From positions 1 to 64,000 of the forward strand of contig CALXXL010000002.1 in assembly GCA_944392655.1 (NCBI GenBank): DNA of 64,000 nt, written 5' to 3'. Below the pieces are notes generated by a model. It did not search any database. It was not told the DNA's origin and was given only the letters and a program-made list of their open reading frames with translations. This DNA comes from an uncultured Victivallaceae bacterium (GTDB lineage: Bacteria > Verrucomicrobiota > Lentisphaeria > Victivallales > Victivallaceae). Positions 1-64,000 of the stretch are shown here, piece after piece. The translations under genes and the position numbers were made by a program. Each line of letters begins with the position of its first letter. Position 1 is the stretch's first letter.

Positions 1-31
1 GAGACAAAACGTAATTAAACAATAAACTATG

Positions 32-152
32 AGGCCGCTTTAGCGGCGGCCTGTGAAAAAGTTGCAATTGGCGAATTCTTTCAGAGCCCGTGTCGGGTTG
101 CCGGTAATATCGCCTTGAAGGCGTGGTGCATACCACCGGCTAAGCCGGTGGT
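32..152. repeat. Cluster of small hairpins, possible IS200/IS605 end or REP-like unit
   Basis: Four inverted repeats are packed into 120 bases: 32-38 with 46-52 (7 bp), 87-90 with 94-97 (4 bp), 111-116 with 118-123 (6 bp around one base), and 132-140 with 144-152 (9 bp perfect, loop TAA). The last is followed by TTTT. GC-rich hairpins of this kind mark the ends of IS200/IS605-family elements and the REP units related to them. No transposase is visible, so this may be a remnant or the edge of an element lying to the left. The last hairpin could also act as a terminator. Confidence 0.45.
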
Positions 153-418
153 TTTGATTAAAGACAGTATTTTTTAAATAATTATAAAAAAACTAACAAT
201 ATAACTTGATTTTTCTATTATTTAAAAATAGATTATCAATAATAAATAAAAAAATACTACATATTCCATATGAACAAATATACTCCATATTATATTTTTA
301 AATGTATTGAACAATATTTTGTATATGTCCAGCAGGCACGTACCTTGGAGGCGGATAATTCTCTAACATCATAATTTCTATTTCTCATTTTTATCAAAAC
401 ATTAAAGAATATTGATAT
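153..418. other. AT-rich intergenic stretch
   Basis: After the hairpin cluster the sequence is strongly AT-rich up to the first gene. I see no ORF, RNA gene or convincing promoter pair. A GGAGG-like string lies near 346-351, but it is about 70 bases from the next start and cannot serve as its ribosome binding site. Confidence 0.5.
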
Positions 419-1294
419 ATGATACAATTATTTCTTAAATTAATATTTACAATGCTGGTTTGCGGCACAATAACGCTACACGCCGACGAAAACGACCCCA
501 AGTACGCACAAAAGGCGGTCATATTCTCCCGCGACCGCGCAATATTCTCCGGCGAAACCAGCGACCCCGATTACAATATAAAATACGCATACAGCCTGAA
601 CGATGACGGCGAACGGCTGATCCGCGAGAATATTTTTACAAAATCCACCAGAATGGTGACGGTAAATCTGATCTTGGCCGACGAAATTTATCAGATCGAC
701 GACTATGCCGTGCTTAAAGTAGAACGGGATAACAACAAAGGCGGCTGGCTCACCTATCTCTACAATACCGGCTCCGTATACAGCTTGTGCCCGCACACCA
801 CCGCAATTGAACCGGTCATTTACGAAAATATTCCATGCAACAAAGTAACTTTAACCATCTCCGGCTCCGCCGGAGATATGGCCGCCGCCATGGGGCATGG
901 TATTACCGAGGAGATGATCCGCAACAACCCGGACGACTATCCGGAAAAAATCATCTACATCATCGGACGCGAAATCCCTTTCGTCTATGCCATTGAATAC
1001 TTCAATGCCAAAGGTGATAAAATCCCCGTTAAAAGTTTTGCGTTGAAAAACGTCAAACTCGTCGACGCCCTGCCAGCCGAAACCTTCGCCCTGCCTCAAA
1101 ACCGAAAAATCGAAGTCACCCGCTCCGACAGCGATACGGAAAAAATTTACGCCAACACAATGGAGCCGGAGTACAACTCGCCCGTTACCATTACTCTGAT
1201 TATCAAATTCACCATCGCCCTGCTGGCTCTGCTCGCTATTCTCCTCGGTACGCTCATTACAGTAAAAATCATCCGGAAAAAACATCTGCGGTAA
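419..1294 (+). CDS. Hypothetical secreted protein with C-terminal membrane anchor
   Basis: This 291-residue protein is not recognised. Residues 1-22 form a signal peptide ending near LHADE. A single strong hydrophobic segment lies at about 258-284, followed by a short basic tail (IIRKKHLR). The topology is therefore an extracytoplasmic domain of about 230 residues anchored at the C-terminus. The middle is a mixed beta-type sequence with two Cys residues near 123 and 139. The start lacks a good Shine-Dalgarno, so expression may be weak or the start uncertain. It converges on pheT, from which it is separated by a shared terminator. It may be lineage-specific. Confidence 0.7.
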   Translation: MIQLFLKLIFTMLVCGTITLHADENDPKYAQKAVIFSRDRAIFSGETSDPDYNIKYAYSLNDDGERLIRENIFTKSTRMVTVNLILADEIYQIDDYAVLKVERDNNKGGWLTYLYNTGSVYSLCPHTTAIEPVIYENIPCNKVTLTISGSAGDMAAAMGHGITEEMIRNNPDDYPEKIIYIIGREIPFVYAIEYFNAKGDKIPVKSFALKNVKLVDALPAETFALPQNRKIEVTRSDSDTEKIYANTMEPEYNSPVTITLIIKFTIALLALLAILLGTLITVKIIRKKHLR

Positions 1295-1320
1295 GCGTAT
1301 TTTCCGCATAAAAGGCAAAA

Positions 1321-1367
1321 AAATACCGCGCCCTCAAAGCAAGGAACGCGGTATCTTCTCTTTTTTA
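1321..1367. terminator. Rho-independent terminator between convergent genes
   Basis: An 8-bp perfect stem (1323-1330 with 1347-1354) is followed on the plus strand by a T-rich run at 1355-1367 and preceded by A-rich sequence. It can therefore stop both the plus-strand hypothetical gene and the minus-strand pheT transcript. Confidence 0.75.
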
Positions 1368-1374
1368 TTCAATA

Positions 1375-3774
1375 TCAGCGCAGAACCACATTCAGATCCG
1401 CAGCTAAACGCTTGCGCATCTTTTCAAACGCCGTGTTGACCTCTTCATCCTTCAAGGTACGTTCACGGTTGCGGAATACCACCCGGTACGCCATGCTCTT
1501 CTTGCCCGCACCAAGCACCTTTTCGTCCGCAAAGACGTCAAACAGACGCACAGCCTCGAAATTAGGCAGCTTCAGCTTTTCTATGAATTTTACTATATCT
1601 GCATGCGTCAGCTCGTCCGGAGCAATAAAAGCTACATCGCGATTCGTCGCCGGATACAGCGATACAGATTCAACCGCCATTCCGGCCGTCTTCGCCGCCA
1701 TCAGCCCGGCAACCTCGATCGTCGCGCCAAAGAGCGGCGCACTCGTCCGCCACGACGCCGTTACCGCCGAGGCGACTTCGCCCAGGTGACCGATCACCTT
1801 GCCATCCACCAGCAACGCCGCACAACGGCCGCGTTCAAAACGACCATCATCCGCCGCAACAAATTCGTAATTCAGCACTTTGCGCTTGTTCAGCAGGTTT
1901 TCAATCATACCCTTGAGATCGTAGAAGTCATAGTTGCCGCTATCGTACAGCTCGGAACCACGACGACCGGTAAGCATTATGCACAACTCCTGACGCTCTT
2001 CCGGATAGAGTTCCCCGTTCGCACAGAATACCCGCCCCTGTTCAAACAGCGCTAAATCCAGATTGCGCCGCGATATGTTACGCTCAACGCTCGCCAGCAT
2101 TTCTCCCCACAGCGATGGACGCATCCACGCCAGCTCAAGACTCATCGGATTCAGAATCTTTACCAGATCCGCCTCCTTGAACCGCGTGTCGCTCAACGCC
2201 GATTTGACGCTCACCATACTGTAGTTCATGCACTCAAACAACCCAAGACCAATTACCTGATCCCGCAGCTCACTGTCCAGAATCCGGGCATCGTCACTGA
2301 TCGAATTCACGATCTTCGCATTAACCGGAATTACAGGTATCGCATCCAAACCACGGATACGAGCAACCTCTTCCACTAAATCCGCTTCGCACAGAATGTC
2401 CGGACGGAAACTCGGAGGTATTACCGTACAGCCTTCAGAACTCATATCCTCCGTGGTCATCTGCAAACGGTGGAAGATATCCACCATCTCTTCATTCGCA
2501 ACATAGCCGCCAATCGCTTTGCGGATATGGTCGAAATTGCATTTTACCCGGACTTCCGCCGGCTTTTCACCCTGCACGTCAAAGAAGTCACTCACAACTT
2601 CACCACCGGCCAGGTCGCAGATCAGCTGCGCCGCACGGCGCGCCGCAATCTCCGCCATGTTGAAGTCAATTCCGCGTTCATAACGGTAGCTCGAATCACT
2701 CGACACGCCCAACTGACGGCTGCTCGCACGGATGTTCGAGGCGTTGAATACCGCACTCTCCAGCAGCACCATCGTCGTACAATCGCTGATACCACTCTGG
2801 CTGCCGCCCATAATGCCGGCCAGCGCACGCGGCTTTTCCGCATCGCAGATCACCAGATTCTTTTCCGTAAGTTCGACTGTGACTCCATTCAGCAGCTCCA
2901 TCTTTTCCCCGGAGTGCGCACGGCGAACCACTATGCGACCTTCAGCTATCGTCTCGTAATCAAACGCATGCAACGGCTGCCCCAACTCCATCATTACAAA
3001 GTTCGTCACGTCCACCACATTGTTGATCGGACGCAGACCAACGCTGATCAGACGGCGTTTGAGCCACTCCGGACTTTCCCCGATTTTTACATTACGGATA
3101 ACCTGACCGATATAACGCGTACAGATATCCGGAGCCTCCACCGTTACCAGATTATCCGGCAGGTCAATCTTGGTCTTCGCCGCAGGATAGGTGAACTCAG
3201 GCAGCTTCGCCGGAGAGGAAAAGAGACAGCTTACATCACGCGCTATCCCCCAGACACTCAGCCAGTCCGGATGGTTCGGCGTTACTTCAACCTCAATCCG
3301 GTAGTCCGGCTTGTACAGCTCTTTTACCGGCGTGCCAACTGCTGTATCCGCCGGAAGCTCCAGAAGCCCATCGTGATTCTCACTCAAACCAAGCTCACGC
3401 GCACTGCACATCATCCCGAATGATTCCACACCACGCAGCTTCGCTTTCTTGATCTCAAAAACACCGTCGCCATCCGGAAACTTCGTCCCCAATGTCGCCA
3501 GCGGAACCTTCTTGCCCGCATCGCAGTTCGGCGCACCGCAAACTATCTGCAGCTCTTTCTCGCCATCAAATACCGTGCACACCGACAGCTTGTCCGCATT
3601 CGGATGTTTGTCACGCTTGCGGATCTCTGCCACTACTACACCGTCTGGAATTACATTCAAAGGCGTTACCGCTTCCACCTCAATCCCCGCCTGCGTCAGC
3701 TTGTCGCACAGCTCGGTAAGCGATATCCCGCTTAAATCCACATAGTCCGCCAGAAAATTATAGGAAATTAACAT
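1375..3774 (-). CDS. pheT: Phenylalanine--tRNA ligase beta subunit
   Basis: The 799-residue product is the beta subunit of the alpha2-beta2 enzyme that charges tRNA-Phe in the cytoplasm. It has the family's domain order. The N-terminal tRNA-binding EMAP-like domain covers about 40-150. The B3/B4 editing region follows at about 210-400. The B5 and catalytic-like domains come next, and a C-terminal ferredoxin-fold anticodon-binding domain occupies about 700-799. A start 15 bases further out is possible, but the GGAGGG at 3781-3786 is a well-spaced ribosome binding site for the ATG at 3774, so that start is used. It lies 18 bases after pheS, in one operon, and ends in the bidirectional terminator. 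Confidence 0.96.
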   Translation of the reverse strand: MLISYNFLADYVDLSGISLTELCDKLTQAGIEVEAVTPLNVIPDGVVVAEIRKRDKHPNADKLSVCTVFDGEKELQIVCGAPNCDAGKKVPLATLGTKFPDGDGVFEIKKAKLRGVESFGMMCSARELGLSENHDGLLELPADTAVGTPVKELYKPDYRIEVEVTPNHPDWLSVWGIARDVSCLFSSPAKLPEFTYPAAKTKIDLPDNLVTVEAPDICTRYIGQVIRNVKIGESPEWLKRRLISVGLRPINNVVDVTNFVMMELGQPLHAFDYETIAEGRIVVRRAHSGEKMELLNGVTVELTEKNLVICDAEKPRALAGIMGGSQSGISDCTTMVLLESAVFNASNIRASSRQLGVSSDSSYRYERGIDFNMAEIAARRAAQLICDLAGGEVVSDFFDVQGEKPAEVRVKCNFDHIRKAIGGYVANEEMVDIFHRLQMTTEDMSSEGCTVIPPSFRPDILCEADLVEEVARIRGLDAIPVIPVNAKIVNSISDDARILDSELRDQVIGLGLFECMNYSMVSVKSALSDTRFKEADLVKILNPMSLELAWMRPSLWGEMLASVERNISRRNLDLALFEQGRVFCANGELYPEERQELCIMLTGRRGSELYDSGNYDFYDLKGMIENLLNKRKVLNYEFVAADDGRFERGRCAALLVDGKVIGHLGEVASAVTASWRTSAPLFGATIEVAGLMAAKTAGMAVESVSLYPATNRDVAFIAPDELTHADIVKFIEKLKLPNFEAVRLFDVFADEKVLGAGKKSMAYRVVFRNRERTLKDEEVNTAFEKMRKRLAADLNVVLR

Positions 3775-3792
3775 GACCTTTCCCTCCACATA

Positions 3793-4812
3793 TTAGTTGA
3801 ATTGACTCAGAAAGCGGACATCGTTCTCATACAGATTGCGAATGTCACTTATCCGGTGACGCAGCATCGTTAAACGCTCTATACCCATGCCAAACGCATA
3901 GCCACTCCACTCTTCCGGATCAATCCCTACATTGCGGAATACATTCGGATTAACCATCCCCGCTCCAGCTATCTCCAGCCAGCCGGAGTGCTTGCACACA
4001 TTGCACCCCTTACCGCCACAGACTACACACGAAAAGTCATACTCCACACTCGGCTCAGTAAACGGGAAAAAGTGAGGACGCAAACGTATGCGAACATCCT
4101 TGCCAAACAGCTCCCACGCAAATATTTGCAGCACACTCTTCAAGTCCGCCATCGAGACGTTCTTATCCACATACAAGCCCTCAATCTGGTGGAAGTTCAT
4201 GCTGTGCGTCGCATCAGGCGTGTCACGACGGAAACAGCGGCCGGGAGCAACAATCCGGATCGGTGGCTTTACCGCATCCATCGTACGGATCTGAACCGTA
4301 CTGGTCTGACTACGCAACAGACGACCATCCGCAAAATAAAAGGTGTCCGTCATCTCACGCGACGGATGATCAGCCGCTGCATTCAATGCATCAAAATTGT
4401 GACGCACTGTCTCTATCTCCGGACCATCCGCCACAATAAAACCCATACGCCGGAATATCGCTACACAATCTTCTATCATCTGCGTAATCGGATGACGGTG
4501 CCCCATCGCTCCACAACGGCCGGGCAATGTTACATCCAACGCTTTCTCCCCTGAACCGGAACCCTTTATACGCTCTTCCGCCTGCGCAAGAAGATCCTGC
4601 AACCGCTGCTTGCCTTCATTAAACGCACGACCTATCTCACGACGCTCTTCCGGCGTCGCCGAACCCATATCCTTGGTCAGCGTCGCAAACAACCCCTTGC
4701 GACCCAGCATGCTTATACGCACCTCTTCAACCTGCGCCGCACTCTCCGCCGAAGTCAGACTCGCTTCCGCCGACTTCAACGCCGTTTCTATGCGCTCCAC
4801 TACCGGATTCAT
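3793..4812 (-). CDS. pheS: Phenylalanine--tRNA ligase alpha subunit
   Basis: The 339-residue catalytic subunit of phenylalanyl-tRNA synthetase has the expected family length. An N-terminal coiled-coil arm (about 1-90) precedes the class II catalytic core. Signature strings include HPITQ near 107, the Cys-rich insertion CVVCGGKGCNVC near 262-273, and the motif 3 region GIERLTML near 315. A GAGGTGAG ribosome binding site lies just upstream of the start. The gene follows rplT after an attenuator-like hairpin and is co-transcribed with pheT. Confidence 0.96.
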   Translation of the reverse strand: MNPVVERIETALKSAEASLTSAESAAQVEEVRISMLGRKGLFATLTKDMGSATPEERREIGRAFNEGKQRLQDLLAQAEERIKGSGSGEKALDVTLPGRCGAMGHRHPITQMIEDCVAIFRRMGFIVADGPEIETVRHNFDALNAAADHPSREMTDTFYFADGRLLRSQTSTVQIRTMDAVKPPIRIVAPGRCFRRDTPDATHSMNFHQIEGLYVDKNVSMADLKSVLQIFAWELFGKDVRIRLRPHFFPFTEPSVEYDFSCVVCGGKGCNVCKHSGWLEIAGAGMVNPNVFRNVGIDPEEWSGYAFGMGIERLTMLRHRISDIRNLYENDVRFLSQFN

Positions 4813-4834
4813 TTTCTCACCTCTTTGTTGATAT

Positions 4835-4889
4835 TAAAAAAAAACAGCCCGAAAAGCAGAGACCTAAAAGTCCCAACCTTCCAAGCTGT
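4835..4889 (-). terminator. Terminator or attenuator between rplT and pheS
   Basis: Read on the minus strand, a 13-bp stem with several G-U pairs (arms at about 4877-4889 and 4844-4856) is followed directly by nine U residues (4836-4844). It sits in the 100-base gap between rplT and pheS. It could end the infC-rpmI-rplT transcript or attenuate read-through into pheST. No obvious Phe-rich leader peptide was found in the gap. Confidence 0.65.
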
Positions 4890-4914
4890 CAAATCTAATT
4901 TACAGGGAATTTTA

Positions 4915-5268
4915 TTACTTGGTCGGAGTGACTTTCTCTACCAAGTTCTTAAACTCCTGAAACTCCGTAACCGCCAAATCAGCCAATACCTTGCGGTTCA
5001 ATTCTATGTTGGCCTTCTTCAAGCCATTCATGAACTGACTGTAATTCGTGCCAAGCATACGGCACGCCGCATTGATTCGTACCGTCCACAGTCTGCGGTA
5101 CTGACGCTTCTTCTGCTTGCGACCACGATACGCATTCGTCATCGCCTTATCTACCGCATCATACGCGGTACGGATGTTCTTTGAACTGCAACCGTAAAAT
5201 CCTTTCGCCCGTTCCAGCAACCGTTTGCGCCGTTTGCGGGAGGCGACTGCACAAGTAACTCGTGACAT
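4915..5268 (-). CDS. rplT: 50S ribosomal protein L20
   Basis: This basic protein of 117 residues matches L20 throughout. It has the N-terminal [13 protein letters not shown] region, the central [12 protein letters not shown] rRNA-binding helix, and the globular end containing [13 protein letters not shown]20 binds 23S rRNA early in 50S assembly. A strong AAGGAGAG ribosome binding site precedes the ATG. It is the last gene of the infC-rpmI-rplT cluster. In enterobacteria and Bacillus, L20 represses this operon by binding its mRNA; whether it does so here is inference. Confidence 0.97.
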
Positions 5269-5292
5269 TATTCAACTCTCCTTTGGTTCAGC

Positions 5293-5493
5293 TTACAGCC
5301 CGTAGGGCAAAGCTACTTTGATACGACGGGTTTCGGCCTTGGATATCGGCGCGTCTTTTCCCAAACGGCGTTTACGTTTCGGACTCTTCTTCGTCAGAAT
5401 GTGACGGGCACCTACCCGGAAATGACGGAACTTGCCTGTCCCTGTCATCTTCAGGCGCTTGGCGGCGCACTTCCTCGTTTTCAACTTCGGCAT
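5293..5493 (-). CDS. rpmI: 50S ribosomal protein L35
   Basis: The 66-residue product is a highly basic L35 with the typical start PKLKTRKCAAKRLKMTGTGK and the KKSPKRKRRL core. It is a small structural protein of the 50S subunit. An AAGGAGAA ribosome binding site lies just upstream of the ATG. It sits between infC and rplT in the near-universal infC-rpmI-rplT order, 24 bases from rplT. Confidence 0.97.
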   Translation of the reverse strand: MPKLKTRKCAAKRLKMTGTGKFRHFRVGARHILTKKSPKRKRRLGKDAPISKAETRRIKVALPYGL

Positions 5494-5701
5494 CGTTTCT
5501 TCTCCTTATGTTTCAGCAACTCATGTGCCAGTTAAGGTTAACCCCCTCTGCGGCAGATGCCAATCCAGCCTTCAGAGACGGCGGCCGGAGATCTCTCTCC
5601 AAAACCATCTATTCTTATCTCAGCGGGTTCCCCCGCACGTTTTTTACCATCTTTTTAAACAGCCCCGGCTGCACAACAGAACCGGAAGCCATACGCACAG
5701 C
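5494..5701 (-). promoter_or_regulatory. infC-rpmI intergenic leader, candidate L20 control region
   Basis: This 208-base gap has no ORF and is unusually long for the operon. On the minus strand it contains a compact hairpin of 5 bp with a GGAA tetraloop at about 5627-5640, plus a GC-rich purine block near 5570-5600. In other bacteria the matching position holds the L20-binding mRNA structure that represses rpmI-rplT. The position supports that role, but no full fold was established. Confidence 0.35.
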
Positions 5702-6310
5702 TCACTTTTCTTCCGCATCTTCTATATCAGCAGATACTTCAGCTTCTTCTTCCTCCACCTGGTCCGCACGAACCGGTTTCGGATTCTTCTTCGTCGACTT
5801 CGACGGCGCAAACGTTACCGTTATGTTACGCCCAAGCAACTTGGGCTTGCCGTCAGCTTCTCCATACGCAGAAAGCTCGCTCACTATGCGATCTATCAAC
5901 TCGTCAGCCATGTCTTTATGCGCCATCTCACGACCACGCAATACCAACGTGGCTTTTAATCTACACCCTTTTTGCAAAAAGTCAATAGCGTGTTTCAATT
6001 TATACGCATAATCGTTGCTGCCGATGTTCATGTGGAACTTGACCTCCTTCAGCTTCTGCACCGCCGTGTTCTTGCGCTGCGCTTTCAGATTCTTCTTCTG
6101 CTCATACTGAAGTTTGCCAAAGTCCATAATCCGCACCACCGGCGGATCGGATTTCTCCGATACCACTACCAGATCCAACCCAGCCGCTTCCGCAAGCTCA
6201 CGGGCACGACCCAATGGTACGATATCCAACTGCTCTCCATTTACTCCAACCAAACGCACACGGTCGGCGGTGAACGAGCGATCACCGGTTTTTAACAGTC
6301 TAGCTATAAT
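5702..6310 (-). CDS. infC: Translation initiation factor IF-3, AUU start
   Basis: IF-3 binds the 30S subunit, prevents 50S joining and checks the start codon. The conserved N-domain string VRLVGVNGEQLDIVPL and the linker/C-domain string VVRIMDFGKLQYEQKK are present. The tail ends in an acidic extension rich in Glu. The first conventional start, a GTG at 6259, would cut off the N-terminal strand. The frame stays open upstream to an ATT at 6308-6310, placed 4 bases after a perfect AGGAGG (6315-6320 on the minus strand). This gives 202 residues. A rare AUU start is the classic basis of infC autoregulation. ATA, the next codon, is an alternative. Confidence 0.9.
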   Translation of the reverse strand: MIARLLKTGDRSFTADRVRLVGVNGEQLDIVPLGRARELAEAAGLDLVVVSEKSDPPVVRIMDFGKLQYEQKKNLKAQRKNTAVQKLKEVKFHMNIGSNDYAYKLKHAIDFLQKGCRLKATLVLRGREMAHKDMADELIDRIVSELSAYGEADGKPKLLGRNITVTFAPSKSTKKNPKPVRADQVEEEEAEVSADIEDAEEK

Positions 6311-6377
6311 CAGTCCTCCTGTTTAAACTGTTAGTCCCACGCGGCATACAATACGCACGCAATTCAATTATTCTGTT

Positions 6378-6405
6378 ATAATAGCACTATTTTTTATAAA
6401 TTCAA
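6378..6405 (-). promoter_or_regulatory. Sigma70-type promoter of infC operon
   Basis: On the minus strand TTGAAT (6400-6405) and TATTAT (6378-6383) are separated by 16 bases, about 70 bases before the infC start. The -35 box overlaps the thrS stop codon. infC-rpmI-rplT can therefore be transcribed apart from thrS. Confidence 0.55.
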
Positions 6406-8132
6406 TAGACTTTGTCAATTATTTCCTGACGCATTTTCGCCGCAAGTTCCGAAACCGGCATCGCTCCAAGCTCTCCTTCACGACGACTGCGCACACCAAC
6501 TTTGCCTTCCGCGGCTTCACGTTCGCCTATCACCAGAATGTATTGCAGACGGTCATGACGGCAATCCTTGATCTTCGCACCCAAACCCTGCGAACGGTCA
6601 TCCACCGTTACACGCAGACCCGCTGCCTTTAACTCAGATTCAACCTGACGCGCAAATTCATGCTGCTGACTCGTAATCGGCAATATACGCGCCTGCTCCG
6701 GAGCCAGCCACAACGGAAACGCTCCATTGTAATGCTCGACAAGAATACCAAAGAAACGTTCAAGTGAACCAAACAGCGCACGGTGTATCATATAAGGCTG
6801 ATGACGTTTGCCGTCTTCCCCCGTATAGGTCATGTCAAACCGTTCCGGAAGATTGAAGTCAAACTGGATCGTCGAGGTCTGCCATTCACGCCCGATCGCA
6901 TCACGAACCTTGAGGTCAATCTTAGGACCATAGAACGCTCCGCCACCAGCATCAACTACACAGCTTAAACCAGCCTTTTCCACCGCCTTCTCCAGCGAGT
7001 AGATCGCCTTTTCCCAGCGCGCAGGATCTCCAACCGCCTTTTCCGGACGCGTCGCCAGATATGGCTTGATCTCCGTAAAACCAAAGGTCTTCCAGATGCT
7101 CAGGCTGAAACGCAGCACTTCCGCAATTTCATCCTCCACCTGTTCCGGCGTGCAGATGATGTGCGCATCGTCCTGCGTAAAACCACGCGCACGCAGCAAC
7201 CCATGCAGCGTACCGGATTTTTCATAACGGTAAACCGTCCCGAGTTCCGCCCAGCGGCAGGGCAGCTCACGGTATGAACGCAGACGCGATTTGTAGATCT
7301 CTATGTGGAACGGACAATTCATCGGCTTGACAAAGTAATCATGTCCGTCAATATCCATCGGCGAATACATGCCGTCTTTATAGAAATCCAGATGCCCTGA
7401 TGTCTGCCACAATTCTGCACGGCCTATGTGCGGAGTGTACATCAACTGATAGCCGTTGGCATAGTGCGCTTCACGCCAGTAGGTTTCAAACGCATTACGG
7501 ATAAACGCCCCTTTCGGATGCCACAGCACCAGACCGGGACCAACATTTTCCGAAAAACTGAAGAGATCCAACTCTACACCAAGTTTGCGGTGGTCGCGCT
7601 TCTTCGCCTCTTCCATCAATTTCAAATAATCCGCCAACTCGCTCTTTTCCGCAAAAGCCGTACCGTAAATACGCTGCAGCATCGGATTCTTTTCATCACC
7701 ACGGAAGTAGGAGCCGGCAATCGATAACAGCTTCACCGCACCAATCTGTCCCGAACTTTCCACATGCGGCCCACGGCACAGATCGACAAAGTCGCCAGTC
7801 TTGTAGAAGCTAACCACTTCACCTTCCGGAATGTCCGCCAGACGCTCAAGTTTGTAATTCTGACCACGCTCCTTCAGCATCGCCTCAGCTTCCGCACGGC
7901 TCAGTTCAAAGTATTCAAAAGGAACATTCGCCTTGATGATCGCCTTCATCTCCTTCTCGATCTTTTCAAGATCTTCAGGAGTCAGACGGGCCGCCATGTC
8001 AAAGTCATAGTAAAAACCATCGTCCGTCGCCGGACCGATGTCAAAACGCACATCATTGAACAACTTCTGCACCGCCGCAGCCATTACATGCGCCGCACTG
8101 TGCCGGATCGTTTCCACCGGGAACTTACCCAT
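6402..8132 (-). CDS. thrS: Threonine--tRNA ligase lacking the TGS domain
   Basis: This class II synthetase charges tRNA-Thr. The 576-residue protein begins directly with the N2 editing domain (IRHSAAHVMAAAV at about 9-21), which should hydrolyse Ser-tRNA-Thr. The catalytic core spans about 200-470, with the zinc-ligand region MNCPFHIEIY and motif 2 region YRYEKSG. The anticodon-binding domain forms the end. Most bacterial ThrRS are about 640 residues with an N-terminal TGS domain, which is absent here. An in-frame TAA 24 bases upstream of the ATG excludes a longer start. It lies 50 bases downstream of rnhB. Confidence 0.95.
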   Translation of the reverse strand: MGKFPVETIRHSAAHVMAAAVQKLFNDVRFDIGPATDDGFYYDFDMAARLTPEDLEKIEKEMKAIIKANVPFEYFELSRAEAEAMLKERGQNYKLERLADIPEGEVVSFYKTGDFVDLCRGPHVESSGQIGAVKLLSIAGSYFRGDEKNPMLQRIYGTAFAEKSELADYLKLMEEAKKRDHRKLGVELDLFSFSENVGPGLVLWHPKGAFIRNAFETYWREAHYANGYQLMYTPHIGRAELWQTSGHLDFYKDGMYSPMDIDGHDYFVKPMNCPFHIEIYKSRLRSYRELPCRWAELGTVYRYEKSGTLHGLLRARGFTQDDAHIICTPEQVEDEIAEVLRFSLSIWKTFGFTEIKPYLATRPEKAVGDPARWEKAIYSLEKAVEKAGLSCVVDAGGGAFYGPKIDLKVRDAIGREWQTSTIQFDFNLPERFDMTYTGEDGKRHQPYMIHRALFGSLERFFGILVEHYNGAFPLWLAPEQARILPITSQQHEFARQVESELKAAGLRVTVDDRSQGLGAKIKDCRHDRLQYILVIGEREAAEGKVGVRSRREGELGAMPVSELAAKMRQEIIDKVY

Positions 8133-8182
8133 TTTCTTCCATCCACTTTCTTTATTTTAACTATATATATAAAAATGTTTTA

Positions 8183-8842
8183 TCAATTCCATAACTCAAG
8201 CTGTTCGGCTCCTCCACCCAACAGCGCCTTTACCGGACCAAAACTCCTCCGGTGCACCGGACTCGGCCCCAAACGCCGCAGATTCTCCAAATGCGCCTTC
8301 GTACCGTAACCCTTGTGCTCCGCAAATCCATAACCGGGATACTCCGCATCCAACTCAACCATCATACGGTCACGCGTTACCTTCGCTATTATACTCGCCG
8401 CCGCTATCGACGCACTCTTCGCATCCCCCTTTACCACCGAATGCGAAGGATAGGGCAACCCGGGCACCGGATTGCCATCCACCAGAAGAAAATCAACCTC
8501 TCTCAACTCAAGCACCGCCTTCCGCATCGCAAGATGCGTCGCACGCAGTATGTTCAGCCGGTCTATCTCTTCCACATCCACTACGCCTACCCCCCACTGC
8601 AAACCGGGCAGGCTCTTCAACTCATTCTCCAACTCCTCCCGGCGCTTCTCCGTAAGCTGCTTCGAGTCATTAACCGCCGGAAGTTCTACCCCGCGGGGCA
8701 ATACCACACACGCCGCTACCACCGGACCAGCCAACGGCCCACGGCCAACTTCATCCACCCCGCCAATAAACGAAAACCCCTCCGCCCAAAACTTCTGTTC
8801 CAAGCCGAGGAGTTCCCTGTCCAATTTTCGACCGCTCAACAT
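8183..8842 (-). CDS. rnhB: Ribonuclease HII
   Basis: The 219-residue enzyme cleaves the RNA strand of RNA-DNA hybrids and removes single ribonucleotides from DNA. The signature GVDEVGRGPLAGPVV (about 28-42) carries the first acidic residues and the GRG motif that reads the ribonucleotide junction. The later string DGNPVPGLP supplies another conserved Asp. It follows rplS by 66 bases, an arrangement common to trmD-rplS-rnhB operons. The ribosome binding site is weak. Confidence 0.95.
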   Translation of the reverse strand: MLSGRKLDRELLGLEQKFWAEGFSFIGGVDEVGRGPLAGPVVAACVVLPRGVELPAVNDSKQLTEKRREELENELKSLPGLQWGVGVVDVEEIDRLNILRATHLAMRKAVLELREVDFLLVDGNPVPGLPYPSHSVVKGDAKSASIAAASIIAKVTRDRMMVELDAEYPGYGFAEHKGYGTKAHLENLRRLGPSPVHRRSFGPVKALLGGGAEQLELWN

Positions 8843-8908
8843 CGCTCTTGAGCCGCCTTAAGCATTCGCGTATTATTCATCCCGCCATGCCCGGAGGAAT
8901 TCCCCGGT

Positions 8909-9256
8909 TTAGCGAGTTCGAAGCTCTTTTACGCGCGCAGCCTTACCAATCTTATTACGCAGATAGTAGAGCTTCGCACGACGAACTTTACCCTTGCGCA
9001 CTACTTCTATACGGTCAATGCGCGGACTGTGCAACGGAAATACACGTTCAACACCCTGCCCGGAAACTACACGGCGAACCGTGAACGTTTCTTCTATACC
9101 AGTACCACGACGGGCAATTACCGTACCGGCAAACAGCTGGATTCGTTCGGTCGTTCCTTCAACAATCTTAACATAAACTTTTACTCCGTCACCTACCGCA
9201 AAGTCGGCAACGTCTTCCTTAAGACCACTGTAACGGATCTTGTCTACCACATTCAT
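8909..9256 (-). CDS. rplS: 50S ribosomal protein L19
   Basis: The 115-residue protein has typical L19 length and the signature strings [20 protein letters not shown] and [31 protein letters not shown] (each only part of the family match). L19 lies at the 30S-50S interface. A GGAGG ribosome binding site sits 6 bases before the ATG. It lies between trmD and rnhB in the conserved order. Confidence 0.97.
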
Positions 9257-9280
9257 CTTTTGCCTCCAGATATTTTTAAA

Positions 9281-10015
9281 TCAATCTTTTTGCTCTTCAT
9301 CTTTCCCGCGGAATACCCCACAACACAATGCACGGTAACGCGCATAAAGATCCGGACGGCGATCACGCGTCAGCTTTTCCGCCTCCTCATGACGCCACTT
9401 CGCTATACGGCCATGATCCCCGGATAACAATATCTCCGGTACCTCACGCCCCATATATTCATCCGGCCGCGTATATTGCGGATATTCCAACAACCCGGCC
9501 GAGTGAGACTCATCTACACTCGACTCGTCACTGCCCAGCGCCCCGGGCAATAGACGCGATACCGCATCTATCATCACCATCGCAGCTAAATTACCGCTCG
9601 TCAGCACATAGTCCCCAAGCGATATCTCAAGATCTACCCACTCGTCTATAAAACGCTGGTCTATCCCTTCATAATGGCCGCATACTATTATTATATGCTC
9701 CATCTGCGACAGCTCTCGCGCTATACCCTGCGTGAACAAACGACCACGCGGCGATGTCAACACCACCTTCGGACGTTTGCCCACCCCGGACGTTAAACTC
9801 TCCAGCGCCTCCCACAGAGGCTCCACCTTCATCAGCATCCCAGGACCACCACCATAAGGCTTGTCATCCACCGTGCCACGCTCGTCATGCGTAAAATTAC
9901 GCAGGTCAACCGCATTCACACTCAACAAACCACGCGATATCGCACGACCGGTTATGCTGCTGCCCAACGGCCCCGGATATATCTCCGGAAACAGGGTTAA
10001 TACATCAAATTGCAA
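9281..10015 (-). CDS. trmD: tRNA (guanine-N1-)-methyltransferase TrmD
   Basis: The enzyme methylates G37 next to the anticodon of tRNAs using S-adenosylmethionine, preventing +1 frameshifts. The 244 residues show the SPOUT knot signature LTSGNLAAMVMIDAVSRLLP at about 139-158 and the substrate-binding strings PYGGGPGMLMK and VCGHYEGIDQR. The start is a TTG two bases after the khpA stop. No ATG in frame fits the conserved FDVLTLFPE beginning. Translation is probably coupled to khpA. Confidence 0.96.
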   Translation of the reverse strand: MQFDVLTLFPEIYPGPLGSSITGRAISRGLLSVNAVDLRNFTHDERGTVDDKPYGGGPGMLMKVEPLWEALESLTSGVGKRPKVVLTSPRGRLFTQGIARELSQMEHIIIVCGHYEGIDQRFIDEWVDLEISLGDYVLTSGNLAAMVMIDAVSRLLPGALGSDESSVDESHSAGLLEYPQYTRPDEYMGREVPEILLSGDHGRIAKWRHEEAEKLTRDRRPDLYARYRALCCGVFRGKDEEQKD

Positions 10016-10017
10016 TT

Positions 10018-10326
10018 TCAGTCTATGACTTCCACTGTGACTTTTTTCTGCATACGACCCGCCGCCCCATTCGCCAGTGCACGGATCGCATTGATCGTCT
10101 TACCACGACGACCAATGATCTTGCCTCGATCCTCTTCCTTGCAGATGATCTGTATACCAAATACATCCGCCTCTTCTGTGGATCGAACCTTGACCGCTTC
10201 AGGAGAGTCTACCAGCGAACGCGCAACATAATCTACAAAACTCTCTATGTCGTGCATACCGCCACTCGGCGATACAGCCGCTTCTTCACTCTTGCCCGAA
10301 AGCCAATTCAATAGCTTCTTAAACAC
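10018..10326 (-). CDS. khpA: KH-domain RNA-binding protein (KhpA-like)
   Basis: The 102-residue protein carries one KH domain with the RNA-binding GxxG loop in IIGRRGKTI (about 73-81). KhpA proteins bind many RNAs with KhpB and are usually about 75-80 residues. Here an extra 20 or so residues precede the conserved part beginning MHDIESFVDYVARSLVD. The GTG start has an AGGTGGG upstream; an internal ATG giving a standard-length protein is possible. It sits between rpsP and trmD, where RimM or KhpA is usually found. Confidence 0.9.
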   Translation of the reverse strand: MFKKLLNWLSGKSEEAAVSPSGGMHDIESFVDYVARSLVDSPEAVKVRSTEEADVFGIQIICKEEDRGKIIGRRGKTINAIRALANGAAGRMQKKVTVEVID

Positions 10327-10343
10327 TTCTCAAACCCACCTGA

Positions 10344-10733
10344 TTAAGCTTCAGCAGGTGCAGCTGCTTCTGCTGCGGCAGCTTCCGCAGCAGCTTTGGC
10401 TTCAGCTTCAGCAGCAGCCTTGGCTTCTGCTTCCTGACGCATCTTTTCCTGCTGCTTCTTCGACGGCTTCACCGGCTTGACTATGTCCTTAAGCACTACA
10501 CCCTTGCGAATACGATCAATTATCTGCGCACAGGTTTCACTCACTTCAGCGCCACAGCCTACCCAGTAATCAACACGGGCCAGATCTACACGCTCTTCCT
10601 TCGCCCGCGGATTGTAAAAGCCTATCTCTTCAATCGCACGGCCATCACGAGCCATACGCTTGTCCATAACCACTACCCGGAAGCAGCTGGCGTTTCTCGT
10701 ACCCGTACGTTTTAATCTGATCTTTACTGCCAT
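10344..10733 (-). CDS. rpsP: 30S ribosomal protein S16 with Ala-rich tail
   Basis: The first 80 or so residues are a standard S16: VKIRLKRTGTRNASCFRVVV, then the RAIEEIGFYNPR segment. S16 is needed for 30S assembly. The protein is 129 residues, against a usual 80-90. The extension after about residue 90 is a low-complexity Lys/Glu/Ala helix ending in Ala-Pro repeats. It opens the rpsP-khpA-trmD-rplS-rnhB-thrS run. Confidence 0.96.
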   Translation of the reverse strand: MAVKIRLKRTGTRNASCFRVVVMDKRMARDGRAIEEIGFYNPRAKEERVDLARVDYWVGCGAEVSETCAQIIDRIRKGVVLKDIVKPVKPSKKQQEKMRQEAEAKAAAEAEAKAAAEAAAAEAAAPAEA

Positions 10734-10740
10734 CTTCTCA

Positions 10741-11035
10741 AAATCCTTTTTTATATTTCTTACCTTTTATATATCCTAAAATACCGCATCAAAACCGCCA
10801 ACCCAGACAATCCCCGGACAACCGGGCAACCCACGAGAAGCATGATCTGAAGCAGTAACCCGCAGAGTCTTAACCCCACAGATCCACCGCCCCGCAGAGG
10901 ATCATCATCGTTGCGCTCCCCATGAATCACACAGCCTTTGCCTTATATGTGCCGCGAGCAGCCGCGCCCTCCGGGGAGAACCTCGCCTGGCACTGAAGTC
11001 ACAAACAGCTTGGTGCGAAATAATTCAAGTTGTAT
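10741..11035 (-). ncRNA. Possible structured non-coding RNA or long leader upstream of rpsP
   Basis: This stretch of nearly 300 bases has no plausible ORF, yet its central part (about 10790-11015) is GC-rich between AT-rich flanks. A good minus-strand promoter lies at its upstream end. It contains local hairpins, for example a 5-bp stem with a four-base loop at about 10813-10826. Signature sequences of SRP RNA, RNase P RNA and tmRNA were looked for and not found. A diverged 6S RNA or an rpsP leader is possible, but the fold was not established. Confidence 0.35.
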
Positions 11036-11063
11036 AATATAATGCAAAATATCTTATTGGCAA
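11036..11063 (-). promoter_or_regulatory. Sigma70-type promoter facing the GC-rich gap and rpsP
   Basis: On the minus strand TTGCCA (11058-11063) and TATATT (11036-11041) are 16 bases apart; an overlapping TATTAT gives 18. Transcription would start near 11029 and run about 295 bases before rpsP. Confidence 0.5.
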
Positions 11064-11106
11064 ACCATTTTACCGCTTTTTTAATAAAAATACTGACAAA
11101 AGCAAT

Positions 11107-11463
11107 TCATTTCAGCAAAGCAGGCAACGCCACTTTCTTCCCCGTGCCATCAACACTCACCATCGTTACATCCGTCTCCAGACAGACCTCTCCTTCCACA
11201 TCTACACGCAACTTGAAACTTACACTGTGACGCGAAAATGATGGCTCCCCTCCACAGAAATTCATCACTTCATTCAATTTTACCGGACGACGGAATATAA
11301 TCTCACCAAAACGGTAGGTCACCAGATTCACACCCTTGCCTACCAACCCATACGCATATACCGCCGCCGCTTCATCCAGATAAAACAGCATCTTGCCCCC
11401 AAACAGACGGTCACACGCTCCCGTATCCATATGCTTGCAAAGCAAACTCATTATCTTTTCCAT
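11107..11463 (-). CDS. Hotdog-fold acyl-CoA thioesterase (YciA/BACH type)
   Basis: The 118-residue protein matches single-hotdog acyl-CoA hydrolases that release free acids from CoA in the cytoplasm. The string CDRLFGGKMLFYLDEAAAVYA (shortly after residue 15) is the family core, with the catalytic Asp in LDEAAA. FRRPVKLNE is the second conserved strand. It is slightly shorter than YciA (about 130). It has no close operon partner: a terminator separates it from the gene upstream and the noncoding gap lies downstream. The substrate is unknown. Confidence 0.85.
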   Translation of the reverse strand: MEKIMSLLCKHMDTGACDRLFGGKMLFYLDEAAAVYAYGLVGKGVNLVTYRFGEIIFRRPVKLNEVMNFCGGEPSFSRHSVSFKLRVDVEGEVCLETDVTMVSVDGTGKKVALPALLK

Positions 11464-11480
11464 CGCCTATAACCCTCCGC

Positions 11481-11512
11481 AAAAAATAAAAAAAGCCGGA
11501 AACTTCCGGCTT
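11481..11512 (-). terminator. Rho-independent terminator
   Basis: A perfect palindromic stem (11493-11501 with 11504-11512) is followed on the minus strand by seven U residues and more A/U. It should end the transcript of the Pro/Ala-rich gene before the thioesterase gene. Confidence 0.85.
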
Positions 11513-11573
11513 TATAAATATCTGTATCCAGTATACCGCCCCTAAAGGCAATACCTTCAGACCGCTTAAAGCA

Positions 11574-12485
11574 TTACTTCAGCAAAGTAAAACCAGCCGC
11601 CCACTCCGGACTCCAGACATTCAGATACTGCGAACTCAGCACCAGAGTACCTATCAACGCCAGCACCGTTATGATCGCCAGAACCGTGTAAACCGGAGAC
11701 GCTTCACTGCTGCCAGCCGATTTACCCGAAATCTGCGCCATGTCATTGGCTACACGGGACGGACCCGCCTTCGCCGCTTCATCCTTTACCAGATTCAAAC
11801 CACCGGATTTCTTGCGACCACGACGACCACCGGCCGCAGCTTCAGCAGCAGGCGCTTCCGCTTCCGCAGGCTTTTCCGCCGGAGCAGCCGGTGCTGACGC
11901 AGCAGCAGGCGCAGGGGCAGGAGCAGCAGGTTTCGGCGCAGAAATTGTGGGCTTCGGCGCAGGTGTCGGCATCGTCAATTTCGGCTTGTTTTCCGACGCG
12001 GCAGGCGCAGCAGGAGGCGGTGTGGGAATTCCAGCCGACGGCATCGGCATTCCACCAGGACGGCGCTCAACCGACGCAGCCGAAATTCTTACCGTACGGC
12101 GGGTACGGGTGTCATCCGCTTCCGCATCAACCTTCTTTACACTGCCCGTGTCCGTGGACGCAGGCGCCGCAGCTGGCGCCGCACCGGGTACCTTGGGCAT
12201 CGGAGCCTGAGGACGGAGTCGGATGGTAGGACTGTCCGCCGGCTTTTCTGTCGCCGCAGCCGGAGGTACTTCACGCGGCGGAACCGCAAGATCTTCGGGC
12301 TTTAAACGACCCACCGGATTGTTCAGATTCGGCATCATACCAGCCGCCGAGAGCTTTACCGTTTTACGCGTACGGGTGTCATCCGCTTCCGCTTCCACTT
12401 TCTTTACACTGCCCGTGTCCGTAGACGCCGCCGCCGCACTCTTCGGCGTTGGCACGCCTTTAAACAGTTCATTGTTTTCGCTCAT
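11574..12485 (-). CDS. Pro/Ala-rich protein with duplicated Thr-rich motif and C-terminal membrane segment
   Basis: The 303-residue protein is not recognised. Residues 1-225 or so are low-complexity, rich in Pro, Ala, Glu and Lys. A motif around TDTGSVKKV-AEADDTRTR-TV occurs twice, at about 20-39 and 109-128. A hydrophobic segment lies at about 262-282, giving a single tail anchor with most of the chain probably cytoplasmic. The Thr-rich repeats ending in TVKL, TIRL and TVRI resemble phosphothreonine/FHA-type ligand motifs, but that is only a guess. The gene stands alone, followed by a strong terminator. A TPR gene lies upstream. Confidence 0.75.
   Translation of the reverse strand: MSENNELFKGVPTPKSAAAASTDTGSVKKVEAEADDTRTRKTVKLSAAGMMPNLNNPVGRLKPEDLAVPPREVPPAAATEKPADSPTIRLRPQAPMPKVPGAAPAAAPASTDTGSVKKVDAEADDTRTRRTVRISAASVERRPGGMPMPSAGIPTPPPAAPAASENKPKLTMPTPAPKPTISAPKPAAPAPAPAAASAPAAPAEKPAEAEAPAAEAAAGGRRGRKKSGGLNLVKDEAAKAGPSRVANDMAQISGKSAGSSEASPVYTVLAIITVLALIGTLVLSSQYLNVWSPEWAAGFTLLK
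12103..12161. repeat. Direct repeat, copy 1, inside Pro/Ala-rich gene
   Basis: This 59-base segment is nearly identical to 12370-12428 and encodes the second copy of the Thr-rich motif. DNA-level identity is much higher than in the flanking low-complexity sequence. Confidence 0.8.
12370..12428. repeat. Direct repeat, copy 2, inside Pro/Ala-rich gene
   Basis: Partner of 12103-12161, same orientation and length; encodes the N-terminal copy of the motif. Differences are a few substitutions, which suggests recent duplication or gene conversion. Confidence 0.8.
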
Positions 12486-12596
12486 TATTAGCCATCCCTG
12501 TATTTATAAAAAGTTATTTCATTACTATATAACAACAGAAATATAATTCCCGAATCCGGAAATGTCAATCCTTTTTATCACACTTTATCGTTTTTT

Positions 12597-13976
12597 TTAC
12601 AGACCGGCACGGCAGTTAGCCAGGTGTTCCGCCGCATCACGGTATTTCTCATTATAAGAAACAATCTGCTCAAACTGCTGCACCGCTTCCGCATATTTCT
12701 CCGCACGTTCGTAGGCCATGCCAAGATAATACAAGGCTTCCAGCTTCCGCTTGTCCAGACGAACCATCTCATTCACCGCCTGACTCAGAAACTCTATCGC
12801 TTTGTCATATTCACGGTAGCGGATCGAACAACGCCCAAGATAGACCAGACTCGGAAGACGCAGACGCTGACTCTGCACCGCTTCTTCAAAGTATTTTACC
12901 GCTTCGTTGATCTTGCCATGCTGATAGCACAATTCCGCATAGTCATATTGCAACTGCGAGTCATTCGGATACATCTTTAAACGCTCCTCGGCCCGCTGGA
13001 AACGGAACTCTTCACGGCGGGCTTTGAACTCTTCCACCTGCTGCGCCGCATTTTCATACTCTTCCGGACGATCCGTGAGATCCTGAATTATCGCATCAAA
13101 TTTCGCCACATAAGCCTGTTCTATCGCCTTGTCCAGCGCAGGGTCCGACGTGCCGAGCGCCTTTGCCACCAGCTCCAGCTGCTCGATCGCATTGTCGTAC
13201 TCCTTCGCAACCATGTACGCTTCGGCCAGCTTGCGGCGCAAGTCCATCGAATTATTGCTCTTGAGCTCTTCGGTTATCTTGTTGATGATTATGCGCGCCT
13301 GACGGCTGTCGTGTATCGTACCATCAGACAACTGCAATGTTACATTCTCCTTCTCCGATGCGATCTTTTCACGCACCGCCTTGGCGTTCTCTTCCTCTTT
13401 CTTCGCATTGATTACATTCATCGCCGCCTTCGCTTCAGCCTGAAGCTCGTAGTCGTTCGGATTGCGGTTCGACAGCGCTGTAAGAATTTCCGCACGCTTC
13501 ATCACTTCTCCGGCATCCTTATACAGATCCGCCAGACGACGGCTCTTTTCCTGGTCGTTCGGCTGATAGTGCAGCCAGATCTCCAGCGCTTCTATCTCTA
13601 TAAAATCAGCATTCAATGCACGACCCGCAGCCATCATCAGCTTCAGCACTTCCGGATTGTTCAGGTTCTTCGCCAGCTCATCCTCACACATCATCAAAGC
13701 ACGCAACGGACTGCGCGTCATCTCTTCCCGGATCTTCGGCAGATTCTTTTTACTGGAACTGGACGCCGCAAGTTTCGCAAAAAAACCCGGCTTCTTCATC
13801 ATTTCCAACTCACGCAGCTTCTGACGCGCCACTACCAGCGCCGGTACACGACGCACCACATCCGCCAACAGCGTTATCGCATAATCACGGTTCTTCGGAT
13901 CATCAGCACAAGCCAACGCCCGGTTGTACATATCGCGGATATTTACATGTACATCACGTAACTGTTTCTTTTCCAT
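12597..13976 (-). CDS. Tetratricopeptide-repeat protein
   Basis: The 459-residue soluble protein has no signal peptide. Helical repeats of TPR type are clear in the second half: YAELCYQHGKINEAVKYFEEA near 345, LGRCSIRYREYDKAIEFLSQA near 380, and ALYYLGMAYERAEKYAEAVQQF near 415. Less regular repeats fill about 90-300. TPRs are protein-interaction scaffolds, and no catalytic motif is seen. The ATG at 13976 is chosen over a TTG two codons upstream because AAGG lies 6 bases before it. Its neighbour, the Pro/Ala-rich tail-anchored protein, is a possible partner by position only. Confidence 0.85.
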   Translation of the reverse strand: MEKKQLRDVHVNIRDMYNRALACADDPKNRDYAITLLADVVRRVPALVVARQKLRELEMMKKPGFFAKLAASSSSKKNLPKIREEMTRSPLRALMMCEDELAKNLNNPEVLKLMMAAGRALNADFIEIEALEIWLHYQPNDQEKSRRLADLYKDAGEVMKRAEILTALSNRNPNDYELQAEAKAAMNVINAKKEEENAKAVREKIASEKENVTLQLSDGTIHDSRQARIIINKITEELKSNNSMDLRRKLAEAYMVAKEYDNAIEQLELVAKALGTSDPALDKAIEQAYVAKFDAIIQDLTDRPEEYENAAQQVEEFKARREEFRFQRAEERLKMYPNDSQLQYDYAELCYQHGKINEAVKYFEEAVQSQRLRLPSLVYLGRCSIRYREYDKAIEFLSQAVNEMVRLDKRKLEALYYLGMAYERAEKYAEAVQQFEQIVSYNEKYRDAAEHLANCRAGL

Positions 13977-14068
13977 ATCCAACCTTTAACATTATTTTTT
14001 ATAATAATCTAATATAATTAACCCCGGTTTATATATTTTTCAAGCTCTATTCCATTTAATTTATTCTA

Positions 14069-16180
14069 TTATCGCATTGCATCACTGTAAAGAAATCCAT
14101 CTGACAACGGATACTGCTGACCAACTCCATACGCACTGTACAGCTGCATGCGACCACCATGACCATTCGCCGGAGTCAGCTCAAAATCCACCTCCAGACG
14201 GTGAAAGCCGGACGCCAGACCAATCGAACCCTCTGTACTGTGATATACCCCGTTGCCACTCGCATCAACCACCTTGTGACCGTCTATGCGTATCTTTACT
14301 TTACCGCCGGCGGCAACCGAAAATTCATAGTTTCCGCTCTCCGGCGCATAAAAATATCCCACCGCTTTGCCGCTGGCAGCACGGCCGGCACGAACCTTTT
14401 CAACCTCTTCAAGATAGAAATCATCACCCAGATAGGTGTACGACCGCTTGTCACCAGCAAACGATACGCGGAACCATAAGCCGCTTACCGGATCCTCAGG
14501 ACCTCGCACCGCCGGAAGATAGCGGACCTTCTTCAGTTCACTGCTGGTATAGACTCCATACTCCGGAGCAGTAGTCAGCCCCGGAATTACTTTGTCAAAT
14601 TTGAAACGCATCGTCAATACGCAGGACTTCTTCGCCCGGGGACGCTCAGATTTGTAGCTCTTCGCCGTGGAACTCTCACGGGGATCACTGCCATCCAGCG
14701 TGTAAATCAAATCCACTCCGGCTGGAAGTTCACCAATGTCCAAAACAAATTCATCATCAAAATAGTATATCTGTGGCAGCTCAATCGGCGTGTAGCGCGC
14801 CATTATCCCCCAGTCGCGCAAAAAGACAAATTCCCCAGCCAGACGGCGCATGAACGAGTCGTAATCGCGGCTGTCCATGTTCCACAGCGCTTCCGACAAC
14901 GCAAGAAGACGCGGCGTCGCTTTGTATTCCAGCATACGACCACTCCAGATCCCTTCCGACCACAGATTGCCCTGCGCCCCCAAAAGCGCATAATCCAAAA
15001 GACCGGGACGGTCCAGCGTGGGATCATAAGAGTAAACACGCCGCGTACTTATACAGCTGGCTCCAGGAGCATACTCCTCTTTCGTCTTGCCCTGCGCATA
15101 GTCAAAATAAAGATGCGAATAACTCGTCGAAATCGTCCGGCGGCCAAGCTCCGCCGCCGTCAGCGCTCCGTAGTTGCCACGCCAGGACATGACTACCGAA
15201 CTCTCCGGAACACCGCAATTCAGCAATTCGTCCCAGCCTATAATCTTTTTGCCGTGACGCGACGCTATCTCCGCAACTTCCCGGATAAAATAACGCTCAA
15301 GCTCAACTACGTCCGACAATCCAAGTTCCGCTATCCGCGCAAGGCACTTCGGGCACTTAGTCCAGCGGCCGAGCGGACACTCATCACCGCCTATATGTAC
15401 ATATTCCGCCGGAAATATCTCCGCCATTTCCCCAATCACCGCATCTATGTAATTCATGACCTCCGGATTGCCGCCGCAGAGAATGTCCTCCGAAATTCCG
15501 GCACCCTCCAGAAGTTTGTACGGCCCACCGGTACAGCCAAACTCAGGATAGGAGGTCAGAGCCGCCATGGAGTGCCCCGGAAGTTCAAGCTCCGGAATTA
15601 TCGTTATGTTCCGTTCCGCAGCAAATTTTACCAGCTCTTTGAGCTCCTCTTTTGTGTAAAAACCGTTGCCGCCGGAACCGACTTCCGTAAGACGCGGATA
15701 AGAAGAAATCTCCATCCGCCACCCCTGGTCGTCAGTCAAATGCAGATGCATAACATTATATTTATAACGCGACATCAGCTCTACAAATTTCTTGAGATCC
15801 GCAAACGGAATGTAATGGCGCGCTACATCAACCATCAGCCCACGATAACCAACCAGAGGATAATCCTCCAGCTCCATCGACGGAATTTTACCGCCATAGG
15901 CCGCATTCAATATCCCCAGCGTGGTCTCCCCGTAAAGCAGACCGGCATCATCCTGACCGGTCAATTCCACCCCGTCAGAACTTACAATGAGACGATAGCC
16001 TTCAGCCGGAAGACCAAGCTCTTTCACCGACTTATCCACCCTGGATAAATCCACGGACACCGGCTTACCACCATCCGTAAACTCCACCTTCTGCGGCAAC
16101 GGTATCAATGGAAGTTCCATTCCGGACACCATAACCCCGCAGCATAATACCGCAGCCAGCATAATAAACAGTTTTTTCAT
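14069..16180 (-). CDS. Secreted beta-N-acetylhexosaminidase, GH20
   Basis: The enzyme removes terminal N-acetylglucosamine or N-acetylgalactosamine from glycans in the periplasm or outside the cell. The 703 residues start with a signal peptide (KKLFIMLAAVLCCGVMVSG). A GH20b alpha/beta domain spans about 20-125. The catalytic barrel covers about 130-470 and includes the Asp-Glu pair in HIGGDECP. A short CHB_HEX-like strand (YTLDGSDPRES, about 515) follows. A PA14-like carbohydrate-binding domain at about 570-700 forms the end. A longer start 36 bases upstream is less likely, since AGGGAGA fits the ATG at 16180. It suggests mucin or chitin-type glycan use. It is not in an operon. Confidence 0.93.
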   Translation of the reverse strand: MKKLFIMLAAVLCCGVMVSGMELPLIPLPQKVEFTDGGKPVSVDLSRVDKSVKELGLPAEGYRLIVSSDGVELTGQDDAGLLYGETTLGILNAAYGGKIPSMELEDYPLVGYRGLMVDVARHYIPFADLKKFVELMSRYKYNVMHLHLTDDQGWRMEISSYPRLTEVGSGGNGFYTKEELKELVKFAAERNITIIPELELPGHSMAALTSYPEFGCTGGPYKLLEGAGISEDILCGGNPEVMNYIDAVIGEMAEIFPAEYVHIGGDECPLGRWTKCPKCLARIAELGLSDVVELERYFIREVAEIASRHGKKIIGWDELLNCGVPESSVVMSWRGNYGALTAAELGRRTISTSYSHLYFDYAQGKTKEEYAPGASCISTRRVYSYDPTLDRPGLLDYALLGAQGNLWSEGIWSGRMLEYKATPRLLALSEALWNMDSRDYDSFMRRLAGEFVFLRDWGIMARYTPIELPQIYYFDDEFVLDIGELPAGVDLIYTLDGSDPRESSTAKSYKSERPRAKKSCVLTMRFKFDKVIPGLTTAPEYGVYTSSELKKVRYLPAVRGPEDPVSGLWFRVSFAGDKRSYTYLGDDFYLEEVEKVRAGRAASGKAVGYFYAPESGNYEFSVAAGGKVKIRIDGHKVVDASGNGVYHSTEGSIGLASGFHRLEVDFELTPANGHGGRMQLYSAYGVGQQYPLSDGFLYSDAMR

Positions 16181-16218
16181 CAATATCTCCCTTGATTTTT
16201 CACCCTTCAAGCCCATTT

Positions 16219-16235
16219 GTGTTTAAATTAAACAC
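16219..16235. promoter_or_regulatory. Perfect 17-base palindrome upstream of GH20 gene
   Basis: Eight bases on each side of a central A are perfectly complementary (16219-16226 with 16228-16235). It lies 39 bases before the hexosaminidase start in the divergent gap with uvrA. Its position and size fit an operator for a dimeric sugar-responsive repressor. No such regulator gene lies nearby. Confidence 0.45.
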
Positions 16236-16291
16236 TCAAAAGGCTTTTTCAAGCCGGCAATGGCTCTTTCAGAATTTTTTTTGTCTTTTTA

Positions 16292-16320
16292 TGGCAATAC
16301 TATCCCATTTACGCTATATT
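16292..16320 (+). promoter_or_regulatory. Possible uvrA promoter
   Basis: TGGCAA (16292-16297) and TATATT (16315-16320) are 17 bases apart, followed by more TATAAT-like sequence about 20 bases before the GTG start. No LexA-type box was recognised. Confidence 0.4.
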
Positions 16321-16353
16321 ATATAATAATGTTTTTCCGGAGGAGGGTATATC

Positions 16354-19200
16354 GTGATTAATGACATCGTTATAAAAGGCGCTGCCCAGCACAATCTCAA
16401 AAATATCGACGTTACTATACCACGCAATAAACTCGTGGTTATTACCGGATTGAGCGGCTCCGGCAAGTCTTCCCTCGCTTTCGATACCCTCTACGCCGAA
16501 GGTCAGCGCAGATATGTCGAGAGCCTGTCCGCTTATGCACGTATGTTCCTCGACCGCATGCAGAAACCTAAAGTAAGGCATATCGAAGGACTCTCCCCGG
16601 CAATCGCTATCGAACAGCGCTCCGCCGGATCTTCTCCACGTTCCACCGTCGCTACCGTTACCGAAATTTATGACTATCTGCGACTGCTGTACGCCCACGC
16701 AGGCACCCCACACTGCCCCGAATGCGGACGCGAACTCACTCCACAGTCCGCCCAGAAAATATGTGAGCAGATCGCCGCTATCCCGGAAGGCAGAAGATTG
16801 ATGATCCTCGCCCCTGTCGCCGCCGGCGCAAAAGGTGAACACCGCGATACCATCGATAAAATCCGCCAGGACGGATTCGTACGGGCCAGAATAGACGGCA
16901 AAATTATCGACCTCGACGGCGATATACCAAAACTCGAAAAAAATAAACGCCACTCCATCGACGCCGTTATCGACCGGCTCTCTTCCGGACACCTCGATTC
17001 AGTGCGGCTGAGCGACTCCGTGGAGACCGCCCTGCATCAGGGCGAAGGCGTTCTCACATTGATGGTCGAAAATCCCGATTCCGGAACCTTCGACGAAATC
17101 CAGTACAGCGAACACCTGGCATGCACAAAATGCAATTTGAGCTTCGGCAAACTCCTACCGCGAGACTTCTCTTTCAACAGCCCCTACGGCGCATGCCCCG
17201 TATGCAACGGACTCGGCGTGCAGATGGATATGGATCCGGACAAGGTCATACCCGATCAGTCGCTCTCTGTAAAAAACGGCGCAATCCCAGCTATACGGCG
17301 CGGTCCACGCCATCTTATTATGTATTATAATATGCTCCTGCGCAAACTCGCCGAACAGTATCAGGCTCCCGATATGCTCACCAAACCGTGGCGGGAACTG
17401 CCGAAAAATATACAGCAGCTCATATTGTATGGCTCGGGAACAACTCCGCTGGAGTTCGACTACTATATCCACCGGAAAAAATTTCACTGGTCAAAACCGT
17501 TCGAGGGCATACTCGCCCTGCTGAAAAAACGCTACGAGGAGACCGAGGCCGAAGCAGTACGCGAACGCCTTCAGCAGCTGCTCAGCCCCAAAATATGTCC
17601 GGCATGTCACGGCAACCGCCTCAACAATGTATCACTGGCTGTTACCGTGGGCAAACTCAATCTGGCACAATTCAACGATTTGAGCGTTGCCGACGCGATA
17701 AAGTTCGTCGATAAACTCAAACTCAACCGGGAACAGCAGCAGATCGCAGGAGAAGTGTTGCAGGAGATCCGCTCAAGACTCAAATTCCTTAACGACGTCG
17801 GCCTGCAATACCTGAATTTGAGCCGGAGCTCGGGAACCCTCTCAGGCGGCGAAGCTCAACGCATACGCCTCGCCACCCAGCTCGGCAGCGCACTCGCCGG
17901 AGTCCTATACATCCTCGACGAACCCAGCATCGGACTGCATCAGAAAGATAATGACCGGTTGCTCGCCACTCTTAAAGAACTGCGCGATATCGGAAATACT
18001 GTGGTCGTCGTCGAACACGACGTAGATACCATGATGAGCGCCGACTACCTCCTCGACTTAGGCCCGGGAGCCGGTCAGCACGGCGGTGAACTCGTCGCCG
18101 CCGGCACCCCGCAGGAGGTCGCAGAAAATCCCAATTCTCTCACCGGTGCATTCCTCTCCGGCAAAAGAAAAATCGAGCTGCCCGAAACAAGACTGCCCGG
18201 CAACGGCAGAAAAATTGTCATCAGAGGCGCAGCTCACCATAATTTGAAAAATATCGACGTCGAAATTCCACTGGGTACTTTTACATGCGTTACCGGAGTA
18301 TCCGGCTCCGGCAAAAGTTCACTCGTCAACGAAATACTCGTGCGCGCTCTCAATCAGAAACAGGGCGTAAATGATGCTCCACCGGGAAAATACCGCGAAA
18401 TAACCGGACTGGAATTCGTCGACAAGGCTATCGTTATCGATCAGACACCTATCGGACGCACCCCGCGATCCAACCCAGCCACATATACCGACGCTTTCGG
18501 CATTATACGCAACCTCTTCGCCGCCCTGCCGGAATCCAAAGTGCGGGGATATAAACCCGGAAGATTCAGCTTCAACGTAAAAGGCGGACGCTGCGAAGAG
18601 TGCAAGGGCGACGGCATCAAGAAAATCGAAATGCAGTTCCTCTCCGACGTATATGTCGAATGTTCCGCATGCAACGGAAAACGGTTCAACTCCGAAACCC
18701 TGAGCATCAAGTACAAAAAACTCAATATCGCCGACGTCCTCGATTTGACCATCTCCGAAGCGATACAGGTCTTCGACCGCGTACCGCCTCTCGCCAGAAA
18801 ACTCAAAATGCTCGAAGAGGTCGGCCTCGGATACGTTAAACTCGGACAGAGCGCCACCACCCTCTCTGGCGGCGAGGCCCAGCGCGTTAAACTCGCCGCC
18901 GAACTCGCACGAATTCCCAGAGGTCATACCATATATATCCTCGACGAGCCGACAACAGGACTCCATATGGCCGATATCGAACAGCTGCTCAAGGTACTGT
19001 TCAAACTGCGCGACCTCGGAAATACCGTCCTCGTTATCGAACACAACCTCGACGTTATCAAGAGCGCCGACCATATCATCGACCTCGGCCCCGACGGCGG
19101 CGCCGGAGGAGGTACCCTCGTAGCAGCCGGTACACCCGAAGAGATCGCAAAAAATCCCAAATCATATACCGGGCAATACCTAAAACCGTATCTTAAATGA
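16354..19200 (+). CDS. uvrA: Excinuclease ABC subunit A
   Basis: UvrA is the damage-sensing ATPase of nucleotide excision repair and loads UvrB. The 948-residue length is typical. There are two ABC modules: Walker [12 protein letters not shown] near 31 and [11 protein letters not shown] near 650. ABC signatures with SGGEAQR lie near 500 and 830. Zinc-finger cysteines appear in CPECGRE, CPVCNG, CPACHG and CEECKG strings. The GTG start follows a strong GGAGGAGGG. It is monocistronic as far as can be seen; uvrB and uvrC are not in the window. Confidence 0.98.
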
Positions 19201-19229
19201 TTTTTTGACGCTTTTTACCTCAATAACTG

Positions 19230-19257
19230 TTGATTTTTATCGCTTTCATGATATAGT
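19230..19257 (+). promoter_or_regulatory. Promoter of marR-MATE operon
   Basis: TTGATT (19230-19235) and TATAGT (19252-19257) are 16 bases apart, about 55 bases before the MarR start. The palindrome that follows would place a bound repressor on the start site. Confidence 0.55.
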
Positions 19258-19259
19258 TA

Positions 19260-19280
19260 GCTTGATAATTATAAGCAAGC
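19260..19280. promoter_or_regulatory. Candidate MarR operator
   Basis: A 21-base interrupted palindrome has GCTTG at 19260-19264 and CAAGC at 19276-19280, with 8 of 10 possible pairs matching around position 19270. It abuts the -10 box. MarR regulators usually bind such sites in their own promoters, so autoregulation is likely. Confidence 0.5.
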
Positions 19281-19311
19281 AATCTTTTATCAGAATAAAG
19301 GATCTATTATC

Positions 19312-19749
19312 ATGATGCCGTTTAATCTGCTTATTCTAAAGGCTTTTCACGCTCAGAAAAATCATATACGCCCGCTGATGGCAGCTATCGGACTCTCCCC
19401 GGGACAGCCCAAAGTGCTCTCCTTCCTCGCGGTTCATCAGGAGTGCCTCCAGAAAGATCTCGCCGCCGCGTGCGATATCGAACCGCCAACCATTTCAAGA
19501 ATGCTCGACAACCTCGAGAAAAAACGGCTGATCGTACGCACCGCCCCTGCCGACGACCGGCGCGCCCTGACCGTTAAACTGACCCTCGCCGGAGAAGAAC
19601 TCGTATATAACGAAATCCTGCCGCGATATAACTCCGTCAACGCCATATCCATGAGAGGATTCTCCGAAGAGGAACAGGCCGCTTTCCGCAACTTCCTTAA
19701 CCGCATGTACCGCAACCTTACCGGCAATGACGTTGAAGACGCATTATGA
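19312..19749 (+). CDS. MarR-family transcriptional regulator
   Basis: The 145-residue protein is a winged-helix MarR regulator. The recognition region LAAACDIEPPTISRMLDNLEKKRLI (about 50-75) and the wing with DDRRALTVKLT (about 82-92) are clear. MarR proteins are dimeric repressors released by small phenolic or toxic ligands. It overlaps the MATE transporter gene by 4 bases, so it very probably controls that pump. A second ATG immediately follows the first; either could be used. Confidence 0.9.
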   Translation: MMPFNLLILKAFHAQKNHIRPLMAAIGLSPGQPKVLSFLAVHQECLQKDLAAACDIEPPTISRMLDNLEKKRLIVRTAPADDRRALTVKLTLAGEELVYNEILPRYNSVNAISMRGFSEEEQAAFRNFLNRMYRNLTGNDVEDAL

Positions 19750-21155
19750 GCAGTCACGATTCCGAAGTTAAACAGTTTATCCGCATGACCGAATCACCAG
19801 TAGCACCTCTGGTGGTCTCCCTGGCTGTACCCACCATATTCACTATGCTCATCTCCGCCGTGTATAATATGGCAGATACATATTTCGTTGCCAAACTCGG
19901 TACCAGCGCCGCCGGAGCCGTGGGAATCGTATTCTCCGTGATGGCTATTATTCAGGCTCTCGGATTTATGGTCGGCATAGGATGCGGCAGCCAGGTGTCA
20001 CGCGCCCTGGGAAGACGCAACCGCGACGAAGCCAACTGCTTCGCATCCAGCGCCATGGCTATGGCAATAATCTTCGGACTGGCGCTGAGCACAGTGGGGC
20101 TGACTTTTACCGACCCGCTTATGGAACTCCTGGGCGCAACACCAACTATCAAACCTTTCGCCGCTGACTACGCAAAATATATCTTTATCGGAACCGCAGT
20201 TATGTGCGCATCCATCGTTCTTAATGTGACATTGCGTTCCGAGGGCAGAGCCGTACTCTCCACCATCGGCCTCGGATTCGGCGGCATACTCAATATCGCA
20301 CTCGACCCCATCTTCATTTTTAAACTCAATCTCGGTATATCCGGCGCCGCAATCGCAACGCTGATCAGCCAGTGCGTCAGCTTCGCTATTCTCCTCTATT
20401 TCTTCCTCTCCGGAAAAAGCATCACTAAACTCTCATTCCGCAGCATATCCGGAAATATCAACGTATATCTCACTATTGTCAAAGTGGGATTCTCGTCATT
20501 CTGCCGCCAGGGACTCGCCGCCACCTCCACCGTGGCACTTAATCACGGCGCCGCTTTCTACGGCGACGCCGCAGTCGCCGCCATGTCCATCGTCAACCGC
20601 ATATTTATGTTCGTACTCTCCGCATTGATCGGATTCGGACAGGGATTTCAACCCGTCGCAGGATACAACTACGGCGCAAAAAAATATCACCGCGTTAAAG
20701 AGGCTTTCCGCTTTACCGCCGGAGTGGGAACCGTATTCCTGACCATCGCCGCAGTCGCCGGATTTTACTGGGCCCCGGAAATCGTCGGAATCTTCCGTGT
20801 TGACGATCCGCACGTCATAGAAATAGGCGCAACCGCTTTCCGCGCACAGTGCCTCGTCCTGCCGCTCCAGCCGCTCATCGTTATAAGCAATATGCTCTTC
20901 CAATCCATCGGCAAGGCGGTTCAGGCAACCTTTATCTCCGCAACCAGACAGGGAATATATTTCCTGCCGCTGGTCTTTATCCTGCCATATTACTTCGGAC
21001 TCAAAGGTATTCAGTTCACTCAGACATGTTCCGATACCCTCGCTTTTTTAAGCTGTATCCCATTCCTGTGGTTCTTCTTTAAAAATCTCGGCACAGCAAA
21101 AATGCGCGAAGAGATAATCCCACAAAGCGTTATCGCCGAAAAAATAGAATTATAA
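19746..21155 (+). CDS. MATE-family multidrug/Na+ antiporter
   Basis: This 469-residue inner-membrane protein shows about 12 hydrophobic segments and the two-fold MatE repeat, with the second half starting near residue 240. The N-terminal VPTIFTMLISAVYNMADTYFV helix is typical of the DinF/NorM-like branch. MATE proteins export cationic drugs in exchange for Na+ or H+. The gene overlaps marR (ATGA), forming a two-gene regulator-efflux operon. The substrate cannot be read from the sequence. Confidence 0.92.
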   Translation: MSSHDSEVKQFIRMTESPVAPLVVSLAVPTIFTMLISAVYNMADTYFVAKLGTSAAGAVGIVFSVMAIIQALGFMVGIGCGSQVSRALGRRNRDEANCFASSAMAMAIIFGLALSTVGLTFTDPLMELLGATPTIKPFAADYAKYIFIGTAVMCASIVLNVTLRSEGRAVLSTIGLGFGGILNIALDPIFIFKLNLGISGAAIATLISQCVSFAILLYFFLSGKSITKLSFRSISGNINVYLTIVKVGFSSFCRQGLAATSTVALNHGAAFYGDAAVAAMSIVNRIFMFVLSALIGFGQGFQPVAGYNYGAKKYHRVKEAFRFTAGVGTVFLTIAAVAGFYWAPEIVGIFRVDDPHVIEIGATAFRAQCLVLPLQPLIVISNMLFQSIGKAVQATFISATRQGIYFLPLVFILPYYFGLKGIQFTQTCSDTLAFLSCIPFLWFFFKNLGTAKMREEIIPQSVIAEKIEL

Positions 21156-21177
21156 CTGTTTTTTGCTACTGTCACCC

Positions 21178-21206
21178 TTGACGTATGCGGATTTTTGTCC
21201 TATATT
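21178..21206 (+). promoter_or_regulatory. Promoter of lipoprotein gene
   Basis: TTGACG (21178-21183) and TATATT (21201-21206) have the ideal 17-base spacing, 49 bases before the lipoprotein ATG. Confidence 0.65.
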
Positions 21207-21254
21207 TCTATATCGTAAACCACTTTTTAATTTTGTAACAGGATCTTCTTTACT

Positions 21255-21758
21255 ATGAAATATCTTTTCTCCGCCACTTTGGCGCTCCTGCTTTGCGGAT
21301 GCTCCGGCATCTCCACCTCCTATCAGGGCGAAACTTTCCCCGCCGACTCCAATACACCTGTCATCGCTGAAACCGCTCCCAACGCCGGAGAATGGCAGAT
21401 GATCGGCAAGGCCGTCGTTGAAGGCAAAGAACACAACGACCGCGAACAGCTCGTTCAGGCTCTGTCGAAAAAAGCAGCAGAAGTCGGCGCAGGCGTAGTC
21501 GTCATCACCGACTACCAGGTGGTGCCGGCCAGAACCAACCGGATCCAGGCCGAGGATTCATATATGATTTGGGCCAACGACGGAGCAGCAGGAGACTCGT
21601 GGGCACCCATGGAACGCGATTTCGCCGGAGGATACGGCAGCGCCGACCTTTCGCGCTTCGGCGTACCAAGCCGGCAGGCAGAATCCGGCAAGTCGGGCAT
21701 CAATACCTCCGGAGTATACAACCGGATAATTTATGCCGATTTCTACCGGGCAAAATAA
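21255..21758 (+). CDS. Lipoprotein of unknown function
   Basis: The 167-residue protein has a short signal peptide and a lipobox (LLCGC, Cys near 16), so it should be lipidated and attached to a membrane. The segment IGKAVVEGKEHNDREQLVQALSKKAAEVGAGVVVI resembles the corresponding part of the 245-residue lipoprotein at 45944-46681. The two appear to be distant paralogues with a small alpha/beta domain in which a helix precedes a GADAV/GAGVV strand. The function is unknown. It has its own promoter. Confidence 0.75.
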   Translation: MKYLFSATLALLLCGCSGISTSYQGETFPADSNTPVIAETAPNAGEWQMIGKAVVEGKEHNDREQLVQALSKKAAEVGAGVVVITDYQVVPARTNRIQAEDSYMIWANDGAAGDSWAPMERDFAGGYGSADLSRFGVPSRQAESGKSGINTSGVYNRIIYADFYRAK

Positions 21759-21826
21759 TTTTTACGAATTTTCATAATTTAAATATATCGTAAATTTTTA
21801 CAACCTCAAACAACCGGGAGGTGATT

Positions 21827-23317
21827 ATGAGGCGTCTCAGGTGGCTGGCGGCGGCGGTTATCGCAATGTGCGCATTCGCGGTATACGCTGAAGAGTTCGT
21901 GTTCCAGGATATTAAAATTTATGGACCGGACAGCTCGTCCATCTTTACCTCATCCGCACTAGCATTTGAAAATCTCTCCTCAAACCACTCTCATCAGGTG
22001 GAATTTTATATCGAGTCACCACTATATTATCACAGCAGAGACCCAATATCAGCGTATTTCCCGGGATTCACCCTGCAACCAGGAGAAAAAAAGCATATCC
22101 TGATCCCGAAGGAACTATTCGAAAATGGCATTTTTACCGTATATGTGAAAGTCAACGGTGATTCTTACCATTTCCCCACCTATTATGATAACAATTTCAA
22201 CAGTACCACCCTGACGGCAAATTTAAACTCCAGCGACAGCAATATGTGGCGGATGCCGGTATCTATGTGGCCGGATGATATCAATATTTTAAAAAATGCC
22301 GATACAATTGTTCTGCCGGAAGATCAGGTCGTCCCGGAAAATCTCCGTGAAGCATTGCTCGATTACGCTATGACCGGTGGAAAATTGACCTCCGACAAAA
22401 CCAAAGCGGTGAAAGCATACGGCTTCGGCGAAATACCGGATTTTACCTCCGGAAAGAAGAACTTTTATGACCATGACGAAACCGGCATGCTCAGACTGAG
22501 AGCAAGCAGAAATAATGAGGATATTCTGAATAATGTGGCTATAGTTCTTATCCTGTTTACTATATGCGCAGGGCCGGCAACTGTAATCATGTACCGCAAA
22601 AGAAAACATCTTATTTTCATCGCAGTGCCGGTTGTGTCAATAATATTTTCCGGAATTATCGCCGTTATAGCTATATGCTCTGACGGCATACGGCAGAAAG
22701 TTAAATTCGCCACATACTCCGTTATCGACGAAAGCAGAAATAAAGCCGTTACATACAGCGAAATGCGCATCTTACACCCCATGCCGATCGAAAAAAATAT
22801 ATACCTGCCTCCAAAATCTGTTATACGGGATGTAATTATTCCATCCCCAAACTCCCGAGCAGCTATATATTACAACGACCAGCAGGTGGTTATAAAAGAT
22901 GCCATATCCCCGAGAATAGCTGTCACGGTTAATTACATGAATATAAATGAACAACCCGCAAAACTCGATATTATATCACTCGAAAATAATAAGGCCGTGG
23001 TGAAAAACAACCTGGGATACGATATTGCACAACTGTATGTCAAAACCGCCAACGGAAATATCGTTTACAGCAACAATACTATCCCTGCCGGCGAAACCGC
23101 TGAACTTACAACGCTGTATGACACGGGATTTATGAAGATTAATTTTGACAACCGGGATAAATATCTGGAATACAAAGTTCTCGAAAAAGGAGATTATATC
23201 GCAATTATTAAGGAACCTTTTGTTCAACCGCCAGTCAAAGACAAGTATGCGGATATTGAACAGATACATATCGTTTTCGGCCTCAAATCTTCCCCGGGAG
23301 GTGAATTATGGAAGTAA
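21827..23317 (+). CDS. Membrane protein linked to ABC exporter, unknown function
   Basis: The 496-residue product is not recognised. A signal peptide (about 1-22) leads into an extracytoplasmic domain of about 200 residues. Two adjacent membrane helices follow (about 237-256 and 262-284), and a second domain of about 210 residues forms the end. The ATG at 21827 fits GGGAGG six bases upstream; an in-frame GTG lies just before it. Its 3' end overlaps the ABC ATPase gene by 10 bases. It is therefore probably an accessory subunit of that transporter, recalling the GldG-like partners of ABC-2 systems. Confidence 0.75.
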   Translation: MRRLRWLAAAVIAMCAFAVYAEEFVFQDIKIYGPDSSSIFTSSALAFENLSSNHSHQVEFYIESPLYYHSRDPISAYFPGFTLQPGEKKHILIPKELFENGIFTVYVKVNGDSYHFPTYYDNNFNSTTLTANLNSSDSNMWRMPVSMWPDDINILKNADTIVLPEDQVVPENLREALLDYAMTGGKLTSDKTKAVKAYGFGEIPDFTSGKKNFYDHDETGMLRLRASRNNEDILNNVAIVLILFTICAGPATVIMYRKRKHLIFIAVPVVSIIFSGIIAVIAICSDGIRQKVKFATYSVIDESRNKAVTYSEMRILHPMPIEKNIYLPPKSVIRDVIIPSPNSRAAIYYNDQQVVIKDAISPRIAVTVNYMNINEQPAKLDIISLENNKAVVKNNLGYDIAQLYVKTANGNIVYSNNTIPAGETAELTTLYDTGFMKINFDNRDKYLEYKVLEKGDYIAIIKEPFVQPPVKDKYADIEQIHIVFGLKSSPGGELWK

Positions 23318-24243
23318 AAGTTAAAAATCTGCGCCGTGTATTCGATAAACTCGTCGCCGTAGACAACCTCTCGTTCTCTTTCAACTCGGGCGATATATGC
23401 GGATTCGTCGGTCCCAACGGATCCGGCAAAACCACCACTATAAATATTATGGCCGCAATCGATTCACCTGATTCAGGAGACGTTTTATATGACGGCATTT
23501 CCGCCGTAGACTATCCGGAAAAGGTCAGCCGCATTATCGGTTACATGCCAGACCACCTCCCAACTGTAAAATCTATCACCGTATGGGAGTATCTGGACTT
23601 CTTCGGAAGATGTTACGATATAAAAGCAGCTGACAGAGCCACAAGAATAAAATATATCGAAGAGTTTACCGGACTCGGAACCATGCGCGATAAGCAGCTT
23701 CACAGCCTTTCAAAAGGCATGAAACAACGCGTCTGCCTCGCCCGCGCCCTTATCCATGACCCCGAAATCATGATCATGGATGAACCCGCCGCAGGACTCG
23801 ACCCGCAGGCCAGAATCGAACTGCGGGAAATGATTAAAACCCTCGCCGCAGAAGGCAAAGGCATTTTCCTGAGTTCACACATCCTTTCCGACCTCGACGA
23901 AATATGCGACTGCGCCGTAATTATCGAAAAAGGAAGATTGCTCTCTTCAGGAAAGGTTTCACAATTGATTGACCGGCAGGATCAAACTGTAAAATTTGAG
24001 GTCAAATTCCTCGGAGATATGGACGGCATTATCGCCGCTGCTAAAGCAATCCCACTGATATCCGGAGTAAAACAGACCGGAAATAAATGCGTTGTCATTG
24101 AAACATACGACCATAGTCAGGAGGCGGCGGCCAGCATACTTCAAAGCATGATCGGCGCCGGATGCAGCATAACTTCGTTCAATCCTCTCGAAACCAGCCT
24201 TGAAGATGTATTTATGAACGTAACCACCGGCGAGGTGCAATAA
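23308..24243 (+). CDS. ABC transporter ATP-binding protein
   Basis: This 311-residue ATPase belongs to an ABC-2 type exporter. Walker A is GPNGSGKTTT (about 35-44), the signature is LSKGMKQR (about 132-139) and Walker B is IMIMDEPAAGLDP (about 153-165). The H-loop follows at FLSSHILSDL. A C-terminal domain of about 90 residues follows the core, as in CcmA/GldA-like ATPases. It overlaps both neighbours, so the three genes form one translational unit. Confidence 0.95.
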   Translation: MEVKVKNLRRVFDKLVAVDNLSFSFNSGDICGFVGPNGSGKTTTINIMAAIDSPDSGDVLYDGISAVDYPEKVSRIIGYMPDHLPTVKSITVWEYLDFFGRCYDIKAADRATRIKYIEEFTGLGTMRDKQLHSLSKGMKQRVCLARALIHDPEIMIMDEPAAGLDPQARIELREMIKTLAAEGKGIFLSSHILSDLDEICDCAVIIEKGRLLSSGKVSQLIDRQDQTVKFEVKFLGDMDGIIAAAKAIPLISGVKQTGNKCVVIETYDHSQEAAASILQSMIGAGCSITSFNPLETSLEDVFMNVTTGEVQ

Positions 24244-25532
24244 TGAATAACTTCTTTTCCGAAATTAATGATCAACTGAACCCCATACTCGTAAAAGAGA
24301 CCAGACAGACTCTGACCAGAATCGGATACTACGTGGTCGGAGCACTGGTTTTACTGCTTATTATGGCTCTGGGCGCTATTAGCGAAAAAGTTTCCGGAGC
24401 AACTGCATTCAACTTCGTTACAACAGGAGATATCCTTATTGTCATTTTCATAACTGTTGTTCACGCGGGCAGAATAAATCAGGAACGCAGAGGAAACAAT
24501 GAACTTATGTTCAATACCCCCATGACACCTTTTAAAATCGTTCTGGGCAAGTATATGTCTATCCTGTGCTTCGCCATTTTTACCATCGCACTATCTCTGC
24601 CGTTCGCCACCGCATGCTACTTCATGAACGGAGTTTCTCTCCTGGATGTGATGATTTTTATTATTAAAATAATTATCTACGCTATGCTTTTCTCCGCATC
24701 GGCGCTGTTTATATGCTCCACTCCAAGAAGAAAAATAGCCGACGCTATTCCACTCGCTTTTATCTCAATATTTGCTGTCACTCTTACGGTGGGCATTATA
24801 GAAAATATGTCGTATGTTTTCCGCGATATTTTCCAGGCAGAGAATATTATAACATTGATAGGGATGATTGCATATATCACCATAGGATTCGCCCTCACTA
24901 TGGATAACCTCAGCGCACCAACCAAAAACCGATTCGCCATTACAAAAATCATTGTCCTTATTATGCTGGCGGGAGTATATATAACTCCTTACAACAATGA
25001 TTCAATTAACTGGGTTATCGTAGCTATGGGAATCTTTGTTATGCCATGTATATGTATAATATCACCAGTGAAAATCTCTCACCGGATGCTTAATGAAAGA
25101 CCACATAACGTTTTCGGCAGAATTATCAAATTCATCTTCCTGAACAACGCATACCCGACGGCAATACTCGCCATTGCGGCAATGATACTCAGCAGCATTA
25201 TTGCAACGGAAGAACGTTTTATGTACGGAATTATCTTTCCAATAATATACATAACGCTGGCACTGCATATAAAGGCGTTTATGTGCCGCAACGGAAGAGA
25301 GGTTAACGGCGGAATTATACTGATCGTTTTCGCCCTGGCGGATGTTTTAATCCGGTTTATGCTGGTTATTTTCGCCGAAGGATCCACGCTCGAGAAAATA
25401 TTCAACAACCCGGAAAAAATGATAACTGAAGCCGCGGTATGCACTATTTGCATTGCCGCAGTTCTGAGCCTGATACCCGGCGTTATAGTAAAGGCAAAAG
25501 AGTATTGCTTAAACGGAAATAAAACGGAATAA
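24243..25532 (+). CDS. ABC-2 type transporter permease
   Basis: The 429-residue protein has about 11 hydrophobic segments and no signal peptide. The N-terminal stretch NPILVKETRQTLTR is typical of the cytoplasmic entry helix of large ABC-2 permeases. It shares one base with the ATPase stop (TAATG). The cargo is not known. The operon ends in a very strong terminator. Confidence 0.88.
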   Translation: MNNFFSEINDQLNPILVKETRQTLTRIGYYVVGALVLLLIMALGAISEKVSGATAFNFVTTGDILIVIFITVVHAGRINQERRGNNELMFNTPMTPFKIVLGKYMSILCFAIFTIALSLPFATACYFMNGVSLLDVMIFIIKIIIYAMLFSASALFICSTPRRKIADAIPLAFISIFAVTLTVGIIENMSYVFRDIFQAENIITLIGMIAYITIGFALTMDNLSAPTKNRFAITKIIVLIMLAGVYITPYNNDSINWVIVAMGIFVMPCICIISPVKISHRMLNERPHNVFGRIIKFIFLNNAYPTAILAIAAMILSSIIATEERFMYGIIFPIIYITLALHIKAFMCRNGREVNGGIILIVFALADVLIRFMLVIFAEGSTLEKIFNNPEKMITEAAVCTICIAAVLSLIPGVIVKAKEYCLNGNKTE

Positions 25533-25567
25533 AAAAAGGGACGGTTAATTCAACCGTCCCTTTTTTT
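25531..25567. terminator. Strong bidirectional terminator
   Basis: Perfect 16-base arms, A-rich then GGGACGGTT and its complement ending in seven T, flank a five-base loop. It serves the plus-strand ABC operon and the convergent decarboxylase gene. Confidence 0.95.
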
Positions 25568-25578
25568 CAGCACATATA

Positions 25579-26745
25579 CTACTTGATTATGTAGGTCTTT
25601 AACGGCGGGAATCCATTGAAATCCACCGAACAGTAACTGCTCGTGTACGCCCCAGTGGTCAGCCAGAAAAGACGGTCTCCAGCACGGATGTTCATCGGAA
25701 GCGGATTGCGGAAGTATTCATACATAATGTCCTGACTGTCACACGTCGGCCCCGCAATGATGAAATCCTCCGAATCCTCACCTATACGGTCACAGTAGAT
25801 CGGATAACGCAACGCTTCATCCCACGTTTCAATCAGACCATTGAACTTGCCCGCATCTATATATACCCACTTGTCCAGACTGTGGAACGACTTCTGCGAT
25901 ACCATCACCACTTCCGTAACCATTACCCCCGCTTCCGCTACCAACGAACGCCCCGGTTCTAATATGATCTCCGGATGCTCATCCCCAAAGTCCTCCGATA
26001 AGTAACGCGTAATCTCTGACGCATACAATTCACGCGGACTCGTCTTGCTGATGTAATTCGCCGGAAAACCGCCACCCATATTGATCATCTTCAGCTTGAC
26101 TCCCTGCTCTTCCGCTCCGTCAAACAGATAGCGCATCTTCGCAATCGCAGAGTCCCACGCGCCGATGTCACGCTGCTGACTGCCAACATGGAAACTCGCC
26201 CCATAAGGCTCCAGACCAAGACGCTTCGCCTCCCCGATCAACTCGTACACCATGTCCGGATGACAGCCGAATTTGCGCGATAACGGCCAGTCCGCCGTCT
26301 CCGCACCCTCCGTCAATATCCGGAAAAATACCTTGCTGCCGGGCGCTTCACGCGCAATGTTACGCAAATCATCTATATTGTCATTCACATACATCCGCAC
26401 GCCTTTTTCATAAAAATAGGCAATGTCACGACTCTTCTTGATCGTGTTACCGTAACTCATCCTGTCCGGCGATACCCCGATCGACAGAAGTTTGTCCAGC
26501 TCATACACCGACGCTACATCAAAACAACTGCCAAGATCACGCAGCAGCTCCAATACCTCCACCGCAGGATTCGCCTTAACCGCATAGTAGATCTTCGCAA
26601 ACGGAAACAGCTCCCGCAGCTCTTCAAAATTCTTCCGCACTATGTCCAGATTCACCATCAGAAAAGGAGTCTCGTGCTTCGCAGCAAACGCAATGAATTT
26701 TCCCCACTCCTCAGGACGATAATACTCCAGCGGATCTATGCTCAT
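25579..26745 (-). CDS. Lysine/ornithine decarboxylase, alanine-racemase fold
   Basis: This PLP enzyme makes cadaverine and/or putrescine from lysine or ornithine. The 388-residue protein has the PLP-lysine motif YYAVKANP (about 55-62), HVGSQ (about 192) and GGGFP (about 227). EPGRS follows near 263, and the second-subunit active-site motif GPTCDSQD lies near 328. Ser instead of Gly in the last motif is seen in dual-specificity bacterial L/ODCs. It is much shorter than the aspartate-aminotransferase-fold decarboxylases. It is monocistronic and supplies polyamines. Confidence 0.9.
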   Translation of the reverse strand: MSIDPLEYYRPEEWGKFIAFAAKHETPFLMVNLDIVRKNFEELRELFPFAKIYYAVKANPAVEVLELLRDLGSCFDVASVYELDKLLSIGVSPDRMSYGNTIKKSRDIAYFYEKGVRMYVNDNIDDLRNIAREAPGSKVFFRILTEGAETADWPLSRKFGCHPDMVYELIGEAKRLGLEPYGASFHVGSQQRDIGAWDSAIAKMRYLFDGAEEQGVKLKMINMGGGFPANYISKTSPRELYASEITRYLSEDFGDEHPEIILEPGRSLVAEAGVMVTEVVMVSQKSFHSLDKWVYIDAGKFNGLIETWDEALRYPIYCDRIGEDSEDFIIAGPTCDSQDIMYEYFRNPLPMNIRAGDRLFWLTTGAYTSSYCSVDFNGFPPLKTYIIK

Positions 26746-27004
26746 AACTACTGTTTCCCCTATATTTTACAAATAATCCAACAATATGTCGCACAATACC
26801 AAAAAAACATTTTTGGACAGAGGCTAAAAAATGCCCCAATTATCGCAAAATGCAAATCATTTTTCCCTTTTCATGCCATTTTTTCGCCGTTTTTTTTATT
26901 TCATGCCTATTTTTTACAATATATCACATCCGGCACTTGCAAAATCATCACTTAAAAGGCATATTTAATAGGCAATTAACAGGCTTTTCAGGAGTTTTTA
27001 AATT

Positions 27005-27505
27005 ATGACCAAATCAACTCACACAATATCGGTTCTCGTAGCCAATAAATTCGGCGTCCTCGCCAGAGTCGCAGGACTCTTCAGCGGACGGGGTTACAAT
27101 ATCTCTTCTCTTACCGTCAACCCGACTTTCGACCCTTCCGTCTCCCAGATGACTATCGTTACTTCCGGCGACGAAGCAATTATGGAACAGATCGAAAAAC
27201 AGCTGCGCAAACTCGTAGACGTTAAAAAGGTAGTCAACCTCTCAGGAGGAGGTTTTATCGAACGGGAAATGGCGCTTTTTAAAATCAGCGTTCCTGATGC
27301 AACCGCCCAGGCTCAGATTATCCAGTTCGCGGAAATCTTCGAAGGCAAGGTCATTTATGTCGATAAACACCAGCTCGGAATTGAGATCTCCGGACGATCC
27401 GATAAAATCGACTACTTTATGATGCTCGTTAAAGATTTCGGCATCCTCGAAATGGCACGCTCCGGTCGCGTGGCCATCAGCAAGAAAAATCCGGAAGAGA
27501 TCTGA
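27005..27505 (+). CDS. ilvN: Acetolactate synthase small (regulatory) subunit
   Basis: The 166-residue protein is the regulatory partner of acetohydroxyacid synthase, which starts branched-chain amino acid synthesis and is feedback-inhibited by valine. The N-terminal ACT domain shows the usual ISVLVANKFGVLARVAGLFSGRGYNI run (two overlapping motifs, 8-33). The C-terminal domain has the FEGKVIYVDKHQLGIEISG strand region. AGGAG lies 10 bases before the ATG. The catalytic subunit gene, normally adjacent, is not in the window. A terminator follows. Confidence 0.95.
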   Translation: MTKSTHTISVLVANKFGVLARVAGLFSGRGYNISSLTVNPTFDPSVSQMTIVTSGDEAIMEQIEKQLRKLVDVKKVVNLSGGGFIEREMALFKISVPDATAQAQIIQFAEIFEGKVIYVDKHQLGIEISGRSDKIDYFMMLVKDFGILEMARSGRVAISKKNPEEI

Positions 27506-27537
27506 TTCCTGCCTTACCTAATAAAAACAACTGCAAC

Positions 27538-27584
27538 GGAGAGCGGACGGTTATAAATAAAAACCGCCGCTCTCCTTCTCTTTA
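27538..27584 (+). terminator. Terminator after ilvN
   Basis: A 14-bp stem with a single bulged A (27538-27552 with 27562-27575) is followed by a pyrimidine-rich TTCTCTTT tail. Confidence 0.7.
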
Positions 27585-27610
27585 TCTCCCTCGCAACCGC
27601 AAAGACAATA

Positions 27611-27638
27611 TTGAAATATCAGCTTTCAGTGCTATATT
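27611..27638 (+). promoter_or_regulatory. Promoter of symporter-iorAB operon
   Basis: TTGAAA (27611-27616) and TATATT (27633-27638) are 16 bases apart, about 60 bases before the small accessory ORF. Confidence 0.55.
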
Positions 27639-27698
27639 ACTTAAATTTTATGACGTTATTATATCTTTATCAAATCTTATTTTTACAGGGTGGATTAT

Positions 27699-27830
27699 AT
27701 GGGTGCTGATTCTATAATGCTCGGGCTCGGCGACTGGAGCGTGGCCGCCGCTTTTTATCTCAATATCATCGGCGCCGCGTTCTGCGTGATCTTCGCATGG
27801 ATATCCACCAGAAAATCCAAGGGAGAATAA
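27699..27830 (+). CDS. Symporter small accessory protein, 43 residues
   Basis: This small ORF encodes one hydrophobic helix (about WSVAAAFYLNIIGAAFCVIFAW) after a short start MGADSIMLGLGD, and ends in a basic tail. GGGTGG precedes its ATG at good distance. Short one-helix proteins of this type occur directly upstream of sodium:solute symporter genes and are thought to help the transporter. Its last codons contain the ribosome binding site of the symporter gene, whose ATG follows 5 bases after the stop. This indicates translational coupling. Confidence 0.8.
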   Translation: MGADSIMLGLGDWSVAAAFYLNIIGAAFCVIFAWISTRKSKGE

Positions 27831-27835
27831 GCTAT

Positions 27836-29431
27836 ATGTCCCCCGAAACCAATACCGCTTTGATGATCGTTCTTATCGCTGCGTTCCTCGGAATTATCGC
27901 TTTCTTAAGCTATCTCGGCTATAAAAAAACCAGAGACGCCAAAGATTATCTCCTCGCCGGAAGCTCTATCCACCCCTTTATCATGGCCATGAGCTACGGA
28001 TCCGCTTTTATCAGCACATCCGCTATCATCGGATTCGGCGGCGTGGCCGGAAGATACGGAATGGGCATCCTGTGGCTCGCTTTTATGAATATCCTCTTCG
28101 GTATATTTATCGGGTTCAGATATTACGGCAGACGCACCAGAGCCATCGGACAGAGTCTCAACGCTCATACATTCCCCGAATTTATGGGCAAAAGATTCTC
28201 TTCCACTAAAATCACCGTCTTTATCGCCGCAATCATCTTCATCTTTATGCCAGTATACACCAGCGCCGTGTTGATCGGCGGAGCCCGCGTTATGGAAGAG
28301 GTGCTCGGTATATCATACTCGTCCGCACTTATAATCTTCGCCGCTATTATCACCGTTTATGTCATCATGGGCGGACTCCGCGGCATGATGTATGTTGACG
28401 CACTCCTCGGAACCGTTATGGTTGTCGGAATGCTCGCACTGCTCGTCCTTACATACAGCTCCACCGGCAGCGTTATCGATACCCATAAACAGCTTACCGA
28501 TATGGCACAGCTGGTTCCGGCCGATATGCAGGCTCTGGGACATCAGGGGTGGACAAGAATGCCGGTATTCAACTCACCATGGTGGTGGACCCTTGTCTCC
28601 AGCCTCATGCTCGGCGTGGGTATCGGCGCTCTCGCTCAACCCCAACTCGCCGTGCGGTTCATGACCGTTAAAAACGATACCGAACTCAATAAGGCCATCT
28701 GCATCGGCGCTCTATTTATTCTGCTTACCGCAGGCGGCGCATACGTTGTCGGCGCACTCTCCAACGTATGGTTCTTTGAACACGAAGGCAAAATCGCCGT
28801 AGACGCTGTCGGCGGCAACCACGACCTCATCATACCGGTATTCATCACCAAAGCACTGCCGCAATGGTTCGCGTATGTCTTTACAATCACACTCCTATCC
28901 GCCGCTATGTCCACATTGAGCGCACTGCTCCACGTTACCGGAACATCCATCGGACACGACTTTTTCGGCAATATGGGCGTTAAAATCAATACCGTTACCA
29001 TGACTAAATTGGGCATACTCGCCGCTATAATCGCCAGCGTTATCCTCGCTTTCGTCCTCCCCGGCAGTTTTATCGCCCGCGCTACCGCCATATTCTTCGG
29101 CGTGTGCGCCGCAAGTTTCCTGCCGGCATACACCGCCGCTATATACTGGAAAAGAACGACCAGAAAAGGCGTATGGGCAAGCATGATCTCAGGCGCCATC
29201 ATAAGCATGTTCTGCCTGGCTTTCCTCCACCGCAGCGAATCGGCTTCACTCGGTATATGTCAGGCGGTTTTCGGCAGAACGGAACTGATCTCCAACGGCG
29301 TGTGGCCGTTCGTCGACTCCATCGTTTATTCTCTGCCGCTGTCGGCAATTATTCTGATAGTCGTAAGTTTGATCACCAGACCGGAGACTCCAGAGCACTT
29401 TAAACAGTGCTTCGATACCATAAAAAAGTAA
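27836..29431 (+). CDS. Sodium:solute symporter family transporter
   Basis: The 531-residue inner-membrane protein has about 13 predicted helices and the SSS-family pattern, including the early unwound-helix region MSYGSAFISTSAIIGFGG (about 56-73). These carriers import organic acids, sugars or amino acids with Na+. The ATG at 27836 is used, since GGGAGA lies 11 bases upstream; a longer frame would overlap the accessory gene. Linkage to iorAB suggests an aryl- or short-chain organic acid as cargo, but this is only inferred. Confidence 0.9.
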   Translation: MSPETNTALMIVLIAAFLGIIAFLSYLGYKKTRDAKDYLLAGSSIHPFIMAMSYGSAFISTSAIIGFGGVAGRYGMGILWLAFMNILFGIFIGFRYYGRRTRAIGQSLNAHTFPEFMGKRFSSTKITVFIAAIIFIFMPVYTSAVLIGGARVMEEVLGISYSSALIIFAAIITVYVIMGGLRGMMYVDALLGTVMVVGMLALLVLTYSSTGSVIDTHKQLTDMAQLVPADMQALGHQGWTRMPVFNSPWWWTLVSSLMLGVGIGALAQPQLAVRFMTVKNDTELNKAICIGALFILLTAGGAYVVGALSNVWFFEHEGKIAVDAVGGNHDLIIPVFITKALPQWFAYVFTITLLSAAMSTLSALLHVTGTSIGHDFFGNMGVKINTVTMTKLGILAAIIASVILAFVLPGSFIARATAIFFGVCAASFLPAYTAAIYWKRTTRKGVWASMISGAIISMFCLAFLHRSESASLGICQAVFGRTELISNGVWPFVDSIVYSLPLSAIILIVVSLITRPETPEHFKQCFDTIKK

Positions 29432-29463
29432 ATTTTATAATTTTTTCAGGAGATATAACAGTC

Positions 29464-31041
29464 ATGAACAAATTCTTTCTCAGCGGTAACGAGGCTATCG
29501 CCATGGCCGCACTGGACGCGGGGCTCACCCTCGGCGTAGGATACCCCGGCACTCCATCTTCGGAGATACTCGACAACGTTTCCAAACACGGCGGAGACGC
29601 TGAATGGGCCCCTAACGAAAAAACCGCCCTCGAAGTCGGCGCAGGCGTCGCTTTCGCGAAAGGCAACGCCATTGTTACTATGAAACACGTCGGCCTCAAC
29701 GTGGCCGCAGACCCACTCTTTACCCTCGCTTATATCACTATCCCCGGAGGGCTCGTAATCGTGTCCGCCGACGACCCAGGTATGGCATCCAGCCAGAACG
29801 AACAGGATAACCGCAGATATGCCGCCGCCGCAGGCATCATGATGCTTGAACCGGCCAGCTCTCAACAGGCTTACGACCTTACTGTCAAGGCTTTTGAACT
29901 CTCCAGAGAGTTCCATATGCCGGTTATTCTCCGCGTCACTACCAGAGTATGCCACTCCAAAGGCGTCGTGATCCGCCCGGATGCCAGAAAGGATAAACCG
30001 GCGGCTTCGTTTACCAAAAACGTTCAGGAACAGGTTATGATTCCGGCTTTCGCCAGAAAAGCACACCGCAGACTGCGCAGCCAGCTCCATAAACTCTCCG
30101 AAATATCCAACGCTCTGGCCGAAGTTAAAGAACGCGATAATGCCTCTTTCGGCATCATCGCCAACGGCATCAGCGTTATGCACGCTATCGAAGCCGCTCC
30201 GGATGCCGCAGTCTTCCAGACCGTTATGAGCTATCCGCCGCCCATCGATAAAATGCGCGAATTCGCCGCAAGATTCGATAAGTGCTACGTCGTCGAAGAA
30301 GGCGACCCCGTTCTCGAAGAATACTGCCTCGCTAACGGTATAAAGGTCGAAAAACGTCCGGAAATCTACCGCTTCGGAGAACTCAATGTGGCCAGAGTAC
30401 GCCGGATGCTCGCCGGAGATACCACCCCGGAACCGGCTCCTGCGCCTGGCAAACCGCCGGAACTCTGCCCCGGATGCCCCCACCGCAAGAGCTTTGAAGC
30501 TCTGCGCGACCTCGGCTGCATCGTCTCCGGGGATATCGGCTGCTATACCCTGGGCGTTCTGCCGCCTTTCAGCGCCATCGACAGCTGCGTATGTATGGGC
30601 GCAAGCATTACCGTTGCTCTCGGTATGCGCCATACCCTGCCCGAAAATGAGGCCAGAAAAGTAGTCAGCGTTATCGGCGACAGCACATTCTGGCACACCG
30701 GAGTCAACGGCATCGTCGAAATGGTTTACAACCGTCCCGCTACCGGGCATGTGGTCATTATCCTCGATAACTCCACCACCGCTATGACCGGTATGCAGGA
30801 AAATCCCGGCACCGGACGCAAACTCGACCATACTCCGGCTCCGGGAAAACTGGTGATTGAAGATGTGGTAAAAGCTATGGGCGTGGACAACGTCGACGTT
30901 ATCGATACCACCCTCGAAAATGAGAAGTTCCGCGAACTCCTCAAAAAACGGCTCGCATCCAACGACCTCACCGTTATTATCGCCAGACGGCCGTGCGTGC
31001 TTGCCATGGTCAAAATCAAATCCTACGAAAACGCTAAATAA
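29464..31041 (+). CDS. iorA: Indolepyruvate ferredoxin oxidoreductase alpha subunit, no ferredoxin domain
   Basis: IOR converts aryl-2-oxoacids from aromatic amino acid transamination to aryl-acetyl-CoA, reducing ferredoxin. The pyruvate-binding-like domain starts SGNEAIAMAALDAG and includes GYPGTPSSEI. A cluster-ligand-like CPGCPHR (about 346-352) begins the TPP domain, with GDSTFWH and DNSTTAMTG as the TPP/Mg2+ motif. The protein is 525 residues, whereas most IorA are about 590-640 and end with two 4Fe-4S motifs. Here the chain stops just after the RRPCVLAMVKIKSY strand, and no CxxCxxC string follows in any frame. The ATG at 29464 matches the family start. Confidence 0.92.
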   Translation: MNKFFLSGNEAIAMAALDAGLTLGVGYPGTPSSEILDNVSKHGGDAEWAPNEKTALEVGAGVAFAKGNAIVTMKHVGLNVAADPLFTLAYITIPGGLVIVSADDPGMASSQNEQDNRRYAAAAGIMMLEPASSQQAYDLTVKAFELSREFHMPVILRVTTRVCHSKGVVIRPDARKDKPAASFTKNVQEQVMIPAFARKAHRRLRSQLHKLSEISNALAEVKERDNASFGIIANGISVMHAIEAAPDAAVFQTVMSYPPPIDKMREFAARFDKCYVVEEGDPVLEEYCLANGIKVEKRPEIYRFGELNVARVRRMLAGDTTPEPAPAPGKPPELCPGCPHRKSFEALRDLGCIVSGDIGCYTLGVLPPFSAIDSCVCMGASITVALGMRHTLPENEARKVVSVIGDSTFWHTGVNGIVEMVYNRPATGHVVIILDNSTTAMTGMQENPGTGRKLDHTPAPGKLVIEDVVKAMGVDNVDVIDTTLENEKFRELLKKRLASNDLTVIIARRPCVLAMVKIKSYENAK

Positions 31042-31054
31042 GGAAATACGTATC

Positions 31055-31534
31055 ATGTGTGCTACTGTTAATATAACTTTTGCCGGTCTCGGCGGTCAGG
31101 GCGTCCTTACCGCTACCGACGTTCTCGCAGCCGCCCTGTTCACTCAGGGATATGACGTAAAGAAAAGCGAAGTCCACGGCATGAGTCAGCGCGGAGGTTC
31201 CGTCTCCAGCGAAGTGCGCTTCGGCGAAGCCGTCGCCAGCCCGATGATCCCGGACGGCGAAAGCGATTACCTCGTCGTTACCGATATGACCCAGATTGAA
31301 GTGAATCTGGCAAAACTTAAAGAGGGCGGAGTCCTCATTACTCCGGACGATTTCGACTGGAGCTCTCTCTCCAATAAAAAAGCCCTCAATATCGCCCTCC
31401 TGGGACGATTGTCCACCTATTTCAATATCCCGGAAGAGGTATGGATGCGCGCTATCGCATCCGAACTGCCGGAGAAAATCCACGAGGTGAACTTCGCCGC
31501 ATTCAAACTCGGCGCATCCTCAAGACAACCATAA
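31055..31534 (+). CDS. iorB: Indolepyruvate ferredoxin oxidoreductase beta subunit
   Basis: The 159-residue gamma-domain-like subunit pairs with IorA. It shows the family beginning ITFAGLGGQGVLTATDVLA and the strings KSEVHGMSQRGGSV and VRFGEAVASPMIPDGE. It is shorter than most IorB (about 190-200). It follows iorA by 13 bases with GGA upstream of the ATG. A longer frame overlapping iorA is not supported by the family alignment. Confidence 0.92.
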   Translation: MCATVNITFAGLGGQGVLTATDVLAAALFTQGYDVKKSEVHGMSQRGGSVSSEVRFGEAVASPMIPDGESDYLVVTDMTQIEVNLAKLKEGGVLITPDDFDWSSLSNKKALNIALLGRLSTYFNIPEEVWMRAIASELPEKIHEVNFAAFKLGASSRQP

Positions 31535-31544
31535 GGAAATATAG

Positions 31545-32417
31545 ATGCTCAACGACCGACAATATATGAGACAGCCCAACGCCAGAGATTTTGAATCCGG
31601 CAGAAAGGTCCTTTTAGGACTGATTATCGCCAATATCATAATGTATCTGATGCCATCACAGGAGTTGACCGCCAGTTTGGCGCTCTCAATTCACGGACTC
31701 AAATCAGGACAGATATATCAGCTCGTTACTGCCATGTTCATGCACGGCAGCTTCTCTCATATCTTCTTCAATATGTGGGCTCTCTATATATTCGGCTCCA
31801 TCGTTGCTCCCATCCTGGGCGGCAACCGCTTTATGGCTCTGTACCTTATCAGCGGATTGACCGGAAATCTGCTCTGGCTGCTCGCCAATTTCAACTCCCC
31901 ACAGCCGGCGTTCCTCCTCGGAGCATCCGGTGCGGTCTTCGGAGTAATGCTCGCCGTGGCAATGCTCACCCCCCAGGTGAGATTCATGATGCTCTTTTTC
32001 CCAACCCCGGTTAAAGTGACTACCTTGATCATCGTTTACGCCATGATCGAGATCTTCAGCGAACTGGGACGGCTGGGCGTCAATAATATCGCACACCTCG
32101 CACACCTGGGCGGATTCATCGGCGCTTATGTCTATCTGAAATTCATCTTCGGACGGACCATCCCATGGGATCCACTGCGCTTTATCTCCGGTGGAGGTCA
32201 GAAACTTAACTCGAACTCCGCATATTCACGCAACGAATACCGCCGTAATCCCGAACCGCCGCCACGCAACGCCAGCGAAGGCCCCGTATCTCAACGCGAA
32301 CTTGACGCCCTGCTCGATAAAATCTCACGCACCGGCATCAACAGCCTCGAACCACACGAAATGGAACGGCTGCGCCGCGCCAGAGAACAGATGCAGAATA
32401 ACGCACGAAAGCAGTGA
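31545..32417 (+). CDS. Rhomboid-family intramembrane serine protease
   Basis: The 290-residue protein has six membrane helices over about 22-205. The catalytic serine is in GASGA (Ser128), and the histidine is in HLAHLGGF (His187). HGSFSHIFFNMWALYIFG near 67-84 is the family's second-helix signature. The C-terminal 85 residues are a charged cytoplasmic tail rich in Arg, Asn and Pro. It lies 10 bases after iorB and overlaps or abuts queA. Its substrates are unknown. Confidence 0.93.
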   Translation: MLNDRQYMRQPNARDFESGRKVLLGLIIANIIMYLMPSQELTASLALSIHGLKSGQIYQLVTAMFMHGSFSHIFFNMWALYIFGSIVAPILGGNRFMALYLISGLTGNLLWLLANFNSPQPAFLLGASGAVFGVMLAVAMLTPQVRFMMLFFPTPVKVTTLIIVYAMIEIFSELGRLGVNNIAHLAHLGGFIGAYVYLKFIFGRTIPWDPLRFISGGGQKLNSNSAYSRNEYRRNPEPPPRNASEGPVSQRELDALLDKISRTGINSLEPHEMERLRRAREQMQNNARKQ

Positions 32418-32425
32418 GTAATATT

Positions 32426-33490
32426 ATGGGGCTTTCTACCGAACTCTTTGACTATATTCTGCCGGAAGAGTTGATCGCTCAATATCCGGCCGACCGCCGC
32501 GACGGCTCCAGAATGATGGTGCTTGATCATATATCCGGCGAAACCAGAATCCTGCCGTTCCCCGCGATAAAGGATTTCCTATCCCCAGGCGACGCCATGA
32601 TATGCAATGATACCAAAGTTATGGCATGCCGCCTGTATGGACGCAAAGAGGGAAGACCGGACGGAGCTAAATTTGAAGCGCTGCAAATCGAACTTATTCC
32701 GGGAAGCAAAGGCGCAAACTGGAAGGCCATGCTTAAACCGGGCAAACGGGCCAAGGACGGCACATGCGTTGTCCTGCTTGATCAGAATGGCGAACTGTGT
32801 CAGCACTACTTCACCGTAAAAAGAAAATTCGACGACGGCACATTCGAAATCGAATTCTCCACCGACGACTACCTCGCCGTTCAGAACTGCTGCGGTCACC
32901 TGCCACTGCCACCGTATATCCGCCGCGAAGCCGGTAAGGAGGACGCCAACCGATATCAGACCGTATTCGCACATTATTACGGCGCTGTAGCCGCGCCAAC
33001 CGCAGGACTGCATTTTACTAATGAAATTTTACAGGAACTCGACGAAAAAGGCGTAAACCGCGCTATGGTAACCTTACACGTCGGCCCGGGAACATTCCAG
33101 CCTGTCAGCGTAAGCGACGTATCCAAGCATAAAATGCATACCGAATCTTACATCCTGCCACAGGCTACCGCCAACCTTATTGCCAATACCAGAAATGCCA
33201 GCAGAAAAGTCCTCGCCGTAGGAACAACCACCGTACGGGTACTCGAAAGCTGCGCCGATGATAATGGCACTCTTACTCCAGGCAGCGGATCAACCGATAT
33301 TTTTATCTATCCGCCATATAAACCCAAGGCTGTCGATATGCTGCTTACCAATTTTCACCTGCCCAAAAGTACTCTGCTTATGCTCGTATCCGCTTTCGCT
33401 TCAAGAGAGATTATACTGGAGGCGTATGCCAGAGCAGTAAAAGAAAAAATGCGCTTTTACAGCTACGGCGACTGCATGCTGATTATCTGA
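32426..33490 (+). CDS. queA: S-adenosylmethionine:tRNA ribosyltransferase-isomerase
   Basis: QueA transfers and rearranges ribose from S-adenosylmethionine onto preQ1 in tRNA, making epoxyqueuosine at wobble position 34. The 354-residue product shows FDYILPEELIAQYPADRRDGSRMM near the start (two adjoining motifs). The conserved strings FHLPKSTLLMLVSAF and PTAGLHFT appear later. The ATG at 32426 is used; a GTG four codons upstream, overlapping the rhomboid stop, is an alternative. Other queuosine genes are not in the window. Confidence 0.96.
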   Translation: MGLSTELFDYILPEELIAQYPADRRDGSRMMVLDHISGETRILPFPAIKDFLSPGDAMICNDTKVMACRLYGRKEGRPDGAKFEALQIELIPGSKGANWKAMLKPGKRAKDGTCVVLLDQNGELCQHYFTVKRKFDDGTFEIEFSTDDYLAVQNCCGHLPLPPYIRREAGKEDANRYQTVFAHYYGAVAAPTAGLHFTNEILQELDEKGVNRAMVTLHVGPGTFQPVSVSDVSKHKMHTESYILPQATANLIANTRNASRKVLAVGTTTVRVLESCADDNGTLTPGSGSTDIFIYPPYKPKAVDMLLTNFHLPKSTLLMLVSAFASREIILEAYARAVKEKMRFYSYGDCMLII

Positions 33491-33501
33491 CCGGGGCAGA
33501 A

Positions 33502-33631
33502 CTCTGTAAAATATTACTCCTGAACATAAAAAAGGTCTGGGCTCGAATTTCTCAGACATTACAGAGGAGTAATTATGAAGAGGAGAAAATTGCGTATAGG
33601 GTCCGAAAGACGCGAGCCAGACCGGAGTTAA
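33502..33631 (+). promoter_or_regulatory. Interleaved inverted repeats (possible pseudoknot or switch) around a small ORF
   Basis: Helix A pairs 33513-33521 with 33565-33573 (9 bp, perfect). Helix B pairs 33534-33545 with 33613-33623 (11 bp, one bulged G). Their arms are in the order A-B-A-B, so they form either an H-type pseudoknot or mutually exclusive folds. The 3' arm of A contains the ribosome binding site of the small ORF at 33575. The 3' arm of B lies in that ORF's end. This layout is typical of cis-regulatory RNA. It could equally be a DNA-level repeat. No family name could be given. Confidence 0.5.
33575..33631 (+). CDS. Possible 18-residue Arg-rich peptide
   Basis: An ATG preceded by AGAGGAG at 5-base spacing opens a frame for MKRRKLRIGSERREPDRS and a TAA. 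Six of 18 residues are Arg and use several different Arg codons, including AGG and AGA. The excellent ribosome binding site and its position inside the helices above suggest a translated leader or sensor peptide. No homologue is known to me. The peptide may be an accident of a conserved RNA or repeat. Confidence 0.35.
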   Translation: MKRRKLRIGSERREPDRS

Positions 33632-33897
33632 ATATAGCATCAAATCAAAAAAATCATAACTTAAAAGCCGATTTTTTATAAAAAAACATCAAAGTCTCTC
33701 CCAATATAGCCGTATATACAAATCCAGCAACAACTTTCAACGGTTTAAACCTCCAGAATAATCCCCATTGCAACAGCTATTTCTCTTTAAAAATATCTAT
33801 ATTAACAGTTGTCAAAAAGAACCAGTTGTGCTATATTGGTTTCCGTGATAGTGTGTGATGTGTAAGAAAAATAGAATTTTCGCAAGAAAGACAGCCC
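33632..33897 (+). promoter_or_regulatory. Leader and promoter of SPFH operon
   Basis: This AT-rich gap has no ORF. TTGTCA (33809-33814) and TATATT (33832-33837) have the ideal 17-base spacing, and transcription should begin near 33844, about 54 bases before the first SPFH gene. The operon is therefore independent of queA and of the hairpin element. Confidence 0.7.
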
Positions 33898-35886
33898 ATG
33901 GAAAATAATGAAAAATTTTTTCAACTCGCCGTGGATCGGGCTAAAACCATGGCCAGATTGTCCGTATTCAGCTGCATCTCAGGCATTATACTGGCAATAT
34001 TGACCCTGGTTCTCGGTACCATTGTAACCGATTATACCGGTTCGGATACCTTCGCACTGGGGTTCCCGGTCTATACCATCTGTACCCTCTTCTCTATCGC
34101 CGCACTCATTTTCGCAGTGCTCTCCAAGGCGGCAAATCAGGAGGAAATCGACAAAATCCTGCTCGAAAAACGCAAGGCCGATCACCACGCCTTCGACGTT
34201 GACGAAGACGTAAGATTTACCTCCGGAAGAGCATTCAGCAATTACAAAAAATATGCACCGTACGTCATAACCATAATGGCAGCTCTGATCCTGATTACCC
34301 TGCTGTCATCATACGCTATGTACTGGAACAACCCCGACCGCATCAAGGCCGGAGCATCCAACACCATGCGCGCACTCATTACCGCAATACTCTTTATGTG
34401 CGCCAGCGGATTCATCGGCGCATTCTATATCGGACAGGCTAGAAGCGCAAGCTCAAGATGGCTGAGAGCCGTGGGCGGATGGTTCATGATGGGATTCGTT
34501 ATCATGCTCGCCGCTTCCATTGAAATATGCCTCGTTCATTTTAAAATTACCGGCTTTGAACACTATTTCAGCTGGATATGCTGGAGCGCACTGGTCGTCC
34601 TCACCGCCGAGTTCGCCGTCAGCTTTATCGTCGACTTCTACCGCCCCAGAACCATTGAGGAGCCCAGACCTATTTTCGAAAGCGCGATCCTCTCACTCTT
34701 TACCGAGCCGGGCGGAGTTATGCGCAATATCGCCGATACCCTCGACTATCAGTTCGGATTCAAGGTGTCCGGCACATATATCTACACCTTTATCGAAAAA
34801 GCTCTGTTCCCTGCTATCACTATATGGCTCGTGGTCTTATGGCTCTTTACATCTATCGACCAGATCGGACCAAATCAGCGAGGATTCCGTATCCGTAACG
34901 GCAGTCTGGTCTCCACCGAACCCCTCACCCCGGGAACTTACCTTAAACTGCCATGGCCTTTTGAACACTTCCTGCGCTATGACTGCACCGAAATTCATCA
35001 GATCGTTATCGGCAACGTTCACGATCACGGCAACGAAGAGGAAGAGTATGTTGACGATGGACACGGTCACACTCCGCCTCCGTCTCAGGCGGAAAAAGAC
35101 GCTATGGAAGCAACGATTAAACACCTGGCATACTGGGATATGCACTCCGATGACGATGGCAGCAGCTATATGGTGGCCGTTACTACCGACGGAGTTCAGG
35201 ATACCAGCGGACTGCCTACCAATATCGCTTTTGTCAATGTTACATTCCCGATTCAATACCAGATACGCGAAAGCGAACTGCTGCAATACGCTTTCTCCAA
35301 TAACAATCCCGAAAAAACCCTGGAAATGATCGCCGAAAGCGCCGCAACCGAGTATCTCGCCAGCGCAAACTTAATGGGCGTACTCGCTTATGACCGGCAG
35401 AAAATCGCCAGCGCTATTCAGGAGAAAATTCAACAGCAGGCCGACGAAATGGGACTCGGCGTGGATATCGTCAACGTAGTGATGATCGACGTACACCCCG
35501 CCGCAAAAGTCGTACCGGCTTATCAGCAGGTTATCAGCGCACAGGAGGAGATGCGCACCAATCAGCTTAACGCCGAAGTGGATCGCGTTAAACAGCTGCC
35601 GCTCGCTCAGGCCAACGCATATCAGATCATCGCTGAGGCCGAGGCTTACAGCATCTCACAGAAACTCGTCGCCGCGGCAGATGCAAAACGGTTTGCCAAA
35701 CAACTCGCCGCATACGAGGCGCTTCCACCGCTTTTCAAACTCAGAAGCTACCTCGATATCATGGAAAATGACGCCGCGGGAGTGAGAAAGTTTATCGTCG
35801 GCTCGGAACTTAAAGACGAGGTTTATGAACTCAATTTTGAAGAAAGTGTCAACTTCAACTTCGCCGATATGCAGTTGGGGCAATGA
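33898..35886 (+). CDS. Polytopic SPFH/band-7 (HflK-like) membrane protein
   Basis: The 662-residue protein begins with about seven membrane helices (about 20-45, 52-75, 118-140, 152-175, 188-210, 222-247, 303-322). An SPFH domain opens with DQIGPNQRGFRIRNG near 325 and ends with a helical stretch (about 530-620) rich in Ala and Gln, as in HflK/prohibitin. A His-rich acidic insert (HDHGNEEEEY to HGHTPPP) lies near 377-400 and could bind metal. Ordinary HflK has only one membrane helix, so this is an unusual architecture. It opens a tight operon with two further SPFH genes and a metal ATPase. Confidence 0.8.
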   Translation: MENNEKFFQLAVDRAKTMARLSVFSCISGIILAILTLVLGTIVTDYTGSDTFALGFPVYTICTLFSIAALIFAVLSKAANQEEIDKILLEKRKADHHAFDVDEDVRFTSGRAFSNYKKYAPYVITIMAALILITLLSSYAMYWNNPDRIKAGASNTMRALITAILFMCASGFIGAFYIGQARSASSRWLRAVGGWFMMGFVIMLAASIEICLVHFKITGFEHYFSWICWSALVVLTAEFAVSFIVDFYRPRTIEEPRPIFESAILSLFTEPGGVMRNIADTLDYQFGFKVSGTYIYTFIEKALFPAITIWLVVLWLFTSIDQIGPNQRGFRIRNGSLVSTEPLTPGTYLKLPWPFEHFLRYDCTEIHQIVIGNVHDHGNEEEEYVDDGHGHTPPPSQAEKDAMEATIKHLAYWDMHSDDDGSSYMVAVTTDGVQDTSGLPTNIAFVNVTFPIQYQIRESELLQYAFSNNNPEKTLEMIAESAATEYLASANLMGVLAYDRQKIASAIQEKIQQQADEMGLGVDIVNVVMIDVHPAAKVVPAYQQVISAQEEMRTNQLNAEVDRVKQLPLAQANAYQIIAEAEAYSISQKLVAAADAKRFAKQLAAYEALPPLFKLRSYLDIMENDAAGVRKFIVGSELKDEVYELNFEESVNFNFADMQLGQ

Positions 35887-35922
35887 ACGGAATAATAAAA
35901 GCAAAATTTGGAGATATTTATA

Positions 35923-36891
35923 ATGAAAAACAGTAATAAAAATGGCATCTTCCGTCACTGGCCGGCTATCCTGCTCGGCGCTGCCGTGGCCGTAATACTT
36001 ATATTCGCAATCTTTACCTATCAGGTAAATGAAACTGAACTCGCCGTTGTGACCACTCTGGGCAGAGTCGCTCCGGAATCCCCGGAACCCGGGCTGCATT
36101 TCAGATGGCCGTACCCGATCGAAAAAATATACAAGTTCAATAAACGCAACCGCGTCTTCTCCGGCACCGAGGCCGGAGCCGCAGAAGAGATGCTTACCAG
36201 CGACGGTAAAAATATCGTCGTCAGCATCTTCGTTGTCTACAATATCGACAACCCTGTCCTCTTCTTCGAAAAAGCAACCAATATCAATACCGCAGAACAG
36301 AGACTTAACGACTGGATGCGCGGCGCTAAAAGCTCGACCTTCGGACGCTTCGCCTTCGATCAGCTCATCAATACCGATCCGGCAAAGATGAAACTCGATG
36401 AGGTCTCGGAAGAGATTCTTAAAGAGATCGCACCACAGGCCGAAAAATTCGGCATCCGCGTAAGCCATGTCGGCATCAACTCTCTCAATGTGCCGGGCAA
36501 AATTACTGAAAAAATCTTTGAACGCATGATTAAAGAACGCGAAGTGAAAGCTCAGGTATTCCGCTCGCAGGGAGAAAAGGCCGCACGCGATATCCGTACC
36601 GACGCTCAGAAAAAGAGCGTGCAGATCGTCGCCGAAGCTGAGGCCAAAGCACGCGAAATACGCGCCGAGGGCGACGCAGAAGCCGCAAAATATTACGCCG
36701 AATTCAAGAAAAATCCGGAGCTCGCCGAGTTTCTCCGCAGCCTCGAGGCCCTGCGCCAGATCCTGCGCACCAGAACTACTCTCGTTCTCGATACCGATAC
36801 TCCGCCGTTTAACCTCCTGAAGGCCGACGCTATGAGCAAAATCGGCGTCAGCTCTGCCGCCGAAGCTCAGACCAAAACTCAGGACAAATAA
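35923..36891 (+). CDS. SPFH-domain protein, HflC-like
   Basis: The 322-residue protein has one N-terminal membrane helix (about 12-32). A band-7 domain follows immediately, with VNETELAVVTTLGRV and EPGLHFRWPYPIEKIY. A long Ala/Glu-rich helix (about 190-260) contains REVKAQVFRSQGEKAARDIR, typical of HflC. In E. coli, HflK and HflC form a cage around the protease FtsH; no ftsH is present here. The ATG at 35923 fits GGAG nine bases upstream. It follows the first SPFH gene by 36 bases. Confidence 0.88.
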   Translation: MKNSNKNGIFRHWPAILLGAAVAVILIFAIFTYQVNETELAVVTTLGRVAPESPEPGLHFRWPYPIEKIYKFNKRNRVFSGTEAGAAEEMLTSDGKNIVVSIFVVYNIDNPVLFFEKATNINTAEQRLNDWMRGAKSSTFGRFAFDQLINTDPAKMKLDEVSEEILKEIAPQAEKFGIRVSHVGINSLNVPGKITEKIFERMIKEREVKAQVFRSQGEKAARDIRTDAQKKSVQIVAEAEAKAREIRAEGDAEAAKYYAEFKKNPELAEFLRSLEALRQILRTRTTLVLDTDTPPFNLLKADAMSKIGVSSAAEAQTKTQDK

Positions 36892-36918
36892 TCCGACTAT
36901 TCAGGAGTACACAAGAGT

Positions 36919-38106
36919 ATGAGTAATCAGAATATATTCAATAATACCAGAGCAGATGCACCCGCACCAGAGGTGAACGGCGGCATCGACTCCGGTATGC
37001 AGGCGCTGTTCCGCAGTCTGCGCTTCGCATTCCTCGCACTGGTAATAATCATTATCGGAACAATGGTATACTTTATTACCCTGGGAGGATATATGGCCAT
37101 CCCCCCGCAGGAGGCGCTTATCGTCCTGCGGTTCGGAGCTTATGAGGGAACTTATACCAAGGGGCCTTTGTGGTTCTTCCCATACCCCGTAAACCAGTTC
37201 ATCCGTATACCGACTCTGCCACAGACACTGAAGGTAGACTACCTCTCCGATGCGCAGAGACGCAACCGTAATCCACGCCAGAGACTGGATTCCGGTATCG
37301 ACGGATATCTGCTCACCAGCGATACCAATATAGTACACTCCGCATGGAGCTTCAGCTATATCATCGCCGATCCGCAGAAATATTACGAGTCGTGCCTGAC
37401 TCCGCAGGATCCGCGCGAAAATGACCCGACTTTCCAGTACGCCAAAACCCCGCCAACCGGACGCGGTCCGCAGACCCTGCTTAAATATCTCTTCAATAAC
37501 GCAGTGGTTTCCGTTACCGCATCCATGACTATTGACGATATTCTCCAGACTAAACAGTCCGAATATCGCGACCGGGTTATGAGCGTTTTTGCCAAGTCCG
37601 TCACCGATATGGATATAGGCGTTGTAATCGACAATGTTACCCTCGACCGCGTAGAGCCGCCGACACAGACACAGGCCGCATTCCTGGAGGTCAATACCGC
37701 CAGCTCTACCAGCGATACATACATTACCGAGGCTAATACTTTCAGCATCAGAACCATCAGTCAGGCCGAGGCTCAGGCCAACGCCATTATCGCACAGGCG
37801 GAAAGCGATCAGAAGAAGATCGTCTCCCAGCTGCGCAGCGAAAGCACTTACTTTAACAGCATCCTCGCTGAGTATGACCTCAATTCCAACGCCGTACTGG
37901 TGGCGCTTTACAACGATATTCTCGGCGAAGCCCTTTCCGGCGTAAGAGAGAAATATCTCCTCGGTACCGATTCGGACGGAGCAAAACAGCTGCGCATGAA
38001 ACTCAATCCGGAACTGATCAACGGCGAAAGCCCTACCGCAAGACAGGCCGCTCCAGTTCAGAGACAGCAGGCTCAGCCTCAGCAGAATCAGCAAGAACAG
38101 AATTGA
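36919..38106 (+). CDS. SPFH-domain protein, HflK-like
   Basis: The 395-residue protein has a cytoplasmic start of about 33 residues and one membrane helix (about 34-58). A band-7 domain follows (IPPQEALIVLRFGAYEGTYTKG near 61) and then an extended helical region. The C-terminus is a Gln-rich low-complexity tail (QRQQAQPQQNQQEQ), as often in HflK. It lies 27 bases after the HflC-like gene and 21 before the P-type ATPase. Confidence 0.88.
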   Translation: MSNQNIFNNTRADAPAPEVNGGIDSGMQALFRSLRFAFLALVIIIIGTMVYFITLGGYMAIPPQEALIVLRFGAYEGTYTKGPLWFFPYPVNQFIRIPTLPQTLKVDYLSDAQRRNRNPRQRLDSGIDGYLLTSDTNIVHSAWSFSYIIADPQKYYESCLTPQDPRENDPTFQYAKTPPTGRGPQTLLKYLFNNAVVSVTASMTIDDILQTKQSEYRDRVMSVFAKSVTDMDIGVVIDNVTLDRVEPPTQTQAAFLEVNTASSTSDTYITEANTFSIRTISQAEAQANAIIAQAESDQKKIVSQLRSESTYFNSILAEYDLNSNAVLVALYNDILGEALSGVREKYLLGTDSDGAKQLRMKLNPELINGESPTARQAAPVQRQQAQPQQNQQEQN

Positions 38107-38127
38107 TTACTATAAAGGTATAAAAAT

Positions 38128-40089
38128 ATGAGTGAAATTAATATAACTCCCGAAAGCAACGCTACTGACAGCGTTCAGATTCAGGAGGCACAACCCAAGA
38201 GCGTCAAATCACGCACCGTCGGACGCATAGGTCTCGCTCTCTTCGGCGGATTGCTCACTTTAAACTCGTTCCTGCTTCAGTGGTGGCTGCCGGAACAGGA
38301 GTACGCCGCACAATTCAGCGCTATCGCCGGAGCGATTATCCTCGCATGCCCGATAGTCATAACCGCTATTATGGACCTGGTGGAAGGCAAAATTCATATG
38401 AATGAACTCGTGGCACTCGCAATTTTCGCCGCGTTCGCCGGAGGCGATTTCCAGATCGCAGGCGTTATCGCCTTCTTCCTCCTCTTAACTATCATCATTG
38501 AATCACGCACCGCAAGCGGAGCACAGCGCTCAATTGAAGAGCTGATCAAACTGACTCCGTCTACCGCTCACAAAGTGGTCGACGGTAAAGAGAGCGAAGT
38601 GAACGTTTCCGAACTTTCCGTCGGCGACGTTATCCGCGTAAGACCGGGCGAAAATTTTCCGGTCGACGCAAAAATTATCTCCGGATTCAGTACCGTGAAT
38701 CAGGCTTCCATTACCGGGGAGTCGCTGCCGCTGGATAAATCTGTCGGCGATGACGTTTTCGCCGGGACCATGAACCTTACCGGGATGGTCGAACTCACCG
38801 TCACCAGAATCGGCGAGGATACCACCCTCGGCAAAGTCAAGGATATGATTATGGCCGCCGAACAGTCGCGCACACCGTTCGTCCGCATCATCGACCGCTA
38901 CGCCGGATATTATACCCCGACCGTTCTCATGATTGCCGGTATCGCATGGGTTCTCTCCGGATATGACCTCGACCGCGTTACCACCGTTCTCGTGATCGCA
39001 TGCCCGTGCGCCGTCGTCCTCGCTACGCCAACCGCCGTGGTCGCCGCTGTGGCAGCAGCCGCCAGACTCGGGATCTTTATCAAAAACGTCAACCACCTCG
39101 AACTCGCGGCGAAAATCAACGCCTTCGTATTCGATAAAACCGGCACCCTTACCGACGGCATCCTCTCCGTGGTGAAATTGCAGCCAGCCGACGACGTTAA
39201 ACCCGCCGAACTCCTGCGTTACGCCGCCAGCGCCGAAAGTTACAGTAATCACCCGGTAGCTGCCGCACTCCAGAATATCGCCAAAGATGCGGGTCTCAAT
39301 CTGGGCGAGGTCTCCGATTTCAGCGAAACTCCGGGTAAAGGCGTTCAGGCCAAAGTCGACGGTATCGACTGCATCGTCGGACGTACCACCTATTTGAGCA
39401 ATCTCGGTATCGAAGTCGTTCAGCACGAAAAGGAAGAGTCTGAAGGCATGAGTGTGGTATATGTGGCCGTGGCCGGAAAAGTGATCGGTTGGATCGGACT
39501 GAAAGATAAGTTGAGAAGCGAAGCTCCGGAAATTATTCAGAGCCTGCGCGATCAGGGCGTACGTTACTGCGCCATGGTTACCGGCGACCGCCAGAGCGTA
39601 GCGGAAACTATCGCCGGAAGTTTGCAGATCGATGAATACCGCAGCGAATGCCTTCCCGAAGATAAGGCTGCTTTCGTGGAAAATCTTAAGAAAACTATGA
39701 GCGTGGCCGTTGTGGGCGACGGCGTTAACGACGCACCCGCCCTCGCCGCCGGCGACCTCGGTATCGCTATGGGCGCCATCGGTAGCGACATCGCTATCAA
39801 CAGCGCATCCATCGCTCTTATGACCAACGATTTGAGACGTATACCGCTGTTGGTGACCCTCTCAAAACGTTCGCGCATGATTGTCTCGCAGAATCTCCTT
39901 CTCGGACTGCTTATTGTTATCGGAGGCACCGTACTGACCCTGCTCGGCATGATGACACCGGTAGGCGCGGCCATCCTCCATACTCTGAGCTCTATTCTCG
40001 TGATATTCAACAGCGCAAGACTCGTCCGTACCGGCGAAGAATTGACGCTCGCCGAACAACAGCAGTTGGCTATGAATGCTAAACAGTAA
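38128..40089 (+). CDS. P1B-type heavy-metal translocating ATPase
   Basis: The 653-residue pump has the phosphorylation motif DKTGTLTDG (about 337), TGES (about 193) and the metal-pathway CPC in ACPCAVVLATPTA (about 290). The P1B-specific HP appears in SNHPVAAAL, and the hinge is GDGVNDAPAL. There is no N-terminal CxxC metal-binding domain. The last helix reads LHTLSSILVIFNS, combining an HxxxS-like pattern of the P1B-4 group with CPC instead of SPC. Copper, zinc or another soft metal is therefore possible. It is embedded between SPFH and ABC genes, not next to a metal regulator. Confidence 0.93.
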   Translation: MSEINITPESNATDSVQIQEAQPKSVKSRTVGRIGLALFGGLLTLNSFLLQWWLPEQEYAAQFSAIAGAIILACPIVITAIMDLVEGKIHMNELVALAIFAAFAGGDFQIAGVIAFFLLLTIIIESRTASGAQRSIEELIKLTPSTAHKVVDGKESEVNVSELSVGDVIRVRPGENFPVDAKIISGFSTVNQASITGESLPLDKSVGDDVFAGTMNLTGMVELTVTRIGEDTTLGKVKDMIMAAEQSRTPFVRIIDRYAGYYTPTVLMIAGIAWVLSGYDLDRVTTVLVIACPCAVVLATPTAVVAAVAAAARLGIFIKNVNHLELAAKINAFVFDKTGTLTDGILSVVKLQPADDVKPAELLRYAASAESYSNHPVAAALQNIAKDAGLNLGEVSDFSETPGKGVQAKVDGIDCIVGRTTYLSNLGIEVVQHEKEESEGMSVVYVAVAGKVIGWIGLKDKLRSEAPEIIQSLRDQGVRYCAMVTGDRQSVAETIAGSLQIDEYRSECLPEDKAAFVENLKKTMSVAVVGDGVNDAPALAAGDLGIAMGAIGSDIAINSASIALMTNDLRRIPLLVTLSKRSRMIVSQNLLLGLLIVIGGTVLTLLGMMTPVGAAILHTLSSILVIFNSARLVRTGEELTLAEQQQLAMNAKQ

Positions 40090-40117
40090 TCTTTTAATAT
40101 AACAGGTGTATGCTAAG

Positions 40118-41299
40118 ATGAGTGAACCAATTAATCCTCCGGTAGTCAGCGCAATCGGATTGACCAAGGTGTTCCATGACTTTTGGAACCGCCCGAAAGC
40201 AAAGGCGGTTAACGATATCGATTTTGAAGTTCATGAGGGCGAAGTGATCGGACTTCTGGGACCGAACGGCTCCGGCAAGTCCACCACTGTGAAGATGATC
40301 CTCGGACTGTTGTATCCCGACGCAGGACAGCTCTCCGTATTCGGCAAGTCCCCACGCGCAGTCGATACCAAACTCGAAATCGGATATCTCCCGGAAGATT
40401 CGTACCTCTATAAGTACCTTACCGCGGAAGAGACCCTGGATTTCTTCGGTTCACTCTTCAACCTCTCACGCGCAGAACGCAAAATGCGCATCGAGCAGCT
40501 GCTCGATATGGTGGGACTTACTCACGCCAGAAACCGGCGCGTCGGCGAATTCTCCAAGGGGATGGCACGACGCATCGGCCTCGCTCAGGCCATGATCAAC
40601 GATCCCGCACTCCTCATTCTCGACGAACCCACCAGCGGCCTCGACCCGCTGGGGTGCCGCGAGGTTAAAGATCTGATCAAAATGCTTAAAAAACGAGGCA
40701 AGACCGTTATCGTTACCAGCCACCTTTTGAGCGATATCGAAGACGTGTGCGACCGCGTTATCATCCTGTACGGCGGAAAAATCCGCGCTATGGGCACCCT
40801 TAATGAACTGCTTGAAGTATCAAACGAAAACCGCATAACAACTCCGGAACTGAAACCCGAAGTGATGAATCATATACTCTCCATCCTGCGCGAAAATCTC
40901 CACGGCGAAGAGTTCGTGGTCGACCACCCGAGACGCTCGCTCGAAGAGTTCTTCCTCGACGTTATCAATAAGGCCAAGGCCGACAGCGTCGAAACCGCAG
41001 GCGTGGTTTCCGGAGGACGCATCGCCGATTATCTCGCCGACCCGGATAACAAGGACGCTCTCCTCGATAAACTTATTCAACCCGATCTCCCCACCGTCGC
41101 CGCAGAAAAACAGCGCGCCGAAGAGGAGGCCGCCAGAAAAGCCGCCGAGGATAAACAGCGCAAACTCGATAACGCACTCGATCAGCTCACCCGCGACGAA
41201 AAAGCCGCTCCAACTCAGAGCAATGCCGAAAAAATCGCTGAAAATGTCGCCGAGGCTGATGAAAAACTTTCATCCCTCCTGGGAAATGATAAAAAATAA
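40118..41299 (+). CDS. ABC transporter ATP-binding protein with coiled-coil tail
   Basis: The 393-residue ATPase has Walker A GPNGSGKSTT (about 50), signature FSKGMARR (about 147) and Walker B LLILDEPTSGLDP (about 167). After the core, from about residue 310, comes an unusual charged Ala/Glu/Lys-rich helical tail of about 80 residues. The ATG at 40118 is chosen because AGGTG lies 9 bases upstream; a GTG lies four codons earlier. It is followed 15 bases later by its permease. Confidence 0.93.
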   Translation: MSEPINPPVVSAIGLTKVFHDFWNRPKAKAVNDIDFEVHEGEVIGLLGPNGSGKSTTVKMILGLLYPDAGQLSVFGKSPRAVDTKLEIGYLPEDSYLYKYLTAEETLDFFGSLFNLSRAERKMRIEQLLDMVGLTHARNRRVGEFSKGMARRIGLAQAMINDPALLILDEPTSGLDPLGCREVKDLIKMLKKRGKTVIVTSHLLSDIEDVCDRVIILYGGKIRAMGTLNELLEVSNENRITTPELKPEVMNHILSILRENLHGEEFVVDHPRRSLEEFFLDVINKAKADSVETAGVVSGGRIADYLADPDNKDALLDKLIQPDLPTVAAEKQRAEEEAARKAAEDKQRKLDNALDQLTRDEKAAPTQSNAEKIAENVAEADEKLSSLLGNDKK

Positions 41300-41314
41300 C
41301 GACGGAGTGTGATT

Positions 41315-42910
41315 ATGAGGCCGTTCTGGGCTATTGTTAAATTGACTTGCAGAAACGTTCTGCGCTCACATATCTTTCAGCTGCTGCTGCTGATTCTTAT
41401 TATGTGCGTGGCTTTCATCCCCGCCACAATTCAGGGCGACGGCACCGCTCAGGGGTTTATACAGGTGTCGCTTAAATTCAGCCTGTTTTCCGTCGCGCTC
41501 ATGCTGGCGCTATCTTCAGTATGGTCCGGATGTATGATCATGACTCAGGATATCGACGGATATCAGCTGCATATGGTGATTACCAAGCCGGTGAGCAGAA
41601 TCATTATCTGGCTGGCTAAGGCCACCGGGATATTCTTTATCCATGCACTGCTGCTTGCCATTGCATCCGTACTCGTCTACGTCGTCGTTATGGCACGCTA
41701 CAACGCACAGCTCGTCCCGCCGGATGAGATCGAGCGCGTGGCCAACGAAATCCGTACCGCCGAGGCTCAGGCAAACTCCATGCCTAACTCCAAGGAACGC
41801 GACGTGGTTGTTCAGAAAATCAACGAACTCAAGGATATTCAGAAAAAACTCGAAAACTCGGTCGCCGAAGATACACGCATCCGCAATGAAGTGCTTGTCG
41901 CCAGACGCAGATATGTGCCGGTCGGCACCATAACCGATGAGGACGGTACTAAACGCGACGTACCAATATACTCCCGCGCATATATCAATACCAAAGCACG
42001 CGAAGAGTTTCAGAGAGTTCTGGAAGATAACGCTAAAAAAGGTATCGTATGGGATGCCGGAACTCAGGAGGCCCGGCTGCGCGACCTCAATATCGAAACT
42101 ACCGTAAAGGAATCTGTCGTCAAATACGGCGAGGAAAACCGCAAAATATGGCGCATTACAGGACTGCCTAAAGAGGGTGTTCTGCCCCTTTATCTGCGCT
42201 TCAGAATGTATGTGACTCAGGTATCCGATAAAACTGAACGCGATACCAACGGATGGTGGTTCTACGGCAGAGTCGCCCCCGGCGGCGTCGACGGCGAAAC
42301 TATAGCATTGAATAACTCATGGGTGCCGCTGAGCTCCATGCCTCAGATGTACCGCACCAACCGGTTTATTGAGATCGAACTACCTAAAGAAGCGGTTGAC
42401 TCCTCCGGAACTATGTTCCTCTCTTTCATCAACTTTGACCCGGAACAGGAGGATATGTTCTTCCAGATTTATGACGGTCCGCAGGTTTATGTTCAGCACG
42501 GCGGATTCACCATGAATTATGTCAAGTGCATCATGATTATCGCTCTGGGCCTGCTGATCCTGTGCGGATTGGGATGCACGGCAGGAGGATTCCTCTCCAT
42601 GCCAACCGCCATTTTCTTTGTCATAACTTATCTGCTGTTCGGAATATTCGCCACTATCGTGGTCAATAACGACTTCATCGCCAATATCGGCGACGTGATC
42701 GGTAAATATGTCGGCAATGTTATCCTGACTGCGGTGATTCCATTGCAGAATTTCGAGGTCTCTTCTCTCGTTGCAGACGGAATTATGATCGAATGGAGCT
42801 TCATCGGCAACTTGTTTGTCGACTACTTCTTACTCAAGGCACTGCCGCTCTTCCTCCTGGGACTCTATCTCTACTGGCGGCGCGAAATGGGACTGGTGAT
42901 TAAAAAATGA
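41315..42910 (+). CDS. ABC-type permease with large extracytoplasmic domain
   Basis: The 531-residue protein has an N-terminal cytoplasmic helix and three membrane helices within the first 130 residues. A hydrophilic domain follows over about 130-400, starting with a coiled-coil-like stretch and continuing as a beta-rich part. A C-terminal group of about three or four helices forms the end. This resembles ABC-2 permeases of the GldF/NosY group with an inserted periplasmic domain. The ATG at 41315 fits GGAG eight bases upstream. Its 3' end overlaps the next gene by 4 bases. Confidence 0.82.
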   Translation: MRPFWAIVKLTCRNVLRSHIFQLLLLILIMCVAFIPATIQGDGTAQGFIQVSLKFSLFSVALMLALSSVWSGCMIMTQDIDGYQLHMVITKPVSRIIIWLAKATGIFFIHALLLAIASVLVYVVVMARYNAQLVPPDEIERVANEIRTAEAQANSMPNSKERDVVVQKINELKDIQKKLENSVAEDTRIRNEVLVARRRYVPVGTITDEDGTKRDVPIYSRAYINTKAREEFQRVLEDNAKKGIVWDAGTQEARLRDLNIETTVKESVVKYGEENRKIWRITGLPKEGVLPLYLRFRMYVTQVSDKTERDTNGWWFYGRVAPGGVDGETIALNNSWVPLSSMPQMYRTNRFIEIELPKEAVDSSGTMFLSFINFDPEQEDMFFQIYDGPQVYVQHGGFTMNYVKCIMIIALGLLILCGLGCTAGGFLSMPTAIFFVITYLLFGIFATIVVNNDFIANIGDVIGKYVGNVILTAVIPLQNFEVSSLVADGIMIEWSFIGNLFVDYFLLKALPLFLLGLYLYWRREMGLVIKK

Positions 42911-44562
42911 CTAAAATTAAAACTATTACCACTTACACCGTACTCATTATCGTCTCATTGATGATGATGTTCGGCATCAGCAGAATCGAGAACTCCCTCG
43001 ATAAAGACGTTAAAGAGTATCATCTGCGGTTTACCGGCGAAATTAAAAACGCGCCCGCATTTATCACCTTTACCACCGTCGCGCTGGGAAGCTTCCGCGG
43101 CGTACTCGCAGATATCCTGTGGCTGCGGCAGATGGCGCTGAAAGATCAGGGCAGCTATTTCGAAATGGTTCAGCTCGCAAGCTGGATCACCAAACTGCAG
43201 CCGCAATTCGCCGGTTCCGCCGTTTACCTCGGCTGGGAAATGGCATACAACCTATCCGTAACATGTTCCAACTTCGAGGATCGCTGGAGATGGATCCAGG
43301 AGGGGATTAAACTCCTCCGCGACGAGGCTATGATATATAACCCCGAAGATGTGGATATTTACGTTGACCTCGCAAAACTATACTTCCTTAAGTTCGGCAA
43401 CGTCTTTGACGACGCTCACTTGTTCTACAAAAATAAACTCTTTATGGAGACCAGCCGCGTTATCGGAGCCAATCCAAACTGGGAGGCCATGGCAAACGTT
43501 ATACCATGGTTCCGGCTGATGGACTGGAACGAGGAAAAAAGTTTCTTCGAAAAATTCCCGCAGAATGGCTCCGTATGGCAGGAAATTACCGCAAAAACAC
43601 CGTATAAGAGCTTCCAGGAACTCCTGGAGGCATATACCAAGGCCGACGGAATTCCAGCCTCCATCGACTTCCTCTCCAAAGAGGATTCTGAATGGATGAA
43701 CTATTTCCTCCGCGCATGCTGGATATGGAATACTTTTAAACTCAATCCGCACCGCGTGGTCGCTATCAATAAAGAGTACGGCGATCTCGACTGGCGCACC
43801 CCGGAGGCATTCGCTATATACTGGGCAAAACTCGGTATCGAATTCCGTCCGCCTAACCAGACCAGGCGACAGCTCGACAACGTTATCGCCATATCGCTCC
43901 AGGAGTCGTTCCGCCACGGACGGCCGCTCCTGACCGACCCGGAAAATATGGTCTACTTTATCGCTGTACCAAATTTCAGCATGCTGGAAAGAACGCTTAA
44001 ATCCGCTGAAGAGGGGTATGAAAATAATAAGGACGAATCATTCCTCCTCTCCAGAAACTACTTCCTCCGCGACGCAATCGTTCTGCTGTACAGTTACGGA
44101 CAGACTTCCGAAGCTCAGAGAATGTTCGACCTCCTTAAGGAAACCGACGTCGGCATGAAGGACAGTACGCTGACCCTTAAACAGTTCTATGACCTCAACG
44201 TCTACGATATGATAGAATTCGCAACCGTTAAGGAAATCGGCGAGCTTATGGTCGGAACTATATACTGCGCACTGCATTACTGGGTCCTCGGAGACCAAAA
44301 TCGCGCAATGGAACTGGAAAAATCCCTGAACTGGATGTATAATAAATATCTCGAAGATAATTCAATACGGGTAAGCGGCGTTGAACTGCCGCCGCTCGAA
44401 GTGTTGTACGCCGCGGTAGTGGATAACTTTATTAAAACCGCTCCACCGCAACTGGCTAAACGGCTTGAACAGCTTATTAAAGTCAACGCCGAACAGCAGA
44501 AGGCAAGAGAAAACGAGGCCCGCAAAATCGAAGAGGCTAAATCTCCTCTGCCAGGTATGTAA
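42907..44562 (+). CDS. Membrane-anchored helical protein of SPFH-ABC operon, unknown function
   Basis: The 551-residue product is not recognised. It has one N-terminal membrane helix (about 7-25) followed by an all-helical domain rich in Trp, Tyr and Leu with TPR-like spacing (for example near 150-180 and 375-400). It ends in a charged helix (KVNAEQQKARENEARKIEEA). The start overlaps the permease stop (ATGA), so it is translated with the transporter and is probably a subunit of it. A strong hairpin follows. Confidence 0.72.
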   Translation: MTKIKTITTYTVLIIVSLMMMFGISRIENSLDKDVKEYHLRFTGEIKNAPAFITFTTVALGSFRGVLADILWLRQMALKDQGSYFEMVQLASWITKLQPQFAGSAVYLGWEMAYNLSVTCSNFEDRWRWIQEGIKLLRDEAMIYNPEDVDIYVDLAKLYFLKFGNVFDDAHLFYKNKLFMETSRVIGANPNWEAMANVIPWFRLMDWNEEKSFFEKFPQNGSVWQEITAKTPYKSFQELLEAYTKADGIPASIDFLSKEDSEWMNYFLRACWIWNTFKLNPHRVVAINKEYGDLDWRTPEAFAIYWAKLGIEFRPPNQTRRQLDNVIAISLQESFRHGRPLLTDPENMVYFIAVPNFSMLERTLKSAEEGYENNKDESFLLSRNYFLRDAIVLLYSYGQTSEAQRMFDLLKETDVGMKDSTLTLKQFYDLNVYDMIEFATVKEIGELMVGTIYCALHYWVLGDQNRAMELEKSLNWMYNKYLEDNSIRVSGVELPPLEVLYAAVVDNFIKTAPPQLAKRLEQLIKVNAEQQKARENEARKIEEAKSPLPGM

Positions 44563-44576
44563 AAAATGGGTTCCTC

Positions 44577-44609
44577 CCGCCGCCCGGAATGGCCGGACGG
44601 CGGTTTATA
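44577..44609 (+). terminator. GC-rich hairpin ending the SPFH-ABC operon
   Basis: A stem of 6 + 4 bp with one mismatch (44577-44587 with 44593-44603) is followed by TTTATATT. The T tract is weak, so partial read-through into the CorC-like gene is possible. Confidence 0.55.
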
Positions 44610-44644
44610 TTAACTAACCAAGAAAGGATTAAGGTTTTTAACCG

Positions 44645-45919
44645 ATGTCGGACGAGGATCGAATAGTTACACTGGCAATTCTTATTGCCAGCATCGCTTG
44701 TGCTCTTATTGTATCTTTTATATGCTCTCTGATGGAGGCCGCATTACTGAGCATTACACCAAGTCAACTGGCCGAACTGAAACAGCGCAACCATAAAATA
44801 GGCACTATTGTCAAAAATCTTAAAGAAGATATTGCCAGACCTATCGCTGTTATCCTTATCTGCAATACCGCCGCTCATACCATCGGCGCGGCTATTGCCG
44901 GCGCACAGTTCGGTAAATTATACGGCAACAGCTGGCTGTGGATCTTTTCTCTGATCTTTACCCTGGCCATGGTTCAGTATACCGAAATCCTGCCGAAAAA
45001 CCTGGGCGTCAGATTCAATAAAACGGTTCTGGCATACACCGCCCACGGATTGCAGGTGATGGGCGTTATCCTTCTGCCTCTTATTAAACTAGTATACTTT
45101 TTCAACCGACCGTTCGAAGTGAAAAACGAGGAGGATATCAACGATACCGCTGACGAAATCTCCGCCCTCGCAGGTGAAGCACGCGATTCCCAGCAGATCA
45201 ATCAACGCCAGGAACGCATCATCAAAGCCGCACCAAGACTCTCCGAACAGACCGCCCTCCAGGTGATGCTGCCGGTAGAGAATATCTCTTTCCTTAACAG
45301 CGATCAGTCGCTGGAAGAGGCCATCGCCGCCGCTCATATCGACTTCCATACCAGATATCCTGTGGCTGAAGGCGGTGACCATAACCATGTTATCGGATAT
45401 GTCAACTTTAAAGAGATGGTGGCGGTTCATCAGGTCAACCCGTCTAAAATGGTCGCCAATATCCTCCGGCCTATCTCTTTTTCCAAACCGGACGATACCG
45501 CGGCTAACCTGCTGGAGCAGTTCGCTACTCAGCACGTTCACCTCTCAATCGTACGCGACGAAAATAATATGACTCTGGGAATGGTGACGCTGGAAGATAT
45601 CGTTGAAGAACTCGTCGGCGATCTCGACGACGAATTCGACTCGCTGCCAAGAACCCTCTATTCGCCGAACGACGGCTTCTGGGTAATCGGCGGCGGTAAC
45701 CCGATGTCCGTTCTCGCCAGAGAGATGTATATCGATCTGCCTAAACGTACTGAGCCGCTGTCTATGTGGTTCTCCAGAATGCTTCAGCATCCGCCAAAGG
45801 TCGGCGATACGCTGAAATATCACAACGCAGAGTTCACCGTGCGTAAAGTACGCCGCGGACGCGCTCTCGAATTCAACGTGCGCAGAATCGAAATGCCTAC
45901 GGAAAACTACCAAGAATAA
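44645..45919 (+). CDS. CNNM/CorC-family protein (DUF21-CBS-CorC_HlyC)
   Basis: The 424-residue protein has an N-terminal DUF21 transmembrane domain (about 10-150, four helices). A pair of CBS motifs covers about 205-335, with NMTLGMVTLEDIVEELVGDL at the end of the second. A C-terminal CorC_HlyC domain occupies about 345-420. Such proteins move or control Mg2+ or other divalent ions. Its position after a metal ATPase and SPFH genes fits ion homeostasis. An AAGGATT-like ribosome binding site lies upstream. Confidence 0.92.
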   Translation: MSDEDRIVTLAILIASIACALIVSFICSLMEAALLSITPSQLAELKQRNHKIGTIVKNLKEDIARPIAVILICNTAAHTIGAAIAGAQFGKLYGNSWLWIFSLIFTLAMVQYTEILPKNLGVRFNKTVLAYTAHGLQVMGVILLPLIKLVYFFNRPFEVKNEEDINDTADEISALAGEARDSQQINQRQERIIKAAPRLSEQTALQVMLPVENISFLNSDQSLEEAIAAAHIDFHTRYPVAEGGDHNHVIGYVNFKEMVAVHQVNPSKMVANILRPISFSKPDDTAANLLEQFATQHVHLSIVRDENNMTLGMVTLEDIVEELVGDLDDEFDSLPRTLYSPNDGFWVIGGGNPMSVLAREMYIDLPKRTEPLSMWFSRMLQHPPKVGDTLKYHNAEFTVRKVRRGRALEFNVRRIEMPTENYQE

Positions 45920-45943
45920 AATATACAGCAACGGAGAAGTAAA

Positions 45944-46681
45944 ATGAAGTTGTTCCGGAAATTTTTTGCCGCAGCGGTCATAGCTTTAACCGCCGGATGC
46001 GTGAATATCGACTATGTGGGGCAGAAACTTTCTCCCCTACCCGAAGATCAGCTCGTCACTTTCTTCTCCGAAAAACAGAGTTATCCGGAAAATGAATTCG
46101 CTCTCCTGGGACGGGCAAAAGTCTCCGCCCCGGACGGCACCGATATCCTCTCTATAAAAGAGGATTTGCAGGATGAGGCCCGCAAAATCGGCGCAGACGC
46201 AGTGAAAATAGTGTCGTTTAACCGGGTAAAGGTAGGTACTATTCAGGTTTCCGGCTCCGGCAGCGAGCCGGATGCCGTCGCTTTCGGATACACCAGCAGA
46301 ACCGTCGGCGGAGATCAGATATATACCGACTCCTTCGGCAGAACATCCGCCCAACCCAGCAAGGTTGAGGATAAGTATGAGGTGATTATGCAGGTGCAGT
46401 TCCTCGCTAACCGGACAAAGTTCGACGCAGCAATGATGGAACGCGCCGCAGAACGCGCCGCCGCTATTCAGGCGGAAGTCGAAGCTGAAGAGGCCGCGCT
46501 GGAAGACATTGTTATCAGCTCCGCCGAAGCTGAAACTCCGGATGAAACTGTCTCAGAAACAGAGATTGAGGAAGTTACTCTGGATGAAGTGATCCAGGAG
46601 CAAATTGAAGAGGTTACCACTGCTCCGGAGGAGACCGCGGATACGGTTCCGGAGGAATCCACCGCTCAGCAGGAGAATTGA
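45944..46681 (+). CDS. Lipoprotein with acidic tail, unknown function
   Basis: The 245-residue protein has a signal peptide and lipobox (TAGC, Cys near 19). The domain at about 40-160 contains FALLGRAKVS and a helix leading to KIGADAVKIV. It resembles the lipoprotein at 21255-21758. The last 80 residues are highly acidic and low in complexity (Glu/Thr/Ala-rich). It lies 24 bases after the CorC-like gene and is probably co-transcribed. Its stop nearly touches the convergent rlmH stop. Confidence 0.75.
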   Translation: MKLFRKFFAAAVIALTAGCVNIDYVGQKLSPLPEDQLVTFFSEKQSYPENEFALLGRAKVSAPDGTDILSIKEDLQDEARKIGADAVKIVSFNRVKVGTIQVSGSGSEPDAVAFGYTSRTVGGDQIYTDSFGRTSAQPSKVEDKYEVIMQVQFLANRTKFDAAMMERAAERAAAIQAEVEAEEAALEDIVISSAEAETPDETVSETEIEEVTLDEVIQEQIEEVTTAPEETADTVPEESTAQQEN

Positions 46682-46682
46682 A

Positions 46683-47123
46683 TTAATGGTGATAGCCGGA
46701 GTTGTTTAATATAGCCCCGGCACGGTAGAGCTGCTCCAGCACCAACAGCCGGGCAAGCTCGTGAGTAAAGGTCATCGGCGACAATGAGACTAAACAACTT
46801 GCCGATGACTTTATTTTTTCATCCAGACCATAAGGTCCGCCAATTATAATCACAATCCGACGTCCGGCGCCCCCAAGACGGGCGGCAAATTCCACCGACG
46901 TGAACAACCGCCCCTCTTCACTCATAACCAACACAAAATCTTTACCGGGATCAAATAATTTCAGCATCCGCGCCGCTTCATCCTGCACCGTGGAGTCCTT
47001 CAGCTCAACTATATCCAGTTTGGCATAGGCCACAAGCCGCTTGATAAATTCATCGCACTTGGCCGCCAGATGACGATCCTTCATCTTGCCCACAACAATC
47101 AGCTTTACCAGCAGCGTGTTCAC
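46683..47123 (-). CDS. rlmH: 23S rRNA pseudouridine-1915 N3-methyltransferase RlmH
   Basis: This 146-residue SPOUT methyltransferase modifies the pseudouridine in helix 69 of 23S rRNA. The knot region IIIGGPYGLDEKIK (about 98-111) and the end MTFTHELARLLVLEQLYRA are diagnostic. The start is a few residues longer than in E. coli. It overlaps mnmA by 4 bases, so it is the last gene of the arn-mnmA-rlmH run. Confidence 0.95.
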   Translation of the reverse strand: MNTLLVKLIVVGKMKDRHLAAKCDEFIKRLVAYAKLDIVELKDSTVQDEAARMLKLFDPGKDFVLVMSEEGRLFTSVEFAARLGGAGRRIVIIIGGPYGLDEKIKSSASCLVSLSPMTFTHELARLLVLEQLYRAGAILNNSGYHH

Positions 47124-48193
47124 AATATGATCCCTCCGCCAACTACCATGTCGTCCAGATAAAATACCGCCGACTGCCCCGGTGTAACCGCACGCGCCGG
47201 AGATGACAGATTTACCCGCCAGATTCCGGACGGTTCCGCCGTGATCCGCCCCGCAACCGCCGGCGAACGGTAGCGGATCTGTATCTGCAACTCCCGGTCT
47301 GATACCTCAGCAGGTGATATCTGCCAGTTTAAATCACCAACCCGGAATTCCGCACACTCCAGCTCACGCTGATCCGTTACCAGCTCAATCTCTCCCGTCG
47401 CTGCCGTTATCCTCTTTATATAGGCCGGAACCCCCAATGCAACATTTAAACCCTTGCGCTGCCCCGTTGTATAACGGTGTATGCCATCGTGTCCGCCCAC
47501 CACTTTGCCGCCATAGGTGAATACTCCTCCCGGCATCTCCTCGCCAAATAACCGGCGCAACGTCTCCGGAAACGGCTCCCCCGCAAAACTGAAGCAGGCA
47601 TCCTGACTTTCACGCTTCTCCGCAACCCGGCGCAGATTCAACTCACCAGCCAGCCGCTTTACCTCGCTCTTGCTCGTCCAGCCAAGCGGGAAATCGGCAA
47701 ACGCCAGCTGTTCACAACTCAAACGGTAGAGAAAATAACTCTGATCCTTCAATGGATCGTCCCCTCGCAACAGCCGCCAACCGCCATTCACCAAAACCTT
47801 CTTCGCATAATGGCCGGTTATCAGCTTTTCCGCCCCGGTTTTATGTGCAAACTTGATCAATTCACCAAACTTTATCCCCGTATTGCACCAGCAACACGGA
47901 TTAGGCGTAACCCCGCGCCGGTAACACTCCCACGCAGGACGCAGCACTTTCGCTTCAAAATCTTTATAGCAGTCTAAATAGTGGTGCTCAATCCCCAGCT
48001 TCGACACCGTCTCTTCTATCGCACGGCGATCCTCAAGCGTACCGCAGTTCTGACGCGAACTGAACTCTTCATCCGGATGACGCAATGACAGCGTAACACC
48101 TATAACCTCAAAGCCACGCTCCACCATCAATGCCGCCGCCACCGCAGAATCCACTCCACCGGAAAGCGCAACCACTATCCTCGTCTTACTCAT
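47120..48193 (-). CDS. mnmA: tRNA-specific 2-thiouridylase MnmA
   Basis: MnmA adds sulfur to wobble U34 of tRNAs for Glu, Gln and Lys. The 357-residue protein has the ATP PP-loop ALSGGVDSAV (about 9-18). The first catalytic Cys lies in the NPCCWCNTGIKFG segment (about 98-110), and the second in ESQDACF (about 197-203). It lies 6 bases after arnD and overlaps rlmH. The fusion gene at 54802 probably finishes the 5-position of the same uridine. Confidence 0.96.
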   Translation of the reverse strand: MSKTRIVVALSGGVDSAVAAALMVERGFEVIGVTLSLRHPDEEFSSRQNCGTLEDRRAIEETVSKLGIEHHYLDCYKDFEAKVLRPAWECYRRGVTPNPCCWCNTGIKFGELIKFAHKTGAEKLITGHYAKKVLVNGGWRLLRGDDPLKDQSYFLYRLSCEQLAFADFPLGWTSKSEVKRLAGELNLRRVAEKRESQDACFSFAGEPFPETLRRLFGEEMPGGVFTYGGKVVGGHDGIHRYTTGQRKGLNVALGVPAYIKRITAATGEIELVTDQRELECAEFRVGDLNWQISPAEVSDRELQIQIRYRSPAVAGRITAEPSGIWRVNLSSPARAVTPGQSAVFYLDDMVVGGGIIL

Positions 48194-48199
48194 AGCTGA

Positions 48200-49096
48200 T
48201 TAATCCACCGGCGCCTGACAGCCAAGCCACCCTTCACGCCCGGGAAACGGCTCCGGCGCAATCCGCCCGACTCCGGCCGAACCGCCAAACTCTTCCGCCA
48301 ACTCACGCAAAGGAACTATCTCCCAGCCTCCTGCCAGGCACATCCTGACAAACTCTTCAAACATCGCCGCACATTTGCCGCCCTCCGCTTCCGCATGTAT
48401 CGTCAGAACATTCGGACGGTCTTCACGCAATAAGGCGTACAGACGCTCATTGTAGTTCGCATCCGTCACCCCGTCGCGCCCCAACGCCTCATCGTAGGTC
48501 GGCAGAGTTACCGGAATTTGCAGCTGATCCAGTTTCACTCCGTTCACCACCGGATAAAACGGCGTCTCTCCACGGCAGTCACTGTTGTATTTAAACGGAA
48601 GTTTCGCCTTCTCCAGCAAAACCTTGTCGTTACAACGCCACCCCGGTACCGCACTCGTCACCGGAGCCGCCCCAACTATCCGGCTCAACTCATCATAGCC
48701 GCGATGCAGTTCACGCGCCACACCCTCTTCCGGCCAGCGGTCAATCTTCGCCTGCGCCGAATAGTGGTCGTACGCATGCAAGCCAATTTCATGTCCTGCC
48801 GCCGCCGTCTCTTTGATGATATAACCCAGCCTTTTGCCGATCTTCGGCCCCGGCCACATCGTCCCCATGAATATTATATCGTAACCGTATAACCCGCCGG
48901 CATTCGTCCGCAGCATCTTCCACAGAAAACCCGGCTTTAACAGCCGCCACAAGTGGCGACCCATGTTGTCAGGACCAACCGAAAAATAGTAGGTCCCCTT
49001 TATGCCGTCTCTGCCCATGATCTCATTCAGCCGGCGTACTCCGTATTTCGTCCCGCGCCAGGTGTCAACATCTATCCGCAATCCGATCTTCTTCAC
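48200..49096 (-). CDS. arnD: ArnD-type polysaccharide deacetylase
   Basis: ArnD removes the formyl group from undecaprenyl-phosphate-L-Ara4-formyl-N at the cytoplasmic membrane. The 298 residues follow ArnD closely: GLRIDVDTWRGTKYGV with the metal/catalytic Asp at the start, then FSVGPDNMGRHLWRLLKPGF, then GLHAYDHYSAQ. The NodB metal His is in HAYDH. It overlaps arnT by 4 bases. Confidence 0.93.
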   Translation of the reverse strand: MKKIGLRIDVDTWRGTKYGVRRLNEIMGRDGIKGTYYFSVGPDNMGRHLWRLLKPGFLWKMLRTNAGGLYGYDIIFMGTMWPGPKIGKRLGYIIKETAAAGHEIGLHAYDHYSAQAKIDRWPEEGVARELHRGYDELSRIVGAAPVTSAVPGWRCNDKVLLEKAKLPFKYNSDCRGETPFYPVVNGVKLDQLQIPVTLPTYDEALGRDGVTDANYNERLYALLREDRPNVLTIHAEAEGGKCAAMFEEFVRMCLAGGWEIVPLRELAEEFGGSAGVGRIAPEPFPGREGWLGCQAPVD

Positions 49097-50769
49097 TCCG
49101 CAATCTCCTTCTCACCGAGGCGTTCCGCCACCATGTATTTATTCAGATACTCCCGCACATCCCAGCGTACAGGATTCATATAACGCAAAGGCGCTATAAC
49201 TATGTCACCCGGATGCACCATGCCTTCCGCTCCAGTCTCAGCTATCCGCTCCTGTCCAAGATAAAATGCCGCCGCTCCCGCCAGCGTCTCATCCGGAGAA
49301 TAAAGATAGATCCGGCCGGGCTTCGATTCCAGCCCCGCAAACATCCCATCCAGCGTATTCCCCACACTGCGCTCCGCCAGCACTATCCCGCTTATATTCG
49401 GATATATCAGCGCAAATATCACCGCTAAATACCACAGAAGACGCTCTTCATGCCGCGGCTTCACCAGACTCAATACCCGCAAGGTCAGTATGAACATCAA
49501 TACCGCCGCCCAATAACGCCCCCAACCAGGCAGTCCAAGACATACCCCCGCAATTATAAACGCCACCGGGGCAATCAAACCCAGTCCGAAAATTATGTAG
49601 AAGCTCACCTTGATAATGAAGTCGTTCATATTGTTCGTGAATTTGACTATCTTGCCCTCGGCAAACATCCCGAACATTACCCCGGTAAGTATCGCCGCCG
49701 GAGCATATAACGGCAGCAGAAATATATGCTGCCCACCTGCCGCATAACTCAGCCACACCAGCGGCACAAACAGTATGCACAGCGAATACAGCGAATTCAC
49801 CGCATGTTTACGCACTACGCGGCGCAGGTGAAATACCACCGCAATAAAGAGAAATATCAGCCACGGCTGAAATAAGCCGCCGGCATCATACAGATACTCC
49901 GGTTCACGACCGCTTAACATCAACCGGTCATAGTTGTTCTGACGCAGTAACTCAAGCAGCGTATCCCACCCAAATTCCGTGTAAAGAAAACGGCAGTAAC
50001 AGAAATAGGGTATCAATGCCAGCAGCGCCGCAAAAAATACCATTATGTAACGCTCCAACCGGAAATTGCGCTGGATCAGATCATCCGCCGCCATATAGAA
50101 GATTATTCCGCTTAACGGAATCAGCATACCCTGCCAGTTGCGCGTCAGCGAGCAACCCGCTAAACCGGCCACCAGAAGCGTGAAAAACAGTAAACGCTTC
50201 CGCTTCTGCTCCTTGACGCTCCACGAGTAAAACCCCAGCCAGGACATGATACAGAACAGCACCAGAAGCGTATCTACACAATTATACAGTCCACAGGAGA
50301 AATACTGCACGCTCGTCGCTAAAATAAGACTCGACAGAAATGCCGTAAAGGGCGACGTCTTCATCGCACGCAGCAGATAGTAGAGCATGTGCGCCCCCAC
50401 CACCGCCGCCAATATCGACGGCAGCTTCGCCGCAAACGCAGTGAATCCGAACCAGCGGAATGACAGACACTCCAGATAGTAGTACAGCGGCGGATATTCC
50501 AGAAATATCCGCCCGTTTAAACGCGGTACAAAATAGTCGCCGCTCTCCAGCATCGTCCTGGCAACTCCGGCAATTATTACCTCTTCACCCTGCTCCAGGG
50601 ATAGATAGCAAACATTCCCGAGATACATCAGAAGCAGCAGTGCAAACAGCAGCCACCAGTAACGCCACTCCGCATAGGACGACGTTACCTCCGCTACACG
50701 CTTATAACTGCCTCGGAAAGCGGATTCACGCTCAACATTGATGATGCCGGACGCGCTATTACTGCTCAT
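49093..50769 (-). CDS. arnT: ArnT-like lipid A aminoarabinose transferase
   Basis: This 558-residue GT83/PMT-family glycosyltransferase has about 12 membrane helices. ArnT moves L-Ara4N from undecaprenyl phosphate to lipid A on the periplasmic side, lowering negative charge and giving resistance to polymyxin-type peptides. The acidic first-loop motif [17 protein letters not shown] and the [11 protein letters not shown] string match the family. It overlaps arnA by 11 bases and arnD by 4. The general PMT assignment is certain; the ArnT role rests on the context. Confidence 0.88.
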
Positions 50770-52762
50770 CTTCTATGCCGAACTCTCCCGATTCCAGCGC
50801 CTGACGCAGGAAGAAGTCCAGCGTTGTATCTATCGATTCCTCCAGCGTCATCTTCGGCTCCCAGTTCAGTATCCGCTTGGCATTCTTGATGCTCGGCTTG
50901 CGGTGCTGCACATCCTGATAACCCTTGCCGTAAAATGCGCCGCTTTCAACTACAAGACAGCCGGCAAACGGCGGGAATTTGTCCCGCAACGGATGTTTGT
51001 CAAATTTTTCCACCAATATCTCGGCCATGCGCTTGATCGACTCTTCATTGTCCGGATTGCCGATATTGATGATCTTGCCGTCACAGCAGCCGTTCTCGTT
51101 CTCAATAATCCGGAACAGCGCCTCAACCGCTTCCGATACATCGACAAAACAACGCTTCTGCTCACCTCCATCGATCAGCTGGATCGGCGAACCCTGCACC
51201 AGATTCAGAATCATCTGCGTAATCGCACGCGAACTGCCGATACGCGCACTCATTAAACTGTCCAGACGCGGACCAATCCAGTTGAACGGACGGAACAGCG
51301 TGAACTTGAGCCCGGTCTTCGCTCCGTAAGCCCAGATCACCCGGTCCAGCATCTGCTTGCTGGTCGAATAAATCCAACGCTGCATGCGGATCGGCCCGGT
51401 GACCAGATTCGAGTTCTCTTCATCAAAGTTTTCATCCGTGCACATGCCGTAAACTTCGCTCGTGGACGGGAAGATAATCCGTTTATTGTACTTCACGCAA
51501 TAGCGCACGATCTTAAGATTTTCTTCAAAGTCAAGCTCAAATACCCGCAGAGGATTGCGGGTGTACTCTATCGGTGTGGCTATCGCAACCAGAGGCAGAA
51601 CAATGTCGCACTTGCGCACATGATACTCTATCCACTCAGTGTGAATAGTTACATCCCCCTCACGGAAATGGAAGTGAGGATGATTCAGCAGATGTGTTAC
51701 ATAATCCGAACGCAGGTCCATTCCGTATACATCATATTTGCCGCTCGCCAGCAGACGGTCGGAAATATGACTGCCGATAAAACCGTTTACCCCAAGTATC
51801 AGAATGCTCTTGCGGCGTTTCTTCTCCCGTTCAACCCGCAGATTGCCGGAGAATACCATGTTCTTTACTACACGCCCGTCCGACGCAAACTGGGTACCGG
51901 AAGCGTATACCCCGCTCTCCCACTGCGCCACTACCACCTTCAACGCACCATCTCCACACGCAATCACCAATGGATCCGTGCTTAAAATCGTTCCCGCCGC
52001 CGCCTTGGGAGCATTACTGACACACTCGGCTTCCCAGATGTACGCCTTGCGGTCACCCATAAAGGTGAACGCTCCCGGATAAGGACGCGTTACCGCACGC
52101 ACCAGATTGCGGATCGACTCGGCATTGTTGTTCCAGCAAATCTCTCCATCCGCCGGCTTGCGCCCCGGAAACTTGGTTGCTTCAGCATCATTCTGAGGAC
52201 GGCGATCCGCCGTTCCATCCGCCAGACGCGGCAACGAACGCGCCAATACCGTCTCCGCAGCACGCACCGCTTTACAGAATACGCTCTTTATATCGTCGCT
52301 GTCCGCTATCGCAAATGCCTCCTGGTCGATAATGTCGCCAGCGTCAGCCTTTGCCGTCATATAATGCAGCGTAACCCCGGCCTCCTTTTCACCATTGATC
52401 AGCGCCCAGTTCAACGGCACACGGCCACGGTATTTAGGCAGCAGAGAGCCATGCAGATTTACCGCACCATGTTTCGCCAGAGACAATATCTCTTCCGACA
52501 GCATCTCCCGGAAATAGAACGAAAAAAGTATATCCGGCGCCATGCTCTTGATCCGCCCCACCCAGATCGGATGGTTCACACTCTCCGGCGCATACACCGG
52601 TATCCCGTAACGGCAGCCAAGTTCCGCCACCGAGTCAAACCAGATGTTCTCCTGCGGATTGTCTTTATGAGTGAAAATCGCCGCAATCTCATAACCGTTT
52701 TTCAACAGCGCTTCAACTCCGGCACAGCCTATATTATGATATGCAAAAACCACACATTTCAT
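50759..52762 (-). CDS. arnA: Bifunctional UDP-glucuronate decarboxylase / UDP-L-Ara4N formyltransferase
   Basis: The 667-residue enzyme has both ArnA domains. The N-terminal formyltransferase (1-300) carries [13 protein letters not shown], with the catalytic Asn and His, and DAGDII with the Asp. The C-terminal SDR decarboxylase (315-667) has the NAD motif GVNGFIGSH, the catalytic PSTSEVYG and the YSTSK tyrosine-lysine pair. It opens the arnA-arnT-arnD unit behind a GGAGG ribosome binding site. Length agrees with E. coli ArnA (660). Confidence 0.96.
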
Positions 52763-52933
52763 TAGTCTATCCTCCAGTTTCTGAGTTTTTAAATTAAATC
52801 ATCATCATAATATAGCACTCTATGGCAATATTTCTATATATTATTATTCTAAGGGTTGATTTTTTAACCGCACGGGGTTACCTTTTGATAAGATTTTTAA
52901 TAACAATTCTTTAAATCAACGGATCATGCCACT

Positions 52934-53578
52934 ATGGAAACCTTCAGAAAAATCAATCTCAACGCCGCTGAAACTATGGCGAATTTTAAAATCATCCCCG
53001 TGGCCGTGCTTAATTCGGTCGATCAGGGATTGAGAATCGCAGAACTATTGACCAAATACGGCATCTCCGCCATCGAAATCACCTTCCGTACCCAGGTGGC
53101 GGCTCAGGCTATCGCCGCAGTCAATGCCGCCTTCCCCGGAATGTTTACCGGCGCAGGCACCATCCTTAACTGTGACGACCTCCGCCGCGCAATGGACGCC
53201 GGAGCAAGATTCGCCATCGCCCCCGGATTCAATCCGCAGATCGTCGCCATGGCAAGAATAAACTGCATCCCATTTGTACCGGGAATCGCAACGCCAAGCG
53301 AACTCGAACAGGCTTACGCCGCCGGATGCTCTTTCCTTAAATTCTTCCCCGCCGAAGCCGCAGGAGGCGTTAAAATGCTGAAAGCTATGACCGCGCCATA
53401 CCGCCACCTGGGCATCAAATTCATGCCCACCGGAGGAGTCACCCAGGAAAATGTTGCCGAATATCTGGCCATACCGGAAGTCGCAGCCGTCGGTGGAACA
53501 TGGCTTACCAAAGACCCCGGCAACTGCGAAAACAGTATCAAAACTGCCGCCGAACTGGTGAAAAAACTTAAATCCTAA
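52934..53578 (+). CDS. eda: KDPG/KHG aldolase
   Basis: This class I aldolase splits 2-keto-3-deoxy-6-phosphogluconate to pyruvate and glyceraldehyde-3-phosphate in the Entner-Doudoroff or hexuronate pathway. The 214-residue product shows the catalytic Glu in AIEITFRT (about 45) and the Schiff-base Lys in FLKFFPAEA (about 134). PTGGVTQEN lies near 166. Its 3' end overlaps the convergent oxidoreductase by 4 bases. No Edd gene is in the window, so hexuronate breakdown is equally possible. Confidence 0.93.
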   Translation: METFRKINLNAAETMANFKIIPVAVLNSVDQGLRIAELLTKYGISAIEITFRTQVAAQAIAAVNAAFPGMFTGAGTILNCDDLRRAMDAGARFAIAPGFNPQIVAMARINCIPFVPGIATPSELEQAYAAGCSFLKFFPAEAAGGVKMLKAMTAPYRHLGIKFMPTGGVTQENVAEYLAIPEVAAVGGTWLTKDPGNCENSIKTAAELVKKLKS

Positions 53579-54726
53579 CCTAAAAGCTCTTTTTCCAGCT
53601 TCAACGCCGCAGACACGTCGCCAAGCAGAAGTATACCGGTTAATCTGCCATCGCGGCGTGTCAGCGCCTGATATACTCCCTTTGCCGGATCAGAACTTAC
53701 TTCTCGTTCCACACCTTCAACACATCCGCCGGCTTCACCTATACTGTAAAGCCGCGTTCCGAATCCGGTAAAACGCGCCGCGGCAGGCTTGACTGTATAT
53801 TCCGTATGCTCTCCCATGATATTCAACGCCGCAACTTTACCCTGTTCACGCGCAGGATTCCATAATCCGGATACCACGCCATCCACCTCAGCACAATCTC
53901 CCGCCGCATAGATCCCGGCAACCGAACTTTGCATATCACGCCCGGTGATTATTCCGCGGTTCACCGCCAGACCACCGGCCTCCGCCAGCGCAATATTGGG
54001 CGCTGCACCCATCGCCCAGATCACCAGCTCCGCCGGAACCGCATCGCCTTCACCAAGCTCAACCGCCGCGACTTTGCCACCTTTCCCGGTAAATCCGGTT
54101 ACATGAACTCCGTAATGTGCAGAGAGATTTTTCACCTTCTTCATCGCTGCCATGAATATCCGGCCGCCCTCTTCGTCCAGCTGGCGCGGCATGATAAAAG
54201 GACACAACTCCAATACCGCAACATCCACCCCTTTGGCCACCAACCCGGCAGCAAACTCCAACCCCAGAAGACCACCACCGATAACCGCCGCACGTTTCAC
54301 CCCATTCAGCCGCACATAGTCGGATGCAGCGGTAAAATCACTTAAATGACGGCCGGGAAATATCCCCTCAAGCTCCGCACCTTTTAGCGGCAGTGTACGC
54401 GAGGATGCTCCGCACGCAAGAATAATCTTATCCGCCGTTATCTCTTTACCGTCCTTCAACGTCAGCCGCCTATCTGCCGCATCCAGCGCAACGGCCGGAT
54501 TGTTCAACTCAAGCGCAATCCCGTTATCCCGGTAATAGGAGTCCGGCTTGAGGTAAAACTGCGCGTCCGGAACCGGCTCAGCCAGCATCCGCGTCAACGC
54601 CGGGCGCCGGTAGGGAAGTACCGGCTCGTCCGATATCAGCGTAAGCTCCGCTTCAATTTTACCGCTTATAAAAGTATTCAGCGCTTCAAATCCAGCCGCT
54701 CCGCCGCCAACTACTGCAATTCTCAT
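53575..54726 (-). CDS. FAD/NAD(P)-dependent oxidoreductase
   Basis: The 383-residue flavoprotein has an FAD-binding GGGAAG near the start, an NAD-binding GGGLLGLEFA near 150, and a second FAD motif, GIYAAGDCAEV, near 272. This is the layout of rubredoxin reductases and the N-terminal part of NADH-nitrite reductases. No redox Cys pair or rubredoxin domain is seen. The longer frame (start 54801) is rejected: the ATG at 54726 has GGAG upstream and starts at the conserved strand. The electron acceptor is unknown. Confidence 0.88.
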   Translation of the reverse strand: MRIAVVGGGAAGFEALNTFISGKIEAELTLISDEPVLPYRRPALTRMLAEPVPDAQFYLKPDSYYRDNGIALELNNPAVALDAADRRLTLKDGKEITADKIILACGASSRTLPLKGAELEGIFPGRHLSDFTAASDYVRLNGVKRAAVIGGGLLGLEFAAGLVAKGVDVAVLELCPFIMPRQLDEEGGRIFMAAMKKVKNLSAHYGVHVTGFTGKGGKVAAVELGEGDAVPAELVIWAMGAAPNIALAEAGGLAVNRGIITGRDMQSSVAGIYAAGDCAEVDGVVSGLWNPAREQGKVAALNIMGEHTEYTVKPAAARFTGFGTRLYSIGEAGGCVEGVEREVSSDPAKGVYQALTRRDGRLTGILLLGDVSAALKLEKELLG

Positions 54727-54801
54727 ATCTGTAAATCTCCACTTTAACTTTGATTTTTTTATTATACGGTATAGATTAACACAATTAACCCGGGAAAGCA
54801 A

Positions 54802-56544
54802 ATGCGCAATTTACTATTTTTCAGCGATTATATACAACAGAAATACGGTAAAAAACTCTACCGTATTCCCATCGACCTCGCTTTGGGATGCCCGAACCGG
54901 GAGAACCGTTTCGGCCCCGGGTGCATCTTCTGCGCCGGAAACGGCAGCCGCGCACGGCATCTCGCCCGCAATCTCAATTTACATGAGCAGATCGCCAGAG
55001 GCATCGATTTCGCCAGCTCAAGATATGGCGCTGAACCGCCATATATCGCATATTTTCAATCTTTTACCAATACTTTTGCCCCAGTTGACACCCTGCGAAA
55101 ACTCTACTCCGAAGCGCTGAATGCCGCCGATTTCAGAGTAGTCATTATCGCCACCCGCCCGGACGCTCTGCCGGAGGAGGTTCTTGACTATCTTGCCGAA
55201 CTCAATTCACAATATGAACTATGGGTCGAGCTCGGCGTTCAGACCGCCAATGACCGCACCAGCGAAATTATCCGGCGCGGACACTATTTCAATACCGTCA
55301 AAACCGCAGTCAACGCTCTGGCGCAGAGAAATATCCGCACCGCATGCCATCTGATCGCCGGACTGCCGGGCGAAAATATGGAGGATTTTATCCATACCGC
55401 ACAGGAGGTGGCCAAACTACCATTCAGCGCAGTGAAATTTCATCAGCTCCAGATTCTTAAGAATACTGAACTCGCCCGGCGTTATCAGCAGGATCACAGC
55501 TTCGTCACTCCGCTCAATGAGTACGCCTATGCCGATATTCTGCGCCGCATGATTCTGGAACTGCCGGACAATATGATGATTATGCGCCTCGTTGCCGACG
55601 CCGACCCGGAGGATATCGTCGCACCAAAGTGGTGGATGAATAAAAGCCAGTTCCTCGAATTCTTCCAGCGCGAATTCCACCACCCGTCCATCTTTCCGCA
55701 GCAGCAGACCGCCGACGGCTCCGTTACACTCTATCACCCGAAATACCGCCAGCACTTCCATTCGCTCGCCGGAGCTGACGCCGAGGCGGAGCACAAGTTT
55801 ATTGAAGCATCTTCCATCCGGGAAAAATTCGCCGGCTCATCGGAAAATAATCCTGTGCGGGTTCTCGACGTCGGATTCGGGCTGGGAGGCAATACCATCG
55901 CCACAATTAAGGCCGCCAGACAATACGGCGGATTTGCCAGAATAACCGCTCTGGAAATGGACAGCCGGGTAATCGAGGCGGCCATGGCTCTCCACCCGGC
56001 AAATTCAGAAACCTTTCAAATCCTTAATCAACTCCTGCTCAATCAGCATTTCAACTGCCCATACGGCTCGGTTGAACTGATTCTCAACGATGCCAGAAAA
56101 AGTGTAGTCCAGCTGCAGGATCACTGCTTCGACTTTATCTGGCTCGACGGATTCTCACCCGACTGCAACCCCGAATTGTGGAGTTACGACTTTATCCGCA
56201 AACTCGCAGGAATATTGGCTCCGCAGGGCGAAATCCTCACCTACTCCGCCAGCTTCCCGCTCCGCGGCGCCATGCTCCGCGCTAAACTCGCAGTAGGCGA
56301 AACCGAACCATTCGGACGGCGCAAAGGCGGTACCATCGCCGCTCACAACCCGGAACATATCACCTCACCCCTCCGCGAAAAGGAGCGCAATATCATCCTG
56401 CACTCCACCGCCGGTGTGCCTTTGAGAGACTTTAATTTGGCTATGTCGGCAAAGGATATAACCGATTATCATGCAAGGCTCGTGGCCAAACTCCGCAAAG
56501 CAGGCGTCCCAAAGTGGTTTAAACCAGCCCCCGCCAACCGGTAA
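54802..56544 (+). CDS. Radical SAM (YhcC/MnmL-like) fused to MnmC-type tRNA methyltransferase
   Basis: The 580-residue protein has two domains. Residues 1-300 are a TIGR01212/YhcC-like radical SAM domain with cluster cysteines in the GCPNREN...GCIFC segment. GVQTAND and CHLIAGLPGENMEDF follow. Residues 300-560 match the MnmC methyltransferase domain (DUF752): FPQQQTADGSVTLYHP, HFHSLAGADAEAEHKF, the SAM motif VLDVGFGLGGNT and IWLDGFSPDCNPELW. The B. subtilis relative YtqA (MnmL) acts in forming aminomethyluridine from cmnm5U. The fusion therefore probably makes mnm5(s2)U34 without the usual FAD oxidase domain. It ends in a terminator. Confidence 0.9.
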   Translation: MRNLLFFSDYIQQKYGKKLYRIPIDLALGCPNRENRFGPGCIFCAGNGSRARHLARNLNLHEQIARGIDFASSRYGAEPPYIAYFQSFTNTFAPVDTLRKLYSEALNAADFRVVIIATRPDALPEEVLDYLAELNSQYELWVELGVQTANDRTSEIIRRGHYFNTVKTAVNALAQRNIRTACHLIAGLPGENMEDFIHTAQEVAKLPFSAVKFHQLQILKNTELARRYQQDHSFVTPLNEYAYADILRRMILELPDNMMIMRLVADADPEDIVAPKWWMNKSQFLEFFQREFHHPSIFPQQQTADGSVTLYHPKYRQHFHSLAGADAEAEHKFIEASSIREKFAGSSENNPVRVLDVGFGLGGNTIATIKAARQYGGFARITALEMDSRVIEAAMALHPANSETFQILNQLLLNQHFNCPYGSVELILNDARKSVVQLQDHCFDFIWLDGFSPDCNPELWSYDFIRKLAGILAPQGEILTYSASFPLRGAMLRAKLAVGETEPFGRRKGGTIAAHNPEHITSPLREKERNIILHSTAGVPLRDFNLAMSAKDITDYHARLVAKLRKAGVPKWFKPAPANR

Positions 56545-56560
56545 AAACCCGGTTTTCTTT
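56536..56560 (+). terminator. Terminator overlapping the stop codon
   Basis: A 6-bp stem (56536-56541 with 56549-56554) with a seven-base loop is followed by TTCTTT. The stop codon of the radical SAM fusion lies in the loop. Confidence 0.6.
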
Positions 56561-56583
56561 CAGTTATTTTTATGTAAAAACGG

Positions 56584-56611
56584 TTGCCGGAATAAAATAT
56601 CGTGGTATATT
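56584..56611 (+). promoter_or_regulatory. Promoter of alkaline phosphatase operon
   Basis: TTGCCG (56584-56589) and TATATT (56606-56611) are 16 bases apart, about 50 bases before the start. No Pho box was recognised. Confidence 0.5.
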
Positions 56612-56661
56612 AGCAGGTAATATTGAGTGTATTAATAACGTTTTATTAAGGAGTACGATCT

Positions 56662-58089
56662 ATGAAAAAGCTGTTTTTGATGTTGCTCGGCTTCGCTTTG
56701 GCCGTGCAGGGGCTCTTCGCCGCAGACACACCGTCTCCGGTGAAATATGTCTTCCTCTTTATCGGCGACGGTCTCTCCCTCCCCCAGCGGATGATGACCG
56801 AGGATTACCGCCAAATCGTTGAAGGCAAAGGGTTGTTGATTAACTCCCTCGAAACTCAGGGATTCTCCACCACTTTCGCCGCTAATCAGCTTATCACCGA
56901 CTCCGCCGCTTCCGGCACCGCTATCGCATGCGGATCCAAAACCAACGTGGGATGGCTCGGACTGGACGCTCAGGGCAACCGGCTTGAATCCGTTGCCGCC
57001 GTAGCGAAAAAGAACGGCCGCAAGGTCGGCATCCTCTCCAGCGTAAGTCTGGACCACGCCACCCCCGCCGCTTTCTATGCCCACAACGCCAGCCGCGGCA
57101 ATACTTATGATATCGCACTCGAAATCTTCGACTCCGGATTCGACCTCTTCGCCGGCGGCGGATTCCTCAATGCCGACGGCAAAAACGTAGCCGACGCCAA
57201 AGGCAATATCTTTGATATCGCCAAAGAAAAAGGCTGGGTCGTATCACGCACCAAAGAGGAGTTCAACAACCTTAAACCGACCGATAAACCGGTACTCGCC
57301 ATCACTCCGAGATTCAGCGACGGATTCTCCATCCCGTACAGCATCGATATGAACGACGACGATTTAACCTTAGCTGACTTTACCGCCAAGGCAATTGAAC
57401 TTCTTGACAACGACAACGGATTCTTCATCATGGTTGAAGGCGGCAAAATCGACTGGATGTGTCATGCCAACGACGCCGCAACTACTATCCACGAAGTTAT
57501 CGGATTTGACGACGCAGTGAAAGTCGCCTACGATTTCGCCCAGAAACATCCGGACGAAACCCTGATCGTTATTACCGGCGACCACGAAACCGGCGGCCTT
57601 ACCCTCGGATTCTCCGGCACCGGATACCAGTCCTACCTCGACCGGTTGCAGCATCAGAATATCTCGCTCATCAACTTCCAGCCCATATACCAGAAGGTCA
57701 AGGATAACAAAGAGGCCTCTTTTGACGACGTCAAACCGCTGGTCACCCAGTACTTCGGACTCAAATTCGACGGCGACGACAATGATAATATGAAACTTAC
57801 CGAATATGAAGTCGAAAAACTCAAAGAGGGATTTAAACGCTCAAGAGGCGAAGGCGACTACTCCGCCGCCGAAAACAAAAGCATCCTCTACGGCGGATAT
57901 GACCCGTTCCTTATCACCCTCCTGCACGTTCTCAACAACAAGGCCGGCATCGCATGGACATCTTTCGCCCATACCGCTATGCCGGTGGCAACCTCGGCGT
58001 ACGGCAAAAACGCTGAGATTTTCGGTAATATGTCCGATAATACCGACATCTCAAAACGTCTGAAAATGATGGTTACCAAACTTAAATGA
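56662..58089 (+). CDS. Secreted alkaline phosphatase
   Basis: The 475-residue phosphomonoesterase has a signal peptide (1-20). Metal ligands appear in FLFIGDGLS (about 32-40) and the serine nucleophile is in DSAASGTAIACG (about 86-97). MVEGGKIDW (about 257) and the GDHETGG metal-binding His motif (about 312-318) complete the site. It works in the periplasm to release phosphate. AAGGAG precedes the ATG. It overlaps the YibE/F gene by 4 bases, so the two are co-expressed. Confidence 0.93.
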   Translation: MKKLFLMLLGFALAVQGLFAADTPSPVKYVFLFIGDGLSLPQRMMTEDYRQIVEGKGLLINSLETQGFSTTFAANQLITDSAASGTAIACGSKTNVGWLGLDAQGNRLESVAAVAKKNGRKVGILSSVSLDHATPAAFYAHNASRGNTYDIALEIFDSGFDLFAGGGFLNADGKNVADAKGNIFDIAKEKGWVVSRTKEEFNNLKPTDKPVLAITPRFSDGFSIPYSIDMNDDDLTLADFTAKAIELLDNDNGFFIMVEGGKIDWMCHANDAATTIHEVIGFDDAVKVAYDFAQKHPDETLIVITGDHETGGLTLGFSGTGYQSYLDRLQHQNISLINFQPIYQKVKDNKEASFDDVKPLVTQYFGLKFDGDDNDNMKLTEYEVEKLKEGFKRSRGEGDYSAAENKSILYGGYDPFLITLLHVLNNKAGIAWTSFAHTAMPVATSAYGKNAEIFGNMSDNTDISKRLKMMVTKLK

Positions 58090-59222
58090 GAAATTTCATC
58101 CACAACAACAAAGGCGACCTCATTATGATCGCCTTTTTTATCGCAATGTGCATCGCATTGTGCTTTGTCAACCTGCGCCCGGAAGTTCAGCTGCAGCCGG
58201 GGTCCAAAGAACGGGCGGTGGTTCTGGAAGTCGATAACTCCGGCATTATGCAGCAGGGCATCCTTATGGCCGGAGGACAGAAACTCAAAATCAAAATCCT
58301 CTCCGGAGAGTACACCGGCGAAACCTTTGACGCATATAATCAGCTCCGCAGTCAGATGGAGCTCGATAAGCTGTTTCAGCCCGGCGACAAGATCCTCGCA
58401 TCCGTTTTCCACGGCGCAAAACCGGGCGTATCCGTTATCAATGCGCAGGATCACTACCGCATTGGTTGGACTTTTTTCCTCTTCGCCCTCTTCGGCATAC
58501 TGCTTATCGTATTCGGCGGAATAACCGGATTAAAAGCGCTTATATCTTTCGTATTTTCATGCCTCGTGGTGTGGAATATTATGGTGCCTCTGTGCCTTAA
58601 GGGATTCAATCCGATTCTTATCTCCATGCTCACTGTGACCATTCTGTCCGCCGCAATTATCTATATCGTTGCCGGAATTAATCCCAAAGGACACGCCGCT
58701 TTTTCCGGAACCATTCTCGGCGTTACCGCCAGCAGCCTGATGGCAATGGTTTTTACCGGAATATTCCATCTCAATGGAGCGGTTATGCCATATTCGCAGG
58801 CACTGTATTACTCCGGATATGCTCATTTGAATCTGCCGCAGATATATATCGGCGCAATCTCCCTCGCCGCATCAGGCGCGGTTATGGACCTGGCTATGGA
58901 TGTTGCCGCCGGTATGCATGAGGTGGTGACCCACCGCCCGGATATCTCACGCAAAAGTCTGATCGCAAGCGGTATGCGCATCGGCCGGAGCGTGGTCGGA
59001 ACTATGACCACCACTCTGCTTCTCGCCTACTCCGGCGGATACCTGACATTGATGATGACATTTGCTGCCGAAGGTACAAAACCGGTGGATTTTATCAACA
59101 ACCCATATGTTGCCAGCGAAGTGGTTAAAACCATTATCGGCAGTTTCGGACTCGTTCTGGTGGCACCATTCACCGCTCTTATGGGCGGAGTATTCCTGCC
59201 CGGAAAACAGAGAAACGTTTAA
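58086..59222 (+). CDS. YibE/F-family membrane protein
   Basis: The 378-residue protein has an N-terminal helix and an extracytoplasmic part of about 100 residues (about 30-125). About seven further helices follow. The segment AMDVAAGMHEVVTHRPDISRK and the later GMRIGRSVVGTMTTTLLLAY are characteristic of the family. Its function is unknown in general; coupling to a secreted phosphatase may point to phosphate or organophosphate handling. Its stop overlaps the convergent mlaD stop. Confidence 0.88.
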   Translation: MRNFIHNNKGDLIMIAFFIAMCIALCFVNLRPEVQLQPGSKERAVVLEVDNSGIMQQGILMAGGQKLKIKILSGEYTGETFDAYNQLRSQMELDKLFQPGDKILASVFHGAKPGVSVINAQDHYRIGWTFFLFALFGILLIVFGGITGLKALISFVFSCLVVWNIMVPLCLKGFNPILISMLTVTILSAAIIYIVAGINPKGHAAFSGTILGVTASSLMAMVFTGIFHLNGAVMPYSQALYYSGYAHLNLPQIYIGAISLAASGAVMDLAMDVAAGMHEVVTHRPDISRKSLIASGMRIGRSVVGTMTTTLLLAYSGGYLTLMMTFAAEGTKPVDFINNPYVASEVVKTIIGSFGLVLVAPFTALMGGVFLPGKQRNV

Positions 59223-60214
59223 TTGCCGCTGCTGTCAGGCAACGAAATTTCACGGCGGTTCTTGCCGGTTATAAATGAACTTGGATCCTCGTTCGCATAA
59301 TCAACCAGTACCGTGATCGAATCCAGTGCCTGATTCAGCTTCTCCAGCGTGATGGAGAGTTCGCGCTGAAGCTCGCCGAACGTAACCGCCGACTGCCGCA
59401 CACTTTGCGAAGTATCCGCCAGACGGGCCTTTTCCACCTGCACACTAAGCCCCTTCGACAATGTATTGATTTCATTAAGCGTTGAACGCAGATTATCAAT
59501 AAATTCACCTACCGACTCCTCGGTAATTCCGCTGGCCATGGAGCTGCTGATCTTATCCCAGTTGGCCGTGATGCTGTCCAGCCGCGCCACCGACTGCTTG
59601 ATTTGCGGATCACTCAAAAGCCCCGATATATCCGTCAACGACGCAACCAGTTTGTCCGAGATTCCCTTGAAATCAACCGCCGCAATCTTTTCCAGCGAAG
59701 TGTTGAATTTATCCATTATGTTGGTAAGCGATGAGGGCGCCGCAGGAATGTAAAACGCTCCGGCAAAATCCTCCGCCCCTTCGGGCAGAGCTTCCCCCGG
59801 ATGCGCAAAGTAGTCCAGCTCAACATATTTCAACCCGGTAAGACCACCGTAATCCAGCCGGCAGCGCAGCCCGAGATCCCGCTCATTCCGGAAAAATTCA
59901 TAGAAGTTGTTCACACTCATCGGAGCATCCCCTGCGCCGGATACCGTAAAAGCCTTGAAGTCAATATCCATATCCACCCGGATAAGTTTATCCTGAGTAT
60001 CAATATAGATCGCCTTTACCCGGCCAATCGGCACACCTTTGTATTTTACCTGCGAACCGACATCCAGCCCCTGTACCGATTCCGAGAAAAACGACACCAG
60101 CTTCCCCTTCGGCGCAAAACGCTCCGACACCCCCAGAAACAGCAGAAATATCACCAGCAGCACCACCGAGCCAATGATAAATAATCCCAATTTGAACTTA
60201 TTTACTTCCACCAT
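59219..60214 (-). CDS. mlaD: MlaD-like MCE-domain protein
   Basis: The 331-residue protein has one N-terminal membrane helix (about 8-28). An MCE domain follows (about 35-120, with VQGLDVGSQVKYKGVPIGRVKAI), then a long helical region. MCE proteins form periplasmic hexameric rings that carry phospholipids between membranes. It is the third gene of mlaE-mlaF-mlaD. A start three codons upstream is possible, but its ribosome binding site would be too close. Confidence 0.9.
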   Translation of the reverse strand: MVEVNKFKLGLFIIGSVVLLVIFLLFLGVSERFAPKGKLVSFFSESVQGLDVGSQVKYKGVPIGRVKAIYIDTQDKLIRVDMDIDFKAFTVSGAGDAPMSVNNFYEFFRNERDLGLRCRLDYGGLTGLKYVELDYFAHPGEALPEGAEDFAGAFYIPAAPSSLTNIMDKFNTSLEKIAAVDFKGISDKLVASLTDISGLLSDPQIKQSVARLDSITANWDKISSSMASGITEESVGEFIDNLRSTLNEINTLSKGLSVQVEKARLADTSQSVRQSAVTFGELQRELSITLEKLNQALDSITVLVDYANEDPSSFITGKNRREISLPDSSGN

Positions 60215-60238
60215 GATTCCCATTGCCCCTTCATATTT

Positions 60239-61021
60239 TTACCTGCGGACAGATGATGCGGCCAGCGTCATCCCGTCACGCGAAAGAAAATCCCTTACCC
60301 ATTTATGCTCCGAACCGGTACGCAGAAGCCGCGGATCGCCACTGTCTATGATGCCGCGCGACTCCCTGTCCAGTATTATCACCCGGTCAATTATCGAAAA
60401 AATACTCTCCAACTCATGCGTTACCAGTACAATCGTCGTCCCCGTACTGTCCCGCAATGACAATATCAGCCGGTCCAGATCCGCCGACATCAATGGATCA
60501 AGCCCCGCCGAAGGTTCATCAAAAAACAGCAGCTCCGGATTCAACGCCAACGCCCGCGCCAGACCGGCACGCTTCATCATCCCACCCGATATCTCCGCCG
60601 GAAGATAATCCGCAAATTTTTCCAGCCCTACTGAACGCAGCTTCTCCAACGCAATCTCTTTTATCTCTTCACGCGATAAATCCGTGTGTTCCTCCAGCGG
60701 CATCGCCACGTTCTCCAGCAGAGTCATCGAACCGAACAGCGCACCATTCTGGTAACTCACTCCAAACTTGCGCCGCAAATCGCGCTTGGCCCGCTCACCG
60801 GCATTCACCATGCTTTCCCCGAATATCCTTATGTCCCCGGAAAATGGACGGTAAAGCCCGATCAGATGCTTAAGCAGCGTGCTCTTGCCCGAACCGGAAC
60901 CACCGAGAATACCGAAAATCTCTCCACGGGATACCGAAAAGTTCAGATTCTCCATCAACCGGATACCATCGTAACCCACAGTCAAATCAACGACATCTAT
61001 AATATTTTCAGCTTCCGCCAT
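60239..61021 (-). CDS. mlaF: MlaF-like ABC transporter ATPase
   Basis: This 260-residue ATPase of the phospholipid transporter has Walker A GGSGSGKSTL (about 36-45). The signature is in EISGGMMKRAGLARAL (about 139-154), Walker B is LLFFDEPSAGLDP (about 158-170) and the H-loop is VTHEL. The SGGMxxR signature is typical of MCE-linked ATPases. It lies 3 bases after mlaE and 24 before mlaD. Confidence 0.94.
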   Translation of the reverse strand: MAEAENIIDVVDLTVGYDGIRLMENLNFSVSRGEIFGILGGSGSGKSTLLKHLIGLYRPFSGDIRIFGESMVNAGERAKRDLRRKFGVSYQNGALFGSMTLLENVAMPLEEHTDLSREEIKEIALEKLRSVGLEKFADYLPAEISGGMMKRAGLARALALNPELLFFDEPSAGLDPLMSADLDRLILSLRDSTGTTIVLVTHELESIFSIIDRVIILDRESRGIIDSGDPRLLRTGSEHKWVRDFLSRDGMTLAASSVRR

Positions 61022-61024
61022 ATC

Positions 61025-61831
61025 TCAATATCCCCAGGCCATGTACACCAGCGTCAGCACCGCATCGGCAATCACCACCGCAAGTATCCCATTCACCACC
61101 GCAAGAGTCGCCGCACGGCCAACCCCCTGCGCATCACTCGACGAGGCAAAACCACGGTAACACCCGACCAGCGTTATCAGCACCGCAAAAAATACCGTCT
61201 TCAATACCCCCATATACAGGACATCCGGACGCAGAACTTCAAACGTACGGCTGATATAAACCCCAGCCGGCATCCCGAGATAACTCACCGCTACCGCAAG
61301 ACCTCCGGCCAACCCCATGATATCACCGATCACCGTCAGCAATGGCAGCGATACCACCATCGCCAGCAATTTGGGCACCACCAGAAAACGGCACGGATTA
61401 ATCCCCATTGTCCGCAACGCGTTGATCTCCTCATCCACCTTCATCGTACCAATCTCCGCCGCAAAGCTCGACCCCGCCCGCCCCGTGGCGATCACCGCCA
61501 CCATCAGCGGCCCCAGCTCCTTCAATACCGAAAACGCCAAGAGATCCGCAACAAACAATTCCGCTCCGTAATTGCGCAGCTGTACCGCCGCCTGAAACGC
61601 CAGTATCACTCCCATTAAAAAACAGATATAGACCACTATCGGCACCGATTTCCGGCCGCATAACTCCAGATAATACCAAACAAAACGCCAGCGCAACTTC
61701 TCAGGATGACGCAGCGTCTCCGCAACTCCGCAGCACACCTCTCCCAGAAAGGCGACTCCACCGGCAGCACCGGAAAAACCATCCGCCGCATCACGGCCGA
61801 CATTGATAATGAATGTACGCATTTTATCCAT
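61025..61831 (-). CDS. mlaE: MlaE-like permease
   Basis: The 268-residue inner-membrane permease has about five hydrophobic segments. The family core AVIATGRAGSSFAAEIGTMKVDEEINALRTMGI (about 120-150, two motifs) is clear. It works with MlaF and MlaD in phospholipid traffic between the membranes. mlaB and mlaC homologues are not seen. The gene is divergent from the AsmA-like gene. Confidence 0.94.
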   Translation of the reverse strand: MDKMRTFIINVGRDAADGFSGAAGGVAFLGEVCCGVAETLRHPEKLRWRFVWYYLELCGRKSVPIVVYICFLMGVILAFQAAVQLRNYGAELFVADLLAFSVLKELGPLMVAVIATGRAGSSFAAEIGTMKVDEEINALRTMGINPCRFLVVPKLLAMVVSLPLLTVIGDIMGLAGGLAVAVSYLGMPAGVYISRTFEVLRPDVLYMGVLKTVFFAVLITLVGCYRGFASSSDAQGVGRAATLAVVNGILAVVIADAVLTLVYMAWGY

Positions 61832-61950
61832 AATGAAAATAAATTACACCGCCATTTTTCATTTTCAAAGCCCGACGGCGCTTTATAAATGAATTTTATG
61901 TGTTATATTAATTGGGATTGTACAGTTTACAGACAGGAGAAAGCAAACCG

Positions 61951-64000
61951 GTGAAAAAGCGCGGAAAAACTAAATTATTTCTGTTGGCGGTTATCGCGGC
62001 AGTCATTATAGCCATTCTGGCCTATGCCGGCTTTATTCTGTTTATCCGCATTCCTGAATTGATGAAGAACAGCGGTCAACCGGAGTTCGCCAGCGTATAC
62101 GGAAAGATGCCGTGGGAGCGGCTCGTTACCGTACAGCCGTACGAAAATATAACCTCCGCCACAGTCATGACGCCGGACAATATATTCTTCCCCCGGGAAA
62201 TGGTTATTGGCAAAATGGAATTCTCCGGTACCCCGTCCGACACGGAGCGCATCAGACTTTTCAACTCTATACCTCTCGCCCCGCCTTATCCGGTAACGGC
62301 AACTTTTAACGATAACCGCACCGCTGTATTTGATAAGGACGCTTGGCAGATCAACTGGCACTCCGGCAATTTCGCCTATCAGCTGCACGCCGCAATCACC
62401 GATAATCCCGCCAGACCGGACGGGATTAACTCGCTGCTGCGGCTGTTCCCCTTCCCCGCGCCGGAGGGGAAGGCTGACTTTGACTGCGCCATCTCAGCAG
62501 AAAAACTCTCAGGGAACGCCTCCTTTGCCGGTTCGTTCGGCGATGAATCAGGCCGTTTCTCTGCTGATTCAGATATTACTCTGGACGGACAGACTTTCAT
62601 ATTCAAATCACTGCATTATAAAAACAGTTCAGGCGGCGTTGCCATCGATTTCGCCCCGGCGGCAGTCACCGTAAAACCCAATGGCGAATACCAATTGTCC
62701 GGCAAAATAAGCGCGTTTGCACTGAATACCCCCACCGCAAAACTGTCTCTGAACGGTGAGGCGGAGTTCTCCGGAGTATGGCGGAATGGACAGCTTCCGG
62801 AAATCAGCTTCGGCGGTGCAACCCTGAAAGATGGCTCCATATCCGGAACGCTTGAACAGATTAAAGTTGAAAATCCATCCGGCGCGGCAATCCTGCGCCA
62901 GGTTGCGTTTGCTTCACCCAGTCAGATTGATGCGGTGGAGTTCTCCGGCAACTTCGGCGGCATAAATATTGAGGCACAGCAGTGCTCGCTCAACCTTACC
63001 GGCAATAACGGCATAGCCGCCAAGGCGGGACAGATGACCGTATCTCACGGAGCATTCACCTGCGGCACCCGGGATACCTCCATCGTCATTACAGCTCAGG
63101 AAGAGGGCAAAACAGCCGTGTCGCTCCAGAGTGCAGAGCTCACTGCGGCGATTGACGGCTTTACCCCGATACACGCGGTCAACGCCGGATTCGGCTTTAA
63201 CGCCGCAACCCAACAGCTGACGCTCGACGCCCGCCAGGTAAGCTGGGGCGACGACATAACTTCAGATGATTTTTCCATGAATTTCACCATCGGAAAAGAT
63301 ATGCTGTCCGCTAAAGCTGGCAAACTGAATGTCAACGCCGCAAAATTCCATGAAATAACCGGAATTGAGGCCGCTTTCTCCACCGCGGAAGGAGTTGAGA
63401 TCACCGTAAAACCGGACTCTTATCCGGTAATCAAAGCAAAAAATATCACTCTGGCTGGAAAAGGATTGCAGGCCTCGTTCCCCAACGGGGAATTCTCGCT
63501 TGACAAGACCAAAGCGGTATGGAAACTCTCCGGCGGCAAACTGAAATCCTCCGCCCCGCTGCCGGAGCTGGAGCTGCATAATCTCACCATTTCAGGCGGG
63601 AATCATGATGAGATCGGCGACCTCTCTGCCGACAGCGTAATTTTCAACGGGTATAATCTTGGCCGGATCACGGCGGTAGACCGGCAAAACGGCTGCGTCT
63701 ACGCTGAGGCGGCCGACGGAGCTAAAACCGAATTCCATTTCAGCCGCGATATATTCGATCTTGACCGGATTAAGCTGGTTCTGCCCAAACTCGAGCACCG
63801 CAAAATGCCGTTCGCCGGAGTCACGCTTACCGGACAGCTCGAAGTCGAAGGCAATCTTGCCAACGGCAATACTCTGCTGACCGCAAAATTCAAAGGCGAT
63901 ATCGCAATGCCGGGAGTTGAAATCAAATCCGCCGCAACCGCTCCGGAATTAACTGACTTCAACCTCAGCTCCTCCAGACCGTTCCAGCAATTATCAGCTC
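61951..64000 (+). CDS. AsmA/YdbH-like envelope protein (5' part, runs off the window)
   Basis: A frame opens at a GTG preceded by AGGAGA and stays open to the right edge, giving at least 683 codons. The start is a basic stretch and one membrane helix (about KLFLLAVIAAVIIAILAYAG), then a very long beta-rich extracytoplasmic chain with repeated short hydrophobic strands. This matches the style of AsmA-like and YdbH-like proteins, which bridge the membranes and carry phospholipids. The divergent mla operon agrees with that. The exact family cannot be fixed without the C-terminus. Confidence 0.7.
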   Translation, partial: MKKRGKTKLFLLAVIAAVIIAILAYAGFILFIRIPELMKNSGQPEFASVYGKMPWERLVTVQPYENITSATVMTPDNIFFPREMVIGKMEFSGTPSDTERIRLFNSIPLAPPYPVTATFNDNRTAVFDKDAWQINWHSGNFAYQLHAAITDNPARPDGINSLLRLFPFPAPEGKADFDCAISAEKLSGNASFAGSFGDESGRFSADSDITLDGQTFIFKSLHYKNSSGGVAIDFAPAAVTVKPNGEYQLSGKISAFALNTPTAKLSLNGEAEFSGVWRNGQLPEISFGGATLKDGSISGTLEQIKVENPSGAAILRQVAFASPSQIDAVEFSGNFGGINIEAQQCSLNLTGNNGIAAKAGQMTVSHGAFTCGTRDTSIVITAQEEGKTAVSLQSAELTAAIDGFTPIHAVNAGFGFNAATQQLTLDARQVSWGDDITSDDFSMNFTIGKDMLSAKAGKLNVNAAKFHEITGIEAAFSTAEGVEITVKPDSYPVIKAKNITLAGKGLQASFPNGEFSLDKTKAVWKLSGGKLKSSAPLPELELHNLTISGGNHDEIGDLSADSVIFNGYNLGRITAVDRQNGCVYAEAADGAKTEFHFSRDIFDLDRIKLVLPKLEHRKMPFAGVTLTGQLEVEGNLANGNTLLTAKFKGDIAMPGVEIKSAATAPELTDFNLSSSRPFQQLSA

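Follow-up and report, generated by a model that had tools for sequence, protein, structure and literature searches.

A fused MnmL-type radical SAM and MnmC2-type methyltransferase protein of Verrucomicrobiota as a putative bifunctional tRNA wobble-uridine enzyme

Introduction

MnmL, MnmC2 and the two-step enzyme MnmC are known already. In Escherichia coli, MnmC combines an MnmC2 methyltransferase with the MnmC1 FAD oxidase, and thus holds the last two steps of mnm5U formation in one chain. In Bacillus subtilis, MnmL (YtqA), a member of the radical SAM family TIGR01212, is coupled to the SAM-dependent methyltransferase MnmM (YtqB), which belongs to another family (PF06962) and is encoded by a separate gene. 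Loss of this methylase in B. subtilis leaves nm5s2U and no mnm5s2U (PMC9976899), and a 2025 review lists MnmL for the nm5s2U step, citing Jaroch et al. 2024 (PMC12548931). MnmEG is also able to make nm5U directly from ammonium (PMC9976899). The MnmC2 of Aquifex aeolicus stands alone, with no fused demodifying domain. Elp3 and MnmC2 both act on the C5 side chain of the wobble uridine. We found no description of an MnmL-MnmC2 fusion in the open-text literature. Jaroch et al. 2024 reportedly refer, in their abstract, to proteins fused within the MnmL/MnmM pathway, and a radical SAM-MnmC2 fusion may already be listed there.

Results

Architecture of the fused gene

The 64,000-nucleotide stretch of Victivallaceae DNA analysed here (the window) contains an unbroken ORF at 54802–56544 on the plus strand, which starts with ATG and encodes a protein of 580 residues. 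The N-terminal radical SAM half, including Radical_SAM_C, occupies residues 7–292 (54820–55677, plus strand), and the C-terminal MnmC2-type tRNA methyltransferase half occupies residues from about 300 to 560 (55699–56481, plus strand). A Pfam scan identified Radical_SAM at residues 29–202 (63 bits) and Radical_SAM_C (PF16199) at residues 210–290 (62 bits), both over their gathering cut-offs, as well as Methyltransf_30 (PF05430) at residues 416–515 (82 bits against a gathering cut-off of 22). The radical SAM half also matches TIGR01212, the NCBIfam family that NCBI names MnmL/YtqA, with about 264–266 bits against a cut-off of 180. With both families over their cut-offs in one ORF, the fusion of a YhcC/MnmL-like radical SAM domain with an MnmC-type methyltransferase, as described in an earlier note on this DNA, is borne out. 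The absence of an FAD domain, also claimed there, agrees with the Pfam scan of the protein, which detected none, and with a search of the genome, in which TIGR03197, the FAD part of MnmC, was not found. An AlphaFold model of the protein (pLDDT 93.8, pTM 0.83) comprises two domains of high confidence, and the start methionine is kept in the aligned relatives. A terminator-like stem-loop with a T-rich tail (56536–56554, plus strand) overlaps the stop codon; terminator-like sites in the region do not exceed the chance number, and this one is well positioned. Given this hairpin over the stop codon, the fused gene looks monocistronic.

A gene for an NAD(P)H/FAD oxidoreductase of the rubredoxin/ferredoxin-reductase type (53575–54726, minus strand) lies head-to-head with the fused gene at a distance of 75 bp. 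Of 37 distinct loci, 17 keep this neighbour, always on the strand opposite to the fused gene, and the divergent reductase could possibly donate electrons to the radical SAM cluster. The gene for the tRNA 2-thiouridine synthase MnmA, which acts on the same target base, is located at 47120–48193 on the minus strand. The earlier note had pointed to mnmA at 7 kb; the gene is indeed present, 6.6 kb from the fused gene, but its proximity is not conserved, as mnmA was near the fusion in 0 of 21 relatives with flanks of up to 8 kb. An operon link between the two genes, which lie on different strands, was therefore rejected. The segment 48200–52762 (minus strand) carries arnA (1082 bits, over the cut-off), an arnD-like deformylase gene whose 363 bits fall just short of the cut-off (382), and a weak arnT-like gene; this group is probably involved in aminoarabinose modification of lipid A. 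No tRNA gene was found within the window.

The radical SAM half

The cluster cysteines Cys30, Cys41 and Cys44 are invariant in all 34 aligned sequences; their spacing in the window protein has one residue fewer than that of Bacilli MnmL and YhcC. The closest solved fold of this half is that of Elp3, which also works on C5 of U34 (Z 25.3 over 275 residues, predicted model against solved structures). In contrast to Elp3, the fused protein scores far below the cut-off of the Elp3 model TIGR01211 (39 versus 350 bits) and lacks a GNAT acetyltransferase domain in the Pfam scan. E. coli YhcC also scores in TIGR01212, with 473 bits. Since YhcC belongs to the family although E. coli uses MnmC, membership of TIGR01212 is not by itself proof of MnmL function. 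The genome encodes no second TIGR01212 protein over the cut-off besides the fusion.

All fused rows form one clade (99/96) of the radical SAM tree, within which some unfused Verrucomicrobiota rows are nested. Bacilli MnmL proteins encoded just ahead of mnmM cluster with Clostridia (100/99), E. coli YhcC pairs with a Thiothrix protein (100/99), and the Verrucomicrobiota MnmL proteins from genomes with MnmM sit elsewhere, with Bacteroides. The earlier placement of the radical SAM half with YtqA and YhcC accordingly holds at the level of TIGR01212, whereas within that family the half has a clade of its own, apart from both YhcC and Bacilli MnmL.

The methyltransferase half

The NCBIfam MnmC2 model NF033855 matches this half with 101 bits (E 7e-29), under its cut-off of 136, a threshold also missed by the further relatives tested, whether fused or solo. 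A. aeolicus MnmC2 (DUF752, 3vyw) is the closest solved relative in both sequence (E 1e-31) and fold, the predicted model superimposing on it with Z 31.1 and a root-mean-square deviation of 3.1 over 266 residues. In an alignment with E. coli MnmC and A. aeolicus MnmC2, Phe359-Gly360-x-Gly362, Asn364, Glu385, Asp449, Phe451 and Pro453 correspond to Phe67, Gly68, Gly70, Asn72, Glu101, Asp178, Phe180 and Pro182 of E. coli MnmC, whose roles, with Asp178 as the proposed base, were described previously (PMC3648344). By this alignment, the two enzymes share the same active-site residues, and the methyltransferase active site is intact in the window protein. The position of Asp26 in E. coli MnmC is taken by Gln317, and nearly all aligned Aquifex-type sequences have Glu or Gln there. 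A fusion sublineage represented by L050 (4788–6530) and L180 (445–2280) has a degenerate methyltransferase half, with Glu at the catalytic Asp position and the SAM loop lost or altered, next to an intact radical SAM half.

The methyltransferase tree splits with 100/100 support: the methyltransferase halves of FAD-type MnmC fall on one side, and on the other are the fused halves together with every stand-alone MnmC2 protein, including that of A. aeolicus. Unlike in E. coli MnmC, the fusion carries a radical SAM domain rather than an FAD oxidase and places it first, with the methyltransferase at the C-terminus, the reverse of the E. coli order. The idea in the earlier note that a radical SAM domain has replaced the FAD domain of an E. 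coli-type MnmC did not hold up, since the methyltransferase is of the Aquifex type, the order is reversed and there is no sign of a replacement. Its opposite domain order and the separation of its methyltransferase from the FAD-type side of the tree make the fusion look like a second assembly, independent of E. coli MnmC.

Distribution and history of the fusion

In the first relatives search, most matches spanned the whole protein, with 39–56% identity across the order, and the named records carrying the fusion came from Lentisphaerae, Victivallales, Kiritimatiellota and Verrucomicrobia bins. Among 289 genomes drawn evenly from the phylum (Lentisphaeria and other Verrucomicrobiota), 58 have the fusion as called from match coordinates; in two of them (G041 and G294) it is interrupted by contig ends, and in G055 it is a single ORF. 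Residues are conserved in both halves and at the C-terminus among the fused relatives. The same joint ORF across the order, together with its occurrence in these 58 genomes, establishes that the fusion is real and conserved. An assembly artefact was excluded by its recurrence in many separate assemblies. The fusion is missing from the window's own congener G001 and from all listed genomes of another genus (g15) in the same family.

Outside the phylum, one genome each carried the fusion in the phylum to which a Spirochaetes bin belongs (296 genomes) and in that of a Deltaproteobacteria bin (297 genomes); a search of 398 genomes in the phylum of Anaerotignum, run with no positive control, yielded none. 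Two lone fused genes (L139 in G518 and L151 in G699) come from genomes placed in two other phyla and are nested in the Verrucomicrobiota clade, which indicates horizontal transfer or bin contamination.

Two large fused groups appear in both trees: one of Lentisphaeria, and a second one of Verrucomicrobiota, with which its solo genes stay in either tree. A strict clade of fused rows was rejected (p-AU 1.6e-5), with unfused relatives nested inside, and the fused or unfused state changes five times on the tree. A single fusion in the phylum followed by splits or losses would be the simplest history; several separate fusions are possible.

Pathway context

MnmE and MnmG are encoded in the same genome (both over their cut-offs), and MnmA in the window; the genome should consequently make cmnm5(s2)U. 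As MnmM was not found either, judging from these searches the genome contains no other known enzyme for the late mnm5U steps. Across the 289 genomes, the fusion occurs in 58, MnmM in 45 and FAD-type MnmC in 4, and neither MnmM nor FAD-type MnmC was found alongside the fusion (0 of 58). The exclusion between fusion and MnmM has a Fisher value of 2e-5, which is descriptive only because it ignores shared ancestry, by which the mutual exclusion across genomes is confounded. These results are in line with the earlier suggestion that one protein may perform both late steps by a different chemistry.

Separate genes for the two activities also occur: an unfused MnmL-type gene and a solo MnmC2 coexist in six genomes of the phylum, and many Spirochaetota have both MnmL-type and MnmC2 proteins encoded apart. 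In Bacilli, a TIGR01212-family gene lies directly upstream of mnmM, an arrangement of MnmL and MnmM seen in Anoxybacillus and Enterococcus. MnmM was not found beside Clostridia MnmL with a narrow model, and the Bacilli MnmL-mnmM genes, not Clostridia MnmL, were taken as the marker. No MnmL match at E 1e-20 was obtained in 41 of the 45 genomes of the phylum that have MnmM; in these 41, nm5U may be a direct product of MnmEG and ammonium, or an unknown enzyme may make it. This count and the ammonium route of MnmEG indicate that the methylase does not in every case depend on a preceding radical step.

Discussion

From the domain anatomy, intact motifs, folds, pathway context, phylogeny and mutual exclusion obtained here, we infer the substrate, step order and chemistry of a putative bifunctional tRNA wobble-uridine enzyme, which would convert cmnm5(s2)U to nm5(s2)U with its radical SAM half and then nm5(s2)U to mnm5(s2)U with its methyltransferase half (probability of roughly 0.77). 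In the proposed pathway, MnmE and MnmG would make cmnm5U34, or cmnm5s2U34 together with MnmA. Removal of the carboxymethyl group by the MnmL-type half, with its [4Fe-4S] cluster, would leave nm5(s2)U, and SAM-dependent methylation of the amine thus exposed, by the MnmC2-type half, would yield mnm5(s2)U. This order is suggested by the nm5s2U that remains in B. subtilis upon loss of its methylase. The likely first event would be the loss of a hydrogen at the glycine-derived carbon to a 5'-deoxyadenosyl radical; oxidation would then give an imine, which would be hydrolysed, all with no need for O2. Such hydrogen abstraction and imine hydrolysis would mirror the action of the FAD domain of MnmC (PMC3648344). 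We lean slightly towards a broader reading, in which the protein would be an O2-independent, single-chain counterpart of MnmC, assembled independently from MnmL-type and Aquifex-type MnmC2 modules and possibly fed electrons by the divergent reductase.

The main doubt about the proposed function arises from the membership of YhcC in the same family and from the ability of MnmEG to make nm5U from ammonium. Both would fit a division of labour in which the methyltransferase half converts nm5U supplied by the MnmEG ammonium route, while the radical SAM half catalyses some other reaction at C5 or the wobble base of the same tRNAs. The Elp3-like fold, belonging to an enzyme with a different C5 reaction, and the 41 of 45 MnmM genomes with no MnmL are compatible with this arrangement. 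However, Bacilli set a TIGR01212-family gene next to the MnmM gene, MnmL is assigned to the nm5s2U step (PMC12548931), and fusion and co-occurrence bind the radical SAM half to the methyltransferase, so we consider this arrangement unlikely.

Direct decarboxylation of cmnm5U to mnm5U by the radical SAM half, with the methyltransferase half acting on a different tRNA pool or intermediate, is chemically possible, as the carboxymethyl group minus CO2 equals the methyl group of mnm5. This route is very improbable, because the nm5s2U that accumulates without YtqB/MnmM (PMC9976899) indicates that the step before the methylase yields nm5, and the methyltransferase active site is intact in the window protein. 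Even smaller is the chance that two unrelated activities were joined, or that the fusion arose by chance or in assembly. The loss of methyltransferase active-site residues in the L050 and L180 sublineage would suit unrelated activities, but the fusion is common to 58 of 289 genomes, with residues conserved in both halves and at the C-terminus, and its model has two high-confidence domains.

As comparative evidence of an independent kind, the fusion speaks for the MnmL family as the source of the substrate that the mnm5U methylase uses, and it offers a one-gene system for working out MnmL chemistry. It also suggests that the two-step solution of MnmC has evolved on two or more occasions, with a flavin enzyme in one case and a radical SAM enzyme in another, and how bacteria with a stand-alone MnmC2, such as many Spirochaetota, may obtain nm5U. 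FAD-type bifunctional MnmC is present in one family (f11; loci L119, L120 and L121) of the window's own class, and related lineages thus use different solutions.
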